In this document: piece after piece, positions 1 to 64,000 of the stretch
Numbering within the stretch: position 1 is the stretch's first letter
Layout: every line of letters starts with the position of its first letter
Source of the DNA: Runella sp. SP2
Lineage (GTDB): Bacteria > Bacteroidota > Bacteroidia > Cytophagales > Spirosomataceae
Assembly: GCF_003711225.1 (NCBI RefSeq)
Contig: NZ_CP031030.1
Location: 6,375,501 to 6,439,500, forward strand
Length of the DNA: 64,000 bases
Direction: 5' to 3'
Notes under the pieces: generated by a model
Told to the model about the DNA's origin: nothing
What the model saw: the letters and a program-made list of their open reading frames with translations, nothing else
Databases searched by the model: none
Program-made: the position numbers and the translations under genes

Positions 1-81
1 GTTAAGTTGGGAGAAACCCTGTCAGACATTGATACGTGGGAGGATTATTTGCGGGAATCTGCACGGCTTCCCTCACTGTAA
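1..81 (+). CDS. 3' end of an unidentified gene (partial)
   Basis: An open frame runs from the first base to TAA at 79-81 and ends in ...WEDYLRESARLPSL. Only 26 residues are visible, too few to assign a family. It lies 73 bp upstream of the permease on the same strand, and no terminator is obvious between them. The call rests only on the open frame and position, so it could also be chance. Confidence 0.4.
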   Translation, partial: VKLGETLSDIDTWEDYLRESARLPSL

Positions 82-154
82 TGCTAGAAGGTATCTCAAT
101 AATTTCTATTTTTACCAATCGTATTCAACAACTAAACCCTAAATCATAGTCACG

Positions 155-1849
155 ATGAGTAATTCTCTCTTTCGAAAGAAATCGGTAAGCCAAGTTTTGA
201 AAGACATCAAAACGGGCGAAGATGGCCACGGCAGCATGGCCAAAGTCTTGAGTGTAAAAGATTTGACCTCATTTGGAATTGCGGCCATCATTGGAGGAGG
301 AATTTTTAGTACCATCGGAAACGCCAGCTACGACGGAGGAGCGGCGGTCTCGCTTTTATTTGTTTTTATTGCCTTTGCCTGTGCGTTTACGGGTTTGTGT
401 TATGCCCAATTCGCCTCCACCATTCCCGTTAGTGGAAGTGCTTATACCTATACCTACGTTTCGTTTGGGGAGCTATTGGCTTGGATTATTGGCTGGGCGC
501 TGATTTTGGAATACGCCGTTAGTAACATGGTGATTGCCATCGGTTGGTCGGGGTATTTTATGGAAATGTTAGAGCGATTTGGCATTCATTTCCCCGAATA
601 CTTAGCCACAGATTTTATCTCAGCCCGCGATGGATTTAACGAATTTCAGGAAGTAATAAAGGCGGGAGGAGTTCCTAATCCACGCTTGGTGTCTCAAGAA
701 GAAGCCTTCCGTACGGCACCCATGATTGGCGGATTCAAAATATTGATGAATATTCCTGCGGCATTGGTGACGGTTTTCATCACAGTTTTGGCCTACATCG
801 GCATCAAAGAATCCCGTACGACGGGCAATGCGTTGGTATTGTTTAAAGTGATTGTGATTTTGGCGGTTATCATCATTGGGGCTTTTTACGTTAACCCAGA
901 AAATTGGAAGCCTTTTGCCCCCAATGGCATGAACGGGGTGTTGCTTGGTGTATCAGCGGTGTTTTTCTCGTTTATTGGTTTTGATTCCGTTTCAACAACG
1001 GCCGAAGAATGTCAGAATCCGCAGCGCGACTTGCCGCGTTCGATTATTTATTCGCTCATCATTTGTACCATTTTATACGTAACCATTGCCCTTGTTCTGA
1101 ACGGTATGGTGTCGCACAAAGAACTCAAAGTGGATGACCCACTGGCTTACGTGTTCAAGAGTGTTTCTCAAAATGCGGTAGGCTGGCAGAAGTCGTTTTT
1201 ATCGTCATTATCAGGAATCATCGCCGTGAGCGCCGTGGTCGCGATGACGAGTGCGCTGTTGGCCTATCAAATCGGCCAGCCACGGATTTGGATGACGATG
1301 AGCCGCGATGGGTTGCTGCCAAAGTCGTTTGGTAAAATTCACCCTAAGTACAAAACGCCCTCATTTTCAACGATTTTGACGGGGATTCTGGTAGCTATTC
1401 CATCGTTGTTTATGAACATGAAGTTCGTCACCGACCTGACCAGTGTAGGAACGTTGTTTGCCTTTATCATCGTGTGTGCGGGTATTTTGTACCTCGACAA
1501 GCATAAAACTCCTTCTAAGTTTAAAGTACCTTATGTAAACGGGAAATATACCGTAGGCGTATTGATGGTTGCGGCCTTGGCTTGGACTTACTCACAAGGA
1601 GGTTTTGTAGAACACCTTAGCGAAAAGCCATTATTGATTGTGCTGTGGTTGGTGTGGTTGGGTTTAGCCATCGCGAGTTTTCTGCAAAGCTTTTCTTTAC
1701 TGCCTGTTTTGGGAATTTTAACCAACTTGTATTTGATGACCGAATTGGGTATCTCCAACTGGATAATGTTCCTGATTTGGTTGATTATCGGCCTAGTGAT
1801 TTACTTTGGCTATGGCTATCGTAAGAGCAACTTGGTGGGTAAAGGCTAA
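155..1849 (+). CDS. APC-superfamily amino acid permease (CAT-like)
   Basis: A 564-residue inner-membrane transporter of the amino acid-polyamine-organocation superfamily. After a hydrophilic N-terminus of about 40 residues, the first helix carries the glycine-rich APC signature IAAIIGGGIFSTIG, where the substrate carboxylate binds in this family. Further hydrophobic segments follow to the C-terminus, about 12-14 in all, and the motif FFSFIGFDSVSTTAEE is typical of cationic amino acid transporter (CAT) relatives. The length fits the CAT branch, which is longer than most bacterial APC permeases because of an extended loop (residues about 145-195 here). The substrate cannot be told from sequence. 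ATG at 155 is the first start in the frame. The gene is followed by a strong hairpin at 2019-2049 and appears monocistronic. Confidence 0.9.
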   Translation: MSNSLFRKKSVSQVLKDIKTGEDGHGSMAKVLSVKDLTSFGIAAIIGGGIFSTIGNASYDGGAAVSLLFVFIAFACAFTGLCYAQFASTIPVSGSAYTYTYVSFGELLAWIIGWALILEYAVSNMVIAIGWSGYFMEMLERFGIHFPEYLATDFISARDGFNEFQEVIKAGGVPNPRLVSQEEAFRTAPMIGGFKILMNIPAALVTVFITVLAYIGIKESRTTGNALVLFKVIVILAVIIIGAFYVNPENWKPFAPNGMNGVLLGVSAVFFSFIGFDSVSTTAEECQNPQRDLPRSIIYSLIICTILYVTIALVLNGMVSHKELKVDDPLAYVFKSVSQNAVGWQKSFLSSLSGIIAVSAVVAMTSALLAYQIGQPRIWMTMSRDGLLPKSFGKIHPKYKTPSFSTILTGILVAIPSLFMNMKFVTDLTSVGTLFAFIIVCAGILYLDKHKTPSKFKVPYVNGKYTVGVLMVAALAWTYSQGGFVEHLSEKPLLIVLWLVWLGLAIASFLQSFSLLPVLGILTNLYLMTELGISNWIMFLIWLIIGLVIYFGYGYRKSNLVGKG

Positions 1850-2018
1850 GCGAAGAGGGAGTCATGAACCCGACGTTTTTCAAACTTTTTTGCAAAATTG
1901 CCTAAGCTGGCGAACATTTTCTTACTCAATCAAGTTTTACTATTACCATATTCAATGTGACTAAATTGGATTAGTGACATCGAAAGTAGTATAATGGTAG
2001 AGGTTTAGGTAGTACAAG

Positions 2019-2056
2019 AATCCGCTTTCTTTTTTGGAGAAAGCGGATTTTGTTTT
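2019..2056. terminator. Bidirectional rho-independent terminator
   Basis: A perfect 12-bp stem (AATCCGCTTTCT, 2019-2030, with AGAAAGCGGATT, 2038-2049) has a 7-nt loop and a T-rich tail TTGTTTTT on the plus strand. It sits between the convergent ends of the permease and the AlbA_2 gene and probably serves both. Confidence 0.8.
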
Positions 2057-2060
2057 TAGG

Positions 2061-2891
2061 CTAGGCGTGTACCGTAAAACGGTCAACCGTTTCGTCGGGA
2101 TGAACATCCAGAACGTTGGCCAAAACGAGCAATACGAGGGTCTTAGAGGCGATATTTCGCGAAATTCCCGCCACACTTGCAAAATCCGCCACCGTCACAC
2201 TCTGGTGCTGGTCTAAGTGCTGCATAAGCTTTCGCTCTTTGTCGCCATATTGAAATTTGACGTTACGGTCGTCGTCTTGACGGCGTAAAATTTCTCTCAT
2301 TTCCCAACTCGCCTGAATCGAGCGGTCGGCTACGCGGATGTAGGTTTTTTTGACTAAGTTAGGGGATGACGATGCGTTTTTATGGCTCTTTTGAGGGGGC
2401 GTTTTTGCCAATGGTTTAGCCGTGACTACGGGTGTTTCCGCAGGTTGTAAAACGTAGTGAGGACGTTTTGGGCTCGGCAAAATGGTGAAGACCAAAACAT
2501 CACGCTCTTCCCCAATAGGAATTCGTTCGATTTCGTACTCAATGCCAGGAGAACAGTATTTTTCAATGGCTCGCACGAGCAGGTATTCGTCTTCGTCGGA
2601 GTATTTGAGGCCCTTGATGCTGCGGTCGTCGCCTACTCCGATAAAGAGGTAGCCGCCGCCCGAGTTGGCGAATGCGACGATTTCGCGGACAATTTTTTCG
2701 GGGTGATTGGTCTTGAGTTTAAACTCAATGTGCTTTCCTTCACCCTGCCTGACCAATTCGCGGAGTGTCTTGTAGTCCATGGGAAAGGGTCTAAATTCGG
2801 AGGAACGAATGTGTTGACTAAAGCTACTATTTCCTGACGAACTCCCCAAGGCTTGAACATTATTTTTTTGTGGTACCGAAAAGCTGCTCAT
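2061..2891 (-). CDS. AlbA_2 (Schlafen-like) DNA-binding domain protein
   Basis: A 276-residue protein, using the ATG at 2891; the frame stays open to 3014, but that start would run into the divergent gene at 2937. The N-terminal 35 residues are Ser/Asn-rich and low in complexity. The next 120 residues form an AlbA_2 (divergent AAA_4) domain, with GEGKHIEFKLK, the IVAFANSGGGYLFIGVGDD core and a GIEYEIERI strand. A Lys/Pro-rich linker follows. The C-terminal 70 residues look like a winged helix (MQHLDQHQSVTVADFASVAGISRNIASKTLVLLVLANVL broken into helices). Members of this family are usually predicted DNA- or RNA-binding regulators; the target is unknown. It is divergent from DUF4286 with only 45 bp between start codons. 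Confidence 0.75.
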   Translation of the reverse strand: MSSFSVPQKNNVQALGSSSGNSSFSQHIRSSEFRPFPMDYKTLRELVRQGEGKHIEFKLKTNHPEKIVREIVAFANSGGGYLFIGVGDDRSIKGLKYSDEDEYLLVRAIEKYCSPGIEYEIERIPIGEERDVLVFTILPSPKRPHYVLQPAETPVVTAKPLAKTPPQKSHKNASSSPNLVKKTYIRVADRSIQASWEMREILRRQDDDRNVKFQYGDKERKLMQHLDQHQSVTVADFASVAGISRNIASKTLVLLVLANVLDVHPDETVDRFTVHA

Positions 2892-2936
2892 TTTTTTAAA
2901 TATTGCGCCCACAATTAAAACAAAAAAAACGCAAAT

Positions 2937-3239
2937 ATGATTCTGTATAGCGTCACAGTAAACATTGACCCAGCCATCGAACAAGACTGGTTGCAGTGGA
3001 TGAAGGCAATACACATGCCCGAAGTAATGGCAACAGGACTGCTCGAAGGTAGCAAATTGCTTCGCTTACTTACCGAAATTGAGAGTGAAGGAATTACGTA
3101 TTCCTGTCAATACTATTTTCCATCCATGGAGGCTTATTTTACGTATCAACAAATTCATTCGTCGGAGCTTCAACAAAAGCACCACGACCGTTACGTTAAT
3201 AAGTACGTGTCATTTAGAACGCTTCTGGAAGAAGTTTAA
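2937..3239 (+). CDS. DUF4286 family protein
   Basis: A 100-residue protein. The opening MILYSVTVNIDPAIEQDWLQ, the central HMPEVMATGL and the pattern SCQYYFPSMEAYFTYQ match the DUF4286 family, small dimeric alpha-beta-barrel-like proteins common in Bacteroidota. No catalytic function is known for the family. It ends 14 bp before the preferred pbpC start, so the two are likely cotranscribed. No signal peptide or membrane segment is visible, so a cytosolic location is expected. Confidence 0.8.
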   Translation: MILYSVTVNIDPAIEQDWLQWMKAIHMPEVMATGLLEGSKLLRLLTEIESEGITYSCQYYFPSMEAYFTYQQIHSSELQQKHHDRYVNKYVSFRTLLEEV

Positions 3240-3253
3240 CGTTGTTTTTTGTC

Positions 3254-5662
3254 ATGCTAAATGCCTCTAAAACCGCCAAACAGTTGTTGGAAAGTGCCTT
3301 GAGCATGACAAAAAAACGGGCTTTTTGGCTTCCGATAAGCCTCTTTATCGCGTTGTTAGTGATTGATTTAGCTTTCCCTTTTCGGGTAAATCCTCGCTAC
3401 TCCACCTTAGTGACGGCATCGGACGGAACAGTGCTGCACGCCTTCCTCAACGAAGAAGACAAATGGCGACTCTACACCGAACTCGACGAGATTACGCCCC
3501 TACTTCGCCAGACTATTCTCCAAAAAGAAGACCGCTATTTTTATTACCACTTTGGCATCAATCCTGTGTCGGTAGGAAGGGCATTGGCCAAAAACCTCAC
3601 CACGGGGCGGCGCACGTCGGGGGCATCGACCATTACGATGCAGGTGGTGCGCCTGCTCGAACCCCGAAAACGTACGTACGGGAGTAAAATCATCGAAATG
3701 TTGCGGGCGATGCAGCTCGAATGGCATTATTCGAAAGACGAAATTTTACAACTTTACCTTAACCTGATTCCGTACGGCAGCAACGTGGAAGGCATTAAGT
3801 CGGCGTCGATGTTGTATTTTGGAAAACTACCTCAAGTGCTGAGTTTGGCCGAAATTACGACGCTGACGATTATTCCCAACCGCCCTTCTAGCCTACGTTT
3901 GGGACGAAAAAATCCCTACATCGTACAAGAACGCAACAAATGGCTTCGACGCTTTGAGAAGGCGGGTTTGTTTGACCCGCAAGTGATTGAAGATGCCCTG
4001 CGCGAACCCCTCCGCGCCGAGCGTCGGGAGGCGCCCAAGTTGGCTCCGCATTTGGCGATTCGTTTACGGAAACAATATCCTCAGCTCCCCATCGTCCGAA
4101 GTACCCTCGTGCCTGCGCGCCAAACCCAAGCCGAGCAATTGACCCGCAACTACGTGAACCGCCTGCGAAGCATGAACATCCACAACGCGGCGGTGGTGGT
4201 CATCAACAACGAAACCATGAACGTGGAAGCCTATGTAGGGTCGGCCGATTTTAACAACCCCTACGACGGTGGCCAAGTGGATGGCGTACGGGCGGTACGC
4301 TCGCCAGGCAGTACGCTGAAACCCTTGCTGTATGCCGTGGGGTTTGACAAAGGATTGATTACGCCCAAGACGGCCCTCAACGACGTTCCGACCAATTTTG
4401 GAGGCTTTGAACCCGAAAATTTTGACCGACGGTTCAACGGAAAAGTGACCGTTGAGTTTGCCCTCGCCAATTCCCTCAACATCCCCGCTGTGAAAGTCCT
4501 CAGCGACCTGACGCCCAGCGTGTTGATTGACTACCTCAAAAAAGCCGATTTTCAAACTGTTAAAAAACAATCGGCGGGGTTGGGCTTGTCGATGATTTTG
4601 GGCGGCTGCGGTGTCACTCTCGAAGAACTCACCCGACTCTTTGCCACCTTTGCGCACGAAGGGCAATTGAAGGGGCTGCATTATACGTTGGATGACAGGT
4701 TAAATGCAACTTCATCCCCAGCCCTTCTCCTTGCAGGAGAAGGGGGTAAAAAAAAACCTAACTCGCAGCGTGCGGAGGGAGTTGGGGAGCGGTTAATTTC
4801 TCCCGAGGCCACGTACCTCATTACCAGCATCCTGACGCAAGTAACGCGCCCCGATTTGCCCAATAATTTTGATAATACTTACCATTTGCCGCGCATTGCG
4901 TGGAAAACGGGCACTTCGTACGGTAAAAAAGACGCTTGGAGCATTGGCTACAACCGCCGTTTTACGGTGGGCGTGTGGGTGGGAAATTTTTCGGGAGCGG
5001 GTGTGCCTGAGCTGAATGGCGCCAATATTGCCACTCCTCTGTTGTTTGATATTTTTAACACCCTCGACTATAACTCTCCTACGGGTTGGTTCAAATCAGC
5101 ACCCGATGTGGTTCGCCGAAAAGTGTGTGCCGAAAGCGGCGACGTGCCGAGCGAGTTTTGTACGCACCAACTCCTCGATTACGCCATCATGGGCGTGTCT
5201 TCGACGCGCAAATGCCAACACGTAAAATGGGTGTTTACCGACCCGACAGGGCAGCGTTCGTACTGCACGGAGTGCTTGCCCGACAGTGGTTACGTCAAAA
5301 AGTTGTATCCTAACCTCGCCCCCGAACTGATGGCGTATTACGAACTCAATCGCGTTCCCTACGCCAAAATCCCACCGCACAATCCCGCCTGCACGCGGGT
5401 GCTGGAGGTGGGCGCGCCCGTGATTATCAGCCCCAACGACGGCAGTGAGTATTTTTTGGAAGGGCAGCAGATGCAATTGGCCTGCCAAGCCGCCAACGAC
5501 GTAAAAGAAGTGTATTGGTACCTCAACGACCGTTTGTACCAAAAAACCTCGCCCCAGCAACCGCTTTTTGTAACCCCACCGCTGGGAAAAGTAAAAATCT
5601 CGTGCAGCGACGATAAAGGGCGAAATACGGATGTGAGGATTAACGTAGTTGCGGTAAATTAG
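3254..5662 (+). CDS. pbpC: Penicillin-binding protein 1C (bifunctional class A PBP)
   Basis: An 802-residue class A PBP that polymerises and crosslinks peptidoglycan in the periplasm. One N-terminal membrane anchor (FWLPISLFIALLVIDLAF) is followed by a GT51 transglycosylase domain with the catalytic-glutamate motif EDRYFYYHFGI and GASTITMQ. The transpeptidase domain has SxxK in SPGSTLKP, SLN and KTGTS, so all three active-site motifs are intact. The C-terminal 100 residues, with many cysteines, match the PBP1C (BiPBP_C) tail. ATG at 3254 is chosen; a TTG at 3242 is less likely. Oddity: residues about 482-514 are encoded by an inserted palindromic element (see 4699-4795) between the SxN and KTG motifs, in frame and without stops. 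The insertion probably forms a surface loop. Confidence 0.93.
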   Translation: MLNASKTAKQLLESALSMTKKRAFWLPISLFIALLVIDLAFPFRVNPRYSTLVTASDGTVLHAFLNEEDKWRLYTELDEITPLLRQTILQKEDRYFYYHFGINPVSVGRALAKNLTTGRRTSGASTITMQVVRLLEPRKRTYGSKIIEMLRAMQLEWHYSKDEILQLYLNLIPYGSNVEGIKSASMLYFGKLPQVLSLAEITTLTIIPNRPSSLRLGRKNPYIVQERNKWLRRFEKAGLFDPQVIEDALREPLRAERREAPKLAPHLAIRLRKQYPQLPIVRSTLVPARQTQAEQLTRNYVNRLRSMNIHNAAVVVINNETMNVEAYVGSADFNNPYDGGQVDGVRAVRSPGSTLKPLLYAVGFDKGLITPKTALNDVPTNFGGFEPENFDRRFNGKVTVEFALANSLNIPAVKVLSDLTPSVLIDYLKKADFQTVKKQSAGLGLSMILGGCGVTLEELTRLFATFAHEGQLKGLHYTLDDRLNATSSPALLLAGEGGKKKPNSQRAEGVGERLISPEATYLITSILTQVTRPDLPNNFDNTYHLPRIAWKTGTSYGKKDAWSIGYNRRFTVGVWVGNFSGAGVPELNGANIATPLLFDIFNTLDYNSPTGWFKSAPDVVRRKVCAESGDVPSEFCTHQLLDYAIMGVSSTRKCQHVKWVFTDPTGQRSYCTECLPDSGYVKKLYPNLAPELMAYYELNRVPYAKIPPHNPACTRVLEVGAPVIISPNDGSEYFLEGQQMQLACQAANDVKEVYWYLNDRLYQKTSPQQPLFVTPPLGKVKISCSDDKGRNTDVRINVVAVN
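4699..4795. repeat. Palindromic repeat inserted in frame inside pbpC
   Basis: CCCTTCTCC (4722-4730) and GGAGAAGGG (4736-4744) form a perfect 9-bp stem with a 5-nt loop. TCCCCA (4714-4719) pairs with TGGGGA further out (about 4783-4788), giving a branched or nested hairpin. The segment encodes a stretch rich in Ser, Ala, Gly and Lys (SSPALLLAGEGGKKKP) unlike the surrounding PBP sequence. It resembles REP/RPE-type intergenic palindromes that can land in genes. Exact borders are estimated from where PBP-like residues stop and resume. Confidence 0.7.
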
Positions 5663-5690
5663 CATCTTCCAGTAAAACAACGTACCCGTG

Positions 5691-6422
5691 ATGAAAAACC
5701 ACCTCCAAACTTTTCCCGATAGCCCCGTTGCTTTCACTATGGTAGCGATTGAAGGAAACAGGCAAGGCGACCCGTTTAAAATGAGCGATACATACCGAGT
5801 ACGCTTAGACGATTTTTGGATGGGCGAATACCCCGTGACCCAAGCCTTGTGGGCCTACGTGATGCGTGATACCGATAGTGCTGACCCCTCTCGTTTTAAA
5901 GATGCCAACCGCCCTGTAGAGCGAGTTAGTTGGAATGATATTGACCAACTTTTTTTACCCAGACTTAATGATCAAACCAAAGCCCAACGCCCCGAGGGAA
6001 CCTTGTACCGTTTGCCCACGGAAGCCGAATGGGAATACGCGGCACGAGGGGGAAAGTACTGGTGGGAATACCCATTTGAATACGCAGGGAGTAATAAATT
6101 AGAGGAAGTGGGTTGGTATGCAGAAAACAGTCAAAATGAAACGCAGGTAGTAGGATTAAAAACGCCGAACCTATTGGGTTTGTACGACATGAGTGGGAAT
6201 GTATGGGAATGGTGTATTGATTGGTACGGTTCTTATCCAAGCTCAGCTAAGAATGTTATATCCAATCCTACAGCTACTACGGGAACGGACCGCGTGTATC
6301 GCGGCGGTAGCTGGAACCGCAACGCGCAGAACTGCCGCTCTACGTTCCGCAACAACTACTGGCCTGTGTTTCGCTTCAACGACGTCGGTCTTCGGTTGGT
6401 TCTTTCTTTCTCTGTAGTTTAG
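5691..6422 (+). CDS. SUMF1/FGE-sulfatase-fold protein A, with a DGR-like variable C-terminus
   Basis: A 243-residue protein of the formylglycine-generating-enzyme-like (SUMF1, C-type lectin-like) fold. Diagnostic motifs are FWMGEYPVTQALWAYVM, RPVERVSWNDI, YRLPTEAEWEYAARGGK, GLYDMSGNVWEWC and RVYRGGSW...CRSTFR...VGLRLV. Of the FGE redox cysteine pair only the second seems present (NCRS), so oxidase activity is unlikely and a ligand-binding role more plausible. Residues about 195-243 are the putative DGR variable region (6274-6419). ATG at 5691 is preceded by an in-frame GTG at 5688. It lies 28 bp after pbpC and is the first of three tandem paralogues ahead of the LRR-Roc-COR-CHAT gene. No signal peptide is visible. 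Confidence 0.88.
   Translation: MKNHLQTFPDSPVAFTMVAIEGNRQGDPFKMSDTYRVRLDDFWMGEYPVTQALWAYVMRDTDSADPSRFKDANRPVERVSWNDIDQLFLPRLNDQTKAQRPEGTLYRLPTEAEWEYAARGGKYWWEYPFEYAGSNKLEEVGWYAENSQNETQVVGLKTPNLLGLYDMSGNVWEWCIDWYGSYPSSAKNVISNPTATTGTDRVYRGGSWNRNAQNCRSTFRNNYWPVFRFNDVGLRLVLSFSVV
6274..6419 (+). other. Putative DGR variable region VR-A
   Basis: A 146-bp segment at the 3' end of SUMF1 gene A, aligned without gaps to 8008-8153 in gene C. I count 23 differences by eye. At each one the two bases are compatible with A in a shared template: either one copy still has A, or both have non-A bases. Invariant codons (CGC, TGC, CGC, TCT, TGG, CCT, GGT, CTT, CGG, TTG) show no silent changes at all, whereas the genes just upstream differ at many synonymous sites. 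Variable codons are mostly of the NNC/AAC type, as in DGR targets. The template repeat and reverse transcriptase are not in the window. Confidence 0.75.
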
Positions 6423-6460
6423 AAGGGTAAATCCCGTGAGCAAAAAAGGGTTCATTGCAC

Positions 6461-6555
6461 CACAAAGAGCACAAAGAAATTTCTACAAAGAACGCAATGA
6501 AATGCTTTTCCTTTGTGGCCATTGTGCCCTACTTTGTGTACTTTGCGTTTAAGAA
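6461..6555. repeat. Intergenic imperfect inverted repeat, SUMF1 copy 1
   Basis: The stretch between genes A and B holds CACAAAG/GCACAAAG runs on the left and CTTTGTG/ACTTTGTGTACTTTGCG runs on the right, forming a long imperfect hairpin. A closely similar copy lies between genes B and C (7307-7402). Both are preceded by the shared string AATCCCGTGAGCAAAAAA, showing that gene and spacer were duplicated together. Confidence 0.75.
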
Positions 6556-6572
6556 AAAGGAAGGCTAAAAAC

Positions 6573-7274
6573 ATGAGAGAAACCTATACCCAATTTAAAA
6601 ATACCCCCGCCGCGTTTAAGATGCTTTGGGTGGAGGGAGGTGTATTTGAAATGGGTAGCGAAGGTGAATATTCTGATTCTTTGCCTGTTCATAAAGTTGA
6701 GGTAAATAGTTTTTGGATGGGAAAGTTTGCTGTTACTCAGGCGTTATGGACGTATGTAATGCAAGAAAATCCCTCGAAATTTAAAGGAGCAAACCGTCCC
6801 GTAGAAAATGTGTCTTATAAAGATATTATGAACGAGTTTTTGCCGAGACTGAAGAATATGACGGGGCTTGACTACCGTTTACCTACGGAAGCCGAGTGGG
6901 AATACGCAGCACGGGGTGGAAAATATGGGCAAAAATACCCTTTTGAGTACGCGGGCAGTAATAAATTGGAGGAAGTAGGCTGGTACGATAAAAACAGTCA
7001 AAATGAAACGCAGGTAGTAGGTTTGAAAACACCGAACCTCTTGGGGCTGTACGATATGAGTGGCAGTGTATGTGAGTGGTGTAGTAAGGAAGGTGATAAT
7101 ACAGACTTTATTGTAGACGGATTACTGTTTCGTGGCACATTTCCGTACCGTGGAGGAGGGTGGATAGATACCCAGGACAAGTGTAATTTAATACGTTCTA
7201 CTAAAGATTTTTCAGGTATCTGTATTAGCTATGTCGGCTTTCGACTGGCTCTTTTATATAGCTCAGTAGAGTAA
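6573..7274 (+). CDS. SUMF1/FGE-sulfatase-fold protein B (no variable region)
   Basis: A 233-residue paralogue of proteins A and C. It keeps FWMGKFAVTQALWTYVM, RPVENVSYKDIM, YRLPTEAEWEYAARGG and GLYDMSGSVCEWC, and has the N-terminal extension EMLWVEGGVFEMGS-type strand typical of SUMF1 domains (here KMLWVEGGVFEMGS). Its C-terminus (RGGGWIDTQDKCNLIRST...VGFRLALLY) follows the fold but does not match the A/C variable template, so it looks like an ordinary fixed member. ATG at 6573 is chosen over an upstream ATG at 6513, which would translate the intergenic repeat. The function is probably binding rather than formylglycine synthesis. Confidence 0.85.
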   Translation: MRETYTQFKNTPAAFKMLWVEGGVFEMGSEGEYSDSLPVHKVEVNSFWMGKFAVTQALWTYVMQENPSKFKGANRPVENVSYKDIMNEFLPRLKNMTGLDYRLPTEAEWEYAARGGKYGQKYPFEYAGSNKLEEVGWYDKNSQNETQVVGLKTPNLLGLYDMSGSVCEWCSKEGDNTDFIVDGLLFRGTFPYRGGGWIDTQDKCNLIRSTKDFSGICISYVGFRLALLYSSVE

Positions 7275-7306
7275 AATCCCGTGAGCAAAAAAAGGGTTCA
7301 TTTTAC

Positions 7307-7402
7307 CACAAAGGACACAAAGAAATTTGCACAAAGAACGCAATGAAAGGCATATACTTTGTGGCCATTGTGCCCTACTTTGTGTACTTTGCGTTTAAGA
7401 AA
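7307..7402. repeat. Intergenic imperfect inverted repeat, SUMF1 copy 2
   Basis: This is the second copy of the CACAAAG...CTTTGTG element. It shares long identical blocks with 6461-6555, such as TTTGTGGCCATTGTGCCCTA followed by CTTTGTGTACTTTGCG. It separates SUMF1 genes B and C and ends just before the start codon at 7419. Confidence 0.75.
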
Positions 7403-7418
7403 AAGAAAGGCTAGAAAT

Positions 7419-8174
7419 ATGCAAAACCCTTACACCGAATTTAAAAACACCCCCGCCGCGTTTGAGATGCTTTGGGTGGAGGGAGGTGTATTTGAAATGG
7501 GTGGTGAAAGTGTATTGGGCGATGCTTTGCCTGTGCATAGAGTAAAGATAGACTCTTTTTGGATGGGAGAGTTTGCGGTGACGCAGGCGTTATGGGCGTA
7601 TGTGATGGCAGGTACAGACGAAGAAAACCTATCACGATTTAAAGACGCAAACCACCCTGTGGAAAGGGTATCTTACAATGATATTGTGTACGAGTTTTTG
7701 CCAAAATTGAAGGCTATGACAGGCCAACAGTACCGTTTGCCTACGGAAGCCGAATGGGAATACGCTGCACGAGGAGGGAAATATGGACAAAAATACCCAT
7801 TTGAATACGCGGGCAGTAACAAATTGGAGGAAGTAGGCTGGTACTATGAAAATAGCCAGAATGAAACGCAGGTAGTAGGATTAAAAACGCCGAACCTATT
7901 GGGCTTGTACGATATGAGCGGGAATGTATATGAATGGTGTAGTGATTGGTATGGTTGGGATTTCTATAGTAGTTCTACAGCTAATATATCAGACAATCCT
8001 ACAGGCCCTACTACGGGCTCGCACCGCGTGGGTCGCGGCGGTAGCTGGGGCCGCAATGAGAAGTACTGCCGCTCTACGTACCGCAGCAACGACTGGCCTG
8101 GGCATCGCAGCGGCGGCGTAGGTCTTCGGTTGGTTCTTTCTTTCTCTGTAGTTCAGGCGGGTAAAATCCCGTGA
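7419..8174 (+). CDS. SUMF1/FGE-sulfatase-fold protein C, with a DGR-like variable C-terminus
   Basis: A 251-residue paralogue of A with the same motif order: FWMGEFAVTQALWAYVM, HPVERVSYNDIV, YRLPTEAEWEYAARGG, GLYDMSGNVYEWCSDW, RVGRGGSWGR...YCRSTYR...VGLRLV. Residues about 197-245 are the second putative variable region. Relative to gene A, the stop codon just after the variable region has changed (TAG to CAG), so the protein reads seven extra codons (QAGKIP and the stop TGA) into the duplicated downstream sequence. The start is placed at 7419; an upstream ATG at 7359 lies in the intergenic repeat. The protein is followed after 140 bp by the LRR-Roc-COR-CHAT gene, its likely functional partner. 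Confidence 0.88.
   Translation: MQNPYTEFKNTPAAFEMLWVEGGVFEMGGESVLGDALPVHRVKIDSFWMGEFAVTQALWAYVMAGTDEENLSRFKDANHPVERVSYNDIVYEFLPKLKAMTGQQYRLPTEAEWEYAARGGKYGQKYPFEYAGSNKLEEVGWYYENSQNETQVVGLKTPNLLGLYDMSGNVYEWCSDWYGWDFYSSSTANISDNPTGPTTGSHRVGRGGSWGRNEKYCRSTYRSNDWPGHRSGGVGLRLVLSFSVVQAGKIP
8008..8153 (+). other. Putative DGR variable region VR-C
   Basis: A 146-bp partner of 6274-6419 with identical length and borders (CTACTACGGG at the left, TCTCTGTAGTT at the right). The codons read GGC, AAT, GAG, AAG, TAC, TAC, AGC, GAC, GGG, CAT, AGC, GGC, GGC where gene A has AAC, AAC, GCG, CAG, AAC, TTC, AAC, TAC, GTG, TTT, TTC, AAC, GAC. The inferred template is AAC/AAT/GAG/AAG at these codons. Nearly all differences change the amino acid. 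Confidence 0.75.
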
Positions 8175-8272
8175 GCAAAAAAGAAAGCGGAATGGAGTGA
8201 CAAGGCGACGCAGGGAGGAGGGACGACGACCAAGTGCCTTGTGACGAAATGAAGCGGCGGCAATACATAAAT

Positions 8273-8287
8273 ACCCGCGAAGCGGGT
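8273..8287 (+). other. Small GC hairpin in the leader of the CHAT gene
   Basis: ACCCGC-GAA-GCGGGT is a perfect 6-bp stem with a 3-nt loop, ending 27 bp before the preferred start codon at 8315. It could affect translation or mRNA stability. There is no T-run, so it is not a classical terminator. Confidence 0.4.
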
Positions 8288-8314
8288 CGAAACTCGTTTT
8301 TGACAAAACAGAAT

Positions 8315-11245
8315 ATGGCAAGGCTCAACGAACTTACCCAAAATCTCACCCTCCAACAAGACGACGGCCCCATCACTGCCGTGCGCTTGGTGAAAGGCTA
8401 CGACAACAGTTACGCGCTCAATGCCGCAGGGCACATCACGGCCTTGAGCCTTGGCAATAGCCAACTCAAGAAGTTGGTATTGGGCAAAGAAGCAGAAGCG
8501 TTAGAATACCTCTACCTCAGCGGGAGTGAGTCACTCACGGAGGTGGTTTTTGAAGTGCCTTTGCCGCAGCTTACGCATTTGTATTTGAACAATTGCGCCA
8601 TCAAGCAAATCACTTTCCCTGCGGGTTTCAGGTCTTTGCAGCAAATCTATCTGCAAAAAAACGGCCTGCAACGGCTTGTTTTTGAGGGAGATTACCCATC
8701 GTTGGTATTGATGGATGTGAGTGGGAATGCCCTGACTCAACTTTCGTTGCCTCAAGGCTTTGCCAATTTGACTTACCTGTATTTAAGCGGGAATCAGTTA
8801 GTAAGCCTTGAGGCGGCTAACTTGCCGAAATTGAGCACTTTGTACCTTCAAAACAATCAATTTTCAAACCTGCCATTCCATTTTCAAAATACCCAATCAG
8901 GCGAAATACAACTGTGGTTATCCAATGCCCCTTTAGTGGCTTTAGAGTCTTTACGCCTTTCTGCTAACCCACTGCCTGATGATATTCGAGGCTTTGTCGA
9001 AAATAACGATAATTGCCTAAACGAAATCAAAGCCTATTTCAAGGATTTATCCAAAGGAGAAACGTTGGACAATGAGTACAAAACACTCATTATAGGCAAT
9101 GGCAATGTTGGTAAGAGCTGTTTGGTAGAGCGTTTGGTCCACAATAGATTTAAAAACGAATGGGATTCGACTCATGGAATTTCGCTGGAACAGTTTCTAC
9201 ATAAAGACTACGTCTTCAACCTTTGGGATTTTGGCGGACAAGATATTTACCATGCCACGCACCGCCTTTTTATGCAGTCCAACGCCCTCTATTTGGTCTT
9301 GTGGGATTCAAAAACCGAACAGAGCGCGTTCACGGAGCATCAGATAGAAGAGAAGTGCCGTAAGTATGAGAACTATCCATTGGGTTATTGGTTAGACTAC
9401 ACCCACAATCAAGGCAAAAACAGCCCCGTGATGGTGGTTCAAACAAAAACAAAACGGGACGGGGAGAAAGATTTGGCTGAGATTCGGGCCGCCTATAATG
9501 ACGTTTTTTCTTTTCTGAAATTTGAGCACATTGACTCTCAGGAAGACGACTGGGACGAAAACGGCTTCAACCCATTACTGACCACTATGCGTTTGGCAGC
9601 AAAGCATTTTAATCGAAAACAGCAAACGCCTAAAAACAGGGCCGAGGTACGTCAGGCATTGCGCTTAAAACAAAAAGCGGGCGAAAAATACCTTTCCTTA
9701 GACGATTATTTGATTTTGGCAGAGAAAGTCACCAATCCAATCAGTGTTTTGGAAAATTGGCTGGTCAAAACAGGAGTAGTATTTTATCGGTCGGGTTTGT
9801 TTCAGGACAGTATCATTCTGGATCAGGCTTGGGCGATTGAGGCGATTTATACAATTTTCAGAAGAACCAACGAAAAAGGCCGCCGCAACGCCACTTATTA
9901 CGACATTCAAAGCCGCAATGGCAGATTCACGGGAGAGGACTTGCAGGGAATTTGGGAAGAAAAATACAGTCCAGAAGAGCAAAATTTGTTCGTAAGCTTT
10001 ATGCTTTCGTGTGAAATGTGTTTTGAAATTACTTCCCAAGAACATCCTGACCTCAAAAAATGGGAAGTTCGTTTTGAGCAGAGAAGTTTTGTAGCCCCGC
10101 AGTTGATGCCCGAAAATAAGTCCAAGAGCGTAGAAGATTTTTGGGAGTGGCGTTCGAGTTGGTATTTAACCTATCGCCACGATTTTCTGCATTACGGAGT
10201 TATTCAAAGTTTTATTGTACGTACTCAAACTCTTGCCGAAATGCGGGATATATGGAAATCAGGCATCTCTTTGAAAGATACGCACGATGGAGCCGTTCAT
10301 TACGCCCTGGTAGAATGTCAGGGCAATGAAATTCGGGTACGAGTGACGGCGGGAGGCAGAGTACTGCTTAATAAAATTCGGAACTTGTTTGAAAAACTGC
10401 GAGACAGCAAGGGCATAGAAACCGTCAGCCTTGACGGAGAAAATTACGTGCAGTTAGATGAATTGAAAAATCACTCCAAAGACAATCCTAAACTTAAAAC
10501 AGTGCATGGAACCTGGATAGAAGCCGCTGGGTTGGAAGTTTTCTTGGAAAGAGATGAAAATGCAAGTTTTGATAAACCTAAAGAATCGGAACAGCAAAGA
10601 TCAGAAAAAGAACACCCCTCAACAAAAAAAATGATAGACAACTCAACACCCCACGAAGTAACAATGGCCGAAGGCGCCCGTAAGTTTGTGCCTTTTAGTG
10701 AGATAGAAGGGAAGATTAAGATTTTGTTTTTGGCGGCTGGTACGTTAAATACAGGATTGGAAAGTCGTTTTCAAGATATTGTCAGGTTTTGGGATGAAAG
10801 TAATAAGTTTGACAAAGTCAAGGACAAACATGGTTTAGATAAGACGTTATTTAAAGGATTTCTTATCACAGAAAACCCCCATATTTTACATTATGGCGGT
10901 CACGGACATAAAGAAGGTATTATTTTAGAAAAAGGAGATTTGAAAGCAGAGACCTTAAAAAGCTACCTAAAACTATCCGCAAATGTTCAATGCGTTATCC
11001 TTAATGCTTGCAATTCGTTTGAAATAGCTATCTTAATAGCTGAATACGTACCGTATGTAGTAGCTACGCAAGCCGAAATTAATGATGATACAGCAGTCGC
11101 TTTTTCACGGGGATTTTATTTAGGTATTGCGGCTAATAAGACGATAGAAGAAGCATTTGAATTAGGGATTATCGAAATTGAGGATGAAGATTTGCCAGGA
11201 GCCGATATCCCGATTTTACTAAAAGGTATTCCGCCCAAATCATAA
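8315..11245 (+). CDS. LRR-Roc-COR GTPase with C-terminal CHAT protease domain
   Basis: A 976-residue four-part protein. Residues 1-230 are leucine-rich repeats (LTHLYLNNC, LTYLYLSGNQL, LSTLYLQNNQF). Residues about 255-430 are a Roc GTPase with P-loop GNGNVGKS (261-268), DFGGQD (305-310) and a QTKTKRD base-recognition segment. Residues about 450-700 resemble COR, the Roc dimerisation module. A charged linker leads to a CHAT caspase-fold domain (about 800-976) with HYGGHGH (His863 likely catalytic) and LNACNS (Cys899), so the dyad looks intact. Inference: the LRR senses, Roc-COR switches, CHAT cleaves. ATG 8315 is chosen; earlier in-frame codons run through a small ACCCGC-GAA-GCGGGT hairpin. 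A Trypco1 gene follows after 15 bp. Confidence 0.88.
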   Translation: MARLNELTQNLTLQQDDGPITAVRLVKGYDNSYALNAAGHITALSLGNSQLKKLVLGKEAEALEYLYLSGSESLTEVVFEVPLPQLTHLYLNNCAIKQITFPAGFRSLQQIYLQKNGLQRLVFEGDYPSLVLMDVSGNALTQLSLPQGFANLTYLYLSGNQLVSLEAANLPKLSTLYLQNNQFSNLPFHFQNTQSGEIQLWLSNAPLVALESLRLSANPLPDDIRGFVENNDNCLNEIKAYFKDLSKGETLDNEYKTLIIGNGNVGKSCLVERLVHNRFKNEWDSTHGISLEQFLHKDYVFNLWDFGGQDIYHATHRLFMQSNALYLVLWDSKTEQSAFTEHQIEEKCRKYENYPLGYWLDYTHNQGKNSPVMVVQTKTKRDGEKDLAEIRAAYNDVFSFLKFEHIDSQEDDWDENGFNPLLTTMRLAAKHFNRKQQTPKNRAEVRQALRLKQKAGEKYLSLDDYLILAEKVTNPISVLENWLVKTGVVFYRSGLFQDSIILDQAWAIEAIYTIFRRTNEKGRRNATYYDIQSRNGRFTGEDLQGIWEEKYSPEEQNLFVSFMLSCEMCFEITSQEHPDLKKWEVRFEQRSFVAPQLMPENKSKSVEDFWEWRSSWYLTYRHDFLHYGVIQSFIVRTQTLAEMRDIWKSGISLKDTHDGAVHYALVECQGNEIRVRVTAGGRVLLNKIRNLFEKLRDSKGIETVSLDGENYVQLDELKNHSKDNPKLKTVHGTWIEAAGLEVFLERDENASFDKPKESEQQRSEKEHPSTKKMIDNSTPHEVTMAEGARKFVPFSEIEGKIKILFLAAGTLNTGLESRFQDIVRFWDESNKFDKVKDKHGLDKTLFKGFLITENPHILHYGGHGHKEGIILEKGDLKAETLKSYLKLSANVQCVILNACNSFEIAILIAEYVPYVVATQAEINDDTAVAFSRGFYLGIAANKTIEEAFELGIIEIEDEDLPGADIPILLKGIPPKS

Positions 11246-11260
11246 AAATAGTTCAACATT

Positions 11261-11584
11261 ATGCCCAACATCATTTACGAATACCAAAACGAAAAAGGCG
11301 AAACCATTTTGGTGCAAGCCGAGGATATGCGCAGTACTTCCAATGTCCGTGGAGGCCGAGACAGCGAAGAGTCAACTATCAAAAGAGTACAAGTACGTTT
11401 TGAGGAAGCGCTAGGAACCGTAAAAGCGGCCGCAAGCGCGCTCAAAAACGTGGTAGATGAGGTAAAACCCGATGAGTTTTCGGTAGAGTTCAACCTCAAA
11501 GCTGAAGGGAAAGCGGGCTTTTTTGCCATTTGTCAGGCAGCCACGGGGGCAGAGTTTAAAATTACGTTGACGTGGAAAAAATAA
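11261..11584 (+). CDS. Trypsin-co-occurring domain protein (Trypco1, CU044_2847 family)
   Basis: A 107-residue protein. The opening beta strands (IIYEYQNEKGETILVQAED), the conserved RVQVRFEEALGTVKAAASAL helix, the VEFNLKAEGKAGFF strand and the terminal FKITLTWKK match the Trypco1 family. This small domain co-occurs with trypsin-like and CHAT peptidases and STAND-type NTPases in predicted bacterial conflict systems. It starts 15 bp after the CHAT gene and is surely cotranscribed with it. Its molecular role is not established for the family; an adaptor or protease-coupled function is usually supposed. No signal peptide is visible. Confidence 0.8.
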   Translation: MPNIIYEYQNEKGETILVQAEDMRSTSNVRGGRDSEESTIKRVQVRFEEALGTVKAAASALKNVVDEVKPDEFSVEFNLKAEGKAGFFAICQAATGAEFKITLTWKK

Positions 11585-11586
11585 GA

Positions 11587-13194
11587 ATGAAAATAACCAA
11601 TTGGCGAGTTATTGCTTTTTTTAGTGCCTATCTCGTGCTAGGCTTGGCGATTTATAAAGACTACGGTATTTCGTTTGATGAACCCATCAATCGGGCGAAT
11701 GGAATCGTTTCCATCCAATATGTGGGTGAAAAGTTAGGTTTTTTAGCGCCAAGCAAAGAAATCCCCAAACTGCAAGAGTACTATGATAGAGACTACGGCG
11801 TGGTATTTGACGTCCCGCTGGTCATTGGCGAAAAAGCACTCGGTTACAATTCCGATGACAAAAGCCAACAATTGTACCACTTTCGTCACTTGATGACCTT
11901 TTTGGTTTTCTTCCTTTCTACGCTCTTTTTTTACGCCACTGCCGCCAGCATTTTTACCAATAAGTGGCTTCCGTGGCTGGGAACCCTCTTTTTGATTCTA
12001 AGCCCGAGGATATTTGCGGAGTCTTTTTACAATAGCAAAGACATTGTTTGCCTTTCGGCCTTTATCATTAGTACTTATTTTTTGCTCCAATTCCTCAAAA
12101 CCTACGCTTGGAGGCCTCTGTTGTTGTTCAGCATTTGTAGTGCCATCGCCATCAATATTCGCCTAACGGGTATCATCATTCCTGCCATCGCGTTGGGGTG
12201 GGGCGTGATTGATTTGCTCCGTTTAAGAGAAAAAGCAGCTGTCATCGCCCTTAAATTAGGAGTCTATGCCCTGCTTACGGCGGCGTTTACGGTGATGTTT
12301 TGGCCGTATTTGTGGGAAGCTCCCCTTGCCAATTTTCAGTTTGCTTTTGCCAACATGAGTAAGTTTCGGGCCAACATGGAGGTGTTGTTTTTTGGCGACA
12401 GAATTCCTGCGATGGAGCTGCCGTGGTATTATATCATCGGGTATTTGATGATTACAACTCCGCTTCTTTACGTATTGTTGTGGGTACTGGGGGTAGTAAA
12501 TGTACTAAAAGACAGCGTAAGGCACTTCTCGGCTTTCTGGGACAACTTTGAGCCTTGGCGCACCCAACTGACTTTTTTGGTGATAAGTACCGCTCCGTTT
12601 GCGCTCGTAATTTTGTTGAAGTCCACCTTGTACGACGGCTGGAGGCAGCTATATTTTACCTACGGCGCATTTCTGATGATAGCCTTATACGGCCTAGACT
12701 GGGTTTTTCAGTGGGGGAAACAGCAGCCTTTGGTATTGAGGGCTGGTCAAGCAATCGTACTGGTGCAATTGGTCGTGATTGGCGGGTGGATGGGACTCAA
12801 CCATCCGTTTCAGCAAACCTATTTTAACGCGTTTGCGGGCGAACCCGTGGCTAAAAATTTTGAAATAGATTACTGGGGACTGTCGTACAAACAAGGGCTT
12901 GAATGGATTGTCCAACACGACAAACGTCCTCACATCAAGGTAGTAGCCAACCTGACCCCAGGGGTTTATAATCGAATGCTTTTGGACAAATCGGAGCGGG
13001 AACGGCTGGAATGTATCTATTTAAAACCCTCAGTACGCGATACGTTGAAGCGAGAAGCGTTGGAATGTGATTATTTTATAACGGAGTTTCGCTATCGGTC
13101 TGATGCTTCGCCTTATACGAAGGAGTTATACAGCATCAAGGTGGACGGTAACACCATTTTAGCAGTGTACGACGGGCATCAATTAGCGCGGTAA
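11587..13194 (+). CDS. GT-C-type membrane glycosyltransferase (GT39-like)
   Basis: A 535-residue multi-spanning protein with about 11-12 hydrophobic segments. The first loop carries YGISFDEPINR, where the acidic DE pair is the usual metal/catalytic site of polyprenyl-phosphate-sugar GT-C enzymes. Other conserved pieces are SPRIFAESFYNSKDI and NIRLTGI. The enzyme probably moves a sugar from a lipid carrier to an acceptor on the periplasmic side; substrate and acceptor are unknown. ATG 11587 comes 2 bp after the Trypco1 stop; an alternative start at 11572 overlaps that gene. Close spacing suggests cotranscription, though a functional link with the CHAT locus is doubtful. A strong terminator follows at 13222. 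Confidence 0.78.
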   Translation: MKITNWRVIAFFSAYLVLGLAIYKDYGISFDEPINRANGIVSIQYVGEKLGFLAPSKEIPKLQEYYDRDYGVVFDVPLVIGEKALGYNSDDKSQQLYHFRHLMTFLVFFLSTLFFYATAASIFTNKWLPWLGTLFLILSPRIFAESFYNSKDIVCLSAFIISTYFLLQFLKTYAWRPLLLFSICSAIAINIRLTGIIIPAIALGWGVIDLLRLREKAAVIALKLGVYALLTAAFTVMFWPYLWEAPLANFQFAFANMSKFRANMEVLFFGDRIPAMELPWYYIIGYLMITTPLLYVLLWVLGVVNVLKDSVRHFSAFWDNFEPWRTQLTFLVISTAPFALVILLKSTLYDGWRQLYFTYGAFLMIALYGLDWVFQWGKQQPLVLRAGQAIVLVQLVVIGGWMGLNHPFQQTYFNAFAGEPVAKNFEIDYWGLSYKQGLEWIVQHDKRPHIKVVANLTPGVYNRMLLDKSERERLECIYLKPSVRDTLKREALECDYFITEFRYRSDASPYTKELYSIKVDGNTILAVYDGHQLAR

Positions 13195-13221
13195 AAATAA
13201 TCGGTATAAACTCATTCAAAA

Positions 13222-13266
13222 AAAGAAGCCCCTAAAACGCATTGTTTCAGGGGCTTCTTTTTTGTT
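13222..13266. terminator. Rho-independent terminator
   Basis: AAAGAAGCCCCT (13222-13233) pairs with AGGGGCTTCTTT (13249-13260); AAAAC/GTTT extends the stem inward, and T-runs flank both sides. It closes the plus-strand glycosyltransferase and can act for the convergent minus-strand gene ending at 13276. Confidence 0.85.
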
Positions 13267-13275
13267 TTTTACGAC

Positions 13276-13785
13276 TTATTCGTCGGCAATCTCTGCGCCG
13301 TCAATGTTGTAGTTCAATTCGTAGATGTTATCGGCGTTCAATTTTAAGATACCACGCATGGTATGGCGCTCGTCCGTTTTGAACTTGCGTCCGTTTTTCT
13401 TGAACTTTAAGCCTACCACCGATTCAGGCCCCGCGCCACCGCAGAAGAAACAAGCACTGAATGGGAAGGCTGACAAGGCGTATAGATTTGACTCCGCATC
13501 AATGGGAAGTACATAACCTGTCAACAATATTTCTTTGCCGTTGAGTTTGTTGATGTTGGGGCCAAACGTTGGATACAACATATACACTGACTCTTCAGGA
13601 TACCATTTTTTCTTGAAGGTTACATCTCGCAATGTTTCCCAAGAAATTTTGACGGGATTGTTCCCAGCTAGGGCGCGGTAACGAAACTTCGTCCCCGTTC
13701 CTTCATTTTGTTTGGCAGTGTTGGTACTTATAAAACCCGTAAAAGCGACGGTGCTTAGTAAAATAGCAACTATAAGACGTTTCAT
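13276..13785 (-). CDS. Secreted protein resembling DUF3299
   Basis: A 169-residue protein with a cleavable-looking signal peptide (MKRLIVAILLSTVAFTGFIS). The mature part contains NGKEILLTGYVLPID, then LSAFPFSACFFCGGAGPESVVGLKF, the CFFCGGAGPES segment of DUF3299-like proteins in Bacteroidota. The family has been linked by context to metal or ABC-transport functions, but no activity is proven. The two cysteines in CFFC could bind a metal or form a disulfide. It is monocistronic by position, with a terminator after it and an upstream gap of 62 bp before the next minus-strand stop. Confidence 0.65.
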   Translation of the reverse strand: MKRLIVAILLSTVAFTGFISTNTAKQNEGTGTKFRYRALAGNNPVKISWETLRDVTFKKKWYPEESVYMLYPTFGPNINKLNGKEILLTGYVLPIDAESNLYALSAFPFSACFFCGGAGPESVVGLKFKKNGRKFKTDERHTMRGILKLNADNIYELNYNIDGAEIADE

Positions 13786-13846
13786 GTGTTCGTGGATGAG
13801 TTGACAGTACGTTCAATACAATTTTTTACAAATTTACGTTCCCGCC

Positions 13847-14785
13847 TCACGGAATCAAAACTTTATCTATCACATGAATAAGTCCGTTAGTAGCTGTGAT
13901 GTCAGTTTTGGTAATATTGGCAGGTTGAGTTGGGTTTGCCCGCCCCGTAATCGTCAACCCTGTTGATTTAGAGGCAAGGGTCGCCGTGTAAGAAGCATCG
14001 AACATGTTCAAGGTAGAATTTCCCATAAAACTAGAAAAAAGCCGACTCAACATGATGTGATACGACACAATTCGCGCCAAGACAATTGGGCTAGTGGCGT
14101 TGATTTCTGCTTGCGAAAATTTCCCCGCAATCATGGCTTGATTGGTGGGTAAAAACATCGTGTAAGCAGGGTCAACGGGAAACGAACCTAACGTATCGGC
14201 GTAAAACGTGGCTAGACGAGGATCGCCCGCAATGGCCCGTCGCGTGGCCTGGCGAAATAGGCTAAAGTCAGGCGTATTTTTGATGATTTGGGCCAATGAT
14301 TGCGTTGGAATCGGAATTACCCTATTGATAATATGTATCACCCCATTATTGGCCAAAATGTTTGATTTGACACTTTTGCCGTGATTAAGGTAAGGCACTC
14401 CATCGGGGTTTGATAAAAACAAGCGCGCATTCGACATCATTTTCACGGGGTTACTCAATCCAAATGGCATCGACTCTACGGGCAATGGCGAGGTAATGAC
14501 GTGGTTGGTAATCAGCGCACGGACTTGCTCAGGAGGAAGAGAAGTAATGGCGCCCGCATCGGCATAACCTGATGCTTTAAATCCTTCGTCGTTGGGTGCA
14601 AAAAGCGTCACAGAACTGGTCTTAAACGCATCTTGAAGCCCCGCATGGCTAATGGCCGCGCGCAAAATGGTTAAATCTTCTTGGTCTAACAATACGTCGG
14701 AAATGCTTTTGGGCTGAGGGTCGTCTTCTTTGCAGCCTATCAAACCCACTACCAGTAACATCAAGCCCCCAATGAGTTTTTTCAT
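13847..14785 (-). CDS. Fasciclin (FAS1) domain lipoprotein
   Basis: A 312-residue lipoprotein with signal peptide and lipobox ending LVVGLIGC (Cys about 18). Two FAS1 domains follow. The first (residues about 30-165) has SVTLFAPNDEGFKASG and ANNGVIHIINRVI. The second (about 170-312) has YTMFLPTNQAMIAG and ATNGLIHVIDKVL. FAS1 domains mediate cell-surface adhesion. The start at 14785 is chosen because it gives a clean lipoprotein signal; the frame stays open 27 codons upstream without one. It lies just downstream of hemB on the same strand, 105 bp away, with no evident functional link. Confidence 0.88.
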   Translation of the reverse strand: MKKLIGGLMLLVVGLIGCKEDDPQPKSISDVLLDQEDLTILRAAISHAGLQDAFKTSSVTLFAPNDEGFKASGYADAGAITSLPPEQVRALITNHVITSPLPVESMPFGLSNPVKMMSNARLFLSNPDGVPYLNHGKSVKSNILANNGVIHIINRVIPIPTQSLAQIIKNTPDFSLFRQATRRAIAGDPRLATFYADTLGSFPVDPAYTMFLPTNQAMIAGKFSQAEINATSPIVLARIVSYHIMLSRLFSSFMGNSTLNMFDASYTATLASKSTGLTITGRANPTQPANITKTDITATNGLIHVIDKVLIP

Positions 14786-14890
14786 CTTTCTAATTAAGTT
14801 TATAGCTGAGAATAAAAAGCCACGCCCTTGCCAATACACACGGGCATGACTTTTCACTAAACGCATAGAAAAGGCGAAAATTGTAACACT

Positions 14891-15871
14891 TTACGCTTGC
14901 AATAGCGCAAATTCTTTCGCGAAGTAGGTCAAAATGACCTTTGCCCCTGCCCGACGAATCGACATCAGGGTTTCTAACATCGCACGGTCGCCGTCGAGCC
15001 AGCCGTTTTGAGCAGCGGCCTTAATCATGGCATATTCTCCCGAAACATTGTAGGCCGCAATCGGTAAATCAAAGTTTTGGTTCAACGTCTTGATGACGTC
15101 CAAATACGCCAAGGCGGGCTTTACCATCAAAAAATCGGCTCCTTCTTGGTAATCGAGTTCTGCTTCAATCAGGGCTTCGCGTACGTTGGCAGGATTCATT
15201 TGGTACGTTTTTTTGTCACCAAAACGCGGCGCCGAATCAAGCGCATCGCGGAACGGGCCGTAGAAGGCACTGGCGTATTTGACCGAATAGGACATGATAC
15301 TCACGTCGGTAAAGCCTTCGGCGTCAAGTGCTTCACGAATGAAACCTACGCGGCCATCCATCATATCGCTTGGGCCGAGGATGTCAGCCCCTGCACGAGC
15401 TTGAGCCACGGCCATTTTTGCCAAAATTTCGAGGGTTTCGTCGTTCAGGATTTTTCCATTTTCGACCAAGCCATCGTGCCCATCGCTGCTGTAAGGATCC
15501 ATCGCCACGTCGGTCATCAATGCCAACTCAGGAAATTTGTCTTTGATGGCTTTGAGCGCATCAAGGTACAACGTTCCTTCACGGTAGCTTTCGGTGGCGT
15601 ATTTGTCTTTTTTATCTTCCGAATAGTTGGGAAACAGATCAATGCACTTGATGCCCAAATCGGTAACCTCTTTCAGTTCTTCTAAAAGTGTATCGAGCGA
15701 GTGGCGGTAAATGCCTGGCATTGATTTTACTTCACTCCGTACGCCACTTCCTTCGACGATAAACATCGGGTAAATGAGGTCGTTGACGGAGAGGGTAGTT
15801 TCTTGCGCGAGCGCGCGAATGGCCGCCGACTGGCGATTGCGACGAGGGCGGCGGGTGATGGTGTAATTCAT
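14891..15871 (-). CDS. hemB: Delta-aminolevulinic acid dehydratase (porphobilinogen synthase)
   Basis: A 326-residue cytosolic enzyme that condenses two 5-aminolevulinate molecules into porphobilinogen in haem and tetrapyrrole synthesis. Family landmarks are RRPRRNRQSAAIRAL at the N-terminus, the active-site loop DVAMDPYSSDGHDG, the SYSVKYAS lysine and the Schiff-base lysine region FLMVKPALAYLD. The metal loop has DPYSSDGHDG rather than a cysteine-rich DVCLCxYTxHGHC, which points to the magnesium-dependent rather than the zinc-dependent class. Length is normal. The upstream region contains an imperfect inverted repeat (15923-16007). Confidence 0.97.
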   Translation of the reverse strand: MNYTITRRPRRNRQSAAIRALAQETTLSVNDLIYPMFIVEGSGVRSEVKSMPGIYRHSLDTLLEELKEVTDLGIKCIDLFPNYSEDKKDKYATESYREGTLYLDALKAIKDKFPELALMTDVAMDPYSSDGHDGLVENGKILNDETLEILAKMAVAQARAGADILGPSDMMDGRVGFIREALDAEGFTDVSIMSYSVKYASAFYGPFRDALDSAPRFGDKKTYQMNPANVREALIEAELDYQEGADFLMVKPALAYLDVIKTLNQNFDLPIAAYNVSGEYAMIKAAAQNGWLDGDRAMLETLMSIRRAGAKVILTYFAKEFALLQA

Positions 15872-15922
15872 GAGCTAATTTTTGATTTTGAGCAATAATT
15901 TTGTTTGTACTACAATTTTTGT

Positions 15923-16007
15923 GGACACAGAGTCGCACGGAGTTTTTCACAATGTTACACAAGGTTTTTTTAGATTTCTCTGAGGAACTCTGTGTTACTC
16001 TGTGTCC
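15923..16007. repeat. Intergenic imperfect inverted repeat (CACAGAGT type)
   Basis: GGACACAGAGT (15923-15933) and ACTCTGTGTCC (15997-16007) are perfect 11-bp arms. A second inner pair, CACGGAGTT with AACTCTGTG, is near perfect. It lies between hemB and the CPBP gene and has the same architecture as elements at 6461, 7307, 17015 and 28289. Confidence 0.75.
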
Positions 16008-16050
16008 CCTTTGTCATTGACTACAAAATTTGTCAGAAAGCCTAAATTTT

Positions 16051-16893
16051 TTAAAAGAGTTCGGTTCTATGCGAAAATACATATAACAATCCAGGTACCA
16101 GATTGTTGAGTGCGTGAAGCCCGATACTATACCCAATTCCGTAGCGCATTCGAACATAACCCAAAAAGAAACCTGAACAAAGTTGAGGCAGTGTCAGCAA
16201 TACGATAAGCAAATAATGAAACAGGGTTGTATTTTCGAAATTACTGAGGTGAATAAACCCGAAGGAAATGGATGAGAAATAATAAATCCAACGAAAATGT
16301 TTTTTGAATCTTGGATAAAGCCACTCCATTATAAATGCTTGACGCGTTACTAAAACTAACATTGGCACGAATAGCATACAGAATACAACCGCCAAGACGA
16401 TATAAGTATTAGGTTGAAACCACGAGGATAGGATTGGCAAAAATAAATACATTCCTATAAGACCAATCATGGGAGCAAAATTAAAGGGAGAGAGCCGTAG
16501 TGATAATCTGAAAAGACCTTCCTCTATGATGGGGGCAAATATTACCAAAAAAAATAGTGCTTGGTAAGGTGTACTATACACATGGTCTTCATGAAAATTG
16601 AGAAAAGTTAACCGCTCTATAAGTTTGGTTAGCGTAACTGAAATAATCGCTGCGAAAAAAGTAATTCCAAAATCTACTTTAAATAATTGCCATAGCCAAC
16701 GCAATGGCGTTACGGAAACAGGAACTGCATGGTCAGTGTAATAAGGCTGCCGAAGAAAAGTCCAAAAACGAAGGATAATTATAAGAGAAGTATGGTTTCT
16801 AAATAGTTTTTTAAAAATCCACCTAACCAGTCCTACCGCTATCAGTACTAGGAAGAGGTAAGCGATTATTTCTGAAAGAATTTCCCGTTTCAT
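16051..16893 (-). CDS. CPBP family intramembrane metalloprotease
   Basis: A 280-residue polytopic membrane protein with about seven hydrophobic segments. It carries the three conserved CPBP (CAAX protease and bacteriocin-processing) motifs: EEGLFR in APIIEEGLFRLSL, FGFIHL, and HALNN near the C-terminus. These residues coordinate the metal and form the active site in Rce1-like proteases. Substrates are unknown; bacterial members have been linked to bacteriocin immunity, maturation or membrane protein processing. It stands alone between two inverted-repeat elements, so no operon partner helps. Confidence 0.88.
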   Translation of the reverse strand: MKREILSEIIAYLFLVLIAVGLVRWIFKKLFRNHTSLIIILRFWTFLRQPYYTDHAVPVSVTPLRWLWQLFKVDFGITFFAAIISVTLTKLIERLTFLNFHEDHVYSTPYQALFFLVIFAPIIEEGLFRLSLRLSPFNFAPMIGLIGMYLFLPILSSWFQPNTYIVLAVVFCMLFVPMLVLVTRQAFIMEWLYPRFKKHFRWIYYFSSISFGFIHLSNFENTTLFHYLLIVLLTLPQLCSGFFLGYVRMRYGIGYSIGLHALNNLVPGLLYVFSHRTELF

Positions 16894-17014
16894 CGCAGGG
16901 CAAGTGACGATTTTTGATGACTACCTTCTAATAAAAAAGCCCCGATAGGAGAAAAGAAATTACTCTCGTAAATGGGTGTACGAATAAATGCAGAATTTAG
17001 TAGCATTCCTTTTG

Positions 17015-17125
17015 AAACACATAGAGCACAATTAGAATAAACACATAGTAAACAAAGAAATCGAGCCAACGCATCGACCTTTAGATTTGTGTGCTATGTG
17101 AAAATTCTATGTGGTCTATGTGTTT
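17015..17125. repeat. Intergenic imperfect inverted repeat (CACATAGA type)
   Basis: AAACACATAGA (17015-17025) and TCTATGTGTTT (17115-17125) are perfect 11-bp arms. Inner partly matching runs (ACACATAG, GTGCTATGTG) give a long imperfect hairpin. It lies in the 290-bp gap upstream of the CPBP gene and downstream of the PfkB kinase; nothing else was recognised in that gap. Confidence 0.72.
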
Positions 17126-17183
17126 AATTTTACTAATTACCTACAAAGTTTCGTACCCCCTATAAATCTATCGGTGCTAATTA

Positions 17184-18098
17184 TTAAATATGGAATGTTG
17201 ACAAAAGCACAAACTCCTGCACACGTGCGTCGATTTCGTCTTGGGTAAGGTCGATGATGCGCTCAGGGCCAAATTTTTCCACGCAAAACGACGCCATGGC
17301 CGAACCATACACAATCGCACGTTTCATGTTGGCAAAGCTAATGTCGTCGGTACTTGCCAAATACCCAATGAAGCCACCCGCGAAGGTATCACCCGCTCCC
17401 GTTGGGTCAAATACTTCTTCCAACGGCAGCGCAGGGCAGAAGAATACTTCGTCGCCTTGGAAAAGTAACGCACCGTGCTCGCCTTTTTTGATGATGAGGG
17501 TTTTAGGCCCCATCGCCATGATGGTTTTTGCGGCACGACGCAACGAGTAGTCGCCCGAAAGCATCCGCGCTTCTTCGTCGTTCACCGTCAAGCAATCTAC
17601 TTTTGCAATGACCGCTTTGAGGTCTTCGAGGGCAATGTTCATCCACAAGTTCATGGTATCGAGCATCACAAACTTTGGACGGTTGTTAAGACGATCCAAA
17701 ACGGCCATTTGAAGCGCGGGTACCATGTTACCCAACATCAAGTAGGTACAATCTTGGTATAAGGCAGGAATGATTGGGTCAAAATCGCCAAAAACGTTGA
17801 GTTGCGTGTCCAACGTATCGCGGCTATTCATGTCGTTGTGGTATTTACCCGACCAAAAAAATGTTTTTCCTTCTGGTTTGATTTCCAATCCTTCCGTGTT
17901 GACACCGTGTTGTTCTAAGGTCTCAATCATTTCTTTTGGAAAATCACCGCCCACAACCCCAATGATGTTGTTCTTTTTGGTGAAGTACGAAGCAGTCAGC
18001 GTGATGTAAGTAGCCGCGCCACCTACAATTTTATCGGTTTTTCCAAAAGGGGTTTCGATGGCATCAAAAGCAACCGACCCAACGGTTAGCAAACTCAT
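17184..18098 (-). CDS. PfkB-family carbohydrate/nucleoside kinase
   Basis: A 304-residue ribokinase-fold kinase. The N-terminal GSVAFDAIETPFG and GGAATYI, the central TVNDEEARML and the C-terminal signature DPTGAGDTFAGGFIGYL with the catalytic aspartate are all intact. The enzyme should phosphorylate a hydroxyl of a sugar or nucleoside with ATP. The specificity is not clear; adenosine-kinase-like and sugar-kinase-like members both fit. Cytosolic. It is preceded by the TPR gene on the same strand with a terminator between them, so it is probably transcribed separately. Confidence 0.88.
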   Translation of the reverse strand: MSLLTVGSVAFDAIETPFGKTDKIVGGAATYITLTASYFTKKNNIIGVVGGDFPKEMIETLEQHGVNTEGLEIKPEGKTFFWSGKYHNDMNSRDTLDTQLNVFGDFDPIIPALYQDCTYLMLGNMVPALQMAVLDRLNNRPKFVMLDTMNLWMNIALEDLKAVIAKVDCLTVNDEEARMLSGDYSLRRAAKTIMAMGPKTLIIKKGEHGALLFQGDEVFFCPALPLEEVFDPTGAGDTFAGGFIGYLASTDDISFANMKRAIVYGSAMASFCVEKFGPERIIDLTQDEIDARVQEFVLLSTFHI

Positions 18099-18147
18099 AG
18101 TTTTCGTTGTTAATCAGTAAAAAATAAATGATTGTATTGTTCTAAAA

Positions 18148-18187
18148 AAGAAAAGGATAAAGCCATAGCAGCCTTATCCTTTTTCTT
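18148..18187 (-). terminator. Rho-independent terminator of the TPR gene
   Basis: AAGAAAAGGATAA (18148-18160) pairs with TTATCCTTTTTCTT (18174-18187) around a 13-nt loop. On the minus strand it follows the TPR stop codon at 18205 and ends in a T-rich run. Confidence 0.75.
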
Positions 18188-18204
18188 GATTTTTCATATT
18201 GTAC

Positions 18205-18900
18205 TTATTCAGCAGCGCTTTCGAGGAAACCTTTAAATTTCTTCGCGTTTAGCACTTCTGACGACTGAGGATATTTTTCAATAAGTTCGCTATACACTTC
18301 AATAGCTTCCGTGTTTTTCTTTGCTTTTTCGTAAGCCACACCAAGCTTGATCATGTACGAAGGTGTAAAATACGCATTGGGCTTATAATCAACTGCTTTT
18401 TGGTAGTAGCTGATGGCATCCTCTACGCTATTTTTTTCCATGTAAGCGTCACCAATCAATGAGTAAGCGCGGGCTTGAACCAACAAATCAGACGAGCTGA
18501 AAGATTTCAAACGCTCAATGGCTTCGTCAAACTTACCTTGCTTCAAAAGAGCCGTACCTGCATAAAACTGCGCAAGGTTACCTGCTGGTGTCGCACCGTA
18601 TTCGTCAGCGATAGTCGCCAAACCTGGGTTACCACCGCTACCTTTGAGCGCTTTGTTAAGCGAATCGGATTCAAAGGCAAAAACAGGAGCGTACAAAGCA
18701 GCTTGAGCTTGCTCATCTTGGCTACTTACGTAATAGTTATATCCGAACCATCCTGCTAGTGCAACGACAATTGCTCCCCCCGCAATCACAAAGATATTGC
18801 GGTTTTTTTCGATGCTTTTTTCAAATTTGGTTAACTCTCCTGCCAAACCTTCTGGGCTCTCTAAAAAATCAAGCCCCGAATCTGTGTCTTTATTGCTCAT
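18205..18900 (-). CDS. Membrane-anchored tetratricopeptide repeat protein (YfgM-like)
   Basis: A 231-residue protein. A charged N-terminus is followed by one transmembrane helix at about residues 37-55 (IFVIAGGAIVVALAGWFGY). Residues about 105-225 contain TPR units (AQFYAGTALLKQGKFDEAIERL, ARAYSLIGDAYMEKNSVEDAISYYQKAV, SYMIKLGVAYEKAKKNTEAIEVYSELI). The layout, a short cytosolic tail, one helix and a periplasmic TPR, is that of YfgM-like proteins, which associate with the translocon and periplasmic chaperones. That role is by analogy only. A good TTTG-N17-TAATTTTG promoter lies upstream. Confidence 0.8.
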   Translation of the reverse strand: MSNKDTDSGLDFLESPEGLAGELTKFEKSIEKNRNIFVIAGGAIVVALAGWFGYNYYVSSQDEQAQAALYAPVFAFESDSLNKALKGSGGNPGLATIADEYGATPAGNLAQFYAGTALLKQGKFDEAIERLKSFSSSDLLVQARAYSLIGDAYMEKNSVEDAISYYQKAVDYKPNAYFTPSYMIKLGVAYEKAKKNTEAIEVYSELIEKYPQSSEVLNAKKFKGFLESAAE

Positions 18901-18925
18901 TACTATTGATTTTCAAATTGGAGTG

Positions 18926-18954
18926 CAAAATTAGGAAAACTCTTGAAACTCAAA
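18926..18954 (-). promoter_or_regulatory. Bacteroidota-type promoter for the TPR gene
   Basis: On the minus strand, TTTG (18951-18954) and TAATTTTG (18926-18933) are separated by 17 bp. This fits the -33/-7 consensus TTTG-N17-23-TAnnTTTG of Bacteroidota sigma factors. The -7 box lies about 26 bp before the start codon at 18900. Confidence 0.7.
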
Positions 18955-19076
18955 AAGAACTCAGCTATTTTTTATACGGATTGAGCGCCTATTTAAGTGA
19001 CTTCGTTCTTTTGCTCGACAACAACAGTGCCAAAAATTTCGTCAGAACAAAAAAACAGCCAAAATCTGCCCATTCT

Positions 19077-21521
19077 TTACTGTTCTTTTTTGACCCAACG
19101 AATCATTTTTCGCCAAATAGATTTGGATGGCGTCTCGTTGTGGTAGTAATTATTTTTCTTGCCGTAATAATCGTACGTCTGCTTGTAGCTGTACCCGTAG
19201 CCTTTCGACGAATAATAAGCCGCTGGCATGAGGTTGGCGTACAGGTCATCTTTGTAAAAATCATTGATGATAACGCCTACGTTTTTGATTTTATATTCTT
19301 CCGCAATTTGGTTGACCAACAAATACGATTCTTTGTGCGAGTACAGCCAACGAATGATGTAAATCACCAAATCGCTTTTCTTCAATAAAGGCACGTTGTC
19401 CGACACCAAACCAACGGGGGCAGTATCCACCAACACAAAATCATACTCTTGCTGAGCGTTGGCAATAAATGCCTCAAATCGCTCATTTTGAATAAGTTCA
19501 GTCGGGTTAAAAGGCGAAGGCCCCGCAGGAATAAAGTCGAGGTTTTCGATGACCGAGTGATGAATCGTCTGGTGAAAATCATCTGCCTTTCCCGACAGGT
19601 ACGTGCTAAGCCCAATTTTGTTGTTGTGGTTAAAATAACGGTGCATGTTCGACCGCCGTAAGTCTGACACAACCACCAGCACTTTTTTCCCAATTTTGGT
19701 CAAAGACGTCGCCAAATTCAGCGTCACAAACGATTTGCCTTCGCCCGAAAGTTCAGATGTAATCACCAGCAATTTGCCTTGCTGACTCGGAACGTCGGTC
19801 AAAAAGCTGAGGTTGGTACGAATGCTGTTGACCGATTCAGAAAACAACGAACGGTTTTCCAAAAAGTGCAACAAATCTTTTTCATTTTGGGAGATTTTGT
19901 GCGGAAATCGCTGGATGAGCCCTAGCAAGTTGACGTGCTCAGAAGCACCAATTTTGGAAATTTCGGTAAATTTCCCGTTGGCAAAACGGGCCAAAAAAAT
20001 AGAACCAAACCCAATCAATAATCCCAAAACGAGCGACACTGAAATAAGACGCGGCGCTTGTGGGTAAGTCTGGTACGCATTACTGCGGGTAAGTACCGTA
20101 AACGACGGCAAAACACCTGCTTTTACAATGGAGGTTTCAATCTCTTTGTTAATCAACAAAAGGTATATTTTTTCGTTAACATCACGGTCGTTTTGAAGAT
20201 ACCCAAGCTCTCGCTCTACCGATGGCAGGGCATTCATTCGGCTTTTAATTAGCGCCAAATTTTGACTGATAATGCCCAATGTACTCTCATTTTTTTGGCG
20301 CTGTACCTTGATGTTGGTGAGAATCTGCTCCCGCACGCGATCAATCTCGTCGTCGGCAGTTTTTACAATTGGGTTATTGACACTCAGGTTTTTACCAATT
20401 ATATACGCTTTCCGGTCAAGAATGAGGCGATTGAGATCCGAGACTAACTTGAGAAGAACACCGTCGCTGGTACCATCCAGTCCTAGACTACCCACATTGA
20501 CGGGCTCAAAACGATTGCTCAGGCTTTGTTCGAGCAAATTGATGTACGACTTTGCAATTTCTAGGGTATTTTTTTGCGCTTCAAGCTGCGTCATTTGCCC
20601 CATAACGTCCGACATAGAGGCTTGCAAACTAGGCACCGAACTGCGTTGTTTGTAACGTTCTAACTCCGACGATGCTTTTTGAAGCGCCGTCGCGTAGATT
20701 TTGATTTGTTCTTGAATAAAATTAATCGTCAGGTTAGACGACCTCTTCTTTTGTTCAAGGTTATATTCTTCGTACGATTCAATGAGTTTTTGAAGAAAAT
20801 CTTGCGTAAACTGTCGGTTGTAATACGAAAACGAAACGTTTAAAATGGGTAAACTCGCTCCCTCTTCGGTTACTTTAATTCCACCGTCAAGACGCCCACG
20901 CAGGTCATTGAGGTCATTGTAAGAAAATACATAATCCTGCGAAAGCCTCTCTACAGATTTGACACTAAACGAAAGTCCTCGTACCGAAACGAGGGTATCT
21001 TTTGACAAATCGAAAGTTAGATTTTCGGTTTCGTCTTTGGTTTTGTACGTGATTACGCCTGATTGTTTGATTTCAAAAAGCCCAAACTGAAACTTATTGG
21101 GGTCATAAGAGATAAGTTGTGACGTGAAAGGCTGGTAAGGGTACACGTCATCATGACGAAAGGTAAGCTCACGATAAAAAGTAAACGGATAATTGAGTTT
21201 TTTAATCGCTCCGTTGATGACCTCTTCCGATTTAATGACATACAGTTCGGTAAGGTATTCTAAATTGGATTCATCAGACTGAATGAGGCGGTTAAGTTCG
21301 TCGAGCTCAGTTTGTTTATCGTTGTATTTTAACACCATCTCGGCCATGTAACGAGGATGGGCCACTTGAAGAAAAATAGCACACCCACCAACGGTCAAAA
21401 CCAATGCTCCAATCACCCAATACCAACGACTTAGAATGACTTTAAGAATCCGCTTAACGTCAATGTCAGCAGACACTTCGGTGTATCTATCTTGTGATTG
21501 GCTCCAGTTTCCGTTTTGCAT
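19077..21521 (-). CDS. Polysaccharide co-polymerase / tyrosine autokinase (Wzc-like)
   Basis: An 814-residue inner-membrane protein controlling exopolysaccharide chain length and export. An N-terminal helix (WYWVIGALVLTVGGCAIFL) begins a Wzz domain, then come a long coiled-coil periplasmic region, the GNVR-type motif around PSVERELGYLQND, and a second helix (LISVSLVLGLLIGFGSIF). The C-terminal BY-kinase domain (about 560-814) has Walker A SELSGEGKSF, Walker A' VLVVVSDLRR and a Walker B VLVDTAP. The tail is tyrosine-rich (YYSSKGYGYSYKQTYDYYG), the autophosphorylation cluster. It is last in the order Wza-CpsB-Wzc on the minus strand, 24 bp after the phosphatase gene that would dephosphorylate it. 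Confidence 0.93.
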   Translation of the reverse strand: MQNGNWSQSQDRYTEVSADIDVKRILKVILSRWYWVIGALVLTVGGCAIFLQVAHPRYMAEMVLKYNDKQTELDELNRLIQSDESNLEYLTELYVIKSEEVINGAIKKLNYPFTFYRELTFRHDDVYPYQPFTSQLISYDPNKFQFGLFEIKQSGVITYKTKDETENLTFDLSKDTLVSVRGLSFSVKSVERLSQDYVFSYNDLNDLRGRLDGGIKVTEEGASLPILNVSFSYYNRQFTQDFLQKLIESYEEYNLEQKKRSSNLTINFIQEQIKIYATALQKASSELERYKQRSSVPSLQASMSDVMGQMTQLEAQKNTLEIAKSYINLLEQSLSNRFEPVNVGSLGLDGTSDGVLLKLVSDLNRLILDRKAYIIGKNLSVNNPIVKTADDEIDRVREQILTNIKVQRQKNESTLGIISQNLALIKSRMNALPSVERELGYLQNDRDVNEKIYLLLINKEIETSIVKAGVLPSFTVLTRSNAYQTYPQAPRLISVSLVLGLLIGFGSIFLARFANGKFTEISKIGASEHVNLLGLIQRFPHKISQNEKDLLHFLENRSLFSESVNSIRTNLSFLTDVPSQQGKLLVITSELSGEGKSFVTLNLATSLTKIGKKVLVVVSDLRRSNMHRYFNHNNKIGLSTYLSGKADDFHQTIHHSVIENLDFIPAGPSPFNPTELIQNERFEAFIANAQQEYDFVLVDTAPVGLVSDNVPLLKKSDLVIYIIRWLYSHKESYLLVNQIAEEYKIKNVGVIINDFYKDDLYANLMPAAYYSSKGYGYSYKQTYDYYGKKNNYYHNETPSKSIWRKMIRWVKKEQ

Positions 21522-21545
21522 AATAGCTGTTTCCCTCTAATTTGT

Positions 21546-22286
21546 TTACCCCAAACGATTGAGCAAAGGTAATTGTTGTAACGTGTCAAAGTGCGGGTTT
21601 CGGCCCAAATCCTTCAATTTTTGTAAGTGATGAATCCCGTGCGCATCGGTACCAAATGCCTCATAATACCCTTTTTCTATCAATTGTTCGGCCGCTTTCC
21701 GCTCTGCCGACCCATACTGCCCCACCAACGACAGCAAATTGAGTTGAAAAGAAACCCCCCTGTTTTTTAGACTTTGCCATTCCCTCGGCTTGCCGTGCCA
21801 GTATCGGTAGCGTTCGGGATGCGCCAGCAAGGGCGTGTATCCTTTTTGTTGAATTTTTTCAATCAGTTTGTGCCCCCAAAGGCTAGGCGCCTGCATCGAA
21901 AATTCAAATAGAATATACTGGCCCTCGATGGGTAGCAGCTGATTTTCTTGAATGAGTTGGACAAAATTTTCGTCAGCATAATATTCCGCCGATGCTTCTA
22001 GCAACAAAGGAAGCGAATGGGTTTCAATGAGGGCGTTGGTTTTTGCGGCGGCGGCTCGGATGGTATCGACGGTATTTTTAAAATAATCGGCCCGAACGTG
22101 CGGCGTGGCAACAATTTTTTTGATGCCTATTTGTACGTACTCCTGCAACATTGCCAACGTTACGTTTTCGTCGAGCGCACCGTCGTCGATGCCAGGAAGC
22201 ACGTGGCAATGCCAGTCACTTTCCATAAAATCAAGTGAAAAAGGAGCCGTTGCGCTAGAAGATTTTTTCTTAAAAAACGAAAACAT
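21546..22286 (-). CDS. CpsB/CapC-type PHP tyrosine-protein phosphatase
   Basis: A 246-residue metal-dependent phosphatase of the PHP fold (YwqE/CpsB). The metal ligands start with DWHCHVLPGIDDGA; further on are ATPHVRADYF, LLLEASAEYY, PLLAHPERYRY and FGTDAHGIHH. The enzyme removes phosphate from the tyrosine cluster of the partner Wzc kinase, cycling it between states needed for polysaccharide polymerisation. It is encoded between the export protein (6-bp gap) and the kinase (24-bp gap), so the three form an operon. Cytosolic; no signal peptide. Confidence 0.93.
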   Translation of the reverse strand: MFSFFKKKSSSATAPFSLDFMESDWHCHVLPGIDDGALDENVTLAMLQEYVQIGIKKIVATPHVRADYFKNTVDTIRAAAAKTNALIETHSLPLLLEASAEYYADENFVQLIQENQLLPIEGQYILFEFSMQAPSLWGHKLIEKIQQKGYTPLLAHPERYRYWHGKPREWQSLKNRGVSFQLNLLSLVGQYGSAERKAAEQLIEKGYYEAFGTDAHGIHHLQKLKDLGRNPHFDTLQQLPLLNRLG

Positions 22287-22292
22287 CTGCTG

Positions 22293-23069
22293 CTATTTAA
22301 GTGTAAGGTATAGCCCTAAAACAACCGCAACGGCGTTGAGTCCAATAACCACTGGAGATAATATACTGGAGAATCTTTGGTTTTTAACAATCCTAAGGCT
22401 CCATTTAGAAGGCGGAACAAAGACGTAATCTCCGTCAAAAACGGGAATGTTGGCCACGGCGGGGTCGCCGAGGTTACGGATGTCATAATTGACTTCCTGC
22501 TGCACGCCTGAGCGTTTTCGTATGAGCTTAATGGTTTTTTCGGCCGTCGCAAAATCAATCCCCCCCGACATGGCAATGACCTCTCCCAGGGTCAATTTTT
22601 CATTATCAAGATAAATCATGCCTTGCTTCGCCACCGAGCCCAAGACCCTGATTTGTAGGTTGGAAATCTCAATGTCAAAAATAGGGTCGTTGATGAGGTC
22701 TTTGTAATACTGTTCAATGGCCTTGGTGGCATCCGTTTTGGTCAGTCCTGCCACTTTGACGCGTCCCACTTGTGGTAAAACGATTTGACCATGACGATCA
22801 ACGGTAATCAAATACGCAGAAGCCCCTGCTTGTCCCGACGACATGGGCGTGGAAGCCACGGCGATGTTGCCACTTTGCGGAAAAATAATCTCAAGCGCGT
22901 TGAGGCTTCTGATGCGCAACCGATCTCCAGGTTTAAGGCGGTACTCTGTTGTATCTGACAACAACTCAGACTGAACACCAATCGTCTGAGTAGGTTTTGT
23001 GGTATCTGAGGTGCTTTTTTGGGCGTACAGAGGGCCACAAAAAAGCAGAAGCAAAACGATAAAACGCAT
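22293..23069 (-). CDS. Polysaccharide export protein (Wza/SLBB family)
   Basis: A 258-residue protein with signal peptide (MRFIVLLLLFCGPLYA). The poly-export domain begins at YRLKPGDRLRIRSLN and continues through LITVDRHGQIVLPQVGRVKVAGLT. An SLBB domain follows with IRVLGSVAKQGMIYLDNEKLTLGEVIAMSGG. A C-terminal hydrophobic helix (LSPVVIGLNAVAVVLGLYL) fits an anchor like that of Gram-negative Wza relatives in Bacteroidota. No lipobox Cys is evident. The start at 23069 is chosen because it gives a proper signal peptide; the frame is open 21 codons upstream. First gene of the wza-cpsB-wzc operon, divergent from rnhB. Confidence 0.9.
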   Translation of the reverse strand: MRFIVLLLLFCGPLYAQKSTSDTTKPTQTIGVQSELLSDTTEYRLKPGDRLRIRSLNALEIIFPQSGNIAVASTPMSSGQAGASAYLITVDRHGQIVLPQVGRVKVAGLTKTDATKAIEQYYKDLINDPIFDIEISNLQIRVLGSVAKQGMIYLDNEKLTLGEVIAMSGGIDFATAEKTIKLIRKRSGVQQEVNYDIRNLGDPAVANIPVFDGDYVFVPPSKWSLRIVKNQRFSSILSPVVIGLNAVAVVLGLYLTLK

Positions 23070-23144
23070 AGCAAAAAATAGTGAGGAGGGATAACCTCGA
23101 AACAAAAATACGTAAATTGCCCGCCTGTCCAAAATACCCGATGT

Positions 23145-23720
23145 ATGCTAAAACCTTTCTACCATGCCGAACTCACCGAAGCGGGCCTCGACGAAGTGGG
23201 GCGAGGCTGCCTAGCGGGTCCTGTGGTAGCAGCGGCCGTGATTCTTCCCAAAGACTACACCAACGAACTGCTTAACGACTCGAAGCAGTTGAATAAAAAT
23301 CAACGCGAAGCCCTTCGCAACGACATACAAGAGGCCGCCTTGGCTTGGGCCATCGCGGAAGTTTCTAACGAAGAAATTGACAAAATTAACATCCTCAGAG
23401 CCAGCTTTTTGGCCATGCACCGCGCCGTGGATCAGTTGGCGCTACGCCCCGAGCATTTGTTGGTGGACGGAAATCGCTTTACGCCTTACCCGTTTTTACC
23501 CCACACCTGCATCGTCAAAGGCGACGCCAAGTTTATGAGCATTGCGGCGGCTTCGGTACTGGCCAAAACCTACCGCGACGACCTCATGGAGCGCCTCGCG
23601 GTGGAGTTTCCGCACTATGGTTGGGAAAGAAATGTAGGCTACCCCACGCCCGTGCATCGGGCAGGCATTCGAGAGTTTGGTCCCTGTTCTTACCATCGGA
23701 TGTCGTTTCGATTGTTGTAA
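23145..23720 (+). CDS. rnhB: Ribonuclease HII
   Basis: A 191-residue enzyme that cuts the RNA strand of RNA-DNA hybrids and removes misincorporated ribonucleotides. The active-site acidic residues are visible in [14 protein letters not shown] (DE pair) and LLVDGN, with the conserved [17 protein letters not shown] helix and the C-terminal [24 protein letters not shown]. Length is typical. The stop codon TAA at 23718-23720 abuts the CRISPR array; the first, 5'-truncated repeat begins at about 23723. Confidence 0.97.
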
Positions 23721-23722
23721 TT

Positions 23723-24472
23723 TTTGCTTTCAAATTGAACATTGACGATATTTAACACAACCACTGTCACTTCGCAATGATGAAGTGCTTTGTTGTGGTT
23801 TGCTTTCAAATTGAACATTGACGATATTTAACACAACAAAACTTTCAACTACAATAGAGAAGGTTGAGTTGTGGTTTGCTTTCAAATTGAACATTGACGA
23901 TATTTAACACAACCGCAACCTCGCAGAACATAACCGTGGGTAGGTTGTGGTTTGCTTTCAAATTGAACATTGACGATATTTAACACAACAGAAGGGCAGA
24001 AAGTAGAAGCAATTCGCGAGTTGTGGTTTGCTTTCAAATTGAACATTGACGATATTTAACACAACTCAATGGAAGCTTTTTACGAAATGTTCTGGGTTGT
24101 GGTTTGCTTTCAAATTGAACATTGACGATATTTAACACAACAGGGCCTTATTCAGAATTACAGAAGTTGGTTGTGGTTTGCTTTCAAATTGAACATTGAC
24201 GATATTTAACACAACAGGCGAAGCGCACGTAAGAGCATAAGACTAGTTGTGGTTTGCTTTCAAATTGAACATTGACGATATTTAACACAACAGAAGGGCA
24301 GAAAGTAGAAGCAATTCGCGAGTTGTGGTTTGCTTTCAAATTGAACATTGACGATATTTAACACAACATAAGGATGCACTACAAACGCTGTAATAAGTTG
24401 TGGTTTGCTTTCAAATTGAACATTGACGATATTTAACACAACTGTTTTTACGTCGGAGGATGCCCATTTAAG
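23723..24472 (+). CRISPR. Type II-C CRISPR array, left part (10 repeats, 10 spacers)
   Basis: The 46-bp repeat starts GTTGTGGTTTGCTTTCAAAT and ends ATTTAACACAAC; its ends (GTTGTG/CACAAC) are inverted repeats. The first repeat (23723-23761) lacks the first seven bases. Full repeats start at 23792, 23868, 23944, 24020, 24096, 24170, 24246, 24322 and 24397. Spacers are 28-30 bp. Spacer 4 (23990-24019) and spacer 8 (24292-24321) are identical. The last spacer (24443-24471, plus one base of target duplication) touches the IS3 element. The crRNA strand is plus, because the tracrRNA anti-repeat pairs with the 5' part of the plus-strand repeat. Confidence 0.99.
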
Positions 24473-24513
24473 TGTGCTAACCGCTAATTATTGGACACGT
24501 AAATGATAGAAAG

Positions 24514-24747
24514 TTAGAGACTGTAAGCACAGATTTTAGTCTTATTTTGCGTTAATTCTTTCATATCAATGTTATGTTTGAGCAAATACTTGTAAGGACT
24601 TTGGAAAGCAATTCCTCCATGTATCCTCTCAAAATTATAGAAGTTTCTAAAGTCTTCCAATGTTTTTCGAGCATGCTTCAAATCGTTAAACTCAAACCTT
24701 TGACAGACACAACTTTCCATAATGGAATGATAGGCTTCGATGTGCGC
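24514..24747 (-). pseudogene. IS3 transposase OrfB, C-terminal fragment
   Basis: The frame reads HIEAYHSIMESCVCQRF...DFRNFYNFERIHGGI, the end of an rve-type IS3 integrase core including the third catalytic acidic residue. It continues directly from the N-terminal fragment (ending TPQQDAH at about 26193) once the IS256-family element and one 8-bp duplication are removed. Split by the insertion, it cannot give a working transposase. Confidence 0.88.
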
Positions 24748-24830
24748 GGGAGTGTAATATAAACTCTGTCTAGTGGTTAATTTGGGTCAAATTTAGTTTT
24801 TCTTTTCGATTTCAAATGCTTTTTTGATTT

Positions 24831-24897
24831 GTTATTGGATTTGTCAAGGGCGGCTGAGGTACGAGGCCGTTTATATACCCTTGACAAATCCAATAAC
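24831..24897. terminator. Long hairpin at the tail of the IS256 element
   Basis: A perfect 20-bp stem (GTTATTGGATTTGTCAAGGG, 24831-24850, with its complement at 24878-24897) has a 27-nt loop that itself contains CGGC/GCCG. It lies 34 bp downstream of the transposase stop. It may end transposase transcription or block read-through into the element from outside. Confidence 0.65.
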
Positions 24898-24931
24898 AGG
24901 CTATTTTTGCGTTTTACAATTGAAAGGAAAA

Positions 24932-26143
24932 CTACAGGTCTATTCGCATTCTATCACCAAACTTAATGTGTAATTGTTGGGCGGTAAGTGCCCAATTTTG
25001 CAAAGGAGACGTCCATTTTCGGCTTATATTTTCAACGGCCAAGTAAATCAATTTAAGTAGAGCCATGTCAGTTGGGAAAGCGCCTTTGGTCTTGGTAATT
25101 TTACGGACTTGCCTGTGAAATCCTTCTACTGCATTGGTGGTATAGATGAGCTTTCTAATATGCTCATCATAAGCAAAATAGGTGGATAATTTATGCCAGT
25201 TCTTCTGCCATGATTTAAGCACGACTGGATATTTTACCCCCCATTTATCTTCAAGTTTTTTCAATTCCAATTCAGCTTTGTCTTTGGTAGGAGCCTGATA
25301 GACTGTTTTTAAGTCCTGCATAAAGGCCTTTTGGTCTTTGGAGGCCACATATTTAAGCGAGTTGCGTATCTGGTGAATGATGCAAGTCTGAACCTCAGCT
25401 TGAGGGAAACAAGCCAATATTGCCTCCGAGAAGCCAGCGAGGTTATCCGTACAGGCTATCAAAATATCTTTTACCCCTCTGGATTTTAAATCTGTAAGCA
25501 CCGATAACCAAAAATTGGCACCTTCGCTTTCGGAGACATACATACCAATCAAATCTTTGTAGCCATGTCGATTAACTCCCAATACATTATAAACAGCACG
25601 AGTAACAACTCGACCACCTTCCCTTACCTTGTAGTGCATGGCGTCTAACCAAACAATGGTATAGAGACTTTCCAAAGGCCTACTCTGCCACTCTTTGACC
25701 TGCGGAATTACACGTTCGGTAATCTCGGAAAGGGTAGAATGAGATATTTCCACATCATACATTTGTTGGATATGATCGGATATATCTCGCAAACTCATCC
25801 CCTTACTATAGAGTCCGATGATTTGAGGGGCAAGGTTATCAGCTAAAACTGTTTCGCGTTTCTTGACGATTTGAGGAGTAAATGTGCTCTTTCGATCTTG
25901 GGGAGTACTCAAAATAATCTCACCAGAGGTGGTTTTGAGACGCTTGCTGCCTTTGCCATTGCGCTTGTTGCCTGATTCTCGCTCCTGTTCATCAAGATGA
26001 GCATTCATTTCCGACTCTAGCGCACTTTCTAAAAATTGTTGAAGTAAGGGAGCGAAAACCCCATTCTTGCCAGTTAATGATTGTCCCTTCATTAACTGCT
26101 CCAGCGCTTTGTCGCGCATCTGTTCAAATTCTGTCTTTTCCAT
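24932..26143 (-). CDS. IS256-family transposase
   Basis: A 403-residue transposase of the MULE/IS256 (transposase_mut) type. The N-terminal region includes SALESEMNAHLDEQERESGN, followed by the zinc/basic segment RNGKGSKRLKT. Catalytic-core motifs are IVWLDAMHYKV (first D), IACTDNLAGF (second D) and TTNAVEGFHRQVRK (E), all intact. CIIHQIRNSLKYV is the conserved family helix. Length is normal, so the element is probably still able to move. It is transcribed leftwards, antisense to the crRNA direction. Confidence 0.96.
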   Translation of the reverse strand: MEKTEFEQMRDKALEQLMKGQSLTGKNGVFAPLLQQFLESALESEMNAHLDEQERESGNKRNGKGSKRLKTTSGEIILSTPQDRKSTFTPQIVKKRETVLADNLAPQIIGLYSKGMSLRDISDHIQQMYDVEISHSTLSEITERVIPQVKEWQSRPLESLYTIVWLDAMHYKVREGGRVVTRAVYNVLGVNRHGYKDLIGMYVSESEGANFWLSVLTDLKSRGVKDILIACTDNLAGFSEAILACFPQAEVQTCIIHQIRNSLKYVASKDQKAFMQDLKTVYQAPTKDKAELELKKLEDKWGVKYPVVLKSWQKNWHKLSTYFAYDEHIRKLIYTTNAVEGFHRQVRKITKTKGAFPTDMALLKLIYLAVENISRKWTSPLQNWALTAQQLHIKFGDRMRIDL

Positions 26144-26192
26144 TGTTCTGTCTTAAAGTTAAAACTTTTAGACAGAGTTCAGTTTACAGTCT

Positions 26193-26919
26193 CATGTGCG
26201 CATCTTGTTGTGGTGTTGCAGGTTTTGTGAATTCTTGTTTAACTTGTTTATCTCGAAAATATTTTTGGACTTCAGTGGCTACAAACTGGCTGCCATTATC
26301 ACTCCTTACGCAGACTCCTGTAGGTAATTCGTAACTTTCAAAGAGGCTATCAAATAATGAAATGACATCCTCTTTCCTGATGGTAAAAGCACAATATTGG
26401 CCTAAATTCCACCTTGAATTTACATCTAACACCGTCAATACCTGCATACTTCTCTTTTTCCCTGATACCCAGACATACTTTATATCGAACTCCCAGTAAT
26501 CGAATGGGATTTGAGTCTGTGGAATCAAATTTTTTACCCAATTACGCTTCCCCATTTTAGAACTAATAGCGTACCTGCTTTGAAGTAAACCACTCTCTTT
26601 CATTAGTTTATAAACAGAATGCTTACTTACTCTAAAACCTAATTCATCTCTCAGGTAGATATAGGCTTTGTAATAACCATAATCAACAAAGGGTTTTTCA
26701 AACAGTTCTTTCAACGTTTCAATCACATGATATGCCTCTATTTTACCACCTTCTTCATTGAGAAATTCGGCATATGGTTTGCGCCCAGATTTGCCTAAAG
26801 TAGCTTTGTAATAATAACTGCTTCTGGCGATAAAACAGGATTTTAGAACGGTTTTAATACTACCTCCTGAAAGAATAAATTCATTGGCTACTTCCAAGCG
26901 AATTTGCTTACTTAAAGGC
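26193..26919 (-). pseudogene. IS3 transposase OrfB, N-terminal fragment
   Basis: Encodes the HTH_21 and integrase core of an IS3 OrfB: KPLSKQIRLEVANEFILSGG, then FVDYGYYKAYIYLRDELG, FDYWEFDIKYVWVS (first catalytic D) and VCVRSDNGSQF (second D). It stops at TPQQDAH, where the IS256-family element enters, so the catalytic E is on the other fragment. It has no good start of its own and is entered from OrfA by a -1 shift. Confidence 0.9.
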
Positions 26920-27208
26920 TTTTTTTTAACAAAGCATCCTTGATTCTAAGTGATAATTCTTTCTCAGCGATGATCTCTTTATAAGCTTGAATCTCCCGCT
27001 GAAAGCGAAGAATTTCTTTGTCCTTATTAGAGTTACTAACACCCGATGGGTTTGAAAAACCTCCTTTTTCGTAGTGGGAGACCCAGTTATAAATGTTCGC
27101 ACTGGAGACGTTAAACTCCTTAGAAGCCTTAGCAGCTCCGTGTTCTTTGTAGTACTTCACTATGGTCAGTTTTTCCTCCTGACTCCATGATTTTTGATGT
27201 TTTCCCAT
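26912..27208 (-). CDS. IS3-family transposase OrfA (helix-turn-helix)
   Basis: A 98-residue protein with an HTH domain (EEKLTIVKYYKEHGAAKASKEFNVSSANIYNWVSHY) followed by a leucine-zipper-like coiled coil (KEILRFQREIQAYKEIIAEKEL). It is the DNA-binding half of an IS3 transposase, normally fused to OrfB by programmed frameshifting. The gene itself is intact, but its partner is split. It lies 61 bp from the right end of the element. Confidence 0.93.
   Translation of the reverse strand: MGKHQKSWSQEEKLTIVKYYKEHGAAKASKEFNVSSANIYNWVSHYEKGGFSNPSGVSNSNKDKEILRFQREIQAYKEIIAEKELSLRIKDALLKKSL
26920..26927 (-). other. Programmed -1 frameshift site (A8 run)
   Basis: On the minus strand an uninterrupted A8 run followed by GC lies just before the OrfA stop. 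Slipping back one base here reads ...KKKPLSKQIRLEVANEF, joining OrfA to OrfB in the usual IS3 manner. The A AAA AAG heptamer is the classic slippery signal of this family. Confidence 0.8.
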
Positions 27209-27272
27209 TGAATCACAAATTTAAAAGTTGTACCCTAATTTGTGTCCAACTTTTTAGCGGGCTAGATTCTAA

Positions 27273-28155
27273 GTTGTGGTTTGCTTTCAAATTGAACATT
27301 GACGATATTTAACACAACGCTTGAGCAAGAACTTATGCGCCCAAACAGTTGTGGTTTGCTTTCAAATTGAACATTGACGATATTTAACACAACCGGGGGG
27401 GCGGTTTCGGAGGCGTCGGAAGTAGTTGTGGTTTGCTTTCAAATTGAACATTGACGATATTTAACACAACCTCTTCTGCTTAGCTATGCAGTACGAATCG
27501 GTTGTGGTTTGCTTTCAAATTGAACATTGACGATATTTAACACAACCGACGAACTAACTCCAAAAAAACTAAGAGAGTTGTGGTTTGCTTTCAAATTGAA
27601 CATTGACGATATTTAACACAACTTGTGCAGACAACGAACATAGTCATTGTGCGTTGTGGTTTGCTTTCAAATTGAACATTGACGATATTTAACACAACTG
27701 CCGCCGCTAAGCAAAGGATACATTTCTGGTTGTGGTTTGCTTTCAAATTGAACATTGACGATATTTAACACAACAATTGGGTACACTATCGAAGACCCTG
27801 AAAGGTTGTGGTTTGCTTTCAAATTGAACATTGACGATATTTAACACAACTTACTCAGCAGTCAGGAAAAACGTCAGCTTGTTGTGGTTTGCTTTCAAAT
27901 TGAACATTGACGATATTTAACACAACCCAAGAGAGATTTTAGAGAAAGCCATGGCCGGTTGTGGTTTGCTTTCAAATTGAACATTGACGATATTTAACAC
28001 AACCTTCGAGTAAAAGATTAACCGCTACGCTCGGTTGTGGTTTGCTTTCAAATTGAACATTGACGATATTTAACACAACCGCTGGTGTCGGAGTACAATA
28101 AGCTCACGGGTTGTGGTTTGCTTTCAAATTGAACATTGACGATATTTAACACAAC
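27273..28155 (+). CRISPR. Type II-C CRISPR array, right part (12 repeats, 11 spacers)
   Basis: Twelve copies of the same 46-bp repeat start at 27273, 27348, 27425, 27501, 27577, 27653, 27729, 27805, 27881, 27958, 28034 and 28110. They appear identical to each other and to the full repeats on the left. Spacers are 29-31 bp and all different. The last repeat ends at 28155 without visible decay. With the left part this was one array of 22 repeats and 21 spacers before the IS3-family insertion. Confidence 0.99.
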
Positions 28156-28288
28156 AGAACGTTATTTATCGTTCAGTAAATCAACAAGTTGCCAAGTTTT
28201 GACAAATTAAAAAAGAGTAAGTTGTTTAGACGTTATTTTCAAGAATAAAAGAGTGGTACGCATAAATCTGAAATACATTTTTTCAAAT
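28156..28288 (+). promoter_or_regulatory. Candidate CRISPR leader
   Basis: A 133-bp A/T-rich stretch with no ORF follows the intact terminal repeat. In type II-C systems transcription can run from promoters within repeats toward the leader, and the decayed repeat is at the opposite end, which matches here (truncated repeat beside rnhB). The leader assignment is therefore an inference from which end is degenerate. Confidence 0.4.
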
Positions 28289-28407
28289 TTTTACCCGCAG
28301 ATTTCGCAGATTGATAGCCGCAGATAAACGCTGACGAATAGCTTCATAAAATACCTTTTCAGCGAAAATCTGCGTTTATACTATTCAGCGGTCTTCTGCG
28401 GGTAAAA
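28289..28407. repeat. Intergenic imperfect inverted repeat (CCGCAGA type)
   Basis: TTTTACCCGCAGA (28289-28301) and TCTGCGGGTAAAA (28395-28407) are perfect 13-bp arms. Inner matches include CGCAGATT/AATCTGCG and AACGCTGA/TCAGCG. It lies directly after the cas9 stop codon (28413) and may serve as its terminator. Same architecture as the elements at 6461, 7307, 15923 and 17015. Confidence 0.75.
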
Positions 28408-28412
28408 TAAAT

Positions 28413-31400
28413 TTAAACAGTTACTTCACCAAGTTGGCTTACCTTCACTTTAACAGCCTTTAGCTGAATGTGTGACATCATTAGAAAAGGCATAGATTCA
28501 CTAAGCGAGAACTCCTTGCTTTCATAACTTGCATTATAACGCGAATGGTTATGTTTGGCAAAAGAGACATAGCCAAAAAGATAGATTTTGCTTTTTATTC
28601 CTTCACTCAGTCCTGTTGCTTGATACAGTCGTTTGGATAAATCCTCGGGGTCATTCCACTGAATTTCGTCGGGGGTATTTTCATAGAAAACCACGAAATC
28701 GCCTTTTTTTAGATTTGGACAGAGCGGATTAAGCGGAAGTGTCTCTCCTTTTTCGTTGGTAAGTTCGTCGGCAAAAAGAGGTTCACCTTGTTGGCGTTTG
28801 CGCACCGCTTCAACAGTAGAAAGGAGTTTAAAATCACATATACGCTTCGTTTCGCCTTTTTTGTTGGTGCTTAGAAGCTGGTAAAAAGCCATGATATAGT
28901 TTTCATTTTTTTCAGCATACCGATTAGAAGCAACAATGACCCCGTCGGCATCTTTGGCAGGAATCGCCACAAAACTGCGTACATTCTTACTGATGGTTCT
29001 AACTTTTTTAATGACGGGAAGCGTATTTCCTTTTTTACTGCTGGGGTTCGTCGAACGATTCGGATAGTCGTTCAGGCTGTACATATAGACAGGGTTTCGT
29101 CGCATTTCCTCTTCCGAAAAGGCTTTGTCTCCCCTATCGCCATATTGTGCAAGCCTTTGTTTTAAAATTTCTCGGATTTGGACGTCCACAATTTTTTCTA
29201 AGTCTTTTGAACTTTTGATTAATTCAGGAGTGAGTGCTTTTCGCGTCACAAATACCTCATGTTTGTCAAAGGCATTAGGGTGGGGTTTCTGAATTTTACC
29301 AAAAAACGTTTCTTTAAACAAAGCCCCTCGCACACTTTGAACGGCTTGCGTATGCTTTCCTCCTTTCTTTTTACTATGATTTTGCTGGGCAACCAATAAG
29401 CGTTGATTCACCTGAGACGCAACCAAAATTTGTTTGAGTGCTTCTCTAATGGATGATTTTTGAATAGGCAAACGAGGTAAGCGATATTCCAATTCTTTGC
29501 TAAAAAGCAAGCCATCGTGGTCGGCATTTGCAATCTTCAATTCTTCCCTCACTCTGTGAAATGTGCTGATTTGCTGAACGATAGCGGGCGTACAAAAGCC
29601 AATCACCAAGGCGTCAAGGGCATGATGACGGTGGTCGGAGCGGTTTTTACCCTTGCCAAACTGAGCTTGCCACTGTTTGAAGTTCTCTATTTCAATTTTG
29701 TTGTTTTCGTCGGCTCGATTCGCAAAGTGACGCCACATTTCTATACCCGTCGCTTCTTCATACATTACTTCTTCAAGCAAACTACCGATTCGCCAAATAC
29801 GCCTCAGTTCGGAGGTGGCAGCCCCCGTCGTAAATTGCACATCACGACTTACTTCTTGAAGTTTTGAGCGAATTTGCCGAGCAATGTACGACGTATTGGT
29901 AAGCTGGTCTGGGCGAAAACTCGGCGGTACTTCTTCTTGCAAGAAACGTTTCTGTTTTTCGGGACTTTTTGAAAATACTTTTTTGATGTGCTCTTTAAAA
30001 GCGATAAGAGTCCCTTCCCCTTTGTCTCTCATAAACTCAAAAGCAGTACTGTTGCTTTTCTGTTTATTTGCTTCCGTAAAGCAAAGGGTTTTATTAACGA
30101 ATGAATTATCCATACTACGGCTGTATGGAATGATATGTTCTATCTCGATTTCTGGGCTCATCAAATCAGCTAGTGGAATCGTTTTAAAAGTATAAGGGCA
30201 TTTCATGCCTTGTTCCAACCATAAACGATACTTTTCAAAGTGAAGGTCAAAGCCTTTTGAATCAAGAATAAACTTCTGAAAATCTTTCAAATTTTCCTGA
30301 TTTTCCCCTAGTTCAAGCCAAAGTTCAAATTTATTGATGACGGCACTGTTGGGATATACGATACCAAACTTTCCGTACTTGGTAAGAAAAGCTGCGTACT
30401 CTTTACGACGCTTTTCTGTGTCCAAATTTTGGTTTCTAATTTTTTGACGTTCTTGTTTTGGTTTTTTCAACTCGCGGGTAGATTCCACTCGAATCGTAAG
30501 TTGTTCGGGATTGATACTGTATTTTTTAATGAGTTGATTCACTAGGCGAATCACTCTCATGGTTGCTTTTTCAACTACTGGGTTTCTCAGCTCATTGTTT
30601 TTGAGCTCGCTGATTCTAGGTTTAAGGGGGCGGTTCGCGGCGTTTTGCTCTACTTCGTAACCTGCTTTTTTCAGCGCATCGCGCTCATGTACTCCCTTAC
30701 GTAGTTCAGGCAGTAGCTTTTGAAGCACCGTAGTAGAGTAGCTTCCGTACCCCTCCTCCAAGTGAATTTCTGTTATAGCGTTGATAATATCAGGGCTAAA
30801 CTCCCATTTTTGGGCGAGCTTTTCGCGAAGCCAAGCCTCATCTTGGTGCATATAAATGATATGCCAAAGCTTTTCAAGTTGGCCTTGTTGTTCAATCTCT
30901 TGAAAAAGCCCTTCTCCCAATACCTGACGTAAAGAAGCACGGGTCTTATTACCCATCAAGTCTTTACCAAGCTCATCTGTGTTAAATTTTACATTTTTAG
31001 GTAGTTTCAATAGCTTTTTAGCATCGCCAAAACTCAGACTTTTGCGATTTTGAAGTTCTTCAAATAGCATTCCTCGTTGTTCGTCGTCGAGAGACACATT
31101 AAACATCTCTGGATTTTTTTCGTCCGTGATACGAATGTCAAGAAGTTGTTTCAGTAGCCTAAATTCTTGGAATGGTAAAGAGCTCAATGGTGCACAAGGC
31201 TTGGACTTCTCATAGCTACATTTCCCGATGAATTTTTTGGGTGACTTGAGCAGTCGTTGATAAAAAATGCAACGATTTTTAATTTGGTGATAGTTGCTAT
31301 CGGTTAAAATAGCAGGGTAAAATGTACGCTGTTTTTGCCAAATCAGGTCGAACTCGGCTTCAATGAGTGTTCTTTCAAGGTGTCGCCCTTCTCGACGAAT

Positions 31401-32021
31401 ACCGCGTGAATTTACCAGTGAGAACTTTTCTGCACCATCCAGGCCCCTTTCGTCGTAGGGTTCGTCGGGATTATGCCATTCACCACGCTGTTGGAGTTCG
31501 TGGCTTTTTTCAAACATTTTGAAAAAGTAATGCCCAACAGTTTTACAATTATGAGCAGACATTCGGTTTTTGAGCCAGCTAATTTCGCTTTGAATCGCCC
31601 CCTCCTCTTTTTCCTTCTCTGGGTCTTTTCCCACCTCCTTCCTACTACTTTTAAAACCTCGGTACTTGTTGAATAAAAATAAAATCCTACCTAGTTCTTG
31701 TAGCGTAATTTGCTGCTCAACTGCCTCTTTGCGCATCTTGTACAAATCAAATGCAGTAATCTTGTGAGACCAATCGGGTATCATTCCTAATGGCTTTAGA
31801 AGGGTATTGAGTTGCGCTCTACGTAAGTGATAGCGAAAACGATTTCTCCGTGCACTACGATACCCCCGACGCTCGGCACTTCTTGACTTTTCAACACCCT
31901 TTTCTTCTTTATTTCCCATTGGGAAAGTATCTACGCCTAGTTCTAATAGGGTGTTGGTGCTATCTAAGAGGGCAAAACCAATTGAATTTGTACCCGCGTC
32001 AAGAGAAATCGTGTAGTGCAT
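28413..32021 (-). CDS. cas9: Type II-C CRISPR-associated endonuclease Cas9
   Basis: A 1202-residue crRNA/tracrRNA-guided DNA nuclease. The start is the ATG at 32021, giving MHYTISLDAGTNSIG with RuvC-I Asp8; the frame is open to 32075, but that region overlaps the tracrRNA promoter. An arginine-rich bridge helix (SRSAERRGYRSARRNRFRYH) follows. RuvC-II Glu513 is in LTIRVESTRELK, HNH His629 in EIEIEHIIPYSRSMDNSF, and RuvC-III in HHALDALVIG (His800, Asp803). All catalytic residues are present, so the enzyme looks active. The size fits II-C. It is convergent with the array (257 bp apart) and divergent from the tracrRNA. No cas1 or cas2 adjoins it. Confidence 0.97.
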   Translation of the reverse strand: MHYTISLDAGTNSIGFALLDSTNTLLELGVDTFPMGNKEEKGVEKSRSAERRGYRSARRNRFRYHLRRAQLNTLLKPLGMIPDWSHKITAFDLYKMRKEAVEQQITLQELGRILFLFNKYRGFKSSRKEVGKDPEKEKEEGAIQSEISWLKNRMSAHNCKTVGHYFFKMFEKSHELQQRGEWHNPDEPYDERGLDGAEKFSLVNSRGIRREGRHLERTLIEAEFDLIWQKQRTFYPAILTDSNYHQIKNRCIFYQRLLKSPKKFIGKCSYEKSKPCAPLSSLPFQEFRLLKQLLDIRITDEKNPEMFNVSLDDEQRGMLFEELQNRKSLSFGDAKKLLKLPKNVKFNTDELGKDLMGNKTRASLRQVLGEGLFQEIEQQGQLEKLWHIIYMHQDEAWLREKLAQKWEFSPDIINAITEIHLEEGYGSYSTTVLQKLLPELRKGVHERDALKKAGYEVEQNAANRPLKPRISELKNNELRNPVVEKATMRVIRLVNQLIKKYSINPEQLTIRVESTRELKKPKQERQKIRNQNLDTEKRRKEYAAFLTKYGKFGIVYPNSAVINKFELWLELGENQENLKDFQKFILDSKGFDLHFEKYRLWLEQGMKCPYTFKTIPLADLMSPEIEIEHIIPYSRSMDNSFVNKTLCFTEANKQKSNSTAFEFMRDKGEGTLIAFKEHIKKVFSKSPEKQKRFLQEEVPPSFRPDQLTNTSYIARQIRSKLQEVSRDVQFTTGAATSELRRIWRIGSLLEEVMYEEATGIEMWRHFANRADENNKIEIENFKQWQAQFGKGKNRSDHRHHALDALVIGFCTPAIVQQISTFHRVREELKIANADHDGLLFSKELEYRLPRLPIQKSSIREALKQILVASQVNQRLLVAQQNHSKKKGGKHTQAVQSVRGALFKETFFGKIQKPHPNAFDKHEVFVTRKALTPELIKSSKDLEKIVDVQIREILKQRLAQYGDRGDKAFSEEEMRRNPVYMYSLNDYPNRSTNPSSKKGNTLPVIKKVRTISKNVRSFVAIPAKDADGVIVASNRYAEKNENYIMAFYQLLSTNKKGETKRICDFKLLSTVEAVRKRQQGEPLFADELTNEKGETLPLNPLCPNLKKGDFVVFYENTPDEIQWNDPEDLSKRLYQATGLSEGIKSKIYLFGYVSFAKHNHSRYNASYESKEFSLSESMPFLMMSHIQLKAVKVKVSQLGEVTV

Positions 32022-32026
32022 GTTGA

Positions 32027-32057
32027 TTGATAAATTGGCGTTTAAAACATATCTTTG
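32027..32057 (+). promoter_or_regulatory. Predicted tracrRNA promoter
   Basis: TTG (32027-32029) and TATCTTTG (32050-32057) are 20 bp apart, fitting the Bacteroidota -33/-7 pattern with an exact TAnnTTTG. Transcription would start near 32062, just where the anti-repeat begins. Confidence 0.65.
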
Positions 32058-32061
32058 CTTC

Positions 32062-32138
32062 TGAAAGCTTATCACAATAAGGATTATTCCTTAGGCGAGC
32101 TTCGCCTGCCCTTCGGTTCGCCCGTTGGGCTTTTTTTT
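32062..32138 (+). ncRNA. tracrRNA
   Basis: TGAAAGCTTATCACAAT (32062-32078) pairs with the 5' part of the plus-strand CRISPR repeat: GCTTTCA with TGAAAGC, an internal AA/TT mismatch, then TTGTG with CACAA plus G-U pairs. Next come a nexus-like hairpin AAGGA-TTAT-TCCTT (32079-32092), a hairpin AGGCGA-GCT-TCGCCT (32093-32107), and a terminator GCCC-GTT-GGGC with eight T (32120-32138). This order is that of tracrRNAs. It is encoded on the strand opposite cas9, starting 41 bp upstream of its start codon. Confidence 0.85.
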
Positions 32139-32243
32139 AGTAAGACAATGATACTAAAAATCTAATTTCTGTAAAATTTCAAGAGAAGCCTACAAAATTC
32201 TAATTTTCTCAAGCTTGGGTGTGTCTATGTGGTTCGGAAGCAG

Positions 32244-32251
32244 TACCTTTG
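32244..32251 (+). promoter_or_regulatory. Possible -7 box for glyA
   Basis: TACCTTTG matches TAnnTTTG exactly and lies 53 bp before the glyA start codon. No convincing TTTG -33 box was found at the usual distance, so this rests on one element. Confidence 0.45.
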
Positions 32252-32303
32252 CCGAAAATTTCTTCCAAATCGTATTTTGTATCATCCCAAAATCGTACAT
32301 ACA

Positions 32304-33590
32304 ATGGTTTCTACCACGATTGCCCGCGATACCCAAATTTTTGATTTAATCGCCCAAGAACACCACCGCCAAGAGTCTGGAATTGAGCTAATTGCTTCTG
32401 AAAACTTTACTTCGCCGCAAGTAATGGAAGCGCAAGGAAGCGTATTGACCAACAAATACGCCGAGGGCCTTCCAGGCAAACGCTACTACGGTGGGTGCGA
32501 AGTGGTGGACCAAATCGAACAAATTGCGATTGACCGCCTCAAGGAGCTGTTTGGTGCTACGTGGGCAAACGTGCAGCCGCACTCGGGAGCACAGGCAAAC
32601 ACGGCCGTTTTCTTGGCATGTTTGCAGCCTGGCGACAAAATTTTAGGTTTTAACTTAGCACACGGTGGCCACTTAACACACGGCTCGCCTGTGAATATTT
32701 CGGGTAAATACTTCCAGCCGTTTTTCTACGGTGTAGAACAAGAATCTGGTCTTATTGATTGGGACAAAGTAGAAGCTACCGCTTTGAAAGAGCGCCCAAA
32801 AATGATTATTTGCGGGGCATCTGCTTATAGCCGCGACTGGGACTATATCCGTTTGCGTGCCATCGCTGACCAAATCGGCGCGTTGTTGTTGGCCGACATC
32901 TCGCACCCAGCGGGCTTGATTGCCAAAGGATTATTGAACGATCCACTGGAGCATTGCCACATCGTCACGACTACGACACACAAGACGCTTCGTGGGCCTC
33001 GCGGTGGGGTAATTATGATGCGCAACGATTTTGAAAACCCATTTGGCTTGAAAACACCGAAAGGCGACATTCGTATGATGTCTTCGTTGTTGGATTCTGG
33101 CGTTTTCCCTGGTACACAAGGCGGGCCACTTGAGCACGTGATTGCAGCCAAGGCCGTCGCGTTCGGCGAAGCACTTAGTGATGACTACACAGAATACGCT
33201 CACCAAGTTCGCAAAAATGCCCAAGCAATGGCAAAAGCGTTTGTCGATAAAGGCTATAAGATTATCTCAAACGGCACCGACAACCACTTGATGCTCATCG
33301 ACTTGAGCAGCAAAGGTTTGACAGGTAAATTGGCCGAAAATACGCTTATCAAAGCCGACATTACCGTAAACAAAAACATGGTTCCATTTGATACCAAGTC
33401 GCCAATGGTAACGTCGGGGATGCGTGTAGGTACGCCTGCCATGACAACCCGTGGTTTGAAAGAAGCGGATATGGAGCGTATCGTAGATTTGATGGATGCG
33501 GTATTAATGAACGCTGAAAACGAAGCAAAAATCGAAGCCGTAAAACAAGAAGTAAACAACTGGATGGCAGAAGTGCCTCTTTATAAGTAG
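32304..33590 (+). CDS. glyA: Serine hydroxymethyltransferase
   Basis: A 428-residue PLP enzyme that interconverts serine and glycine with tetrahydrofolate, feeding one-carbon metabolism. Landmarks are [55 protein letters not shown], and the PLP-lysine loop [15 protein letters not shown]. The start at 32304 (MVSTTIARD) fits the family length; an upstream ATG at 32229 would add 25 unrelated residues and overlap a TACCTTTG -7 box (32244-32251). A terminator follows at 33643. It borders the CRISPR locus but has no known link with it. Confidence 0.97.
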
Positions 33591-33642
33591 GCTTTCCTTT
33601 TTAGGCTTAACCTTTTGATATACAGTTTTTTATAAATAAATT

Positions 33643-33686
33643 AAACCCGAAAGAGAGTCAAAATTGGCCACTTTCGGGTTTTTTGT
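33643..33686 (+). terminator. Rho-independent terminator of glyA
   Basis: AAACCCGAAAG (33643-33653) pairs with CTTTCGGGTTT (33671-33681), followed by a T-run. It lies 52 bp after the glyA stop codon. Confidence 0.85.
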
Positions 33687-33837
33687 ATGTTTTGTTTTTG
33701 CGACAAAACTGAAGTACAAATGCAAGATACACTTTTCGACCTTAATGCTGTAAATGCCTCTAAATCGGACTGATTTAGGGTCTATTTATTTAAACTATTG
33801 ATTGGACGTCTTTAGTTGAACTACTTCCTAAAAAACG

Positions 33838-34053
33838 ATGGTTAAAGCTCCCTCATGGCTTCCTAAACGGGGCTATTTTGGCTTAGTGCTCCTTAAACAT
33901 TATCTAAAACTAAGCGATGAAAAATTGTTAGAAAGATTTAACACCGAGCGGGTCGCTGCCCAGAACCCAGTCCATCTCCATTTATTCCTTCAATCCCATT
34001 TTACGAAATGCCCCATTACCGTTTATAAATTCCCTCGGCCGTTAGTCCGATAA
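33838..34053 (+). pseudogene. N-terminal remnant of an IS transposase
   Basis: The first 40 residues (APSWLPKRGYFGLVLLKHYL then KLSDEKLLERFNTE) match the start of DUF772-type transposases (IS5/IS1182-like), which normally exceed 300 residues. After about residue 38 the frame no longer resembles the family and ends at 34053. The catalytic core is missing. The rest of the 33687-34113 gap is noncoding; I saw no inverted repeats that would mark the ends. Confidence 0.6.
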
Positions 34054-34113
34054 TGGGTGATTTTTTGGTATTATTGAGATAGTATTGTAATATCATTTTA
34101 ATATCAAAAAACG

Positions 34114-34965
34114 ATGAAAGAAAAAGAACTTACCTCAGCCTCTGGCTACGCATTTATTGGTGTGGGATTCGCCCTATGGATTTTGGGCGGAATGATGGCA
34201 AGTGCCCAAACGGGCCTGTTAGCAGGACTGCTGTTTTTTCTAGGATGTATTATGTTTGTGGGTTTAACAGTCATCAACCCCAATGAAGCGGCTGTCTCCA
34301 CTTTCTTTGGAGAGTATGTTGGAACCATGAAACAAAATGGATTGCGTTGGGTCAATCCCTTGTACCGTCGTCGGAAAATAAGCTTGCGAGCGCGCAACCT
34401 GAACGGCCAAAAACTGAAAGTAAACGACAAAATGGGAAATCCGATTGAAATTGCAGCGGTTGTCGTTTGGAATGTAGAAGATACGGCTCAGGCGGTATTT
34501 GAAGTCGATGATTATCAGAAGTTTGTTGAGATTCAGTCGGAAGCGGCGGTGCGTAAATTGGCAGGAAGTTATTCCTACGATAACATCGAAGACGAAGATG
34601 CAGACATTACCCTGCGCGACGGTTCGGGTAAAATAAACGACATGCTTGAGCATGAATTGAACGAACGCTTGGTGCGGGCGGGTGTAAAAGTCATCGAGGC
34701 GCGTATCAGTCACTTGGCCTATTCCCCCGAAATTGCAGGGGCTATGCTTCAGCGTCAGCAGGCGTCGGCTGTGGTGGCTGCCCGTAAACAAATTGTGGAC
34801 GGTGCCGTGGGAATGGTCGAAATGGCTTTGGCCAAACTCTCTGAGAAAGAGATTGTTCACTTAGACGAAGAGCGTAAAGCAGCCATGGTGAGCAATTTAT
34901 TGGTTGTGCTTTGCGGCGAAAAATCGGTGAGCCCCGTAGTCAATGCGGGAACGTTGTACAATTAA
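34114..34965 (+). CDS. SPFH/Band 7 domain membrane protein
   Basis: A 283-residue protein with two N-terminal hydrophobic helices ([19 protein letters not shown] and [18 protein letters not shown]). An SPFH domain starts at [18 protein letters not shown] and continues through [39 protein letters not shown] and [18 protein letters not shown] helical C-terminal stretch with [17 protein letters not shown] is typical of stomatin-like scaffolds. Such proteins organise membrane domains or regulate membrane proteases. It is followed by a small ribbon-helix-helix gene, an arrangement I believe recurs in bacteria and which suggests a joint function. Confidence 0.85.
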
Positions 34966-34970
34966 GCCCT

Positions 34971-35057
34971 AGGTCAGACGATAGTCAGACCGATAAATTA
35001 TACAATCAGGCTTTTGTAGAATTAGTGGCACCCAGGTCAGACGATAGTCAGACCGAT
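34971..35057. repeat. Tandem duplication with a 24-bp identical repeat
   Basis: A 24-bp string beginning AGGTCAGACGATAGTCAGAC occurs at 34971-34994 and again at 35034-35057, 63 bp apart. The bases preceding each copy are also related (TTGTACAATTA and TTGTAGAATTA), so a unit of about 63 bp was duplicated. The string holds TCAGAC twice (TCAGAC-GATAG-TCAGAC). It lies between the SPFH gene and the ribbon-helix-helix gene and could be an operator array. Confidence 0.8.
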
Positions 35058-35130
35058 TGGTCTTACGGAATGTTTAGATACTTGTCTGAACATTCCTTTT
35101 TTGCGTTATTTACCATTATCTTTTTATTCA

Positions 35131-35313
35131 ATGGCAACCGAAAAAAAGGCGTTTGTACTCAGAATCAGCCCCGAAATGCTCAAAGAGCTGGAACAATGGG
35201 CTCAAGAAGAGTTCAGAAGTACTAACGGCCAAATCGAATACGTGCTAAGTGATGCGCTCAAGAAACGAAAAAGGGCATCGAAATCACCTAAGAACCCAGC
35301 GTCGCTGGAGTAA
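35131..35313 (+). CDS. Arc-like ribbon-helix-helix DNA-binding protein
   Basis: A 60-residue protein (MATEKKAFVLRISPEMLKEL...). FVLRIS is the beta strand of an Arc/MetJ-type ribbon-helix-helix; SPEMLKELEQWAQEEFRS and NGQIEYVLSDALKKR are the two helices. The basic tail (KKRKRASKSPK) suits DNA contact. It is likely an autoregulated repressor whose sites may be the repeated string just upstream. It ends 6 bp before hemW. It could be an antitoxin, but no toxin gene adjoins it. Confidence 0.8.
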   Translation: MATEKKAFVLRISPEMLKELEQWAQEEFRSTNGQIEYVLSDALKKRKRASKSPKNPASLE

Positions 35314-35319
35314 ATACCC

Positions 35320-36468
35320 ATGCACTTATACCTTCACATTCCTTTTTGCAAACAAGCCTGCCACTATTGCGATTTTCATTTCAGTACCCAACTGAAGTCA
35401 AAAACGGAAATGGTGGCGGCTATTTGTCGAGAAATAGAGCTACAACAAGACTATTTGCCAACGCGAATGCTCGAAACCGTCTATTTTGGGGGAGGAACGC
35501 CCTCCATTTTGACCCAAAACGAATTGGAACAAATCCTCGAAACCATTCACCGTTTTTTTAAAGTAGAGCCAGGGGCGGAAATTACCCTTGAAGCCAATCC
35601 CGATGATTTAACATCTGAAAAACTCCGTGCGTTGAAACTGTTTGTGAACCGTTTAAGCATTGGTTTGCAGTCGTTTTATGAGCCTTACCTACGTTTTATG
35701 AACCGAGCGCATAACGCGCAAGAGTCGGAGCAATGTGTAAAGTTGGCCCAAGATCATGGCTTTGATAACCTGACGATTGACCTGATTTATGGCATGAGCC
35801 AAGCGCATTTGGGGATGGTTCCAACCCTCAGTGACGAACAACTCTGGCAACAAGACCTTGACAAAGCAATGGCACTCGAAACGCCGCATATTTCGGCCTA
35901 TAACCTGACCATTGAGCCAAAAACGGCGTTGGGAAATTGGCTCAAAAAAGGAAAAATAAAACCCGTTGACGAAGAGTTATCGGCGCGGCATTTTGAGCAG
36001 ATGGTTCGCTCCTTGACGCAGGCTGGGTACGAGCAATACGAAATTTCCAACTTTGCTAAAAATGGCCAATATGCCCGCCACAACAGCAGCTACTGGAAGC
36101 GGCGGCCGTACCTAGGCGTTGGGCCGAGCGCGCATTCATTCAATGGTGTTTCGAGGCAATACAACGTGTCTAACAACGCTATGTATCTTATTGGTATTCA
36201 GGCGAAAAAGCCTGTTTTTGAACTAGAAGAATTGTCAGTCTTTGACCAAGTAAATGACTATATTTTGACCAGTCTTAGGACGATTTGGGGCTGTGATTTG
36301 GCGGTTATCTGGGACATAGGGAAAGTTGACTTGCTGAAAGAACAAAAGGAGTACGTTGAAAAATTTCTTGAAAAAAATTGGGTAGAAGTACGAAACAATG
36401 TACTGTTTCTCACCGACAAGGGGAAATTATTTGCCGACCGAATTGCGTCTGATTTGTTTTTAGTTTGA
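35320..36468 (+). CDS. hemW: Radical SAM haem chaperone HemW
   Basis: A 382-residue radical SAM protein. The cluster motif is CKQACHYC (CX3CX2C) followed by DF rather than the extra cysteine of true coproporphyrinogen oxidase HemN, so HemW is the better call. Other conserved segments are YFGGGTPSIL, EITLEANPDDLT, RLSIGLQSF, TIDLIYG and QYEISNFAK. HemW is thought to bind haem and deliver it to respiratory proteins. Length is normal. It lies close after the ribbon-helix-helix gene. Confidence 0.93.
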   Translation: MHLYLHIPFCKQACHYCDFHFSTQLKSKTEMVAAICREIELQQDYLPTRMLETVYFGGGTPSILTQNELEQILETIHRFFKVEPGAEITLEANPDDLTSEKLRALKLFVNRLSIGLQSFYEPYLRFMNRAHNAQESEQCVKLAQDHGFDNLTIDLIYGMSQAHLGMVPTLSDEQLWQQDLDKAMALETPHISAYNLTIEPKTALGNWLKKGKIKPVDEELSARHFEQMVRSLTQAGYEQYEISNFAKNGQYARHNSSYWKRRPYLGVGPSAHSFNGVSRQYNVSNNAMYLIGIQAKKPVFELEELSVFDQVNDYILTSLRTIWGCDLAVIWDIGKVDLLKEQKEYVEKFLEKNWVEVRNNVLFLTDKGKLFADRIASDLFLV

Positions 36469-36542
36469 ACAATTGAATTCCTTTTTCGATTTTTGTTACA
36501 TCTAATCTGTCACACTATTTGCTAATCACCTTTTAGTCCTCT

Positions 36543-37295
36543 ATGGCTGTTAACCGAATTCGCCCTAACACCCCTGCATCAGCGCCCTTGCCCAAAACAA
36601 AAAGTTGGAAATCGATTCTAACGCGTTTTGTGTTAAAGAGCATATTGTATTTTTTGGTTGGGTCGGTGATTTGGGTGACAGTGCTCAAGTTTGTGCCCGT
36701 TTGGTTTACGCCTTTCATGCTTGTACGAAAAGTGGAGGCTATTACGGATGGTCGTAGTAGTAAAATTTATTCGGATTGGACTCCCATTGAAGACATGTCA
36801 AAAGAGGCGCCGTTGTCGGTAGTAGCTTCCGAAGATCAACTTTTCCCTGAGCATTGGGGCTTTGATTTTAAAGCCATGGGCAACGCATTTCAATCCAATT
36901 TGAAGGGAAAAAAAATCAGAGGCGCAAGCACCATTTCGCAACAAGTAGCCAAAAACGTCTTTTTGTGGCAAGGCCGCAGTTACGTTCGTAAAGTTTTAGA
37001 AGTATATTTTACGCTCTTAATTGAGGTGATTTGGGGAAAAGAACGTATCTTAGAGGTATATTTAAATGTAGCTGAGACAGGCAATATGACTTTTGGGTAC
37101 GAGGCTGCTGCTCAACGTTTCTTTCAAAAATCGTCGGCCAATCTAACTCGTACTGAAGCAGCCCGTATCGCAGCGGTATTGCCAAGCCCTTTACGTTTTT
37201 CAATTAAAAACCCGTCGAGTTATACGCTGAGACGTACACAGCAAATAGCTCGCCAAATGCGAATGTTGGGCCGAGATTATACCGCAAAACTGTAA
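36543..37295 (+). CDS. mtgA: Monofunctional biosynthetic peptidoglycan transglycosylase
   Basis: A 250-residue GT51 enzyme that polymerises lipid II into glycan strands. One N-terminal membrane helix (FVLKSILYFLVGSVIWVTVL) anchors it. The catalytic-glutamate motif is SEDQLFPEHWGFDF; then RGASTISQQVAKNVFLW, RKVLEVYFTLLIEVIWGKERILEVYLNVAE and EAARIAAVLPSPLRF follow. There is no transpeptidase domain, unlike pbpC at 3254. The 249 bp after it hold no gene that I can recognise. Confidence 0.95.
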   Translation: MAVNRIRPNTPASAPLPKTKSWKSILTRFVLKSILYFLVGSVIWVTVLKFVPVWFTPFMLVRKVEAITDGRSSKIYSDWTPIEDMSKEAPLSVVASEDQLFPEHWGFDFKAMGNAFQSNLKGKKIRGASTISQQVAKNVFLWQGRSYVRKVLEVYFTLLIEVIWGKERILEVYLNVAETGNMTFGYEAAAQRFFQKSSANLTRTEAARIAAVLPSPLRFSIKNPSSYTLRRTQQIARQMRMLGRDYTAKL

Positions 37296-37544
37296 GAATA
37301 TGCTTATTTTCTGAGTTAAATTTTCTTGTAAGTGGCTCATTATGTGTGTTTTAGATTGTTTTTGTATCGGTAGAAAAGTATATTCTACTAGATATATCAA
37401 CTTTTGGCATAATTATTGCCTGTAAAATTATACTATACCAATTACCCTACGTAAACTTAAATAATTGATTATCACAGAGTTGCCCTCTTGTGGGTTGCGA
37501 AGCTGTAACGTCATTTTAACAAGTATTAACGATGTAGTAGGGGC

Positions 37545-40500
37545 ATGATTCGAAATGTTTTACGCATTATTGGGTGTGCGGTGTTTTGGGCCGCGTGGCT
37601 GCTTCATTTTGAAGCACACACTCAGGCTGTACCCTGCGGAACTCCCCACGAAAATGCGGACGAAATTCAGCGCCGAGAAAGCCGAGTCATTCAGCTAAAA
37701 CAAAAGTTTGCCGAACAGTACGCAACAGCCGCCATTCAAACGGTTCAGTATATCCCAATAAAAGCGCATATACTAAGAAGAACAGATGGTACAGGCGGCC
37801 TTAGCATCGCAGATCTCAACATCGCGCTTGCCCAAGTCAATTCGTATTATATCAACGTAGGTAGCGGGCTCCAATTTTATTTTTGTGGTTCTCCCAATTA
37901 CGTCAATAACACCACTTTCTACGATTACGACAATACCGAAGAGTCTCCCCTCTGTAATGCCAACGATGTGACGAACGCCATCAACGTTTATTTTCCCAAT
38001 ACCATACAGTTTGGCAGTTTGGCAGTGTCAGGATACGCGTACTTTCCGAGTACTTTGGCAAGCACTAATCGACTTTTTGTACAGGCCAGTAATGCTACCG
38101 ATTTGCGAACGTTTACGCACGAATTAGGCCACTATTTTAATTTATTACATACTTTCCAAGGAAGCACAGACCCCAATTTAGCCAACCGTGAATTGGTTCA
38201 GGGAGGCAACTGTGCAACAAAAGGAGATTTGGTTTGTGACACCCCTGCCGATCCTTACGGACGAGATTCGGTAAGCTTGCTCGGCTGTAGTTATACTGGA
38301 ACGGCACGAGATCCCCAAAATCAGTTGTACAATCCGTCGCTTTCCAACATCATGTCGTATTATCCGATTGCGTGCGGAAATACTTTTACGGCAGGGCAAA
38401 TGAACCGAATCAGCGGAGGGGTTTTGTTACGAACTGATGGTGCAAACCAATATTCACTCACTTGTGGTTCTACCGTCACAGGAGCTAATGTGCCAAGTAA
38501 TTTAGCAGGAATACTAGGGCCATCGGGAGTAACGCTGACATTTACCGACAATTCTTCTAACGAGTCAGGGTTTATCATTGAGCGCTCAACGACCTCCGCT
38601 ACCGCGGGTTTTGTACCTATTGGCGGTATTGCACCCAACGTTACGACTTACTTAGACCAAACAACCACCGCGTTTACGACTTATTATTACCGCGTAAAGG
38701 CATCCAATTCTTCGACCGATTACAGCGCTGTATATAGCATCACTACAGGGCTTAACTATTGTACTCCAACCTACACTACGCCATGTTCGACGCTCCAAGT
38801 ATTGATTGATGATTTTATCTTGAGACAGGGAGCCACAACCATCATTAACAACGTCAACTCCAATTGTTCGCCAGGTAATTTTGGAGATTACACCTCCACG
38901 CTTTACAACGTAACCGCAGGTAGTACTTACACGTTTACGGCGAGGGCTACTTCAGGGGGCGTTGGTACTTATTTTGACCAACATATTACGATATGGCTTG
39001 ATTATGACCAAGATGGGGTCTTTGAAGCATCCGAAAGGGTATATCAAAGTACGGATATTTCTTCGACAAGGATGAACCCTACGGCAACCAACTCTTTCAC
39101 AATCCCAGTGACGGCAAGCGGAATGGTACGAATGCGGGTAAGGTCAAGTTATAACTCGGGGTCGGGTAGTGCAGTTACCGATCCTTGCGTTAACTTAAAT
39201 TATGGAGAAGCCGAAGATTATAGCTTAATGGTCTCAGGGGCGTCGCCGCCCTCTATTACGACTGGTAGCGTCACGCCGAGTACCGTATGTGCTGGTCAAA
39301 GTGTCAGTGTTAGTTTCACAACTTCCAATTTAACCTCTACTTCGTACGTCGTTCAGCTGTCGGATGCGGCTGGAAATAATTTTGTTGATATTCCAACAAC
39401 GGGAACAAGTAGTCCATTAACCGCAACAATTCCTGCTGGAACGTTAAGTGGAACGGGCTACAGGGTTCGCGTCAATTCTGTTTCACCGAGTGTAACGGGT
39501 TCAAACAGCGCAACCTTTACCATCAATAGCATTCCAAGTGCTCCCACCGCTACGACGCCAATTAATTACTGTCAAAACCAAACAGCCGTGGCACTGACGG
39601 CCACGGGCAGTAATTTGTTGTGGTACACGGTAGCCACGGGTGGGTCAGGCAACGGGACAGCCCCGACCCCATCAACTTCAACTGCAGGCACAACCAGTTA
39701 TTGGGTATCTCAAACGGTAAGTGGTTGCCAAAGTAGTCGCACAAAAATTGACGTCATTGTCACGGCCGCACCAAGTGCTCCCGCCGCTACGACGCCAATT
39801 AATTACTGTCAAAACCAAACGGCGGTAGCGCTGACGGCCACGGGCAGTAATTTGTTGTGGTACACGGTATCCACGGGCGGTACAGGCAACGCCACAGCGC
39901 CAACCCCATTAACTTCAACCGCAGGCACAACCAGTTATTGGGTATCTCAAACGGTAAATAGCTGCGAAAGCAGTCGCACAAAAATTGACGTCATTGTCAC
40001 GGCCACGCCAAGCGCTCCTGCCGTTACGACGCCAATTAATTATTGTCAAAACCAAACGGCGGTAGCGCTGACGGCAACGGGCAGTAATTTGTTGTGGTAC
40101 ACGGTATCGGCGGGTGGAACAGGTAATTCTACAGCGCCAACCCCATCGACTTCAACCGCAGGCACAACCAGTTATTGGGTATCTCAAACGGTAAATAGCT
40201 GCGAAAGTAGTCGCACAAAAATTGACGTCATTGTCACGGCCACGCCAAGTTCTCCTGCCGCTACGACGCCAATTAATTATTGTCAAAACCAAACGGCGGT
40301 AGCGTTGAGTGCAACGGGTAGTAATTTGCTGTGGTACACGGTATCGACGGGTGGGTCAGGCAATTCGACTGCGCCAACCCCATCAACGACGACAGTGGGT
40401 ACAACCAGTTATTGGGTATCTCAAACGGTAAATAGCTGCGAAAGCAATCGCACAAAAATTGACGTTGTTGTGAGTTCTACGCCACCTCCGCCTTCAGTAA

Positions 40501-41900
40501 CAACTCCTGTTAATTATTGTCAAAACCAAACGGCGGTAGCGCTGACGGCCACGGGCAGTAATTTGCTTTGGTACACCGTAGCGACGGGAGGTACAGGCAA
40601 CGCCACGGCACCGACGCCTTCAACGACGACCGCAGGCATAACCAGTTATTGGGTATCTCAGACCTTGGGCAGTTGTGGTAGTAGTACCCGAGCAAAAATA
40701 GATGTCGTCGTTACAGCTACGCCAAGTGCTCCTACCGCAACGACACCGATTAACTATTGCCAAAACCAAACGGCGGTAGCGCTGACGGCCACGGGCAGTA
40801 ATTTGCTTTGGTACACCGCAGGGACGGGTGGTACGGGTAACGCCACGGCACCGACGCCATCAACGACAACGGCAGGTACAGCCAGTTACTGGGTATCTCA
40901 AACGGTAAGTGGCTGCGAAAGTAGTCGTACAAAAATTGATGTGAATGTGACGGCTACGCCTGCTGCTCCTACAGCTACGTCGCCAATTAACTATACACAA
41001 GGACAAACAGCAAGCCCATTAACCGCTACGGGTACGTCTTTAAAATGGTACACGGTCCCAACGGGAGGAACATTTAATACGACAGCCCCCACACCATCGA
41101 CGGCGGCAGTGGGAACCACCAACTATTATGTATCCCAAACGGTAAATTCGTGTGAAAGCCCACGGGCAACCATCGTTGTAAACGTTACTTCTACGTCAAC
41201 CTCTGTGGCGTGCCCAACCATAAAAATATATTTGGAAGGTGTTTGGGGAAGTACTGAAATGTCAACGACGCTCAACCAACAAGGGCTATTGCCTGGCCAA
41301 ACACCCGTAAGCCCCTTTGGAGTAGCTACTCCTGCTGGTCAACCTTATAAAACAGCCCCTTGGAATTATTTGGGCACAGAGACGGTAAGTTCTTACGACA
41401 GCGATGTGGTAGATTGGGTGTTGATTTCACTACGAACGGATGTAACCAATACCTCCTCAACGGTCTATCGAACTGCGGGTTTACTTCGTAAAAATGGTAA
41501 TGTGACCTTGGTGGCAGCTTGCCCTACTTTGTCCACGTCGCAGTCTTATTATGTTTTGGTAGAACACCGAACGCACGTTGGGGCGGCGTCTCATACACCT
41601 GTAGCCATTGCAAGCAATAAGATTACGTACGATTTTACCCAGCAACAGTCCTATATTCCTTCCAATGCACCTGCGTCGGGGCAGCTTCAGGTTGGAGCTA
41701 TTCACTGCTTATTTGCGGGGGATTCAAACAAATCTTCTTTTGCTGAGATAAATGCTAATGACTCAAGCACGTGGCGCTTAGACAACGGGAAATTTGCGCG
41801 CTATTTACTGACGGATTATAATTTAGATGGAGAAGTAAATGCCAACGACGACATTCTCTGGAGGAAAAACAACGGAAAATTTTCAGGCGTAAGTTTTTAA
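37545..41900 (+). CDS. Secreted M43-type metalloprotease with Ig-like repeats and dockerin-like tail
   Basis: A 1451-residue extracellular protein with an N-terminal signal segment (VFWAAWLLHFEAHTQA). Residues about 60-305 form a pappalysin-like M43 metalloprotease with HELGHYFNLLH (His192, Glu193, His196) and a Met-turn NIMSYYP. A fibronectin-like part and a GEVED domain (NYGEAEDYSLMV) follow. Residues about 665-1218 are seven near-identical 79-residue Ig-like units. A lectin-like or adhesin-like domain precedes the C-terminus, which ends with two dockerin-like calcium loops (one is DYNLDGEVNANDD). No type IX sorting domain is visible. The next gene encodes a cohesin-like protein that may bind the tail. 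Confidence 0.85.
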   Translation: MIRNVLRIIGCAVFWAAWLLHFEAHTQAVPCGTPHENADEIQRRESRVIQLKQKFAEQYATAAIQTVQYIPIKAHILRRTDGTGGLSIADLNIALAQVNSYYINVGSGLQFYFCGSPNYVNNTTFYDYDNTEESPLCNANDVTNAINVYFPNTIQFGSLAVSGYAYFPSTLASTNRLFVQASNATDLRTFTHELGHYFNLLHTFQGSTDPNLANRELVQGGNCATKGDLVCDTPADPYGRDSVSLLGCSYTGTARDPQNQLYNPSLSNIMSYYPIACGNTFTAGQMNRISGGVLLRTDGANQYSLTCGSTVTGANVPSNLAGILGPSGVTLTFTDNSSNESGFIIERSTTSATAGFVPIGGIAPNVTTYLDQTTTAFTTYYYRVKASNSSTDYSAVYSITTGLNYCTPTYTTPCSTLQVLIDDFILRQGATTIINNVNSNCSPGNFGDYTSTLYNVTAGSTYTFTARATSGGVGTYFDQHITIWLDYDQDGVFEASERVYQSTDISSTRMNPTATNSFTIPVTASGMVRMRVRSSYNSGSGSAVTDPCVNLNYGEAEDYSLMVSGASPPSITTGSVTPSTVCAGQSVSVSFTTSNLTSTSYVVQLSDAAGNNFVDIPTTGTSSPLTATIPAGTLSGTGYRVRVNSVSPSVTGSNSATFTINSIPSAPTATTPINYCQNQTAVALTATGSNLLWYTVATGGSGNGTAPTPSTSTAGTTSYWVSQTVSGCQSSRTKIDVIVTAAPSAPAATTPINYCQNQTAVALTATGSNLLWYTVSTGGTGNATAPTPLTSTAGTTSYWVSQTVNSCESSRTKIDVIVTATPSAPAVTTPINYCQNQTAVALTATGSNLLWYTVSAGGTGNSTAPTPSTSTAGTTSYWVSQTVNSCESSRTKIDVIVTATPSSPAATTPINYCQNQTAVALSATGSNLLWYTVSTGGSGNSTAPTPSTTTVGTTSYWVSQTVNSCESNRTKIDVVVSSTPPPPSVTTPVNYCQNQTAVALTATGSNLLWYTVATGGTGNATAPTPSTTTAGITSYWVSQTLGSCGSSTRAKIDVVVTATPSAPTATTPINYCQNQTAVALTATGSNLLWYTAGTGGTGNATAPTPSTTTAGTASYWVSQTVSGCESSRTKIDVNVTATPAAPTATSPINYTQGQTASPLTATGTSLKWYTVPTGGTFNTTAPTPSTAAVGTTNYYVSQTVNSCESPRATIVVNVTSTSTSVACPTIKIYLEGVWGSTEMSTTLNQQGLLPGQTPVSPFGVATPAGQPYKTAPWNYLGTETVSSYDSDVVDWVLISLRTDVTNTSSTVYRTAGLLRKNGNVTLVAACPTLSTSQSYYVLVEHRTHVGAASHTPVAIASNKITYDFTQQQSYIPSNAPASGQLQVGAIHCLFAGDSNKSSFAEINANDSSTWRLDNGKFARYLLTDYNLDGEVNANDDILWRKNNGKFSGVSF
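39538..41200 (+). repeat. Seven tandem 237-240-bp repeats encoding Ig-like domains
   Basis: Units begin near 39538, 39774, 40011, 40248, 40485, 40725 and 40962. Each encodes a domain starting with ATTPINYCQNQTAVALTATG or close variants and containing NLLWYT, TSYWVSQTV and RTKIDV. Units 1-6 are very alike at DNA level; unit 7 has drifted (SPINYTQGQTA). Such near-identical repeats suggest recent expansion or recombination and can vary in number between strains. Confidence 0.93.
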
Positions 41901-41978
41901 ACCGGCATATTAATTGCCCAATATAAATGGCAGGCTGTTGAGGGCTTTAACAAAAATCGAACCAATTATTCGGAAAAT

Positions 41979-42872
41979 ATGAAAAAGTTTAATCTTCTAT
42001 CTTTTTTAGTTGTCGGGGCGCTATTGATGAGTGCAACTTTTGCCAAGGCCCAAGGACGTTATGAGGTGAGGCTTGTTCCAGGGAGTTATAACTGCGCCAA
42101 AGATTCGGTGACGATGTGCGTAGAAATCCGTGCTACTTCTGCCGATAGTGCCTTTGTGATGGGGAATGCCAATATTTTGTTAACGTATCCCACAAACCAG
42201 TTGAGTAACCCCGTTTATAGAAGTCGGGGAGTATTTAGTGGAGGAACCTATTCGTTGCTTGGAATGACCCGGACGCCAGGAGATCCTACCAGTGCATTAA
42301 GTATTAACATCGTAAATAATGGGGTGAATGGAGAAGGAACAACGGTGGATACCAACTGGAAAACAGTGGCGTGTTTGGCATTTAGTACCGCAGGAAATAC
42401 CAGCAAATGTTATAGTATTTCGGTGAGTTCAAGCAATCCGTCAACGGTCGTGACAATGGCATATCCTGATCCTGCTGACCCACAAAATAATATGTCATTG
42501 ACAAGACAAGTGTCGCAAGGAGCGTTGACACCTATCAATAACCAATGCCCAGCTACACCTACAGTAACATTGTCAGGTGGAGGAACAATTGCAGCAGGAG
42601 GAAGCTCTACGCTGACCGTTACGTCCCAAAATAGCGTATTACCAGCGACGGTAGCGTTAAACGGTGGAATTTCGGTAACACTGACACAACAAGAGCCTAG
42701 CAAGACCGTAACAGTCACTCCAACCAATACAACTACTTATACGGTACAGAGTGTCACGGGCGATTGTGGAACTGGAACTGGACAAGGAACAGCGACTGTC
42801 ACTATTCAAAGTGCTGGTACAGACTGCTCAAATGTTAAGTGTGTACCTGTAACTTTCCGAATTATTAATTAG
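41979..42872 (+). CDS. Secreted protein with cohesin-like N-terminal domain
   Basis: A 297-residue protein with signal peptide (MKKFNLLSFLVVGALLMSATFAKA). The first 160 mature residues (YEVRLVPGSYNCAKDSVTMCVEIRA, ANILLTYPTNQL, WKTVACLAFST) have the alternating-strand pattern and lengths of cohesin-like domains in Bacteroidota. The C-terminal part is Thr/Ser/Gly-rich and beta-stranded, ending KCVPVTFRIIN. It follows the metalloprotease by 78 bp and its stop overlaps the convergent meaB stop by 8 bp. The cohesin assignment is by pattern, not by clear motif, and may be wrong. Confidence 0.55.
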   Translation: MKKFNLLSFLVVGALLMSATFAKAQGRYEVRLVPGSYNCAKDSVTMCVEIRATSADSAFVMGNANILLTYPTNQLSNPVYRSRGVFSGGTYSLLGMTRTPGDPTSALSINIVNNGVNGEGTTVDTNWKTVACLAFSTAGNTSKCYSISVSSSNPSTVVTMAYPDPADPQNNMSLTRQVSQGALTPINNQCPATPTVTLSGGGTIAAGGSSTLTVTSQNSVLPATVALNGGISVTLTQQEPSKTVTVTPTNTTTYTVQSVTGDCGTGTGQGTATVTIQSAGTDCSNVKCVPVTFRIIN

Positions 42873-43857
42873 GGGAGTTTTTAAAAATCTCTAATAGATA
42901 GGTGGCTGCTTTAATAGGCAGCCATTTTTCGTTTTCTACCTGTGCCGCTATCTCGCCAAGTTGTTGTAGAACCTTGGGGTGCTGATAAAACTGCTCTTCT
43001 AAGGCATACCGAATGAGGCTGTGCATCCATTCGAGGCTTTGCTGTTGACGGTTTCGATGGAAAAAGCCGTTTTGTTGTACTTGCTGCGTAAAGTGCTCAA
43101 TCATTGCCCAAATAGCATCCAAACCCTTATTTTCGAGGGCTGAGCAGGTTTTTACCTGTGGATACCAACCATTTTCGGTGGGGGGGAACAAGTGAAGCGC
43201 ATTTTGATATTCGATTACTGCTCTTTGGGTAGCAGGCTGATTGGTGCCGTCGGCCTTGGTGATGACAACGGCATCTGCCATTTCCATAATTCCTTTTTTT
43301 ATGCCTTGAAGCTCATCTCCTGCACCTGCCAGCATCAACAAAAGGAAAAAATCGACCATGCCTTTGACCAAAGTTTCAGATTGCCCTACGCCTACGGTTT
43401 CGATAAAAATTATTTCAAAGCCAGCGGCTTCGCACAAGAGCATCGTTTCGCGGGTTTTATTGGCAACTCCTCCAAGTGAGCCACTCGAAGGAGAAGGCCG
43501 AATGTAGGCCAAAGGGTCGTGGGAAAGTTCTTCCATGCGGGTTTTATCGCCCATGATACTTCCCTTTGAGCGTTGGCTGGTGGGGTCAATGGCCAAAACG
43601 GCAAGCTTTTTGCCAAGACCCGTTATTTTTTTGCCAAAAGCTTCAATAAACGTGCTTTTTCCAACACCTGGCACACCCGTAATTCCAATGCGAACAGAAC
43701 GCCCAGTGTGCGGTAAAATGAGCTCTAAAACTTGCTGCGCTAGTTCTTTGTCGGAAGGAAGCTGACTTTCGATAAGGGTGATGGCACGACTTAAAACCAT
43801 TCGGTTGCCCGAAAGAACGCCTTCAACATAAGCCTGAACTGAAAGACGATGTCGCAA
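42865..43857 (-). CDS. meaB: Methylmalonyl-CoA mutase-associated GTPase MeaB
   Basis: A 330-residue G3E-family GTPase that protects and loads cobalamin in methylmalonyl-CoA mutase. Motifs are the P-loop GVPGVGKSTF, LAIDPTSQRSKGSIMGDKTRM, RPSPSSGSLGGVANKTRETM, FIETVGVGQSE and VITKADG. A C-terminal helical region ends the protein, as in MeaB/ArgK. The mutase itself is not in the window. It is the last gene of the queA-ispD-meaB run, 15 bp after ispD. Confidence 0.95.
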   Translation of the reverse strand: MRHRLSVQAYVEGVLSGNRMVLSRAITLIESQLPSDKELAQQVLELILPHTGRSVRIGITGVPGVGKSTFIEAFGKKITGLGKKLAVLAIDPTSQRSKGSIMGDKTRMEELSHDPLAYIRPSPSSGSLGGVANKTRETMLLCEAAGFEIIFIETVGVGQSETLVKGMVDFFLLLMLAGAGDELQGIKKGIMEMADAVVITKADGTNQPATQRAVIEYQNALHLFPPTENGWYPQVKTCSALENKGLDAIWAMIEHFTQQVQQNGFFHRNRQQQSLEWMHSLIRYALEEQFYQHPKVLQQLGEIAAQVENEKWLPIKAATYLLEIFKNSPN

Positions 43858-43872
43858 GGGAGTGACTTTTGG

Positions 43873-44550
43873 TTAGTGATGAGAACCTAAAAAAGCCTCT
43901 GCCCAAAGAATGTCTTCGGGCGTTGTGATTTTAATGTTTTCGTACGCCCCGTCGATGAGGGTTACTTCACGGCCCGCAAAGTTGAGAACGCTGGCACAGT
44001 CGGTGAAGAAAGGCTGCTCAGGAGCGTCAAAAGCTGGGCGCATCCAATCGAGTCGGAAAGTTTGGGGTGTTTGAACGAGTTGGTAAGAAGCGCGTTCGGC
44101 TGATTGGTTGCTGCCGTCTTCGGCCACAAATCGGAGAGAGTCTTTGAGCGGAACGCTCGTGACGGCAGCGCCCTTGTCGGCGGCAACCTCAAACCCTTTG
44201 GCAATGATTTCGGGGGTAACAAAAGGACGAACTCCGTCATGAACAGCGACGAGTCCTTCTTTTGTGCTGATGCGTTGAAGCCCGTTTTTGACCGATTGGA
44301 AGCGGGTGCCACCGCCAGTAACGGTGACAATCGGAGGGTAGAATTCGTGCTTGTCGCACAGGGCGTACCAAGCTTGCATTTCGCTGGCTGGGAGAACCAG
44401 AATGAGCTGCAAAGAGAAATCATACGAAAGGAATTTCTCAATGGTGTGCATTAAAATGGGTTTACCGCCAATTTCAATAAATTGCTTTGGCATCTTTTTC
44501 CCCATGCGTGTTCCGCTTCCCCCAGCGACGATAATGGCAAATTTTGTCAT
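43873..44550 (-). CDS. ispD: 2-C-methyl-D-erythritol 4-phosphate cytidylyltransferase
   Basis: A 225-residue enzyme of the non-mevalonate isoprenoid pathway that joins CTP to methylerythritol phosphate. The nucleotide loop is IIVAGGSGTRMGKKMPKQF; others are LVAVHDGVRPFV, DSLRFV and the C-terminal IKITTPEDILWAE. Length is normal. The start codon lies 4 bp after the queA stop, showing tight coupling in the operon. Confidence 0.97.
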   Translation of the reverse strand: MTKFAIIVAGGSGTRMGKKMPKQFIEIGGKPILMHTIEKFLSYDFSLQLILVLPASEMQAWYALCDKHEFYPPIVTVTGGGTRFQSVKNGLQRISTKEGLVAVHDGVRPFVTPEIIAKGFEVAADKGAAVTSVPLKDSLRFVAEDGSNQSAERASYQLVQTPQTFRLDWMRPAFDAPEQPFFTDCASVLNFAGREVTLIDGAYENIKITTPEDILWAEAFLGSHH

Positions 44551-44554
44551 TTGC

Positions 44555-45598
44555 TTAGATGATCAACATGGCGTCGCCGTAGCTGAAAAACTTATATTTT
44601 TCTTTGATGGCTACCTCGTAAGCCTCCATGATTAACTCATGTCCACCGAATGCGCAAGTCATCATCAATAGAATGGACTCAGGTAAGTGGAAGTTGGTCA
44701 ATAGCGCGTTTGAAATCTTGAAATCGTATGGAGGAAAAATAAACTTATCAGTCCATCCTACAAATGGCTTAACGCGATTATTGGCCGATACCGAAGATTC
44801 AAGTGCTTTGAGAGAAGTTGTTCCAATGGCACAAACCTTCTTCTTGTTGTCTAATGCGTTGTTAATAATCACCGTACTTGGTTCAGAAATTGCATAATTT
44901 TCTGAGTCGGTTTTGTGCTTGGTCAAATCTTCGACATCCACTTGGCGGAAAGTACCTACGCCTACGTGTAAAGTGATAGGCGCAAAATTAATCCCCTTGA
45001 TTTCCATGCGGCGCTGAATCACTTTTGTAAAGTGCATCCCCGCGGTAGGTGCCGCTACAGCGCCTACGTGTTGGGCAAAGATAGTTTGATAACGCTCACG
45101 GTCAGCATCTTCTACTTTGCGCTTGATGTCGCGCGGTAGGGGAGTTTCGCCTAGTTCGTCGATGGCACGCATGAGCTCGTCGTGGTTGCCATCATATAAG
45201 AAGCGGATCGTACGGCCGCGCGAGGTGGTGTTGTCAATGACTTCTGCTACCAAATCGCTATCGCCAAAATACAATTTGTTTCCAACCCGAATTTTACGTG
45301 CGGGATCCACCAATACGTCCCAAAGGCGCATTTCGCGGTTAAGCTCGCGCAACAGAAATACTTCGATTTTAGCCCCTGTTTTTTCCTTTTGTCCGTACAA
45401 ACGAGCAGGGAAAACTTTGGTATCGTTGACAACCATTACGTCGCCTTCGCTGAAGTAATCTATAATTTCGGAAAATTTTTTATGTTCAATTTTCTTAGTT
45501 TGACGATTTACCACCATTAAGCGGGAGTCGCCACGATCGGCTGGATAGAGCGCAACAAGGCTCTGAGGAAGGTCAAACTTGAACTCGGACAGTTTCAT
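44555..45598 (-). CDS. queA: tRNA preQ1(34) S-adenosylmethionine ribosyltransferase-isomerase
   Basis: A 347-residue enzyme that transfers and isomerises the ribosyl moiety of AdoMet onto preQ1 in tRNA, the penultimate step of queuosine synthesis. Family landmarks are [66 protein letters not shown] and [11 protein letters not shown]. First gene of the queA-ispD-meaB operon; a TACTTTTG -7 box lies 43 bp upstream. Confidence 0.97.
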
Positions 45599-45640
45599 AT
45601 ATCTTTTTTATCTAAAAGACACCTCAAAAAATTAAGACCG

Positions 45641-45648
45641 CAAAAGTA
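45641..45648 (-). promoter_or_regulatory. -7 box of the queA operon
   Basis: TACTTTTG on the minus strand matches TAnnTTTG and lies 43 bp before the queA start codon. No clear -33 TTTG was found at the usual spacing. Confidence 0.5.
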
Positions 45649-45734
45649 CTAATAAATAAGCGATTTTCAGTTACTTTGGTGCTTTTTTTTAGATATATCC
45701 CTTCCTCAGAGGTTTTGAGAATTAACTTGACGCT

Positions 45735-46295
45735 TTAGGGAACGAGTGACAATGGAAAAGTAACGTTGGCATCGTCGCTACCAGGAGTGACAGTCCCGTT
45801 CTTTACTGGTTGACCATTAACGGGCGGTTGGTGACGAAGCTGTACTTTTATCGTACCTGTGCTGGCTGCTCCTGTCACTAGCGTACCTGCCAATCCAATG
45901 GGTAGGTTGCGGCTGTCTTTATCAGTGGCGGTGTAAGTAAACAGGCTAGATGCACTTGGGGTTACTACGACTAAGTGCTCATCTGCTTCTTCCAAAATCT
46001 CGCTATTAATGCTTTCTGCTGGGGACACACTTTCATTTAAAAATTCTACCTCAAGTTTGTAAGTGCGGCTTGGGCGTAAAGAAATAGCGCTGATGGTAGG
46101 GGCAGCACCACCGTCGCCGTCCAAATCTTTCCACTCAAAAGTTTGAGTTGTCGTTGTGCCATTTTCGGTAAATTTTAACCGAACTGTGGTAATCAACTCG
46201 TTTTCATCCTCGGGAGCGGGATCTTCTTTTTTGCAACTTCCAAGGGTTAAAACTAAACCTAATAGAATGATAAGCCGGGTGTGAAAAAGTGACAT
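45735..46295 (-). CDS. Lipoprotein of a probable metal-acquisition operon
   Basis: A 186-residue lipoprotein with signal peptide and lipobox (VLTLGSC). The mature part is acidic at first (KKEDPAPEDENE), followed by a single beta-rich domain with FEWKDLDGDGGAAP, YKLEVEFLNESVSPAESI, EEADEH and IKVQLRHQPPV. Proteins of this kind in Bacteroidota often carry the misleading label 'type 1 periplasmic binding fold'. It starts 28 bp after the CobW gene on the same strand. Its place beside a TonB receptor and CobW, and its acidic and histidine residues, suggest metal binding at the outer membrane. Confidence 0.7.
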   Translation of the reverse strand: MSLFHTRLIILLGLVLTLGSCKKEDPAPEDENELITTVRLKFTENGTTTTQTFEWKDLDGDGGAAPTISAISLRPSRTYKLEVEFLNESVSPAESINSEILEEADEHLVVVTPSASSLFTYTATDKDSRNLPIGLAGTLVTGAASTGTIKVQLRHQPPVNGQPVKNGTVTPGSDDANVTFPLSLVP

Positions 46296-46322
46296 AGTTT
46301 GATGGATATGTTGAATGAAAAA

Positions 46323-47534
46323 TTATAAAACTGGGAATGGGTCAAAAAAACGTTCGTTGGCTTCCATTTTTTTGATTTCTGCTTCGGTACAAAGACACGC
46401 AAGGAGTTCTTGCTCAATCGCTTTGGGGTTTAAATCTTGCCCAATAATCACAAGTTCGTTTTGACGGTCGCCAAAACGCTTATCCCATTTACTTTCGATG
46501 AGCTTTTGATTTGAGACGTAAGCCGAATACCGAATTCGCTGGTTAAAAGGCATGCTGCACCACCAAACTCCCGCGCTTTCAGCACGAAGGGAGCCGCCTG
46601 CTTGGCTCCAGTTAATGGCTTCGTCGGGGCGGGAAGCTAACCAAAAAAGTCCTTTGCTGCGGATAATGCCTGCGTGCCAATCGTTGGAAAGGTAATTCCA
46701 AAAGCGCTCAGGGTGGAAAGGGCGCTTGTCTCGAAATACAAACGAACTGATGCCGTACTCTTCGGTTTCGGGCGTGTGTCCTTTGCCTGAGGCTGTGTTT
46801 TGTAACTCTTGAATCCAGCCTGCGGATTGCTCGGCTTTGTCGTAGTCAAATAGACCCGTGTTTAGAATCGTGGAAGGAGGCACTTTGCCAAAAGTCGTTG
46901 GGATAATTTTTGCTACGGGGTTCAAGGACTTGATGATGGCTGTTAACTCTTCTAGCTGTGCTTTGGTGACTAAATCGGTTTTGTTCAATAGGATGATGTC
47001 GGCAAACTCAATTTGGTCGGTCAATAAGTTGACAATTGTCCGATAATCTTGCGGGTCTTCACTGAGTTGGCGCGTTTGAAGGGTATCCACCGAACCAAAA
47101 TCTTTGGCAAAATTGAAGGCATCCACCACCGTGACCATGCTGTCGATTTGTGCCCATTTAGACAAATCAATGCCGTTTTCTTCGTCCACAAACGTGAAAG
47201 TTTGCGCCACAGGAACAGGCTCAGAAATGCCTGTGCTTTCAATGAGTAGGTAGTCAAAGCGGTTTTCTTTGGCCAGCCGTTCTACTTCTACCATCAAATC
47301 TTCCCTGAGCGTGCAACAAATACAACCATTCGACATCTCAACGAGTTTTTCTTCGGTGCGAGAAAGGGTGTTTTCTCGCGCTACAAGCTGTGCGTCAATG
47401 TTTACCTCACTCATGTCGTTCACAATGACCGCGACTTTAAGTCCTTCCTTGTTGTGAAGTACGTGGTTGAGTAGGGTGGTCTTACCTGCCCCCAAAAAAC
47501 CTGACAGTACGGTTACGGGCAATTTTTTTTTCAT
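46323..47534 (-). CDS. CobW/ZNG1-type GTP-dependent metallochaperone
   Basis: A 403-residue G3E GTPase of the CobW family. The P-loop is [15 protein letters not shown]; the metal-binding CxCC motif is [10 protein letters not shown]; others are [11 protein letters not shown] and ILLNKTDLV. The C-terminal CobW_C domain is present ([12 protein letters not shown]). Zinc-linked members deliver metal to client enzymes when zinc is scarce. Two TTGCAA-type palindromes lie between this gene and the TonB gene stop, and a similar one precedes the TonB gene, consistent with Zur-like control. Operon partner: the lipoprotein at 45735. Confidence 0.88.
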
Positions 47535-47546
47535 TTGTGGCTATTT

Positions 47547-47598
47547 TTGCAATAATGTTGCAAATGTAATTAAAGTTTCACTTGCATCAATGTTGCAA
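47547..47598 (-). promoter_or_regulatory. Two palindromic operators upstream of the CobW gene (Zur-like)
   Basis: TTGCAATAATGTTGCAA (47547-47563) and TTGCATCAATGTTGCAA (47582-47598) each pair at seven of eight symmetric positions. Their centres are 35 bp apart. They lie 13 and 48 bp upstream of the CobW start codon. The shared design with 50019-50033 suggests one regulator; a Fur-family zinc repressor fits the gene content. Confidence 0.65.
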
Positions 47599-47630
47599 TT
47601 GACTTTTGAGCAGAATTTTTTGCAAAGGAA

Positions 47631-49997
47631 TTAAAACGTATAGCGAAGTTTCAGGGAGATATTGCGGCCTTGTTCGGTTGCAAAGTAGCGAAACCGATTG
47701 AGGTAGTCGCGGTACGAAGTATTAAGGGCGTTTTGAACCGCAAAAGTCCAATGTAATTGCGACGATTCCTTGAGCGACAGAATGCCCCCTATGTTTATAT
47801 TCCACAAATGATAAGCCGAAGGAGGTTCCATAAAATCACTGTTAGGCGGTACGCGTCGCTGTTTGTCCACCCAAAGGTGGCTGAGTGTCACATAGGTATC
47901 TTTGGAAGAAAACACTTTCCCAACATTCCAACGCAATTCATTTTCGATGCGATTGGCAGGAATAAACACCAAATACCCCTGCTCACGGCGGTCGTAAGCG
48001 CGCAAATAAGAGAGTTTTAAATTATGGGAAAAATGCTTTGGAATTATATCCCACTGAGTATCAAGGTCGAAGCCCGTAAATGTGGCGTCGGTTTGGGTGT
48101 ATTTGAAATAGGGGAACGCGCCACGGATGGTCAAAATAGGTTCGGCTTGGGGCTTTAGGTAAATAAAATCAGAAATTTGGTTGTGATACATTCCCAATTC
48201 TCCCTTAAAACGTTGGCCAGTGTATTCCACACTTCCGATGAGGTTGTAAGCGATTTCAGGCCGAAGAGTTTCGTCGCCTTCTTCGTACGAAGCTGCTCCG
48301 TGGTGAACGCCTTTGCTGTACAATTCATTGGGCGTAGGGGGCCGCCAAGCTGTTCCAAAATTGGCTCGAAACGACAACTTTTCGTCGGGGGTATAAACTA
48401 CGCCAACGGTCCCAGAGCCATTATTAAATGAATGATGTCGAGGGTCAGGCGTGCTGCCAATGAAGCGAAAAACATCCAATTGGCGCCAGTCAAAACGAGC
48501 GCCAGCTTCCAACTCCCAGTGTTGAAATACCCAACGTTCTAGCCCAAAAACGCCGATATTGGTTTGCTCAAAATCAGGAATCAGTGGCCGCCCGTCCGTA
48601 AAGTTGTACTGATACAGTCCACTTAGGCCAAGTTGTCCACTCATTTTGCCGTTGCCAAGTGGCTTGTGGTCAAGCACAAGGTCGCTGGTAAGGGTAGTGA
48701 TGCGGAATAGTAGCGCGGGAGTAGTGGATGCTTGCGGCCCGTGCAAGTCATACTCGGCCCGACGGTTAAATTGCCGCCCGACGGTCCAACTAAGTCGGTT
48801 GCCGTTAAAATTATAAAATGCTTTTCCTTTGAGAAGGTTATGGAGAATGAGCTGGTTGGGGCGTTCGATGTTGCGGGTGAAGTCCGTTTTGATAAATGGT
48901 TCGCCGTTTTTGATGACGTTTAATAAATCGGACGTACTCCCAATGTGTGAACCCGAAAAAATGCCAATGTTATTAACAAATTGGCTAAAAAATGCTTCAA
49001 CGCCAAAGCGGCTGCTTCGGTAGCCTGTTGTGACCGAAAAATTGTTTTCTCGCACGCCCGTATTGGCCATAAAATAGTCGGGAGTGCGGATGTTGCCACC
49101 GTTTTTGAGGGTGCCTTGAATACGCCACGCCCAGCCTTTCCACTGTGGTAATCCTCCTTGCAATGTACCTGACACAACCCCAATGCGGCCGTTGGAAAAC
49201 GCCGCAGCATTCACTTCGCCACTCAGTCGTGGGGTTTTGGGAAGCTCGTCGGGCTCGACCAAAATAACGCCCGCAATGGCGTCAGAGCCGTAGCGAACAC
49301 CTGCTGCTCCTTTGACAACGGTTAGGCGTTTGGCAATAAACGGGTCGATTTCGGGCGCGTGTTCTGAGCCCCACTGTTGGCCTTCTTGGCGAATGCCGTT
49401 GTTCATAATGACGACCCGATTGCTGTGCAGACCGTGGATGACGGGCTTGCTAATCGATGCCCCAGTTTGCAGGGTTGTGACGCCCGATATTTTTTTGAGG
49501 GCGTCGCCCAACGTTTCACCACGGGTGAGGTCGAGGGCTTGACCTTCTAAAAGGCTACTTTTTTGGGAAAGAGGCGTTTGGATGCGCCGTGCAACAATCT
49601 CGACGTCCTGAAGGTGAACCTCATCTTCTCTCAGGTTCAGGTCCTCTTCGGCGCTGTGCTCAAGAACAATGGAGGTTTTAATGATTTTATACCCAACGAT
49701 TCGGCATTCGAGGGTGTATTTCCCTTGGCAAATTTGGTCGATTTTATACCGTCCTGAGGTGTCCGTTGTGGCAAAAAAGGAAGTTCCTTCGATGCGTAAA
49801 ATAGCCCCAACGATGGGTTGACGGGTTTCACGGTCTTTGACGACTCCCTTGATGAGACAGTGGCAATCTTTCGCAGTTTGACCGTAAGCAGAGTGAAACA
49901 ACAAAAAAAGAACCCATCCAGTGAAGAATTGATGCTGCCAACGGCGTCTTGGGCGCGTCGGGAATATTGAGGAAGGAGGAAGTTCTTTTTTATTCAT
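47631..49997 (-). CDS. TonB-dependent outer-membrane receptor (ZnuD-like)
   Basis: A 788-residue outer-membrane transporter. Signal peptide (WVLFLLFHSAYGQ), then a carboxypeptidase-like beta domain (IKGVVKDRETRQPIVGAILRIEG), a plug (TLGDALKKISGVTTLQTG and GAAGVRYGSDAIAGVI) and a 22-strand-type barrel ending in the aromatic-terminated strand NISLKLRYTF. It should import a metal or metal complex with TonB energy. Pairing with a CobW GTPase and a shared operator suggests zinc. ATG 49997 is preferred to an in-frame TTG at 50006. A palindrome lies 22 bp upstream of the start. Confidence 0.88.
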   Translation of the reverse strand: MNKKELPPSSIFPTRPRRRWQHQFFTGWVLFLLFHSAYGQTAKDCHCLIKGVVKDRETRQPIVGAILRIEGTSFFATTDTSGRYKIDQICQGKYTLECRIVGYKIIKTSIVLEHSAEEDLNLREDEVHLQDVEIVARRIQTPLSQKSSLLEGQALDLTRGETLGDALKKISGVTTLQTGASISKPVIHGLHSNRVVIMNNGIRQEGQQWGSEHAPEIDPFIAKRLTVVKGAAGVRYGSDAIAGVILVEPDELPKTPRLSGEVNAAAFSNGRIGVVSGTLQGGLPQWKGWAWRIQGTLKNGGNIRTPDYFMANTGVRENNFSVTTGYRSSRFGVEAFFSQFVNNIGIFSGSHIGSTSDLLNVIKNGEPFIKTDFTRNIERPNQLILHNLLKGKAFYNFNGNRLSWTVGRQFNRRAEYDLHGPQASTTPALLFRITTLTSDLVLDHKPLGNGKMSGQLGLSGLYQYNFTDGRPLIPDFEQTNIGVFGLERWVFQHWELEAGARFDWRQLDVFRFIGSTPDPRHHSFNNGSGTVGVVYTPDEKLSFRANFGTAWRPPTPNELYSKGVHHGAASYEEGDETLRPEIAYNLIGSVEYTGQRFKGELGMYHNQISDFIYLKPQAEPILTIRGAFPYFKYTQTDATFTGFDLDTQWDIIPKHFSHNLKLSYLRAYDRREQGYLVFIPANRIENELRWNVGKVFSSKDTYVTLSHLWVDKQRRVPPNSDFMEPPSAYHLWNINIGGILSLKESSQLHWTFAVQNALNTSYRDYLNRFRYFATEQGRNISLKLRYTF

Positions 49998-50018
49998 TTT
50001 GGACAAAAGTACTTCATC

Positions 50019-50033
50019 TGCAACGAAGTTGCA
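50019..50033 (-). promoter_or_regulatory. Palindromic operator upstream of the TonB receptor gene
   Basis: TGCAAC-GAA-GTTGCA is a perfect 6-bp-arm palindrome. It shares TGCAA...GTTGCA with the two sites upstream of the CobW gene and probably binds the same Zur-like repressor. Confidence 0.6.
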
Positions 50034-50053
50034 ACTATAAAAAGTTCACTAAA

Positions 50054-50100
50054 AAACCTGTTGGGTAGTTCTTTCTAAAAAGAAATTCCAACAGGTTTTA
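50054..50100 (-). terminator. Terminator of the MORN-like gene
   Basis: AAAACCTGTTGG (50054-50065) pairs with CCAACAGGTTTT (50089-50100). On the minus strand it directly follows the stop codon at 50103 and ends in T-rich sequence. Confidence 0.8.
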
Positions 50101-50102
50101 GC

Positions 50103-51107
50103 TTATTTTTCAGACTCTTCGGTGGTGTCGGCGTCTTTGGGGCGTTCGTAAATAAGTTTGCCCTTATCGTCCCATTCGCTGAGAACCACTGCTTCGCCGT
50201 CTTCATACCAGTAGCGAGGGTAGCGGGTTACTTTTTTGCGTTGACGACGGTATTGGTAGTATTCATTCCAGGTTCCGACGGGGAAATCGTTGTCGTATTG
50301 GCCTTTGACCATGAGCTGACCACCGTCATAAAACATCAGGTAATCACCTTTGCGTTTGCCAAACTGCACTGGAATCACTTCCCGCACCTTGGTGTGTGCC
50401 GAATCATAATAGGTGACTCTTGACTCGGCAGGAAATCCGTGTTTCCATTTGCTTTTGTCCAACAATTTATAATCGCCGTCGTAACTTTCCCAGCGCCCAT
50501 CTTTGGTGCCGATGTAATAATTGCCTTCTTCGACCAAATTTCCCGACACGTAGCGTTTGTATGGGCCGTGCAAAATCAGCGCCGCTTCTTTGTCTTTCAT
50601 CACCGATTTAGTAATGATGCGGTTGCGGGTATCGTACCAATACACATCCAGCCCATCGTAGGTACGTGGTTGGCGGTATTCTTTCAGAACGTGAAATTCG
50701 ATTTGCGTAATACGGTCGCCACTTCCCGTGCTAGAGGTCATGCGGTTGATGGCAAGCCCTTCGTAATCGGTATGGTATTTTTTCTTTTTCTGCCTGCGTG
50801 CCTTTTCTTTTTTCTTAATATCCTTGATTTTGAGGCCAAGGTCGGGCAGCGTTTCACTGAAAAACTCTTTAGCATCCGAGGGTTTGACGGATTTACCTCC
50901 GACGGTGGCACCAACTCCAAGGCTAGGCGTGGCAATGCCTGCTTTTTGGAGCATGCTATCGGCCTGCGCTTTTCGTTCTTTAAGTTGTTGCGATTTGGTT
51001 TTGCTCGACGAAGGGTTTTGCTCTTGTGCAGCAGCCGTAAATGCCAAACAAAGCGTAACAAATGCAGGAACAAAGCGGAAAGAGGACATACTCGAATGCA
51101 AAAACAT
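50103..51107 (-). CDS. Secreted protein with MORN-like (YwqK) repeats
   Basis: A 334-residue protein with a signal peptide (FVPAFVTLCLAFTAAAQ). A basic linker (KKKEKARRQKKKK) is followed by several MORN_2 repeats: GPYKRYVSGNLVEEGNYYIGTKDGRWESYD, GDYLMFYDGGQLMVKGQYDNDFPVGTWNEYY. These repeats are found in many Bacteroidota envelope proteins with no known enzymatic role. ATG 51107 is chosen; ATG 51089 (MSSFRF) is equally possible, while starts further upstream lack a signal. Probably periplasmic or at the outer membrane. It stands alone between two other transcription units. Confidence 0.7.
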   Translation of the reverse strand: MFLHSSMSSFRFVPAFVTLCLAFTAAAQEQNPSSSKTKSQQLKERKAQADSMLQKAGIATPSLGVGATVGGKSVKPSDAKEFFSETLPDLGLKIKDIKKKEKARRQKKKKYHTDYEGLAINRMTSSTGSGDRITQIEFHVLKEYRQPRTYDGLDVYWYDTRNRIITKSVMKDKEAALILHGPYKRYVSGNLVEEGNYYIGTKDGRWESYDGDYKLLDKSKWKHGFPAESRVTYYDSAHTKVREVIPVQFGKRKGDYLMFYDGGQLMVKGQYDNDFPVGTWNEYYQYRRQRKKVTRYPRYWYEDGEAVVLSEWDDKGKLIYERPKDADTTEESEK

Positions 51108-51235
51108 GGTAATTCTACGTGTTTGATACGAAACTAACGAATCATTTGCCAAAATTATACCAAATTTTAAAACGTTGCGCCGCTGATTTTGTTGTACATC
51201 CAATTATTCGCCTTTCGTTGTCTTTCTTTCCTTCG

Positions 51236-52786
51236 TTATGCTTTTAAAATTCGGATTACTTTTTTCCCTGCGTCGCATTGCATTGCACACAAATAAGGGC
51301 CTGGTATCCAGTAGTTTCCGTCAATAATCTCTGAATATACGCCCGCCGCCATGTTGCCTTCTTTAATCGTACCTACTTCACGACCCATCATGTCGTACAG
51401 GCCGATTTTGACGTACATGTCTTTTTTGAGTGAGTACAAAAGGGTGGTGTAGGTCGTGAATGGGTTGGCTCCGCTTTGTTCAAACGTAAACTCTTGGTTG
51501 GTAGCCACGTATCCACTCGTCGATTGGCGGAAAATAGGAAGCGTTGAGAACGTTTTTCCTCCCATAATCTTTTGGACAGTGCTAGATTCTACCCCTAAGT
51601 GGTCTTGCAAAATGCTGGCGTAGATTTGGCGGAAATCGTACTCAAATTTGATGTCGCCGTTGCCGTCGAGGTCACTCAAGACAGGATTTCTTCCCAATAT
51701 CCCTCCCCTAACGCCCGAACCAATCACAAACAGTGGTGCCGCTGAGCCGTGGTCGGTACCCATGGTGCCATTTTGCGACACCCGTCGGCCAAACTCTGAG
51801 AAAGTCATGACCACTACTTTGTCGGCCAAGCCGCGTTTTTCCAAGTCTTTTTGGAAAGCAGCCACGGCATCCGAAACAGTTCTGAGCAAATTGGCGTGGG
51901 TGCCAGTGTTGGTGGCATTGGCCACTACTTGGTTGGCGTGGGTATCAAAACCCCCAATCGTGGTAAGATAGATTGGAGTTTGAAGCCCACCGCCAATAAG
52001 CTCGCTCACAATTTTGAGCTGACTTGCCAAGTTTGTTGTAGGGTAGGTGTAAAGATTTTTGAGAGACTTATCCCATTTTTGTTTGATAATGCCCGAGTAG
52101 GCCACCGACTGGGTCGCTACTTGGCGCATAAAACGAAGTTCGTCGCCTGCAAGGGTATCAGGAACAGGTTCATTATCGAGGGTCGTTCCTGTGACAAGGT
52201 TATAAAAATTAGTAGGGTTACTAAACACTACCCCCGTTGAGCCGAGGTCGGTTTGAATCAACAACGACTCCACCGAACCCAGCTGAATAGCCATGGGTTC
52301 TTCGGGGATTTGGAGGGGAAACCCTGGGTAGAGTTGGGTCAAATAGCGTCCAACCCAGCCTTCATCCCAAAATTCGGCCGCATCAGAGCCCGTCAACCAA
52401 ATATCGGTAGAACGAAAGTGTGAACGGTTGGGGTTGGCATAACCTACATTCTGAACAAGGGTCAGTTTACCTTTGTCGTATAAGTCTTTAAAAGCTGCCA
52501 TTGCAGGATTGAGTCCCATCTGACTTGTCAGGGGCAATACGTTTTCTTTTTTGATGGCAATGCTCGTACGCTTGTTGTAGTACAACGAGTTTTCGTACGG
52601 CACGACGGTATTCAAGCCATCGTTTCCACCCGCAAGCTGGACTAAAACCAAGATTTTTCCGTTAGTTGCTTCCATATCGATGGAAAACGGATTATGGGCA
52701 AAAGCTTTGACGGACATTCCGCCCATTCCAAAAGCGACCCCACCCGACAAAAAGCTTAATTGTTGTAAGAATTCTTTCCGATTCAT
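51236..52786 (-). CDS. DUF1501 domain secreted protein with type IX sorting tail
   Basis: A 516-residue protein with a hydrophobic, Tat-like leader lacking the second arginine (NRKEFLQQLSFLSGGVAFG). The DUF1501 domain has LVLVQLAGGNDGLNTVVPY, SHFRSTDIW, TIGGFDTHANQ, VVMTFSEFGRRVSQNGTMGTDHGSAAPLF and ILGRNPVLSDLD, features of an alkaline-phosphatase-like (sulfatase-like) superfamily. The last 80 residues (VKIGLYDMMGREVGTI ... KKVIRIL) look like a type IX secretion C-terminal domain. Activity unproven. It forms an operon with the DUF1800 gene 23 bp upstream. Confidence 0.9.
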   Translation of the reverse strand: MNRKEFLQQLSFLSGGVAFGMGGMSVKAFAHNPFSIDMEATNGKILVLVQLAGGNDGLNTVVPYENSLYYNKRTSIAIKKENVLPLTSQMGLNPAMAAFKDLYDKGKLTLVQNVGYANPNRSHFRSTDIWLTGSDAAEFWDEGWVGRYLTQLYPGFPLQIPEEPMAIQLGSVESLLIQTDLGSTGVVFSNPTNFYNLVTGTTLDNEPVPDTLAGDELRFMRQVATQSVAYSGIIKQKWDKSLKNLYTYPTTNLASQLKIVSELIGGGLQTPIYLTTIGGFDTHANQVVANATNTGTHANLLRTVSDAVAAFQKDLEKRGLADKVVVMTFSEFGRRVSQNGTMGTDHGSAAPLFVIGSGVRGGILGRNPVLSDLDGNGDIKFEYDFRQIYASILQDHLGVESSTVQKIMGGKTFSTLPIFRQSTSGYVATNQEFTFEQSGANPFTTYTTLLYSLKKDMYVKIGLYDMMGREVGTIKEGNMAAGVYSEIIDGNYWIPGPYLCAMQCDAGKKVIRILKA

Positions 52787-52809
52787 AAGTTATTTTCAGG
52801 GTTGAAGGG

Positions 52810-54186
52810 TTACGCAAACTGAAATTCTGGCAGGCGCATAATCGCTTTGAGCAACGCTTTGATTTGGTTGTCGGCGCCAGGGGTACTGGTGGACCAGTTG
52901 GCGAGAATCGTACTGCCCAGTAAGGTCGAAAGCAGCGACTGTTTTTTTGCCGCACTTATAGGAAACTGCAAAAAGAGACCCACCATATCGTCCACCAATT
53001 TGGTCGCATCTTCCGACGTTTTGAAGGTACGGGCGTAGGAAACAGGCGTATTAATTTGTTTAAATTGGGTTGCTCTGGCATTTCCCATGTTGTTGACGAT
53101 ATAGTCGGAAAGACTGCCGCGCGTGACAAAAGTGGTTGAGCTAATCCAATCGCGTTGCCCTACCCATCCTTGTACATCTGGGGGGTAAAAAAGTTGTTGT
53201 TGAAGTGCTTGCGTTTGCGTATAGATGTACGGCCAATCGTTGGTCGTATTGACTTGTTCACGAGTTAAATCAAAGGCTTTAAGAATACCCACGGTAATTT
53301 CCATGGGGTTTTTAATTTTGGCGCCTCGGTATTGTGGGTTAAAAAACTCCTCAGAAGTGAGCATAAACTTTAATACGGGGCGTATTTCGTAATTATTTTT
53401 ACGAAATACATCGGCCATTTGCTTGACAAAAGCCTCGTTGGGTTTATAAAACACAAACTCTTTGAATAGCTTGCGACAAACGAACTCGGCCGCTTCGGGT
53501 TTTTCGAGAATCAAGTCCACCACGTCGCCGTGTTTATAGTTGCCCGTTTTTCCAAAAATAGTTTTATTGATATTGGCGAAACGGTTTGGATTGAATACCG
53601 CATTGAGCCCGTTTACTTGCCAACCTGTAAAAGCAAGGGAGGCTTGTTTGATGTCATTTTCGGTATAATTCCCAACGCCAAGCGTAAACAGCTCCATGAT
53701 TTCGCGGGCGTAGTTTTCGTTGGGATTGGTTCCATTACTCAAACGACCGTCCAAGTAAATCAACATGGCAGGGTCGATGGAAATATCTTTGGTTAATTGC
53801 CTAAAATTTCCCCAAGCCGAACGCCGAAATAAGTTGTTTTGAATGTACAAATGCTGCGGGTAGTTGACTTTATCTCGTGCCGAAACGAAGTGATTATGCC
53901 AGAAAAGTGTCATTTTTTCTCGCATATTTGTACCTTCCGACAGCATGAGGTCGTACCACCAGTACGTCATGGCGCGGTAGCGGTCGCCTTCGAGTGAGTT
54001 ATTGACAGGCGTTTCCGTTACCCAGTCTCCTGGAGATGAAGGAAGCGGTCGGTCGGCCAATAATTCCTTCTCAACAAAGTCGTTGAGCGTTGTGTATGAT
54101 AACGCTTTGTCGAGGTCTTTGCGAGAATAACCAAACAGGCAGCGAGACAGCAGGTGTTTGGCGTTAGAAACATCCCACACTGGCAT
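52810..54186 (-). CDS. DUF1800 domain protein
   Basis: A 458-residue protein. The start is AKHLLSRCLFGYSRKDLDKAL, then MTLFWHNHFVSARDKV, NENYARELMELFTLGVGNYTENDIKQASLAFTGW-type signature (here NENYAREIMELFTLGVGNY) and NPMEITVGILKAFD. These are diagnostic of DUF1800, widely coupled to DUF1501 in Bacteroidota and Planctomycetes and thought to act together in the envelope. No signal peptide is evident at the chosen start. It is the first gene of the pair; an intergenic gap of 138 bp separates it from the divergent cutC. Confidence 0.9.
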   Translation of the reverse strand: MPVWDVSNAKHLLSRCLFGYSRKDLDKALSYTTLNDFVEKELLADRPLPSSPGDWVTETPVNNSLEGDRYRAMTYWWYDLMLSEGTNMREKMTLFWHNHFVSARDKVNYPQHLYIQNNLFRRSAWGNFRQLTKDISIDPAMLIYLDGRLSNGTNPNENYAREIMELFTLGVGNYTENDIKQASLAFTGWQVNGLNAVFNPNRFANINKTIFGKTGNYKHGDVVDLILEKPEAAEFVCRKLFKEFVFYKPNEAFVKQMADVFRKNNYEIRPVLKFMLTSEEFFNPQYRGAKIKNPMEITVGILKAFDLTREQVNTTNDWPYIYTQTQALQQQLFYPPDVQGWVGQRDWISSTTFVTRGSLSDYIVNNMGNARATQFKQINTPVSYARTFKTSEDATKLVDDMVGLFLQFPISAAKKQSLLSTLLGSTILANWSTSTPGADNQIKALLKAIMRLPEFQFA

Positions 54187-54324
54187 AGTAGATAGTGATT
54201 AGAGGGTACTTTGCTGATAGCATTTTAGGTTAGACAAAGGTATATAAAAAAGGTTTAATAAGGGAGGTTAGCCTTTTTTAGTAGCCCAATGAATTAATAA
54301 AAAACAAACCAAAAATAAATAAGA

Positions 54325-55074
54325 ATGCAGGTAGAAGTTTGTGCGTTTTCGATAGAGTCGTGTCTGAATGCCCAGCAGGCGGGAGCTACGCGCATTGAGT
54401 TATGTGGCGGGTTATACGAAGGAGGAACGACGCCCAGTTATGGGTTGATAAAAAGAGCCAGAGAAGTAACAACGCTTCAACTATACGTCATGATTCGCCC
54501 CAGGGGTGGGGATTTTTGTTACGACGACGAAGAGTTTTTAGTAATGAAACAAGACATCGAATTGGCCAAAGAGTTGGGGGCAGATGGTGTCGTATTTGGA
54601 TTGCTTTTACCAACGGGTGAAGTGGATGAAGTACGTACGGCCGAATTGGTCGCATTAGCGAAGCCTTTGCAAGTAACTTTTCACCGTGCTTTTGACGTGG
54701 CCAAAAATCCATTTGAAGCGTTAGAGGCGGTTATTCGGACGGGGGCAGTGCGTATTTTGACGTCGGGACAAGAAAATTCGGCTTTGGACGGCGCGGAGTT
54801 ATTGACCCAATTAGCCAAAAAAGCCGCAGGACGAATAGACTTAATGGCAGGAAGTGGAGTAAATGTTATGAATGCCGTGCAATTGGCGCAAACAGGCGTG
54901 CAAGCACTCCACCTTACGGGTAAGGCCGCTCGAAAAGGCCAAATGATTTATCAGAAAGAAGGAGTGAGTATGGCTTCCGTCTTACCCACCGACGAGTACG
55001 AGATTATTTACAGTGATGCCCTCAAAATCAGGTCAGTAGTAGAAGCTGTAAATGATAAAAAAGACAATTATTAA
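54325..55074 (+). CDS. cutC: CutC family protein
   Basis: A 249-residue TIM-barrel protein. Landmarks are VEVCAFSIESCLNAQQAGATRIELCGGLYEGGTTPSYG, MIRPRGGDFCY, GADGVVFGLLLPTGEVD, VTFHRAFDVAKNPFEALE and RILTSGQENSALDG. CutC has been named for copper homeostasis, but a copper role is disputed and the reaction is unknown. Cytosolic, of usual length. It is transcribed toward nagB, with an A/T-rich gap of 81 bp containing a -7 box. Confidence 0.93.
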   Translation: MQVEVCAFSIESCLNAQQAGATRIELCGGLYEGGTTPSYGLIKRAREVTTLQLYVMIRPRGGDFCYDDEEFLVMKQDIELAKELGADGVVFGLLLPTGEVDEVRTAELVALAKPLQVTFHRAFDVAKNPFEALEAVIRTGAVRILTSGQENSALDGAELLTQLAKKAAGRIDLMAGSGVNVMNAVQLAQTGVQALHLTGKAARKGQMIYQKEGVSMASVLPTDEYEIIYSDALKIRSVVEAVNDKKDNY

Positions 55075-55116
55075 ATTTTTTTATTAATTTAAGTCGCTTA
55101 TTATCTTACAAATAGA

Positions 55117-55124
55117 TACCTTTG
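55117..55124 (+). promoter_or_regulatory. -7 box upstream of nagB
   Basis: TACCTTTG matches TAnnTTTG and lies 32 bp before the nagB start codon at 55156. The A/T-rich stretch 55081-55116 contains no exact TTTG -33 box. Confidence 0.5.
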
Positions 55125-55155
55125 TCGCCGTAAACTACTCCTTCTTTTGACAAAC

Positions 55156-57114
55156 ATGATTACCGAACCTTTAATGATTCAAGCACAAGCCGCTGACAGC
55201 AATTTGTCAAACGGTATGGTAGGTCAGGCTATCACCTACGAAAAAATTCCGACTCAGATTTACGCCGATGCCAAAGATGCTTCGCGCGCCGTGGCGCAAG
55301 AAATCGCTGATTTGATTCGGGCTAAGCAGAAGGAAGGCAAAAATTGTGTGTTAGGCTTGGCGACGGGGTCGTCACCTAAAACGGTGTATGCCGAACTCAT
55401 CAAAATGCACCGCGAAGAAGGATTGAGTTTCAAAAACGTAGTGTCGTTCAATTTGGATGAATACTACCCCATGCAGCCCGATTCGATTCATAGCTACGTG
55501 CGTTTTATGCGCGAGCAATTGTTTGACCACGTGGACATTCCTAAGGAAAATTACTTTATTCCCGACGGAACGGTACCTTCGGCGCTTATCGCTGATTTTG
55601 CCCAGCGTTACGACAACAAAATGAACGCAATGGGCGGTATCGACTTTCAACTTCTTGGAATTGGAGGAAACGGTCACATTGGTTTTAACGAACCAGGCTC
55701 GTTGATTAACTCACGTACCCGTTTGATGACGCTCGACCACTCTACCCGCGCTGCTGCGGCGATGGAGTTTGGAGGGCTTCACCATGTACCCAAAAAAGCG
55801 ATTACGATGGGAGTTTCGTCCATCATGAACGCCAAACGGGTGGTGTTGCTGGCATGGGGCGAGCGCAAAGCCCCCATGATTAAGTCGTCGGTAGAGGGCC
55901 CCGTGAGCGAGCTTGTGCCTGCGTCGTACTTGCAAGCACATCCTAACGTGGCGTTTTTTGTAGATACGCGGGCGGCTTCAGAACTAACCCGAGTGAAATC
56001 ACCGTGGTTGGTGGATACCGTTGAATGGGACAATTCAATGATTAAGAAGGCGGTAACGCATCTTTCATTGACCCTTCAAAAACCAATTTTGAAACTCACT
56101 ACCAAAGATTACAATGACAATGGTATGAGTGATATGTTGGCTGCTCACGGTTCTGCATACGATATTAATATCAACGTTTTCAATCAGTTACAACATACCA
56201 TCACAGGATGGCCAGGAGGTAAACCAAACGCCGATGATACGCACCGCCCTGAGCGCGCGCATCCTGCGAAAAAACGCGTGATTCTCTTCAGCCCACACCC
56301 CGACGATGACATTATTTCGATGGGAGGGACGTTCCAGCGTTTGGTGGACCAAGGACACGAGGTTCACGTTGCGTACCAAACGTCAGGGAACATTGCCGTG
56401 GCCGACGACGAGGCGTTCCGCTTTATCGACTTTGTGGTGGATTACAACCAGAAATTCGGTATCGAAAGCCCTGCCGCGATGAAGATTTTTGATGACGCAA
56501 AAGCGTTTTTGAAAACGAAAAAAGACAGCGAAATAGATACGCCAGAAGTACGTTACGTGAAAGGCATCATTCGTCGCGGAGAAGCAAAAGCAACGTGCCG
56601 TTTTGTCGGAACGGAGCATTTTCATTTCCTCGACATGCCGTTCTACGAAACAGGTACGGTACAGAAAAAGCCAATTGGCCCAGAGGACGTCAAAATCATT
56701 GCCGATTTGATTGAGGAAATCAAGCCACACCAAATCTACGCAGCGGGCGACTTTGCCGACCCTCACGGAACCCACAAAGTATGCTGGGATGCCATTGAAG
56801 CGGCTTTGGGACAATTGAAGCACAAAAACTTTATGAAAGATTGCTGGGTGTGGTTGTACCGTGGCGCTTGGGCGGAGTGGGATATTCACGAAATCGAAAT
56901 GGCGGTGCCAATGAGCCCCGACCAAGTGGTGAAAAAGCGGATGGGTATCTTCAAACACCAATCACAAAAAGACGGAGTGGTGTTTCAAGGGGAAGACTCA
57001 CGTGAGTTTTGGCAACGTGCCGAAGAACGCAACAGCGGAACGGCCAAACTCTACGACCAGCTTGGCTTGGCCGAATACGAGGCGATGGAAGCCTTCGTTC
57101 GTTGGCATTTTTAA
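55156..57114 (+). CDS. nagB: Glucosamine-6-phosphate deaminase fused to a PIG-L/LmbE-type deacetylase domain
   Basis: A 652-residue two-domain protein. Residues 1-290 are NagB, which converts glucosamine 6-phosphate to fructose 6-phosphate and ammonia: LGLATGSSPKTVYAELI, FNLDEYYPMQPDSIHSYV, LLGIGGNGHIGFNEPGSL and ITMGVSSIMNAKRV. Residues about 374-640 are a PIG-L (LmbE-like) zinc deacetylase with the metal motif HPDDD in ILFSPHPDDDIISMG and later FADPHGTHKVCW. The two domains would link de-N-acetylation with deamination of amino sugars. ATG 55156 is preferred to TTG 55147. A terminator follows at 57151. Confidence 0.93.
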   Translation: MITEPLMIQAQAADSNLSNGMVGQAITYEKIPTQIYADAKDASRAVAQEIADLIRAKQKEGKNCVLGLATGSSPKTVYAELIKMHREEGLSFKNVVSFNLDEYYPMQPDSIHSYVRFMREQLFDHVDIPKENYFIPDGTVPSALIADFAQRYDNKMNAMGGIDFQLLGIGGNGHIGFNEPGSLINSRTRLMTLDHSTRAAAAMEFGGLHHVPKKAITMGVSSIMNAKRVVLLAWGERKAPMIKSSVEGPVSELVPASYLQAHPNVAFFVDTRAASELTRVKSPWLVDTVEWDNSMIKKAVTHLSLTLQKPILKLTTKDYNDNGMSDMLAAHGSAYDININVFNQLQHTITGWPGGKPNADDTHRPERAHPAKKRVILFSPHPDDDIISMGGTFQRLVDQGHEVHVAYQTSGNIAVADDEAFRFIDFVVDYNQKFGIESPAAMKIFDDAKAFLKTKKDSEIDTPEVRYVKGIIRRGEAKATCRFVGTEHFHFLDMPFYETGTVQKKPIGPEDVKIIADLIEEIKPHQIYAAGDFADPHGTHKVCWDAIEAALGQLKHKNFMKDCWVWLYRGAWAEWDIHEIEMAVPMSPDQVVKKRMGIFKHQSQKDGVVFQGEDSREFWQRAEERNSGTAKLYDQLGLAEYEAMEAFVRWHF

Positions 57115-57150
57115 ACTAGCGTATAGGTTTCCAAATCAATAATTTTTAAG

Positions 57151-57186
57151 CATCGGTCGGTGAATAACTGGCCGATGTTTTTTTGT
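57151..57186 (+). terminator. Rho-independent terminator of nagB
   Basis: CATCGGTC (57151-57158) pairs with GGCCGATG (57170-57177) with one G-T pair, followed by TTTTTTTG. It lies 37 bp after the nagB stop. Confidence 0.8.
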
Positions 57187-57195
57187 GCAAAATTC

Positions 57196-57203
57196 TATCT
57201 TTG
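57196..57203 (+). promoter_or_regulatory. -7 box upstream of the DUF486 gene
   Basis: TATCTTTG matches TAnnTTTG and lies 20 bp before the start codon at 57224, a usual distance. It is placed right after the nagB terminator, consistent with an independent unit. No -33 box at normal spacing was seen. Confidence 0.55.
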
Positions 57204-57223
57204 TGCTTTAAAACATCACGTAT

Positions 57224-57553
57224 ATGCGCACTGTTATTTTGTTATTTCTTTCCAATGTTTTTATGACAACCGCTTGGTATTGGCACCTCAAATACAAAGA
57301 TACTGACTTGTGGAAGGTGGTGGTTATTAGTTGGTTAATTGCATTTTTTGAGTATTGTATTGCCGTTCCAGCCAATCGAATTGGCTCTTATGAATTCAAC
57401 GCATTCGAGCTTAAAACCATCCAAGAAGTTGTCAGCTTGGTCGTCTTTGTTGGATTTGCTGTTTTTTACCTCAAAGAAGAACTTCGCTGGAATTATCTTG
57501 TGGGTTTTGCCTTGATTATACTTGCGGTATTCTTTATCTTTAAGAAGTGGTAA
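57224..57553 (+). CDS. DMT-family membrane protein (DUF486)
   Basis: A 109-residue protein with four hydrophobic segments. VILLFLSNVFMTTAWYWHLK, ISWLIAFFEYCIAVPANRIG and FELKTIQEVVSLVVFVGFAVFYL are the DUF486 signature. These small four-helix proteins belong to the drug/metabolite transporter superfamily and are thought to dimerise. Substrate unknown. Confidence 0.9.
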   Translation: MRTVILLFLSNVFMTTAWYWHLKYKDTDLWKVVVISWLIAFFEYCIAVPANRIGSYEFNAFELKTIQEVVSLVVFVGFAVFYLKEELRWNYLVGFALIILAVFFIFKKW

Positions 57554-57622
57554 TGCCTTCACGTGCAACAGTCGTTTTGGGATGTGCGTATAGGTGATTA
57601 GGGCACTCAAAAAACGACGGCA

Positions 57623-59389
57623 ATGAGGAAAATTCTATGGATATTGGGGTTTTGGTGGGGGAGTTGGCTGTGGAGTTATGGTCAGGTAGATTGTGGAAAC
57701 ATCGGTTTTGAAACAGGAACAACCCAAGGATGGACGTTGACTAACGGAAACATTGGCCTTGCGGGAATTCAGCTTATTTATCTAAATGAAGTCGCGGGTA
57801 CGTTCGACAATGGCCACCTGATTACCAAAATAAGCGATGGCAACGACCCCAACGTCACACGTGAAGCGTTACCGATGGTGGCGCCAGGAAGCCAGTATTC
57901 GATTCGTATTGGTAACGGCACCGCTAACCGTGGGTCGAGATTTGACCGAATTAAAACCACGTTTATTGTTTCGCCCGATAACACTCTTTTCCAGTACAAA
58001 TTTGCCGTTGTACTCAACAAAGACCAAAATGATACCCACCAGTCCCACCAAAAGCCTGGCTTTAGTTTACTGATTTATGATGAAAATAAAACGCCGATTG
58101 GGTGTAGCTATTACGATGTGCAGCTAACTAGGGCAGGGGTGGTTGCTGGATTTAAAGCGCAAAGTACCACGGTAGAATACCGCCCTTGGACTACGGGCGC
58201 GATTGACCTTCGTAATTACGTCGGTAGGCAACTGACGGTTGAGGTAACAGCCCACGGGTGTACGCAACGAGGCCACTACGGTTATGCGTATTTTGATGCG
58301 CAGTGTTTGAAGGCCGAAATTAAGGCTAGTTCAATTTGTCCCGATGCCAGCGGTTATTTGACTTTGGTCGCTCCCGATGGTTTTGCTTCCTACAAATGGA
58401 ATACGGGTGAAACGACCACAAGCATTAGAATAAAACCCAAAATAGGGGATAAGTATTTTGTAAAAGTAGTAGCGCCGTCGAGTTTGGACGAGTCCTGTGA
58501 GTTGCAGTTGGATTATACTGTCAAACACCAAAAAGCGGATACAACCATTAACAAAACCATTTGTGAAGGTGAAAGCTTCACCGTAGGAACTACGGCTTAC
58601 CGAACATCAGGAAAGTACGTTACAAAAATTGACCGTGGGGAAAGTTGCGACAGCACAGTCACGCTCAATCTTACGGTCAAACCCTTGGCTCGCCACTCCC
58701 AAAAAGTAACGATTTGTGAAGGCCAAACGCTGACCGTTGGTACAGTTGCATACACAACGGCAGGGATATATACCACTACTATCTCACGTCCTTCGCTTTG
58801 CGACAGTATTGTTACGACGACGTTGGTGGTGGACAAAATAGAACTTTCCGTACAACCCACCGAAGTAGCGGTTGCGGAAGGAGATAGCGCACAGCTACGT
58901 GCGACGCTGGTTTCGACCTTTGCCAATGCCAATTATACTTACCGCTGGGAACCCGAACAAGGGCTGTCGTGTGCCACTTGTGCCGTAACGTGGGCTTATC
59001 CAGAAATGACCACAAAATACAAATTGACGGTCACGAATGCGGATAAAACTTGCCAGAAGGTAGCCGAGGCACGCGTCAAAATTATTCAGTGTGGTGTTTA
59101 TACACCCGATGTTTTTTCACCCAACGATGACCAACAAAACGACGTATTTTTTGTGCAAGCGGGTGATTGCGTCAAACAAATCAAAGAAATGACGATTTAC
59201 AGTCGTTGGGGAGAAGTCATATTTCACCAAGCCAATGTTCCCATTTCTCAGCCTGCATATGGTTGGGATGGTAAGTACCTAGGGCAGTTGCTAGGTGTAG
59301 GTACGTTTCCTTACCGAATCACGATTGAGTTTACCGACCCCGAACTGAACTCCTACACTTTCACGGGTGTTGTGATGTTGATGAAGTAA
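57623..59389 (+). CDS. Secreted protein with gliding-motility CHU_C C-terminal domain
   Basis: A 588-residue protein with signal peptide (ILWILGFWWGSWLWSYGQ). Residues 20-235 form a jelly-roll-like domain (DCGNIGFETGTTQGWTL), then beta-sandwich repeats with cysteine pairs (INKTICEGESFTVG, KVTICEGQTLTVG) follow. The C-terminal 90 residues (VYTPDVFSPNDDQQNDVFFV, MTIYSRWGEVIFH, TYRITI-like FPYRITIEF, FTGVVMLMK) match CHU_C, the type B sorting domain of type IX secretion. It is likely exported to the cell surface. Monocistronic by position. Confidence 0.9.
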   Translation: MRKILWILGFWWGSWLWSYGQVDCGNIGFETGTTQGWTLTNGNIGLAGIQLIYLNEVAGTFDNGHLITKISDGNDPNVTREALPMVAPGSQYSIRIGNGTANRGSRFDRIKTTFIVSPDNTLFQYKFAVVLNKDQNDTHQSHQKPGFSLLIYDENKTPIGCSYYDVQLTRAGVVAGFKAQSTTVEYRPWTTGAIDLRNYVGRQLTVEVTAHGCTQRGHYGYAYFDAQCLKAEIKASSICPDASGYLTLVAPDGFASYKWNTGETTTSIRIKPKIGDKYFVKVVAPSSLDESCELQLDYTVKHQKADTTINKTICEGESFTVGTTAYRTSGKYVTKIDRGESCDSTVTLNLTVKPLARHSQKVTICEGQTLTVGTVAYTTAGIYTTTISRPSLCDSIVTTTLVVDKIELSVQPTEVAVAEGDSAQLRATLVSTFANANYTYRWEPEQGLSCATCAVTWAYPEMTTKYKLTVTNADKTCQKVAEARVKIIQCGVYTPDVFSPNDDQQNDVFFVQAGDCVKQIKEMTIYSRWGEVIFHQANVPISQPAYGWDGKYLGQLLGVGTFPYRITIEFTDPELNSYTFTGVVMLMK

Positions 59390-59410
59390 GGACACGCTAC
59401 TACTTGAATC

Positions 59411-59623
59411 TACCCACGCGTCTTGGAAACAATCGGGTCAGCCTGTACTTCGGCGTCGATTGACCCTTCGCACGTATTGATGGCCTTGGGAATGACCGAA
59501 ACCGAGGCGTTTTCGTGTATTCGATTTAGTTTGGGGCGGTTTAATACTGATGCCGAAATCCCGCAAGTAGTAGAGGAAGTCAAGAAGGTGGTGGGACAAT
59601 TGCGGGCGATGAGTGGTAAATAA
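59411..59623 (+). pseudogene. C-terminal remnant of a cysteine desulfurase
   Basis: The frame reads GSACTSASIDPSHVLMALGM and then FSCIRFSLGRFNTDAEI, the last 65-70 residues of NifS/IscS-like cysteine desulfurases, including the active-site cysteine loop SACTS. A stop lies 3 codons before the fragment (TGA at 59405-59407), and there is no ATG. The PLP domain, about 300 residues, is missing, so this is a stump left by a deletion or rearrangement. Confidence 0.85.
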
Positions 59624-59662
59624 GCTCTTTTGTCACGCTGTAAGCGTCTGAAACCCTTAATA

Positions 59663-59965
59663 TCAAAACTCCACTTTTAATTTTAAATGACCTCCCAGTC
59701 CCTCATGTATGATACGAAAAAGCGTAGAAAGGCGAATATCAGAAGCATCATTCTCAATACGTGAAATGTAAGATTTGTTAGTCCCTATTTTAGCGGCCAA
59801 CTCAGCTTGGGTCATATTTTTGCTTTTACGGGCTTCTTCTATTAATACCCCAATCTTGAAAGCTTCATAGCGTTGTTCCCAGTTTTCTCGTGCCTCAGTA
59901 CCACGAGGGCCGTATTTGAGGTCTAAAATATCTTCTAAAGAGGTAATGTTAGGATTGTTTGTCAT
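59663..59965 (-). CDS. XRE-family helix-turn-helix protein (HigA-like)
   Basis: A 100-residue protein. After an N-terminal region (SLEDILDLKYGPRGTEARENW) comes a Cro/C1-type HTH: LIEEARKSKNMTQAELAAKIGTNKSYISRIENDASDIRL. This layout matches HigA-like antitoxins encoded downstream of a RelE/HigB-type toxin. Here the upstream sequence is repeat material with no toxin, so it appears unpaired. ATG 59965 is preferred; a GTG at 59992 would lie inside a repeat copy. Confidence 0.82.
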   Translation of the reverse strand: MTNNPNITSLEDILDLKYGPRGTEARENWEQRYEAFKIGVLIEEARKSKNMTQAELAAKIGTNKSYISRIENDASDIRLSTLFRIIHEGLGGHLKLKVEF

Positions 59966-60247
59966 CGAAATAGGCTTTTTATCTTTTGTCACGCTTCAAG
60001 GTCTGAAATCGTTTTTGGGAAAGTGCCCGACGTTAAAAACGCATCTTCCAGAGGTTAGAGATAAAGGCTTTTAGCCAAACACAAACCAGCGTGGGCAGCC
60101 CCAGCGGGGCAAAATCTTGCGGGGCCGCCCGTGCGGTAGAAAAAAGGTAATTTCCCCACCCATGGAGCCCCGTAGGGGTGGGTATAAGGGACGTTAATTT
60201 GTCACGCTGTAAGCGTCTGACTTCTTCTAAATTAGAAATTAGATGAG

Positions 60248-60583
60248 TCATTTAAGTTCCTGTACTATTCGGATTAGTTCTTTCAATTCTTTATCATTGA
60301 GGCTTGAACGTTCTGATTTATCATAAATAGAAAGTAAATAAAGTTCATTATCATTAACATACACGCAAGTGATAACCCTTGCCCCACCTGATTTTCCTTT
60401 GTTTTTGCTGCCTATTGAGAGTCGTATTTTATAGCAACCATCACCCAGTGAGGTTCCCTGAAAGGGCTGGTCTTTAAGACTTTCAATGAGGCTCAAAAGC
60501 TCGCCTTTCAGTGAAGGGAATTTTTTAATGAGCCTTTTAGCTTGCCTTTGAAAAGGGGAAATAGGTATTATATCAAAGCTCAT
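60248..60583 (-). CDS. RelE/ParE-family toxin
   Basis: A 111-residue protein with the RelE fold pattern: ISPFQRQAKRLIKKFPSLKGELLSLIESL, then GCYKIRLSIGSKNKGKSGGARVITCVYVNDNELYLLSIYDKSE. Such toxins cut mRNA at the ribosome. It overlaps the antitoxin gene by 11 bp, so the two are translated in a coupled way. The GKSGGARVI segment with Arg is as expected for active members. Confidence 0.85.
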   Translation of the reverse strand: MSFDIIPISPFQRQAKRLIKKFPSLKGELLSLIESLKDQPFQGTSLGDGCYKIRLSIGSKNKGKSGGARVITCVYVNDNELYLLSIYDKSERSSLNDKELKELIRIVQELK

Positions 60584-60788
60584 TTAAAAAATCGGTTAGA
60601 CTTGGCTTGGGTAGTTTTCCCTCACGTATTAGTTTGACCTCTTCAAATGCTTCAAGCAGTTCTTCGCGGTGTAGTTGCTTTGATGTATCGGGCAAATCCA
60701 ACTTTTTGCGGATGCTTTCCCACTCTTCAATCGGAATAAATACCCCTGTAATATGCCCCGTGTGGTCTGATAGGTACTGTAAGTTCAT
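60573..60788 (-). CDS. Antitoxin of the RelE-type pair
   Basis: A 71-residue acidic protein. The N-terminal half (LQYLSDHTGHITGVFIPIEEWE) resembles a small YefM/Phd-like or HTH-less antitoxin fold, and the C-terminal half is helical with ELLEAFEEVKLIREGKLPKPSLTDFLNEL, probably the toxin-wrapping segment. It precedes the toxin and overlaps it, typical antitoxin-first order. Function assigned mainly from context. Confidence 0.75.
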   Translation of the reverse strand: MNLQYLSDHTGHITGVFIPIEEWESIRKKLDLPDTSKQLHREELLEAFEEVKLIREGKLPKPSLTDFLNEL

Positions 60789-61013
60789 GGCTCAGACGTT
60801 ATAAGAATAATTAGTTTATATGACGAAGATACAAAAAGCCGATTCTTTCACCAAACCTACCCTTTTGTCACGATGTAAGCGTCTGAAATTTTGTGGGAAA
60901 GAAGCCACGCGTTAAAAACGCATCTTTCAGAGGTTTGAGACTCAGTGCAAGCCAATCATCCAACAGCCCCAGCGGGGCGAAATCTTAGTAGAAAAAGAGC
61001 GATTATCCACACC

Positions 61014-61334
61014 TCATTTCTTAAACACATTTTTTCGATGCCATTCAAAATTAGCCAACGACGGCCAAAAATCCTTGTCATTGGGCAGTACGATTGTCTT
61101 ACCCTCCATTTTTGAAAAACTGTACTCGCTCTGAGTGTTTTCCTTAAAGGATGGGGAAAGTATCACTTCATAGCTATCATTGATTGAAATCAAGCCTCGG
61201 TCAAAAGCGCGGTGTAAATTGGGACAAAGCGCGATACCGTTGGTTAGGCTATTGTCGAAACTTTTGGCAAATGGTACAATGTGACAAGCATCTACCATTG
61301 TAATCGTAAATAAAGCCGAAACTTGTCTATCCAT
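61014..61334 (-). pseudogene. C-terminal fragment of an HNH endonuclease
   Basis: The frame encodes VDACHIVPFAKSFDNSLTNGIALCPNLHRAFDRGLISI and ends FEWHRKNVFKK, the complete tail of HNH endonucleases of the putative restriction type. Full-length members are about 300 residues; the N-terminal two thirds are missing, and the frame begins beside the hairpin at 61350. The residual HNH core lacks its first part, so activity is doubtful. Confidence 0.7.
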
Positions 61335-61349
61335 GATTTTAACCAATTA

Positions 61350-61390
61350 CCCACAAAAAAAGCCGTGAAACTCACGGCTTTTTTTGTGGG
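61350..61390 (-). terminator. Long hairpin terminator of the thioredoxin gene
   Basis: A perfect 19-bp stem (arms 61350-61368 and 61372-61390) has the 3-nt loop AAC. The GC core AGCCGTGA/TCACGGCT is flanked by A7 and T7 runs, so it works on both strands. It lies 14 bp after the thioredoxin stop codon on the minus strand. Confidence 0.88.
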
Positions 61391-61403
61391 GCTGAGTCCC
61401 AAA

Positions 61404-61865
61404 TTATTTTTTGCCAGTTACCGCTTTGGCAAATTTAATAAGCTCAGGGCCGTCCATGATGGCGCCTAAGTGCGTGGTAACTAATTTGCCGTTGCCGTCC
61501 ACAAAGAAAAGTGTAGGATAGCCTTCGATGGGGTAGCGGCTGGCCAACTGTGGTCCTTCGCCTATTTCCATGTCTTTTTTCACATTGATGAACGTCGCGT
61601 TGAAATAATCGCCGACGTCTTTGCGCGTAAACACATTTTTTTGCATCATTTTACAAGGGCCACACCAGCTTGCGTAGGCATCAAAAAAGATGATTTTTTT
61701 CTCTTTTTTAGCCTTTTCGAGGACTTTGGCCCAAGGCAAATCCACAAATTGAATACCATCTGCTTTAGGGGCAGTGGTAGAAGGTGCAGGCGCAGATGGA
61801 GTGGTCGCTGCCATGCCTGTAAACAAAACAGCCGCGATGGCGAGAACAAAAATGAAACGTTGCAT
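61404..61865 (-). CDS. Periplasmic thioredoxin-like protein
   Basis: A 153-residue protein with signal peptide (FIFVLAIAAVLFTGMAA) and a Thr/Pro/Ala-rich linker. The thioredoxin domain has the redox motif WCGPC in FFDAYASWCGPCKMMQ, and the cis-proline loop GYPTLFFVDGNG. It should reduce disulfides or act as a cytochrome-maturation or chaperone-type thioredoxin in the periplasm. The start at 61865 (MQRFIFV) yields the signal peptide. Confidence 0.93.
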   Translation of the reverse strand: MQRFIFVLAIAAVLFTGMAATTPSAPAPSTTAPKADGIQFVDLPWAKVLEKAKKEKKIIFFDAYASWCGPCKMMQKNVFTRKDVGDYFNATFINVKKDMEIGEGPQLASRYPIEGYPTLFFVDGNGKLVTTHLGAIMDGPELIKFAKAVTGKK

Positions 61866-61946
61866 CGGTTTAGATAATTAGATTGTCAATTCGTTTGAGC
61901 ATAAAACGCAAATTTCGTGCAAAATGGTTTGGTCAACCCATAAAAC

Positions 61947-63686
61947 TTACCAAATCAATGAATAACGTACGGTGCCGTTGAGCGGTAAAAGCAATTCTTG
62001 TTGTCCACCCACATTGCGAACCACGGGCTTACTCTTAGGGTCTATGCGTACAAAATAACTTTGTCCATTTACTTCATAAAGACCTTTTTCGAGCTGTGAA
62101 ATGCTATTGCCACTCACCAATCGTACGTAGCCGTTGGGGAGATTTCCGTTGATAGTGCGCGTTAAACCGCCATTATCGGGCGTAATTTCATCGGTAATAT
62201 CGGCATTGTTGAGGCGATAAGTAGTGGTTGGGACACCCTCGGGCGATAAGCGATAACCTTTGTAAGTGAGCTGTGAAAGAGAATCGGGCCAAGCTGCATT
62301 CATATCGGCTAGCACTGCCCAATCTACCTGTCCTTTGGTCGTTGTTGTGGTGCCCATTGGGGATAAAATTTGCGGTTCACCGCGTTCGTACCACATTTCG
62401 GTCACGTTGGCAAAAGGCCCTTTCCAGAACTGCAACAAAGAACCCCAATTGAGGTCTAATGTATAATGTACACCTTCGGGCGTGCCTACTGAAAGACAGT
62501 GGGTGCGTTTGTTTTTTTCGCCTTGGCGTTGGATAAATGAACGGACTAACTCCGCTTTGCCTCCCGTCGTGGTTACTTCGATGGTCGGTATGGGCTGTGG
62601 TTCGGGCACCGACGACAATACGTGAAGTGGGTACGGACGGACGCCTTGGGTCGAAACCATCATGCCAAGTGCAGGGCGGCGCCAGGTAAATTTGTGGAAA
62701 TCTAAGCGAAACGGATGCGAACCTTTGGTCAAATGTACGGTTGCGGGGACGTAGTTTTGCTGAAAATCATTCCATTGGTAAGGAAGTACTTGTTTTCCAT
62801 CTATCTCCAACGACGCATTCGACATGTAGATAAGCTGAATCAGGTAGTCGCCTTCTTGGGCTACGTCCATGTTTCCTTCATAAACCAAATAGAAGCTATT
62901 GTTGCCCATCCCCCATTCTCTAGTTAGGATAGAGGTTGTGTCTTTTTTGAGAATATTTTCACTTAACAATGCCTTTGGGCGGTCGTTTCCTGCTTTGTAA
63001 AGGGTGTAAGTGAGGTTTTTTAGGGTCAACGGGTGTGTATCGTTCAACAATTGATAATACACATTTTTAAACGCCACATTGCCAGAGGTTACTTCTAATG
63101 CAATGCTAGATTGGGCAGAAGGGGCGGCACTCAAAAAAGTATTTTCTTGAATCACAGACCCGTTGAGGGTGAGTTTTTCTATTTGGGCTGCCGACGTTTT
63201 GGTCGATCGTTTGAACTGAACCAATAATTGTTGCCAAAGCCCAGGTGCTTTACTGGCATTTTGAAGCGGCATTAGTCCCGCTACTGACCCACTTGCGCTA
63301 CCATCGAGTTTGGCATTTTTCCAACTATCGCTCAGCTGGATGTCATAGCCACCAGGAAGTTTCACTACGGCACTTCCTGCGGGCGACAACATAAAATCAA
63401 GTTGTAGAACCACATCGCCTGTGCCTAATTCGGTGGTGGCTTTGGCCGAAGAACTGCCAACCAAAATCCCCGTCGCTTTGTCAGCAAGAGCGGTTGTTTT
63501 TACAAAATCTTTTTTGTCGGGGTGCATCGTCACCGCCTGTGCTGACTTCCAGCTTCCTGTTAATTGGAACGCTCCGCCTTCGTGGGTGGGGAGCTGGGTC
63601 ATGCCATTTTTTTGGGCATGTACTGAAAAAGCAAAACCGACTGCCAAAAGAAGACAGCCGGCTTGATATGCAATGCGTATTTTCAT
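61947..63686 (-). CDS. Large secreted protein with PA14-like domain
   Basis: A 579-residue protein with signal peptide (IAYQAGCLLLAVGFAFSVHA). Residues about 30-215 form a lectin-like sandwich of the 3-keto-disaccharide hydrolase (DUF1080) type (GAFQLTGSWKSAQAV, VVLQLDFMLSPAGSAVVKLP). Residues about 220-350 are PA14-like (FYLVYEGNMDVAQEGDYLIQL, NASLEIDGKQVL, TVHLTKGSHPFRLDFHK). The rest is a beta-rich domain of unknown type (THCLSVGTPEGVHYTLDLNWG). PA14 domains bind carbohydrate. ATG 63686 is preferred over an in-frame start two codons upstream. A palindromic operator overlaps its promoter. Confidence 0.65.
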   Translation of the reverse strand: MKIRIAYQAGCLLLAVGFAFSVHAQKNGMTQLPTHEGGAFQLTGSWKSAQAVTMHPDKKDFVKTTALADKATGILVGSSSAKATTELGTGDVVLQLDFMLSPAGSAVVKLPGGYDIQLSDSWKNAKLDGSASGSVAGLMPLQNASKAPGLWQQLLVQFKRSTKTSAAQIEKLTLNGSVIQENTFLSAAPSAQSSIALEVTSGNVAFKNVYYQLLNDTHPLTLKNLTYTLYKAGNDRPKALLSENILKKDTTSILTREWGMGNNSFYLVYEGNMDVAQEGDYLIQLIYMSNASLEIDGKQVLPYQWNDFQQNYVPATVHLTKGSHPFRLDFHKFTWRRPALGMMVSTQGVRPYPLHVLSSVPEPQPIPTIEVTTTGGKAELVRSFIQRQGEKNKRTHCLSVGTPEGVHYTLDLNWGSLLQFWKGPFANVTEMWYERGEPQILSPMGTTTTTKGQVDWAVLADMNAAWPDSLSQLTYKGYRLSPEGVPTTTYRLNNADITDEITPDNGGLTRTINGNLPNGYVRLVSGNSISQLEKGLYEVNGQSYFVRIDPKSKPVVRNVGGQQELLLPLNGTVRYSLIW

Positions 63687-63722
63687 AGTCAAAAGTGCTT
63701 CGGCTTACTTGTTTACCTTTTG

Positions 63723-63751
63723 CAAAGGTACGTTTGTTTCGACAAACAAAC
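63723..63751 (-). promoter_or_regulatory. Promoter -7 box with adjacent palindromic operator
   Basis: TACCTTTG on the minus strand (63723-63730) matches TAnnTTTG, 37 bp before the start codon at 63686. Just upstream, GTTTGTTT-CGAC-AAACAAAC (63732-63751) is a perfect 8-bp-arm inverted repeat within the -33/-7 spacer. A bound regulator there would block the polymerase. Confidence 0.5.
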
Positions 63752-63768
63752 TCCGAAGTACTTAAATT

Positions 63769-64000
63769 CTACTGCACTTTTACGATTTTTCGTCGCGCTA
63801 TGCGCCCATTTTGTTCTGCATTTAAGAAATAAACCCCTGGGGTAAGCGTCGTAAAGTCAACTTCGTCTCTGCTGGTGGCGGTTTGTTGTCGTAACAAAAC
63901 GCGCCCGTAGCCATCAGTGACGGTAATCGACGCAGGCGCACCTCCTTGGATTTCGATGGTACAACGCGTTTGAACAGGCACAGGATATACGCTTAACCAA
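63769..64000 (-). CDS. Type IX-secreted protein, C-terminal end (partial)
   Basis: The frame is open to the window edge and ends in a type A sorting domain: WLSVYPVPVQTRCTIEI, SITVTDGYGRVLL, LTPGVYFLNAEQNGR and RRKIVKVQ. Such domains direct proteins through the type IX secretion system to the cell surface. Only about 77 residues are visible, so the main function cannot be known. The strand and position suggest a separate gene, whose stop is at 63769. Confidence 0.88.
   Translation of the reverse strand, partial: WLSVYPVPVQTRCTIEIQGGAPASITVTDGYGRVLLRQQTATSRDEVDFTTLTPGVYFLNAEQNGRIARRKIVKVQ

Follow-up and report, generated by a model that had tools for sequence, protein, structure and literature searches.

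Two SUMF1 genes of Runella sp. SP2, A and C, are very probably orphaned targets of a diversity-generating retroelement (DGR), the cassette of which would since have been lost from the lineage. The genes lie in the window, the 64,000-nucleotide stretch of DNA that was analysed, from a source genome (SP2) of 7.6 Mb in four contigs that is 99.98% complete; all features described here are on the forward strand. Gene A (5691..6422; the open reading frame begins with GTG at 5688, followed by ATG at 5691), gene B (6573..7274) and gene C (7419..8174) all match the SUMF1/FGE family PF03781, with 137, 125 and 154 bits, respectively. Gene A groups with the corresponding gene of a congener, G007, in an A-type clade (tree of seven rows, support 100/100). 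Gene C is C-type, and gene B is a C-type duplicate that groups with the C genes of SP2 and of G001 (Runella defluvii DSM 17976) in a tree of the upstream parts (support 86/88). Downstream are genes for an LRR-Roc-COR-CHAT protein (8315..11245; Pfam Roc, COR-A, COR-B, LRR and CHAT), with a frame that opens at GTG 8234 and an ATG at 8315 that corresponds by eye to the start of the G007 homologue, and for a Trypco1 domain protein (11261..11584; PF19493, 73 bits), which is found in 3 of the 13 genus genomes, SP2 counted.

The first-pass annotation had proposed adenine-targeted variation from a comparison of the 3' ends of A (6274-6419) and C (8008-8153). These 146 bases do align without gaps and differ at 23 positions, which fall on codon positions 1, 2 and 3 in the numbers 10, 10 and 3. 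The silent divergence noted upstream of the segment is real: A and C differ there at 91 of 192 third positions, compared with 2 of 43 inside the segment at columns where the template is not A (p=1.6e-8). The statement that the segment holds no silent change was slightly off, as 3 of the 18 differing codons are silent (GGA/GGC, AAC/AAT and GTC/GTA). It had also been argued that all differences are compatible with an A in a shared template. This holds but is uninformative, because any difference between two copies would qualify, and two copies therefore cannot test the idea; differences with an A in one copy, correctly counted as 16 of the 23 in the segment, make up 110 of 183 upstream. The claim becomes testable because G007 supplies an external template.

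At the locus of G007 that is syntenic with SP2, an apparently intact DGR sits between the A-type and C-type SUMF1 genes, in the order PBP1C, SUMF1 A, HRDC, reverse transcriptase (RT), template, SUMF1 C, Roc-COR-CHAT and Trypco1; G007 is a draft genome, and the DGR locus spans a contig break at which the two contigs share 119 identical bases. The shared neighbourhood was recognised by sequence for an SLFN/AlbA-like protein and PBP1C, and by Pfam for LRR-Roc-COR-CHAT and Trypco1. The RT is a 335-residue protein with matches to RVT_1 and phrog_1423 (305 bits), is 32% identical to Brt of BPP-1, and overlaps by 20 bases an accessory gene for an HRDC protein (PF00570). It has the motifs YMDD and IGNLTSQ, the latter of the form (I/V/L)GxxxSQ given for DGR RTs in a section of PMC3521204. 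The template repeat (TR) is located at the 3' end of the RT, so that RT with SQ motif, TR, variable region (VR) and accessory gene are all found at the locus. As a positive control, the TR and the VR of G007 gene C differ at 20 of 35 adenines and at 0 of 98 positions elsewhere, and those of its gene A at 22 of 35 and 2 of 98.

The G007 template was used to test the SP2 genes over 133 aligned columns, 35 adenines and 98 other bases. Given that the template is taken from another genome, the test is not circular. Eighteen of the 23 differences between A and C fall on the 35 template adenines and 5 on the 98 other bases (p=9e-9), and the template has A at 5 of the 7 differences where neither copy does. 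Compared directly with the template, the variable region of gene A (133-base core, 6281..6413) is changed at 14 of 35 adenines and 5 of 98 other bases (p=3.5e-6), and that of gene C (133-base core, 8015..8147) at 21 of 35 and 9 of 98 (p=6.9e-9). The genome of G001, which has an A-B-C layout like that of SP2, behaves similarly (18 of 35 and 7 of 98 for A, 23 of 35 and 7 of 98 for C). Across the four variable regions of SP2 and G001, 29 of 35 template-A columns vary, compared with 5 of 98 others. The changes in genes A and C are concentrated at template adenines, as in DGR targets, and a DGR origin of the variation, as first proposed, is strongly supported by the independent template and by the apparently intact DGR at the same locus of a congener.

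Gene B has no adenine-targeted pattern against the template (18 of 35 adenines, 58 of 98 other bases, p=0.84), and in a negative control it is near-constant between SP2 and G001, with 1 of 35 and 1 of 98. A second negative control, gene 1 of G009 compared with gene 1 of G006, gives 0 of 35 template adenines and 4 of 98 others. Changes at bases other than A persist in A and C of SP2, some of them common to SP2 and G001; they would fit a slightly different SP2 template plus decay. Within G007, first and second codon positions gave no significant excess between its genes A and C (11 of 33 at template-A sites, 84 of 368 upstream, p=0.13), nor was the third-position deficit between gene 3 of G009 and gene 3 of G006 (3 of 43, compared with 31 of 198, p=0.10).

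No RT or template repeat had been seen in the window, and none was found elsewhere in the SP2 genome by the genome-wide search that the first-pass annotation proposed as a check. Its suggestion that the retroelement acts in trans is unsupported: RVT_1 and both the RT and the template DNA of G007 were searched against this genome and revealed no DGR. There are no RVT_1 matches in the SP2 genome, and with them no DGR-type RT, and no matches to the G007 RT at E<=0.001; at E<=0.01, with 12 of the 19 candidates scored, genes A and C are the sole hits of the template DNA, and the gene C segment recovers itself, gene A and otherwise nothing but short stretches of E>=0.17. The SP2 assembly of four contigs may miss a plasmid. 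Loss of the element explains its absence in SP2 better than action in trans. It counts against the interpretation of A and C as orphans that no DGR scar is left in the SP2 window, where tblastn also found no HRDC relic, and that an intact DGR copy was found in only 1 of 13 genus genomes, G007.

The SUMF1 array is present in five species, SP2, G001, G006, G007 and G009, as judged from matches of at least 57% identity plus their neighbours. One of these has the element (G007), two have a scar (G006 and G009), and two have neither (SP2 and G001). The scar is at the same place in G009 and G006, with RT residues ~273-294 and 327-335 remaining and both template ends kept around a deleted middle; the breakpoints agree within a few bases, and the two scars are 6% diverged over 320 bases. 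In SP2, gene B occupies the position that HRDC, RT and template have in G007. Two separate losses are the simpler reading of this distribution, and the less simple alternative is a single loss, after which the line of SP2 and G001 also shed the scar.

RVT_1 has some match in 28 of 59 genomes, SP2 among the 59, and G001, G006 and G009 have 1, 1 and 5 RVT_1 genes of whatever kind, respectively. The single RT of G001, on C18, has 19% identity over 165 residues. A 15-residue RT-like match in G001 is antisense within the Roc-COR-CHAT frame and was judged to be due to chance. The G007 RT matches 10 of the 59 genomes at E<=0.001, in full length only G007 itself, while the other matches are partial or distant and one is the G009 scar. 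In a search of the whole family, 6 of 222 genomes, G007 included, reach E<=1e-20. Apart from G007, these genomes contribute six loci, of which five yield template/variable pairs and one, L122, yields none; the adenine-tolerant repeat scan was applied to L080 and L120-L125 only, and recovered the G007 pair. A plain blastn self-comparison of 14 loci found no repeat pair of at least 45 bases, but this is no evidence because the method was too strict, missing the known G007 pair as well.

Genomes without the element nevertheless differ from each other at template adenines. The SP2 and G001 orthologues differ at 17 of 35 for A and 22 of 35 for C, and at 3 of 98 other bases in each case. Gene 3 of G009 and gene 3 of G006 differ at 24 of 35 template adenines compared with 4 of 98 other bases, although the scar is common to both. 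A single loss before the split of SP2 and G001 followed by clonal descent is therefore insufficient, because the orthologues differ at template adenines with no DGR seen in either genome. These two sets of differences would also be expected if a DGR on a plasmid or phage missing from the assembly were still active in trans, and some DGRs with distant targets are reported in a portion of PMC3521204. However, neither RT nor template was found in the nearly complete SP2 genome, and the G007 RT finds nothing in G001 or G006 and only the scar in G009 (E<=0.001). An RT at least 60% identical to that of G007 is found in 0 of the 145 matching phage records and 0 of the 1785 matching plasmid records, and the best viral RT among the 80 matches listed is 39% identical. 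Continued activity in trans is considered very unlikely.

The locus is also a mosaic. Between SP2 and G001, in 150-base steps, divergence is 2-5% at the end of PBP1C, 10-23% in gene A, 0.7-5% in gene B but 15% at its 5' end, 7-17% in gene C, 3-14% in the Roc-COR part, 44-48% in the CHAT end and 2% in Trypco1. Target genes A and C, like the CHAT end, are thus islands of divergence, with PBP1C, Trypco1 and most of B at 1-5%. Third positions of gene C before the variable region differ at 36 of 203, compared with 120 of 1119 in B, PBP1C and Trypco1 (p=0.004), and between G009 and G006 gene 3 exceeds gene 1 at third positions (31 of 198 and 17 of 198, p=0.02). The CHAT end of SP2 is replaced relative to both G001 and G007, with a jump in divergence at ~10,740; that of G001 is 95% identical to that of G007, compared with 82% for the first part of the gene. 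The adenine differences together with the mosaic possibly reflect allele exchange with DGR-bearing relatives, although the divergence of the Roc-COR part itself speaks against a clean picture of this kind. Alternatives are a now-missing element that acted in trans, or variable alleles that were already segregating when the element was lost. We suggest, tentatively and with some doubt, that a few DGR-bearing lineages may supply alleles of the variable region, which homologous recombination would carry to relatives that have lost the element, such that the DGR would be a shared source of recognition diversity within the genus.

Gene conversion between A and C could have homogenised their 3' ends and left residual differences that are ordinary mutations. 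The two genes do have these ends in common, with repeated flanks, and in translations compared by eye G001 gene A resembles C-type genes just before the variable region. Conversion would, however, erase differences evenly, which the excess at template adenines between A and C contradicts, so that it is disfavoured as a sole cause and, as an explanation that needs nothing else, extremely unlikely. If the lineage never had a DGR, selection for diversity at binding-site residues of the duplicated genes, combined with purifying selection on the rest, would place changes where they are seen, given that the part of the protein with the differing codons aligns with the end of the DGR variable protein TvpA; this end presumably binds ligands. 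Selection on residues would not cause the near-freezing of third positions in a segment with divergent third positions upstream, and the changes follow the adenines of a template from another genome, with a DGR at the syntenic locus of a congener. Selection was already disfavoured and is scarcely credible as the explanation.

For the orphaned targets A and C, the following history is proposed. An HRDC-RT-template cassette would have lain between the A-type and C-type genes, beside the LRR-Roc-COR-CHAT/Trypco1 system, as the synteny with G007 indicates. The footprint of the retroelement on A and C is observed directly; by analogy with known DGRs, the RT would have produced copies of the template randomised at adenines, and these would have overwritten the 3' ends of both genes. 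The cassette would later have been lost from the SP2 lineage, where its site is now occupied by gene B, the C-type duplicate, and we infer this order of events. The variable regions of A and C would now be fixed alleles. To judge from their family and genomic context, the products are probably binding proteins of the CLec fold that feed a conflict system.

By sequence, the best solved relative of gene C is TvpA, Treponema denticola variable protein 1 (2y3c, E 3.7e-27), which outranks formylglycine-generating enzymes. In an alignment with 6muj, the first cysteine after RGGS is missing from gene C and the second (YC) is retained; in formylglycine-generating enzymes we take these two cysteines to be catalytic. 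Gene C lacks the active-site cysteine pair of an active enzyme. A binding scaffold is more likely than an enzyme, because TvpA is the best relative and the first cysteine is absent, and the variable region occupies the 3' end of a gene for which sequence predicts a CLec fold. The LRR-Roc-COR-CHAT and Trypco1 neighbours are suggestive of a conflict system broadly like those described in parts of PMC7159879.

Orphaned DGR targets are a kind already known from Treponema denticola, in which isolates that lack RT and TR carry targets with variable regions that differ from the TR of related isolates mostly at adenines, interpreted by the authors as leftovers of DGR loss (PMC4891356). There too, in a passage of the same paper, an HRDC accessory gene overlaps the RT, and HRDC is already known as a DGR accessory (PMC4891356 and PMC10053308, each in part). 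Those orphans occur within one species, whereas the Runella case extends across species of one genus, with a Roc-COR-CHAT/Trypco1 locus and a deletion scar common to two species. The DGR of Bordetella phage BPP-1 (AY029185) is alike in its related RT with GxxxSQ motif, in adenine-targeted changes from TR to VR and in the position of the VR at the 3' end of a gene. It is unlike SP2, in which no RT or TR was detected in the genome, and unlike G007, in which the RT adjoins an HRDC gene. The FGS-DGR conflict systems of Kaur et al. (PMC7159879) likewise have a DGR-diversified FGE/FGS domain beside conflict genes, and Trypco1; in the relevant portion of that paper they are vWA-MoxR (VMAP) ternary systems from cyanobacteria and gammaproteobacteria, whereas the Runella partner is LRR-Roc-COR-CHAT. 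Schillinger et al. note, in a part of PMC3521204, that some DGRs are possibly no longer functional, and also mention a strongly mutated RT near distal targets.

Our literature searches returned no paper that combines diversity-generating retroelement and Runella, and those aimed at DGRs that are remote, orphaned or in decay yielded papers mostly on other subjects. As far as these limited searches show, the locus, the scar common to two species and the mosaic are new. DGR footprints are thus recognisable after the machinery is lost, by use of a relative's template, and loss has probably occurred more than once at one locus within one genus. Orphaned targets would be absent from surveys that start from an RT adjacent to its target, as that of PMC8144416 does according to a section of that paper. 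With the element in G007, a scar in G006 and G009 and clean replacement in SP2 and G001, it can be tested directly what becomes of diversified genes once the DGR is lost.

The hairpin of DGRs is GC-rich with a 4-nt loop just downstream of the target, and swaps of the BPP-1 stem indicate that its sequence may vary (PMC3240598, in part). In contrast to BPP-1, only short, imperfect and weak inverted repeats were seen 3' of the variable regions here, and no GRNA loop was seen in them. Pairing of flanks was considered as a general DGR rule and rejected: for viral DGR-RT loci (80 listed, 69 with a usable pair, some near-duplicates), the mean longest complement is 6.1 bases compared with 5.8 for mismatched pairs, with at least 9 bases in 6 of 69 true pairs and 71 of 4692 mismatched ones. 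In BPP-1 the flank complement is 9 bases. Within Runella, 12 of 14 SUMF1 genes have an exact complement of 11-12 bases to the 3' flank of the template, the two non-varying gene-1 copies of G009 and G006 have 7 bases, and 400 pieces of the window away from the locus have at most 10. In SP2, the motif AATCCCGTGAGC, an exact complement of the 3' flank of the G007 template, stands 3' of the variable region of gene A (6430..6441), 3' of gene B (7275..7286) and 3' of gene C (8165..8176), in the last case with a short imperfect inverted repeat.

The motif AATCCCGTGAGC, which lies directly 3' of SUMF1 genes, is the exact reverse complement of the 12 bases directly 3' of the template in G007, a congener with an apparently intact diversity-generating retroelement (DGR; locus L080). 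Copies of the motif are found in the window at positions 6430-6441, 7275-7286 and 8165-8176. Complementarity to the G007 template 3' flank is present in 12 of the 14 Runella SUMF1 genes compared, in one case over 11 bases, and the 12-base complement is absent 3' of two of these genes, the non-varying gene-1 copies G009_1 and G006_1. As a general rule for DGRs, complementarity between template flank and target flank does not hold in 69 viral pairs.

The region 3' of the template in G007 is predicted by folding to form several hairpins. This region is also found at about 87% identity to G007 where the reverse transcriptase (RT) and template core have been deleted (L082, 8913-9095; L085, 4870-4683), and in those species it may serve some other function, either retained or newly acquired. 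Many FGE-domain matches, several with template-like 3' ends, occur on a single 81-kb contig of the congener G006 (C21; loci L090-L092); the sole RVT_1 match of G006 is on a different contig.

In the Roc-COR protein, the CHAT end (window 10,740-11,245) differs from the versions in Runella defluvii DSM 17976 and G007 (compared with L081 and L080), which are 95% identical to each other. This part of the protein is exchanged between species.

Elsewhere in the window, two CRISPR-like arrays (23716-28177) have 46-base repeats and spacers of about 30 bases, and a 237-240 base unit occurs in six tandem copies at 39534-41021, 64-91% identical to the first.
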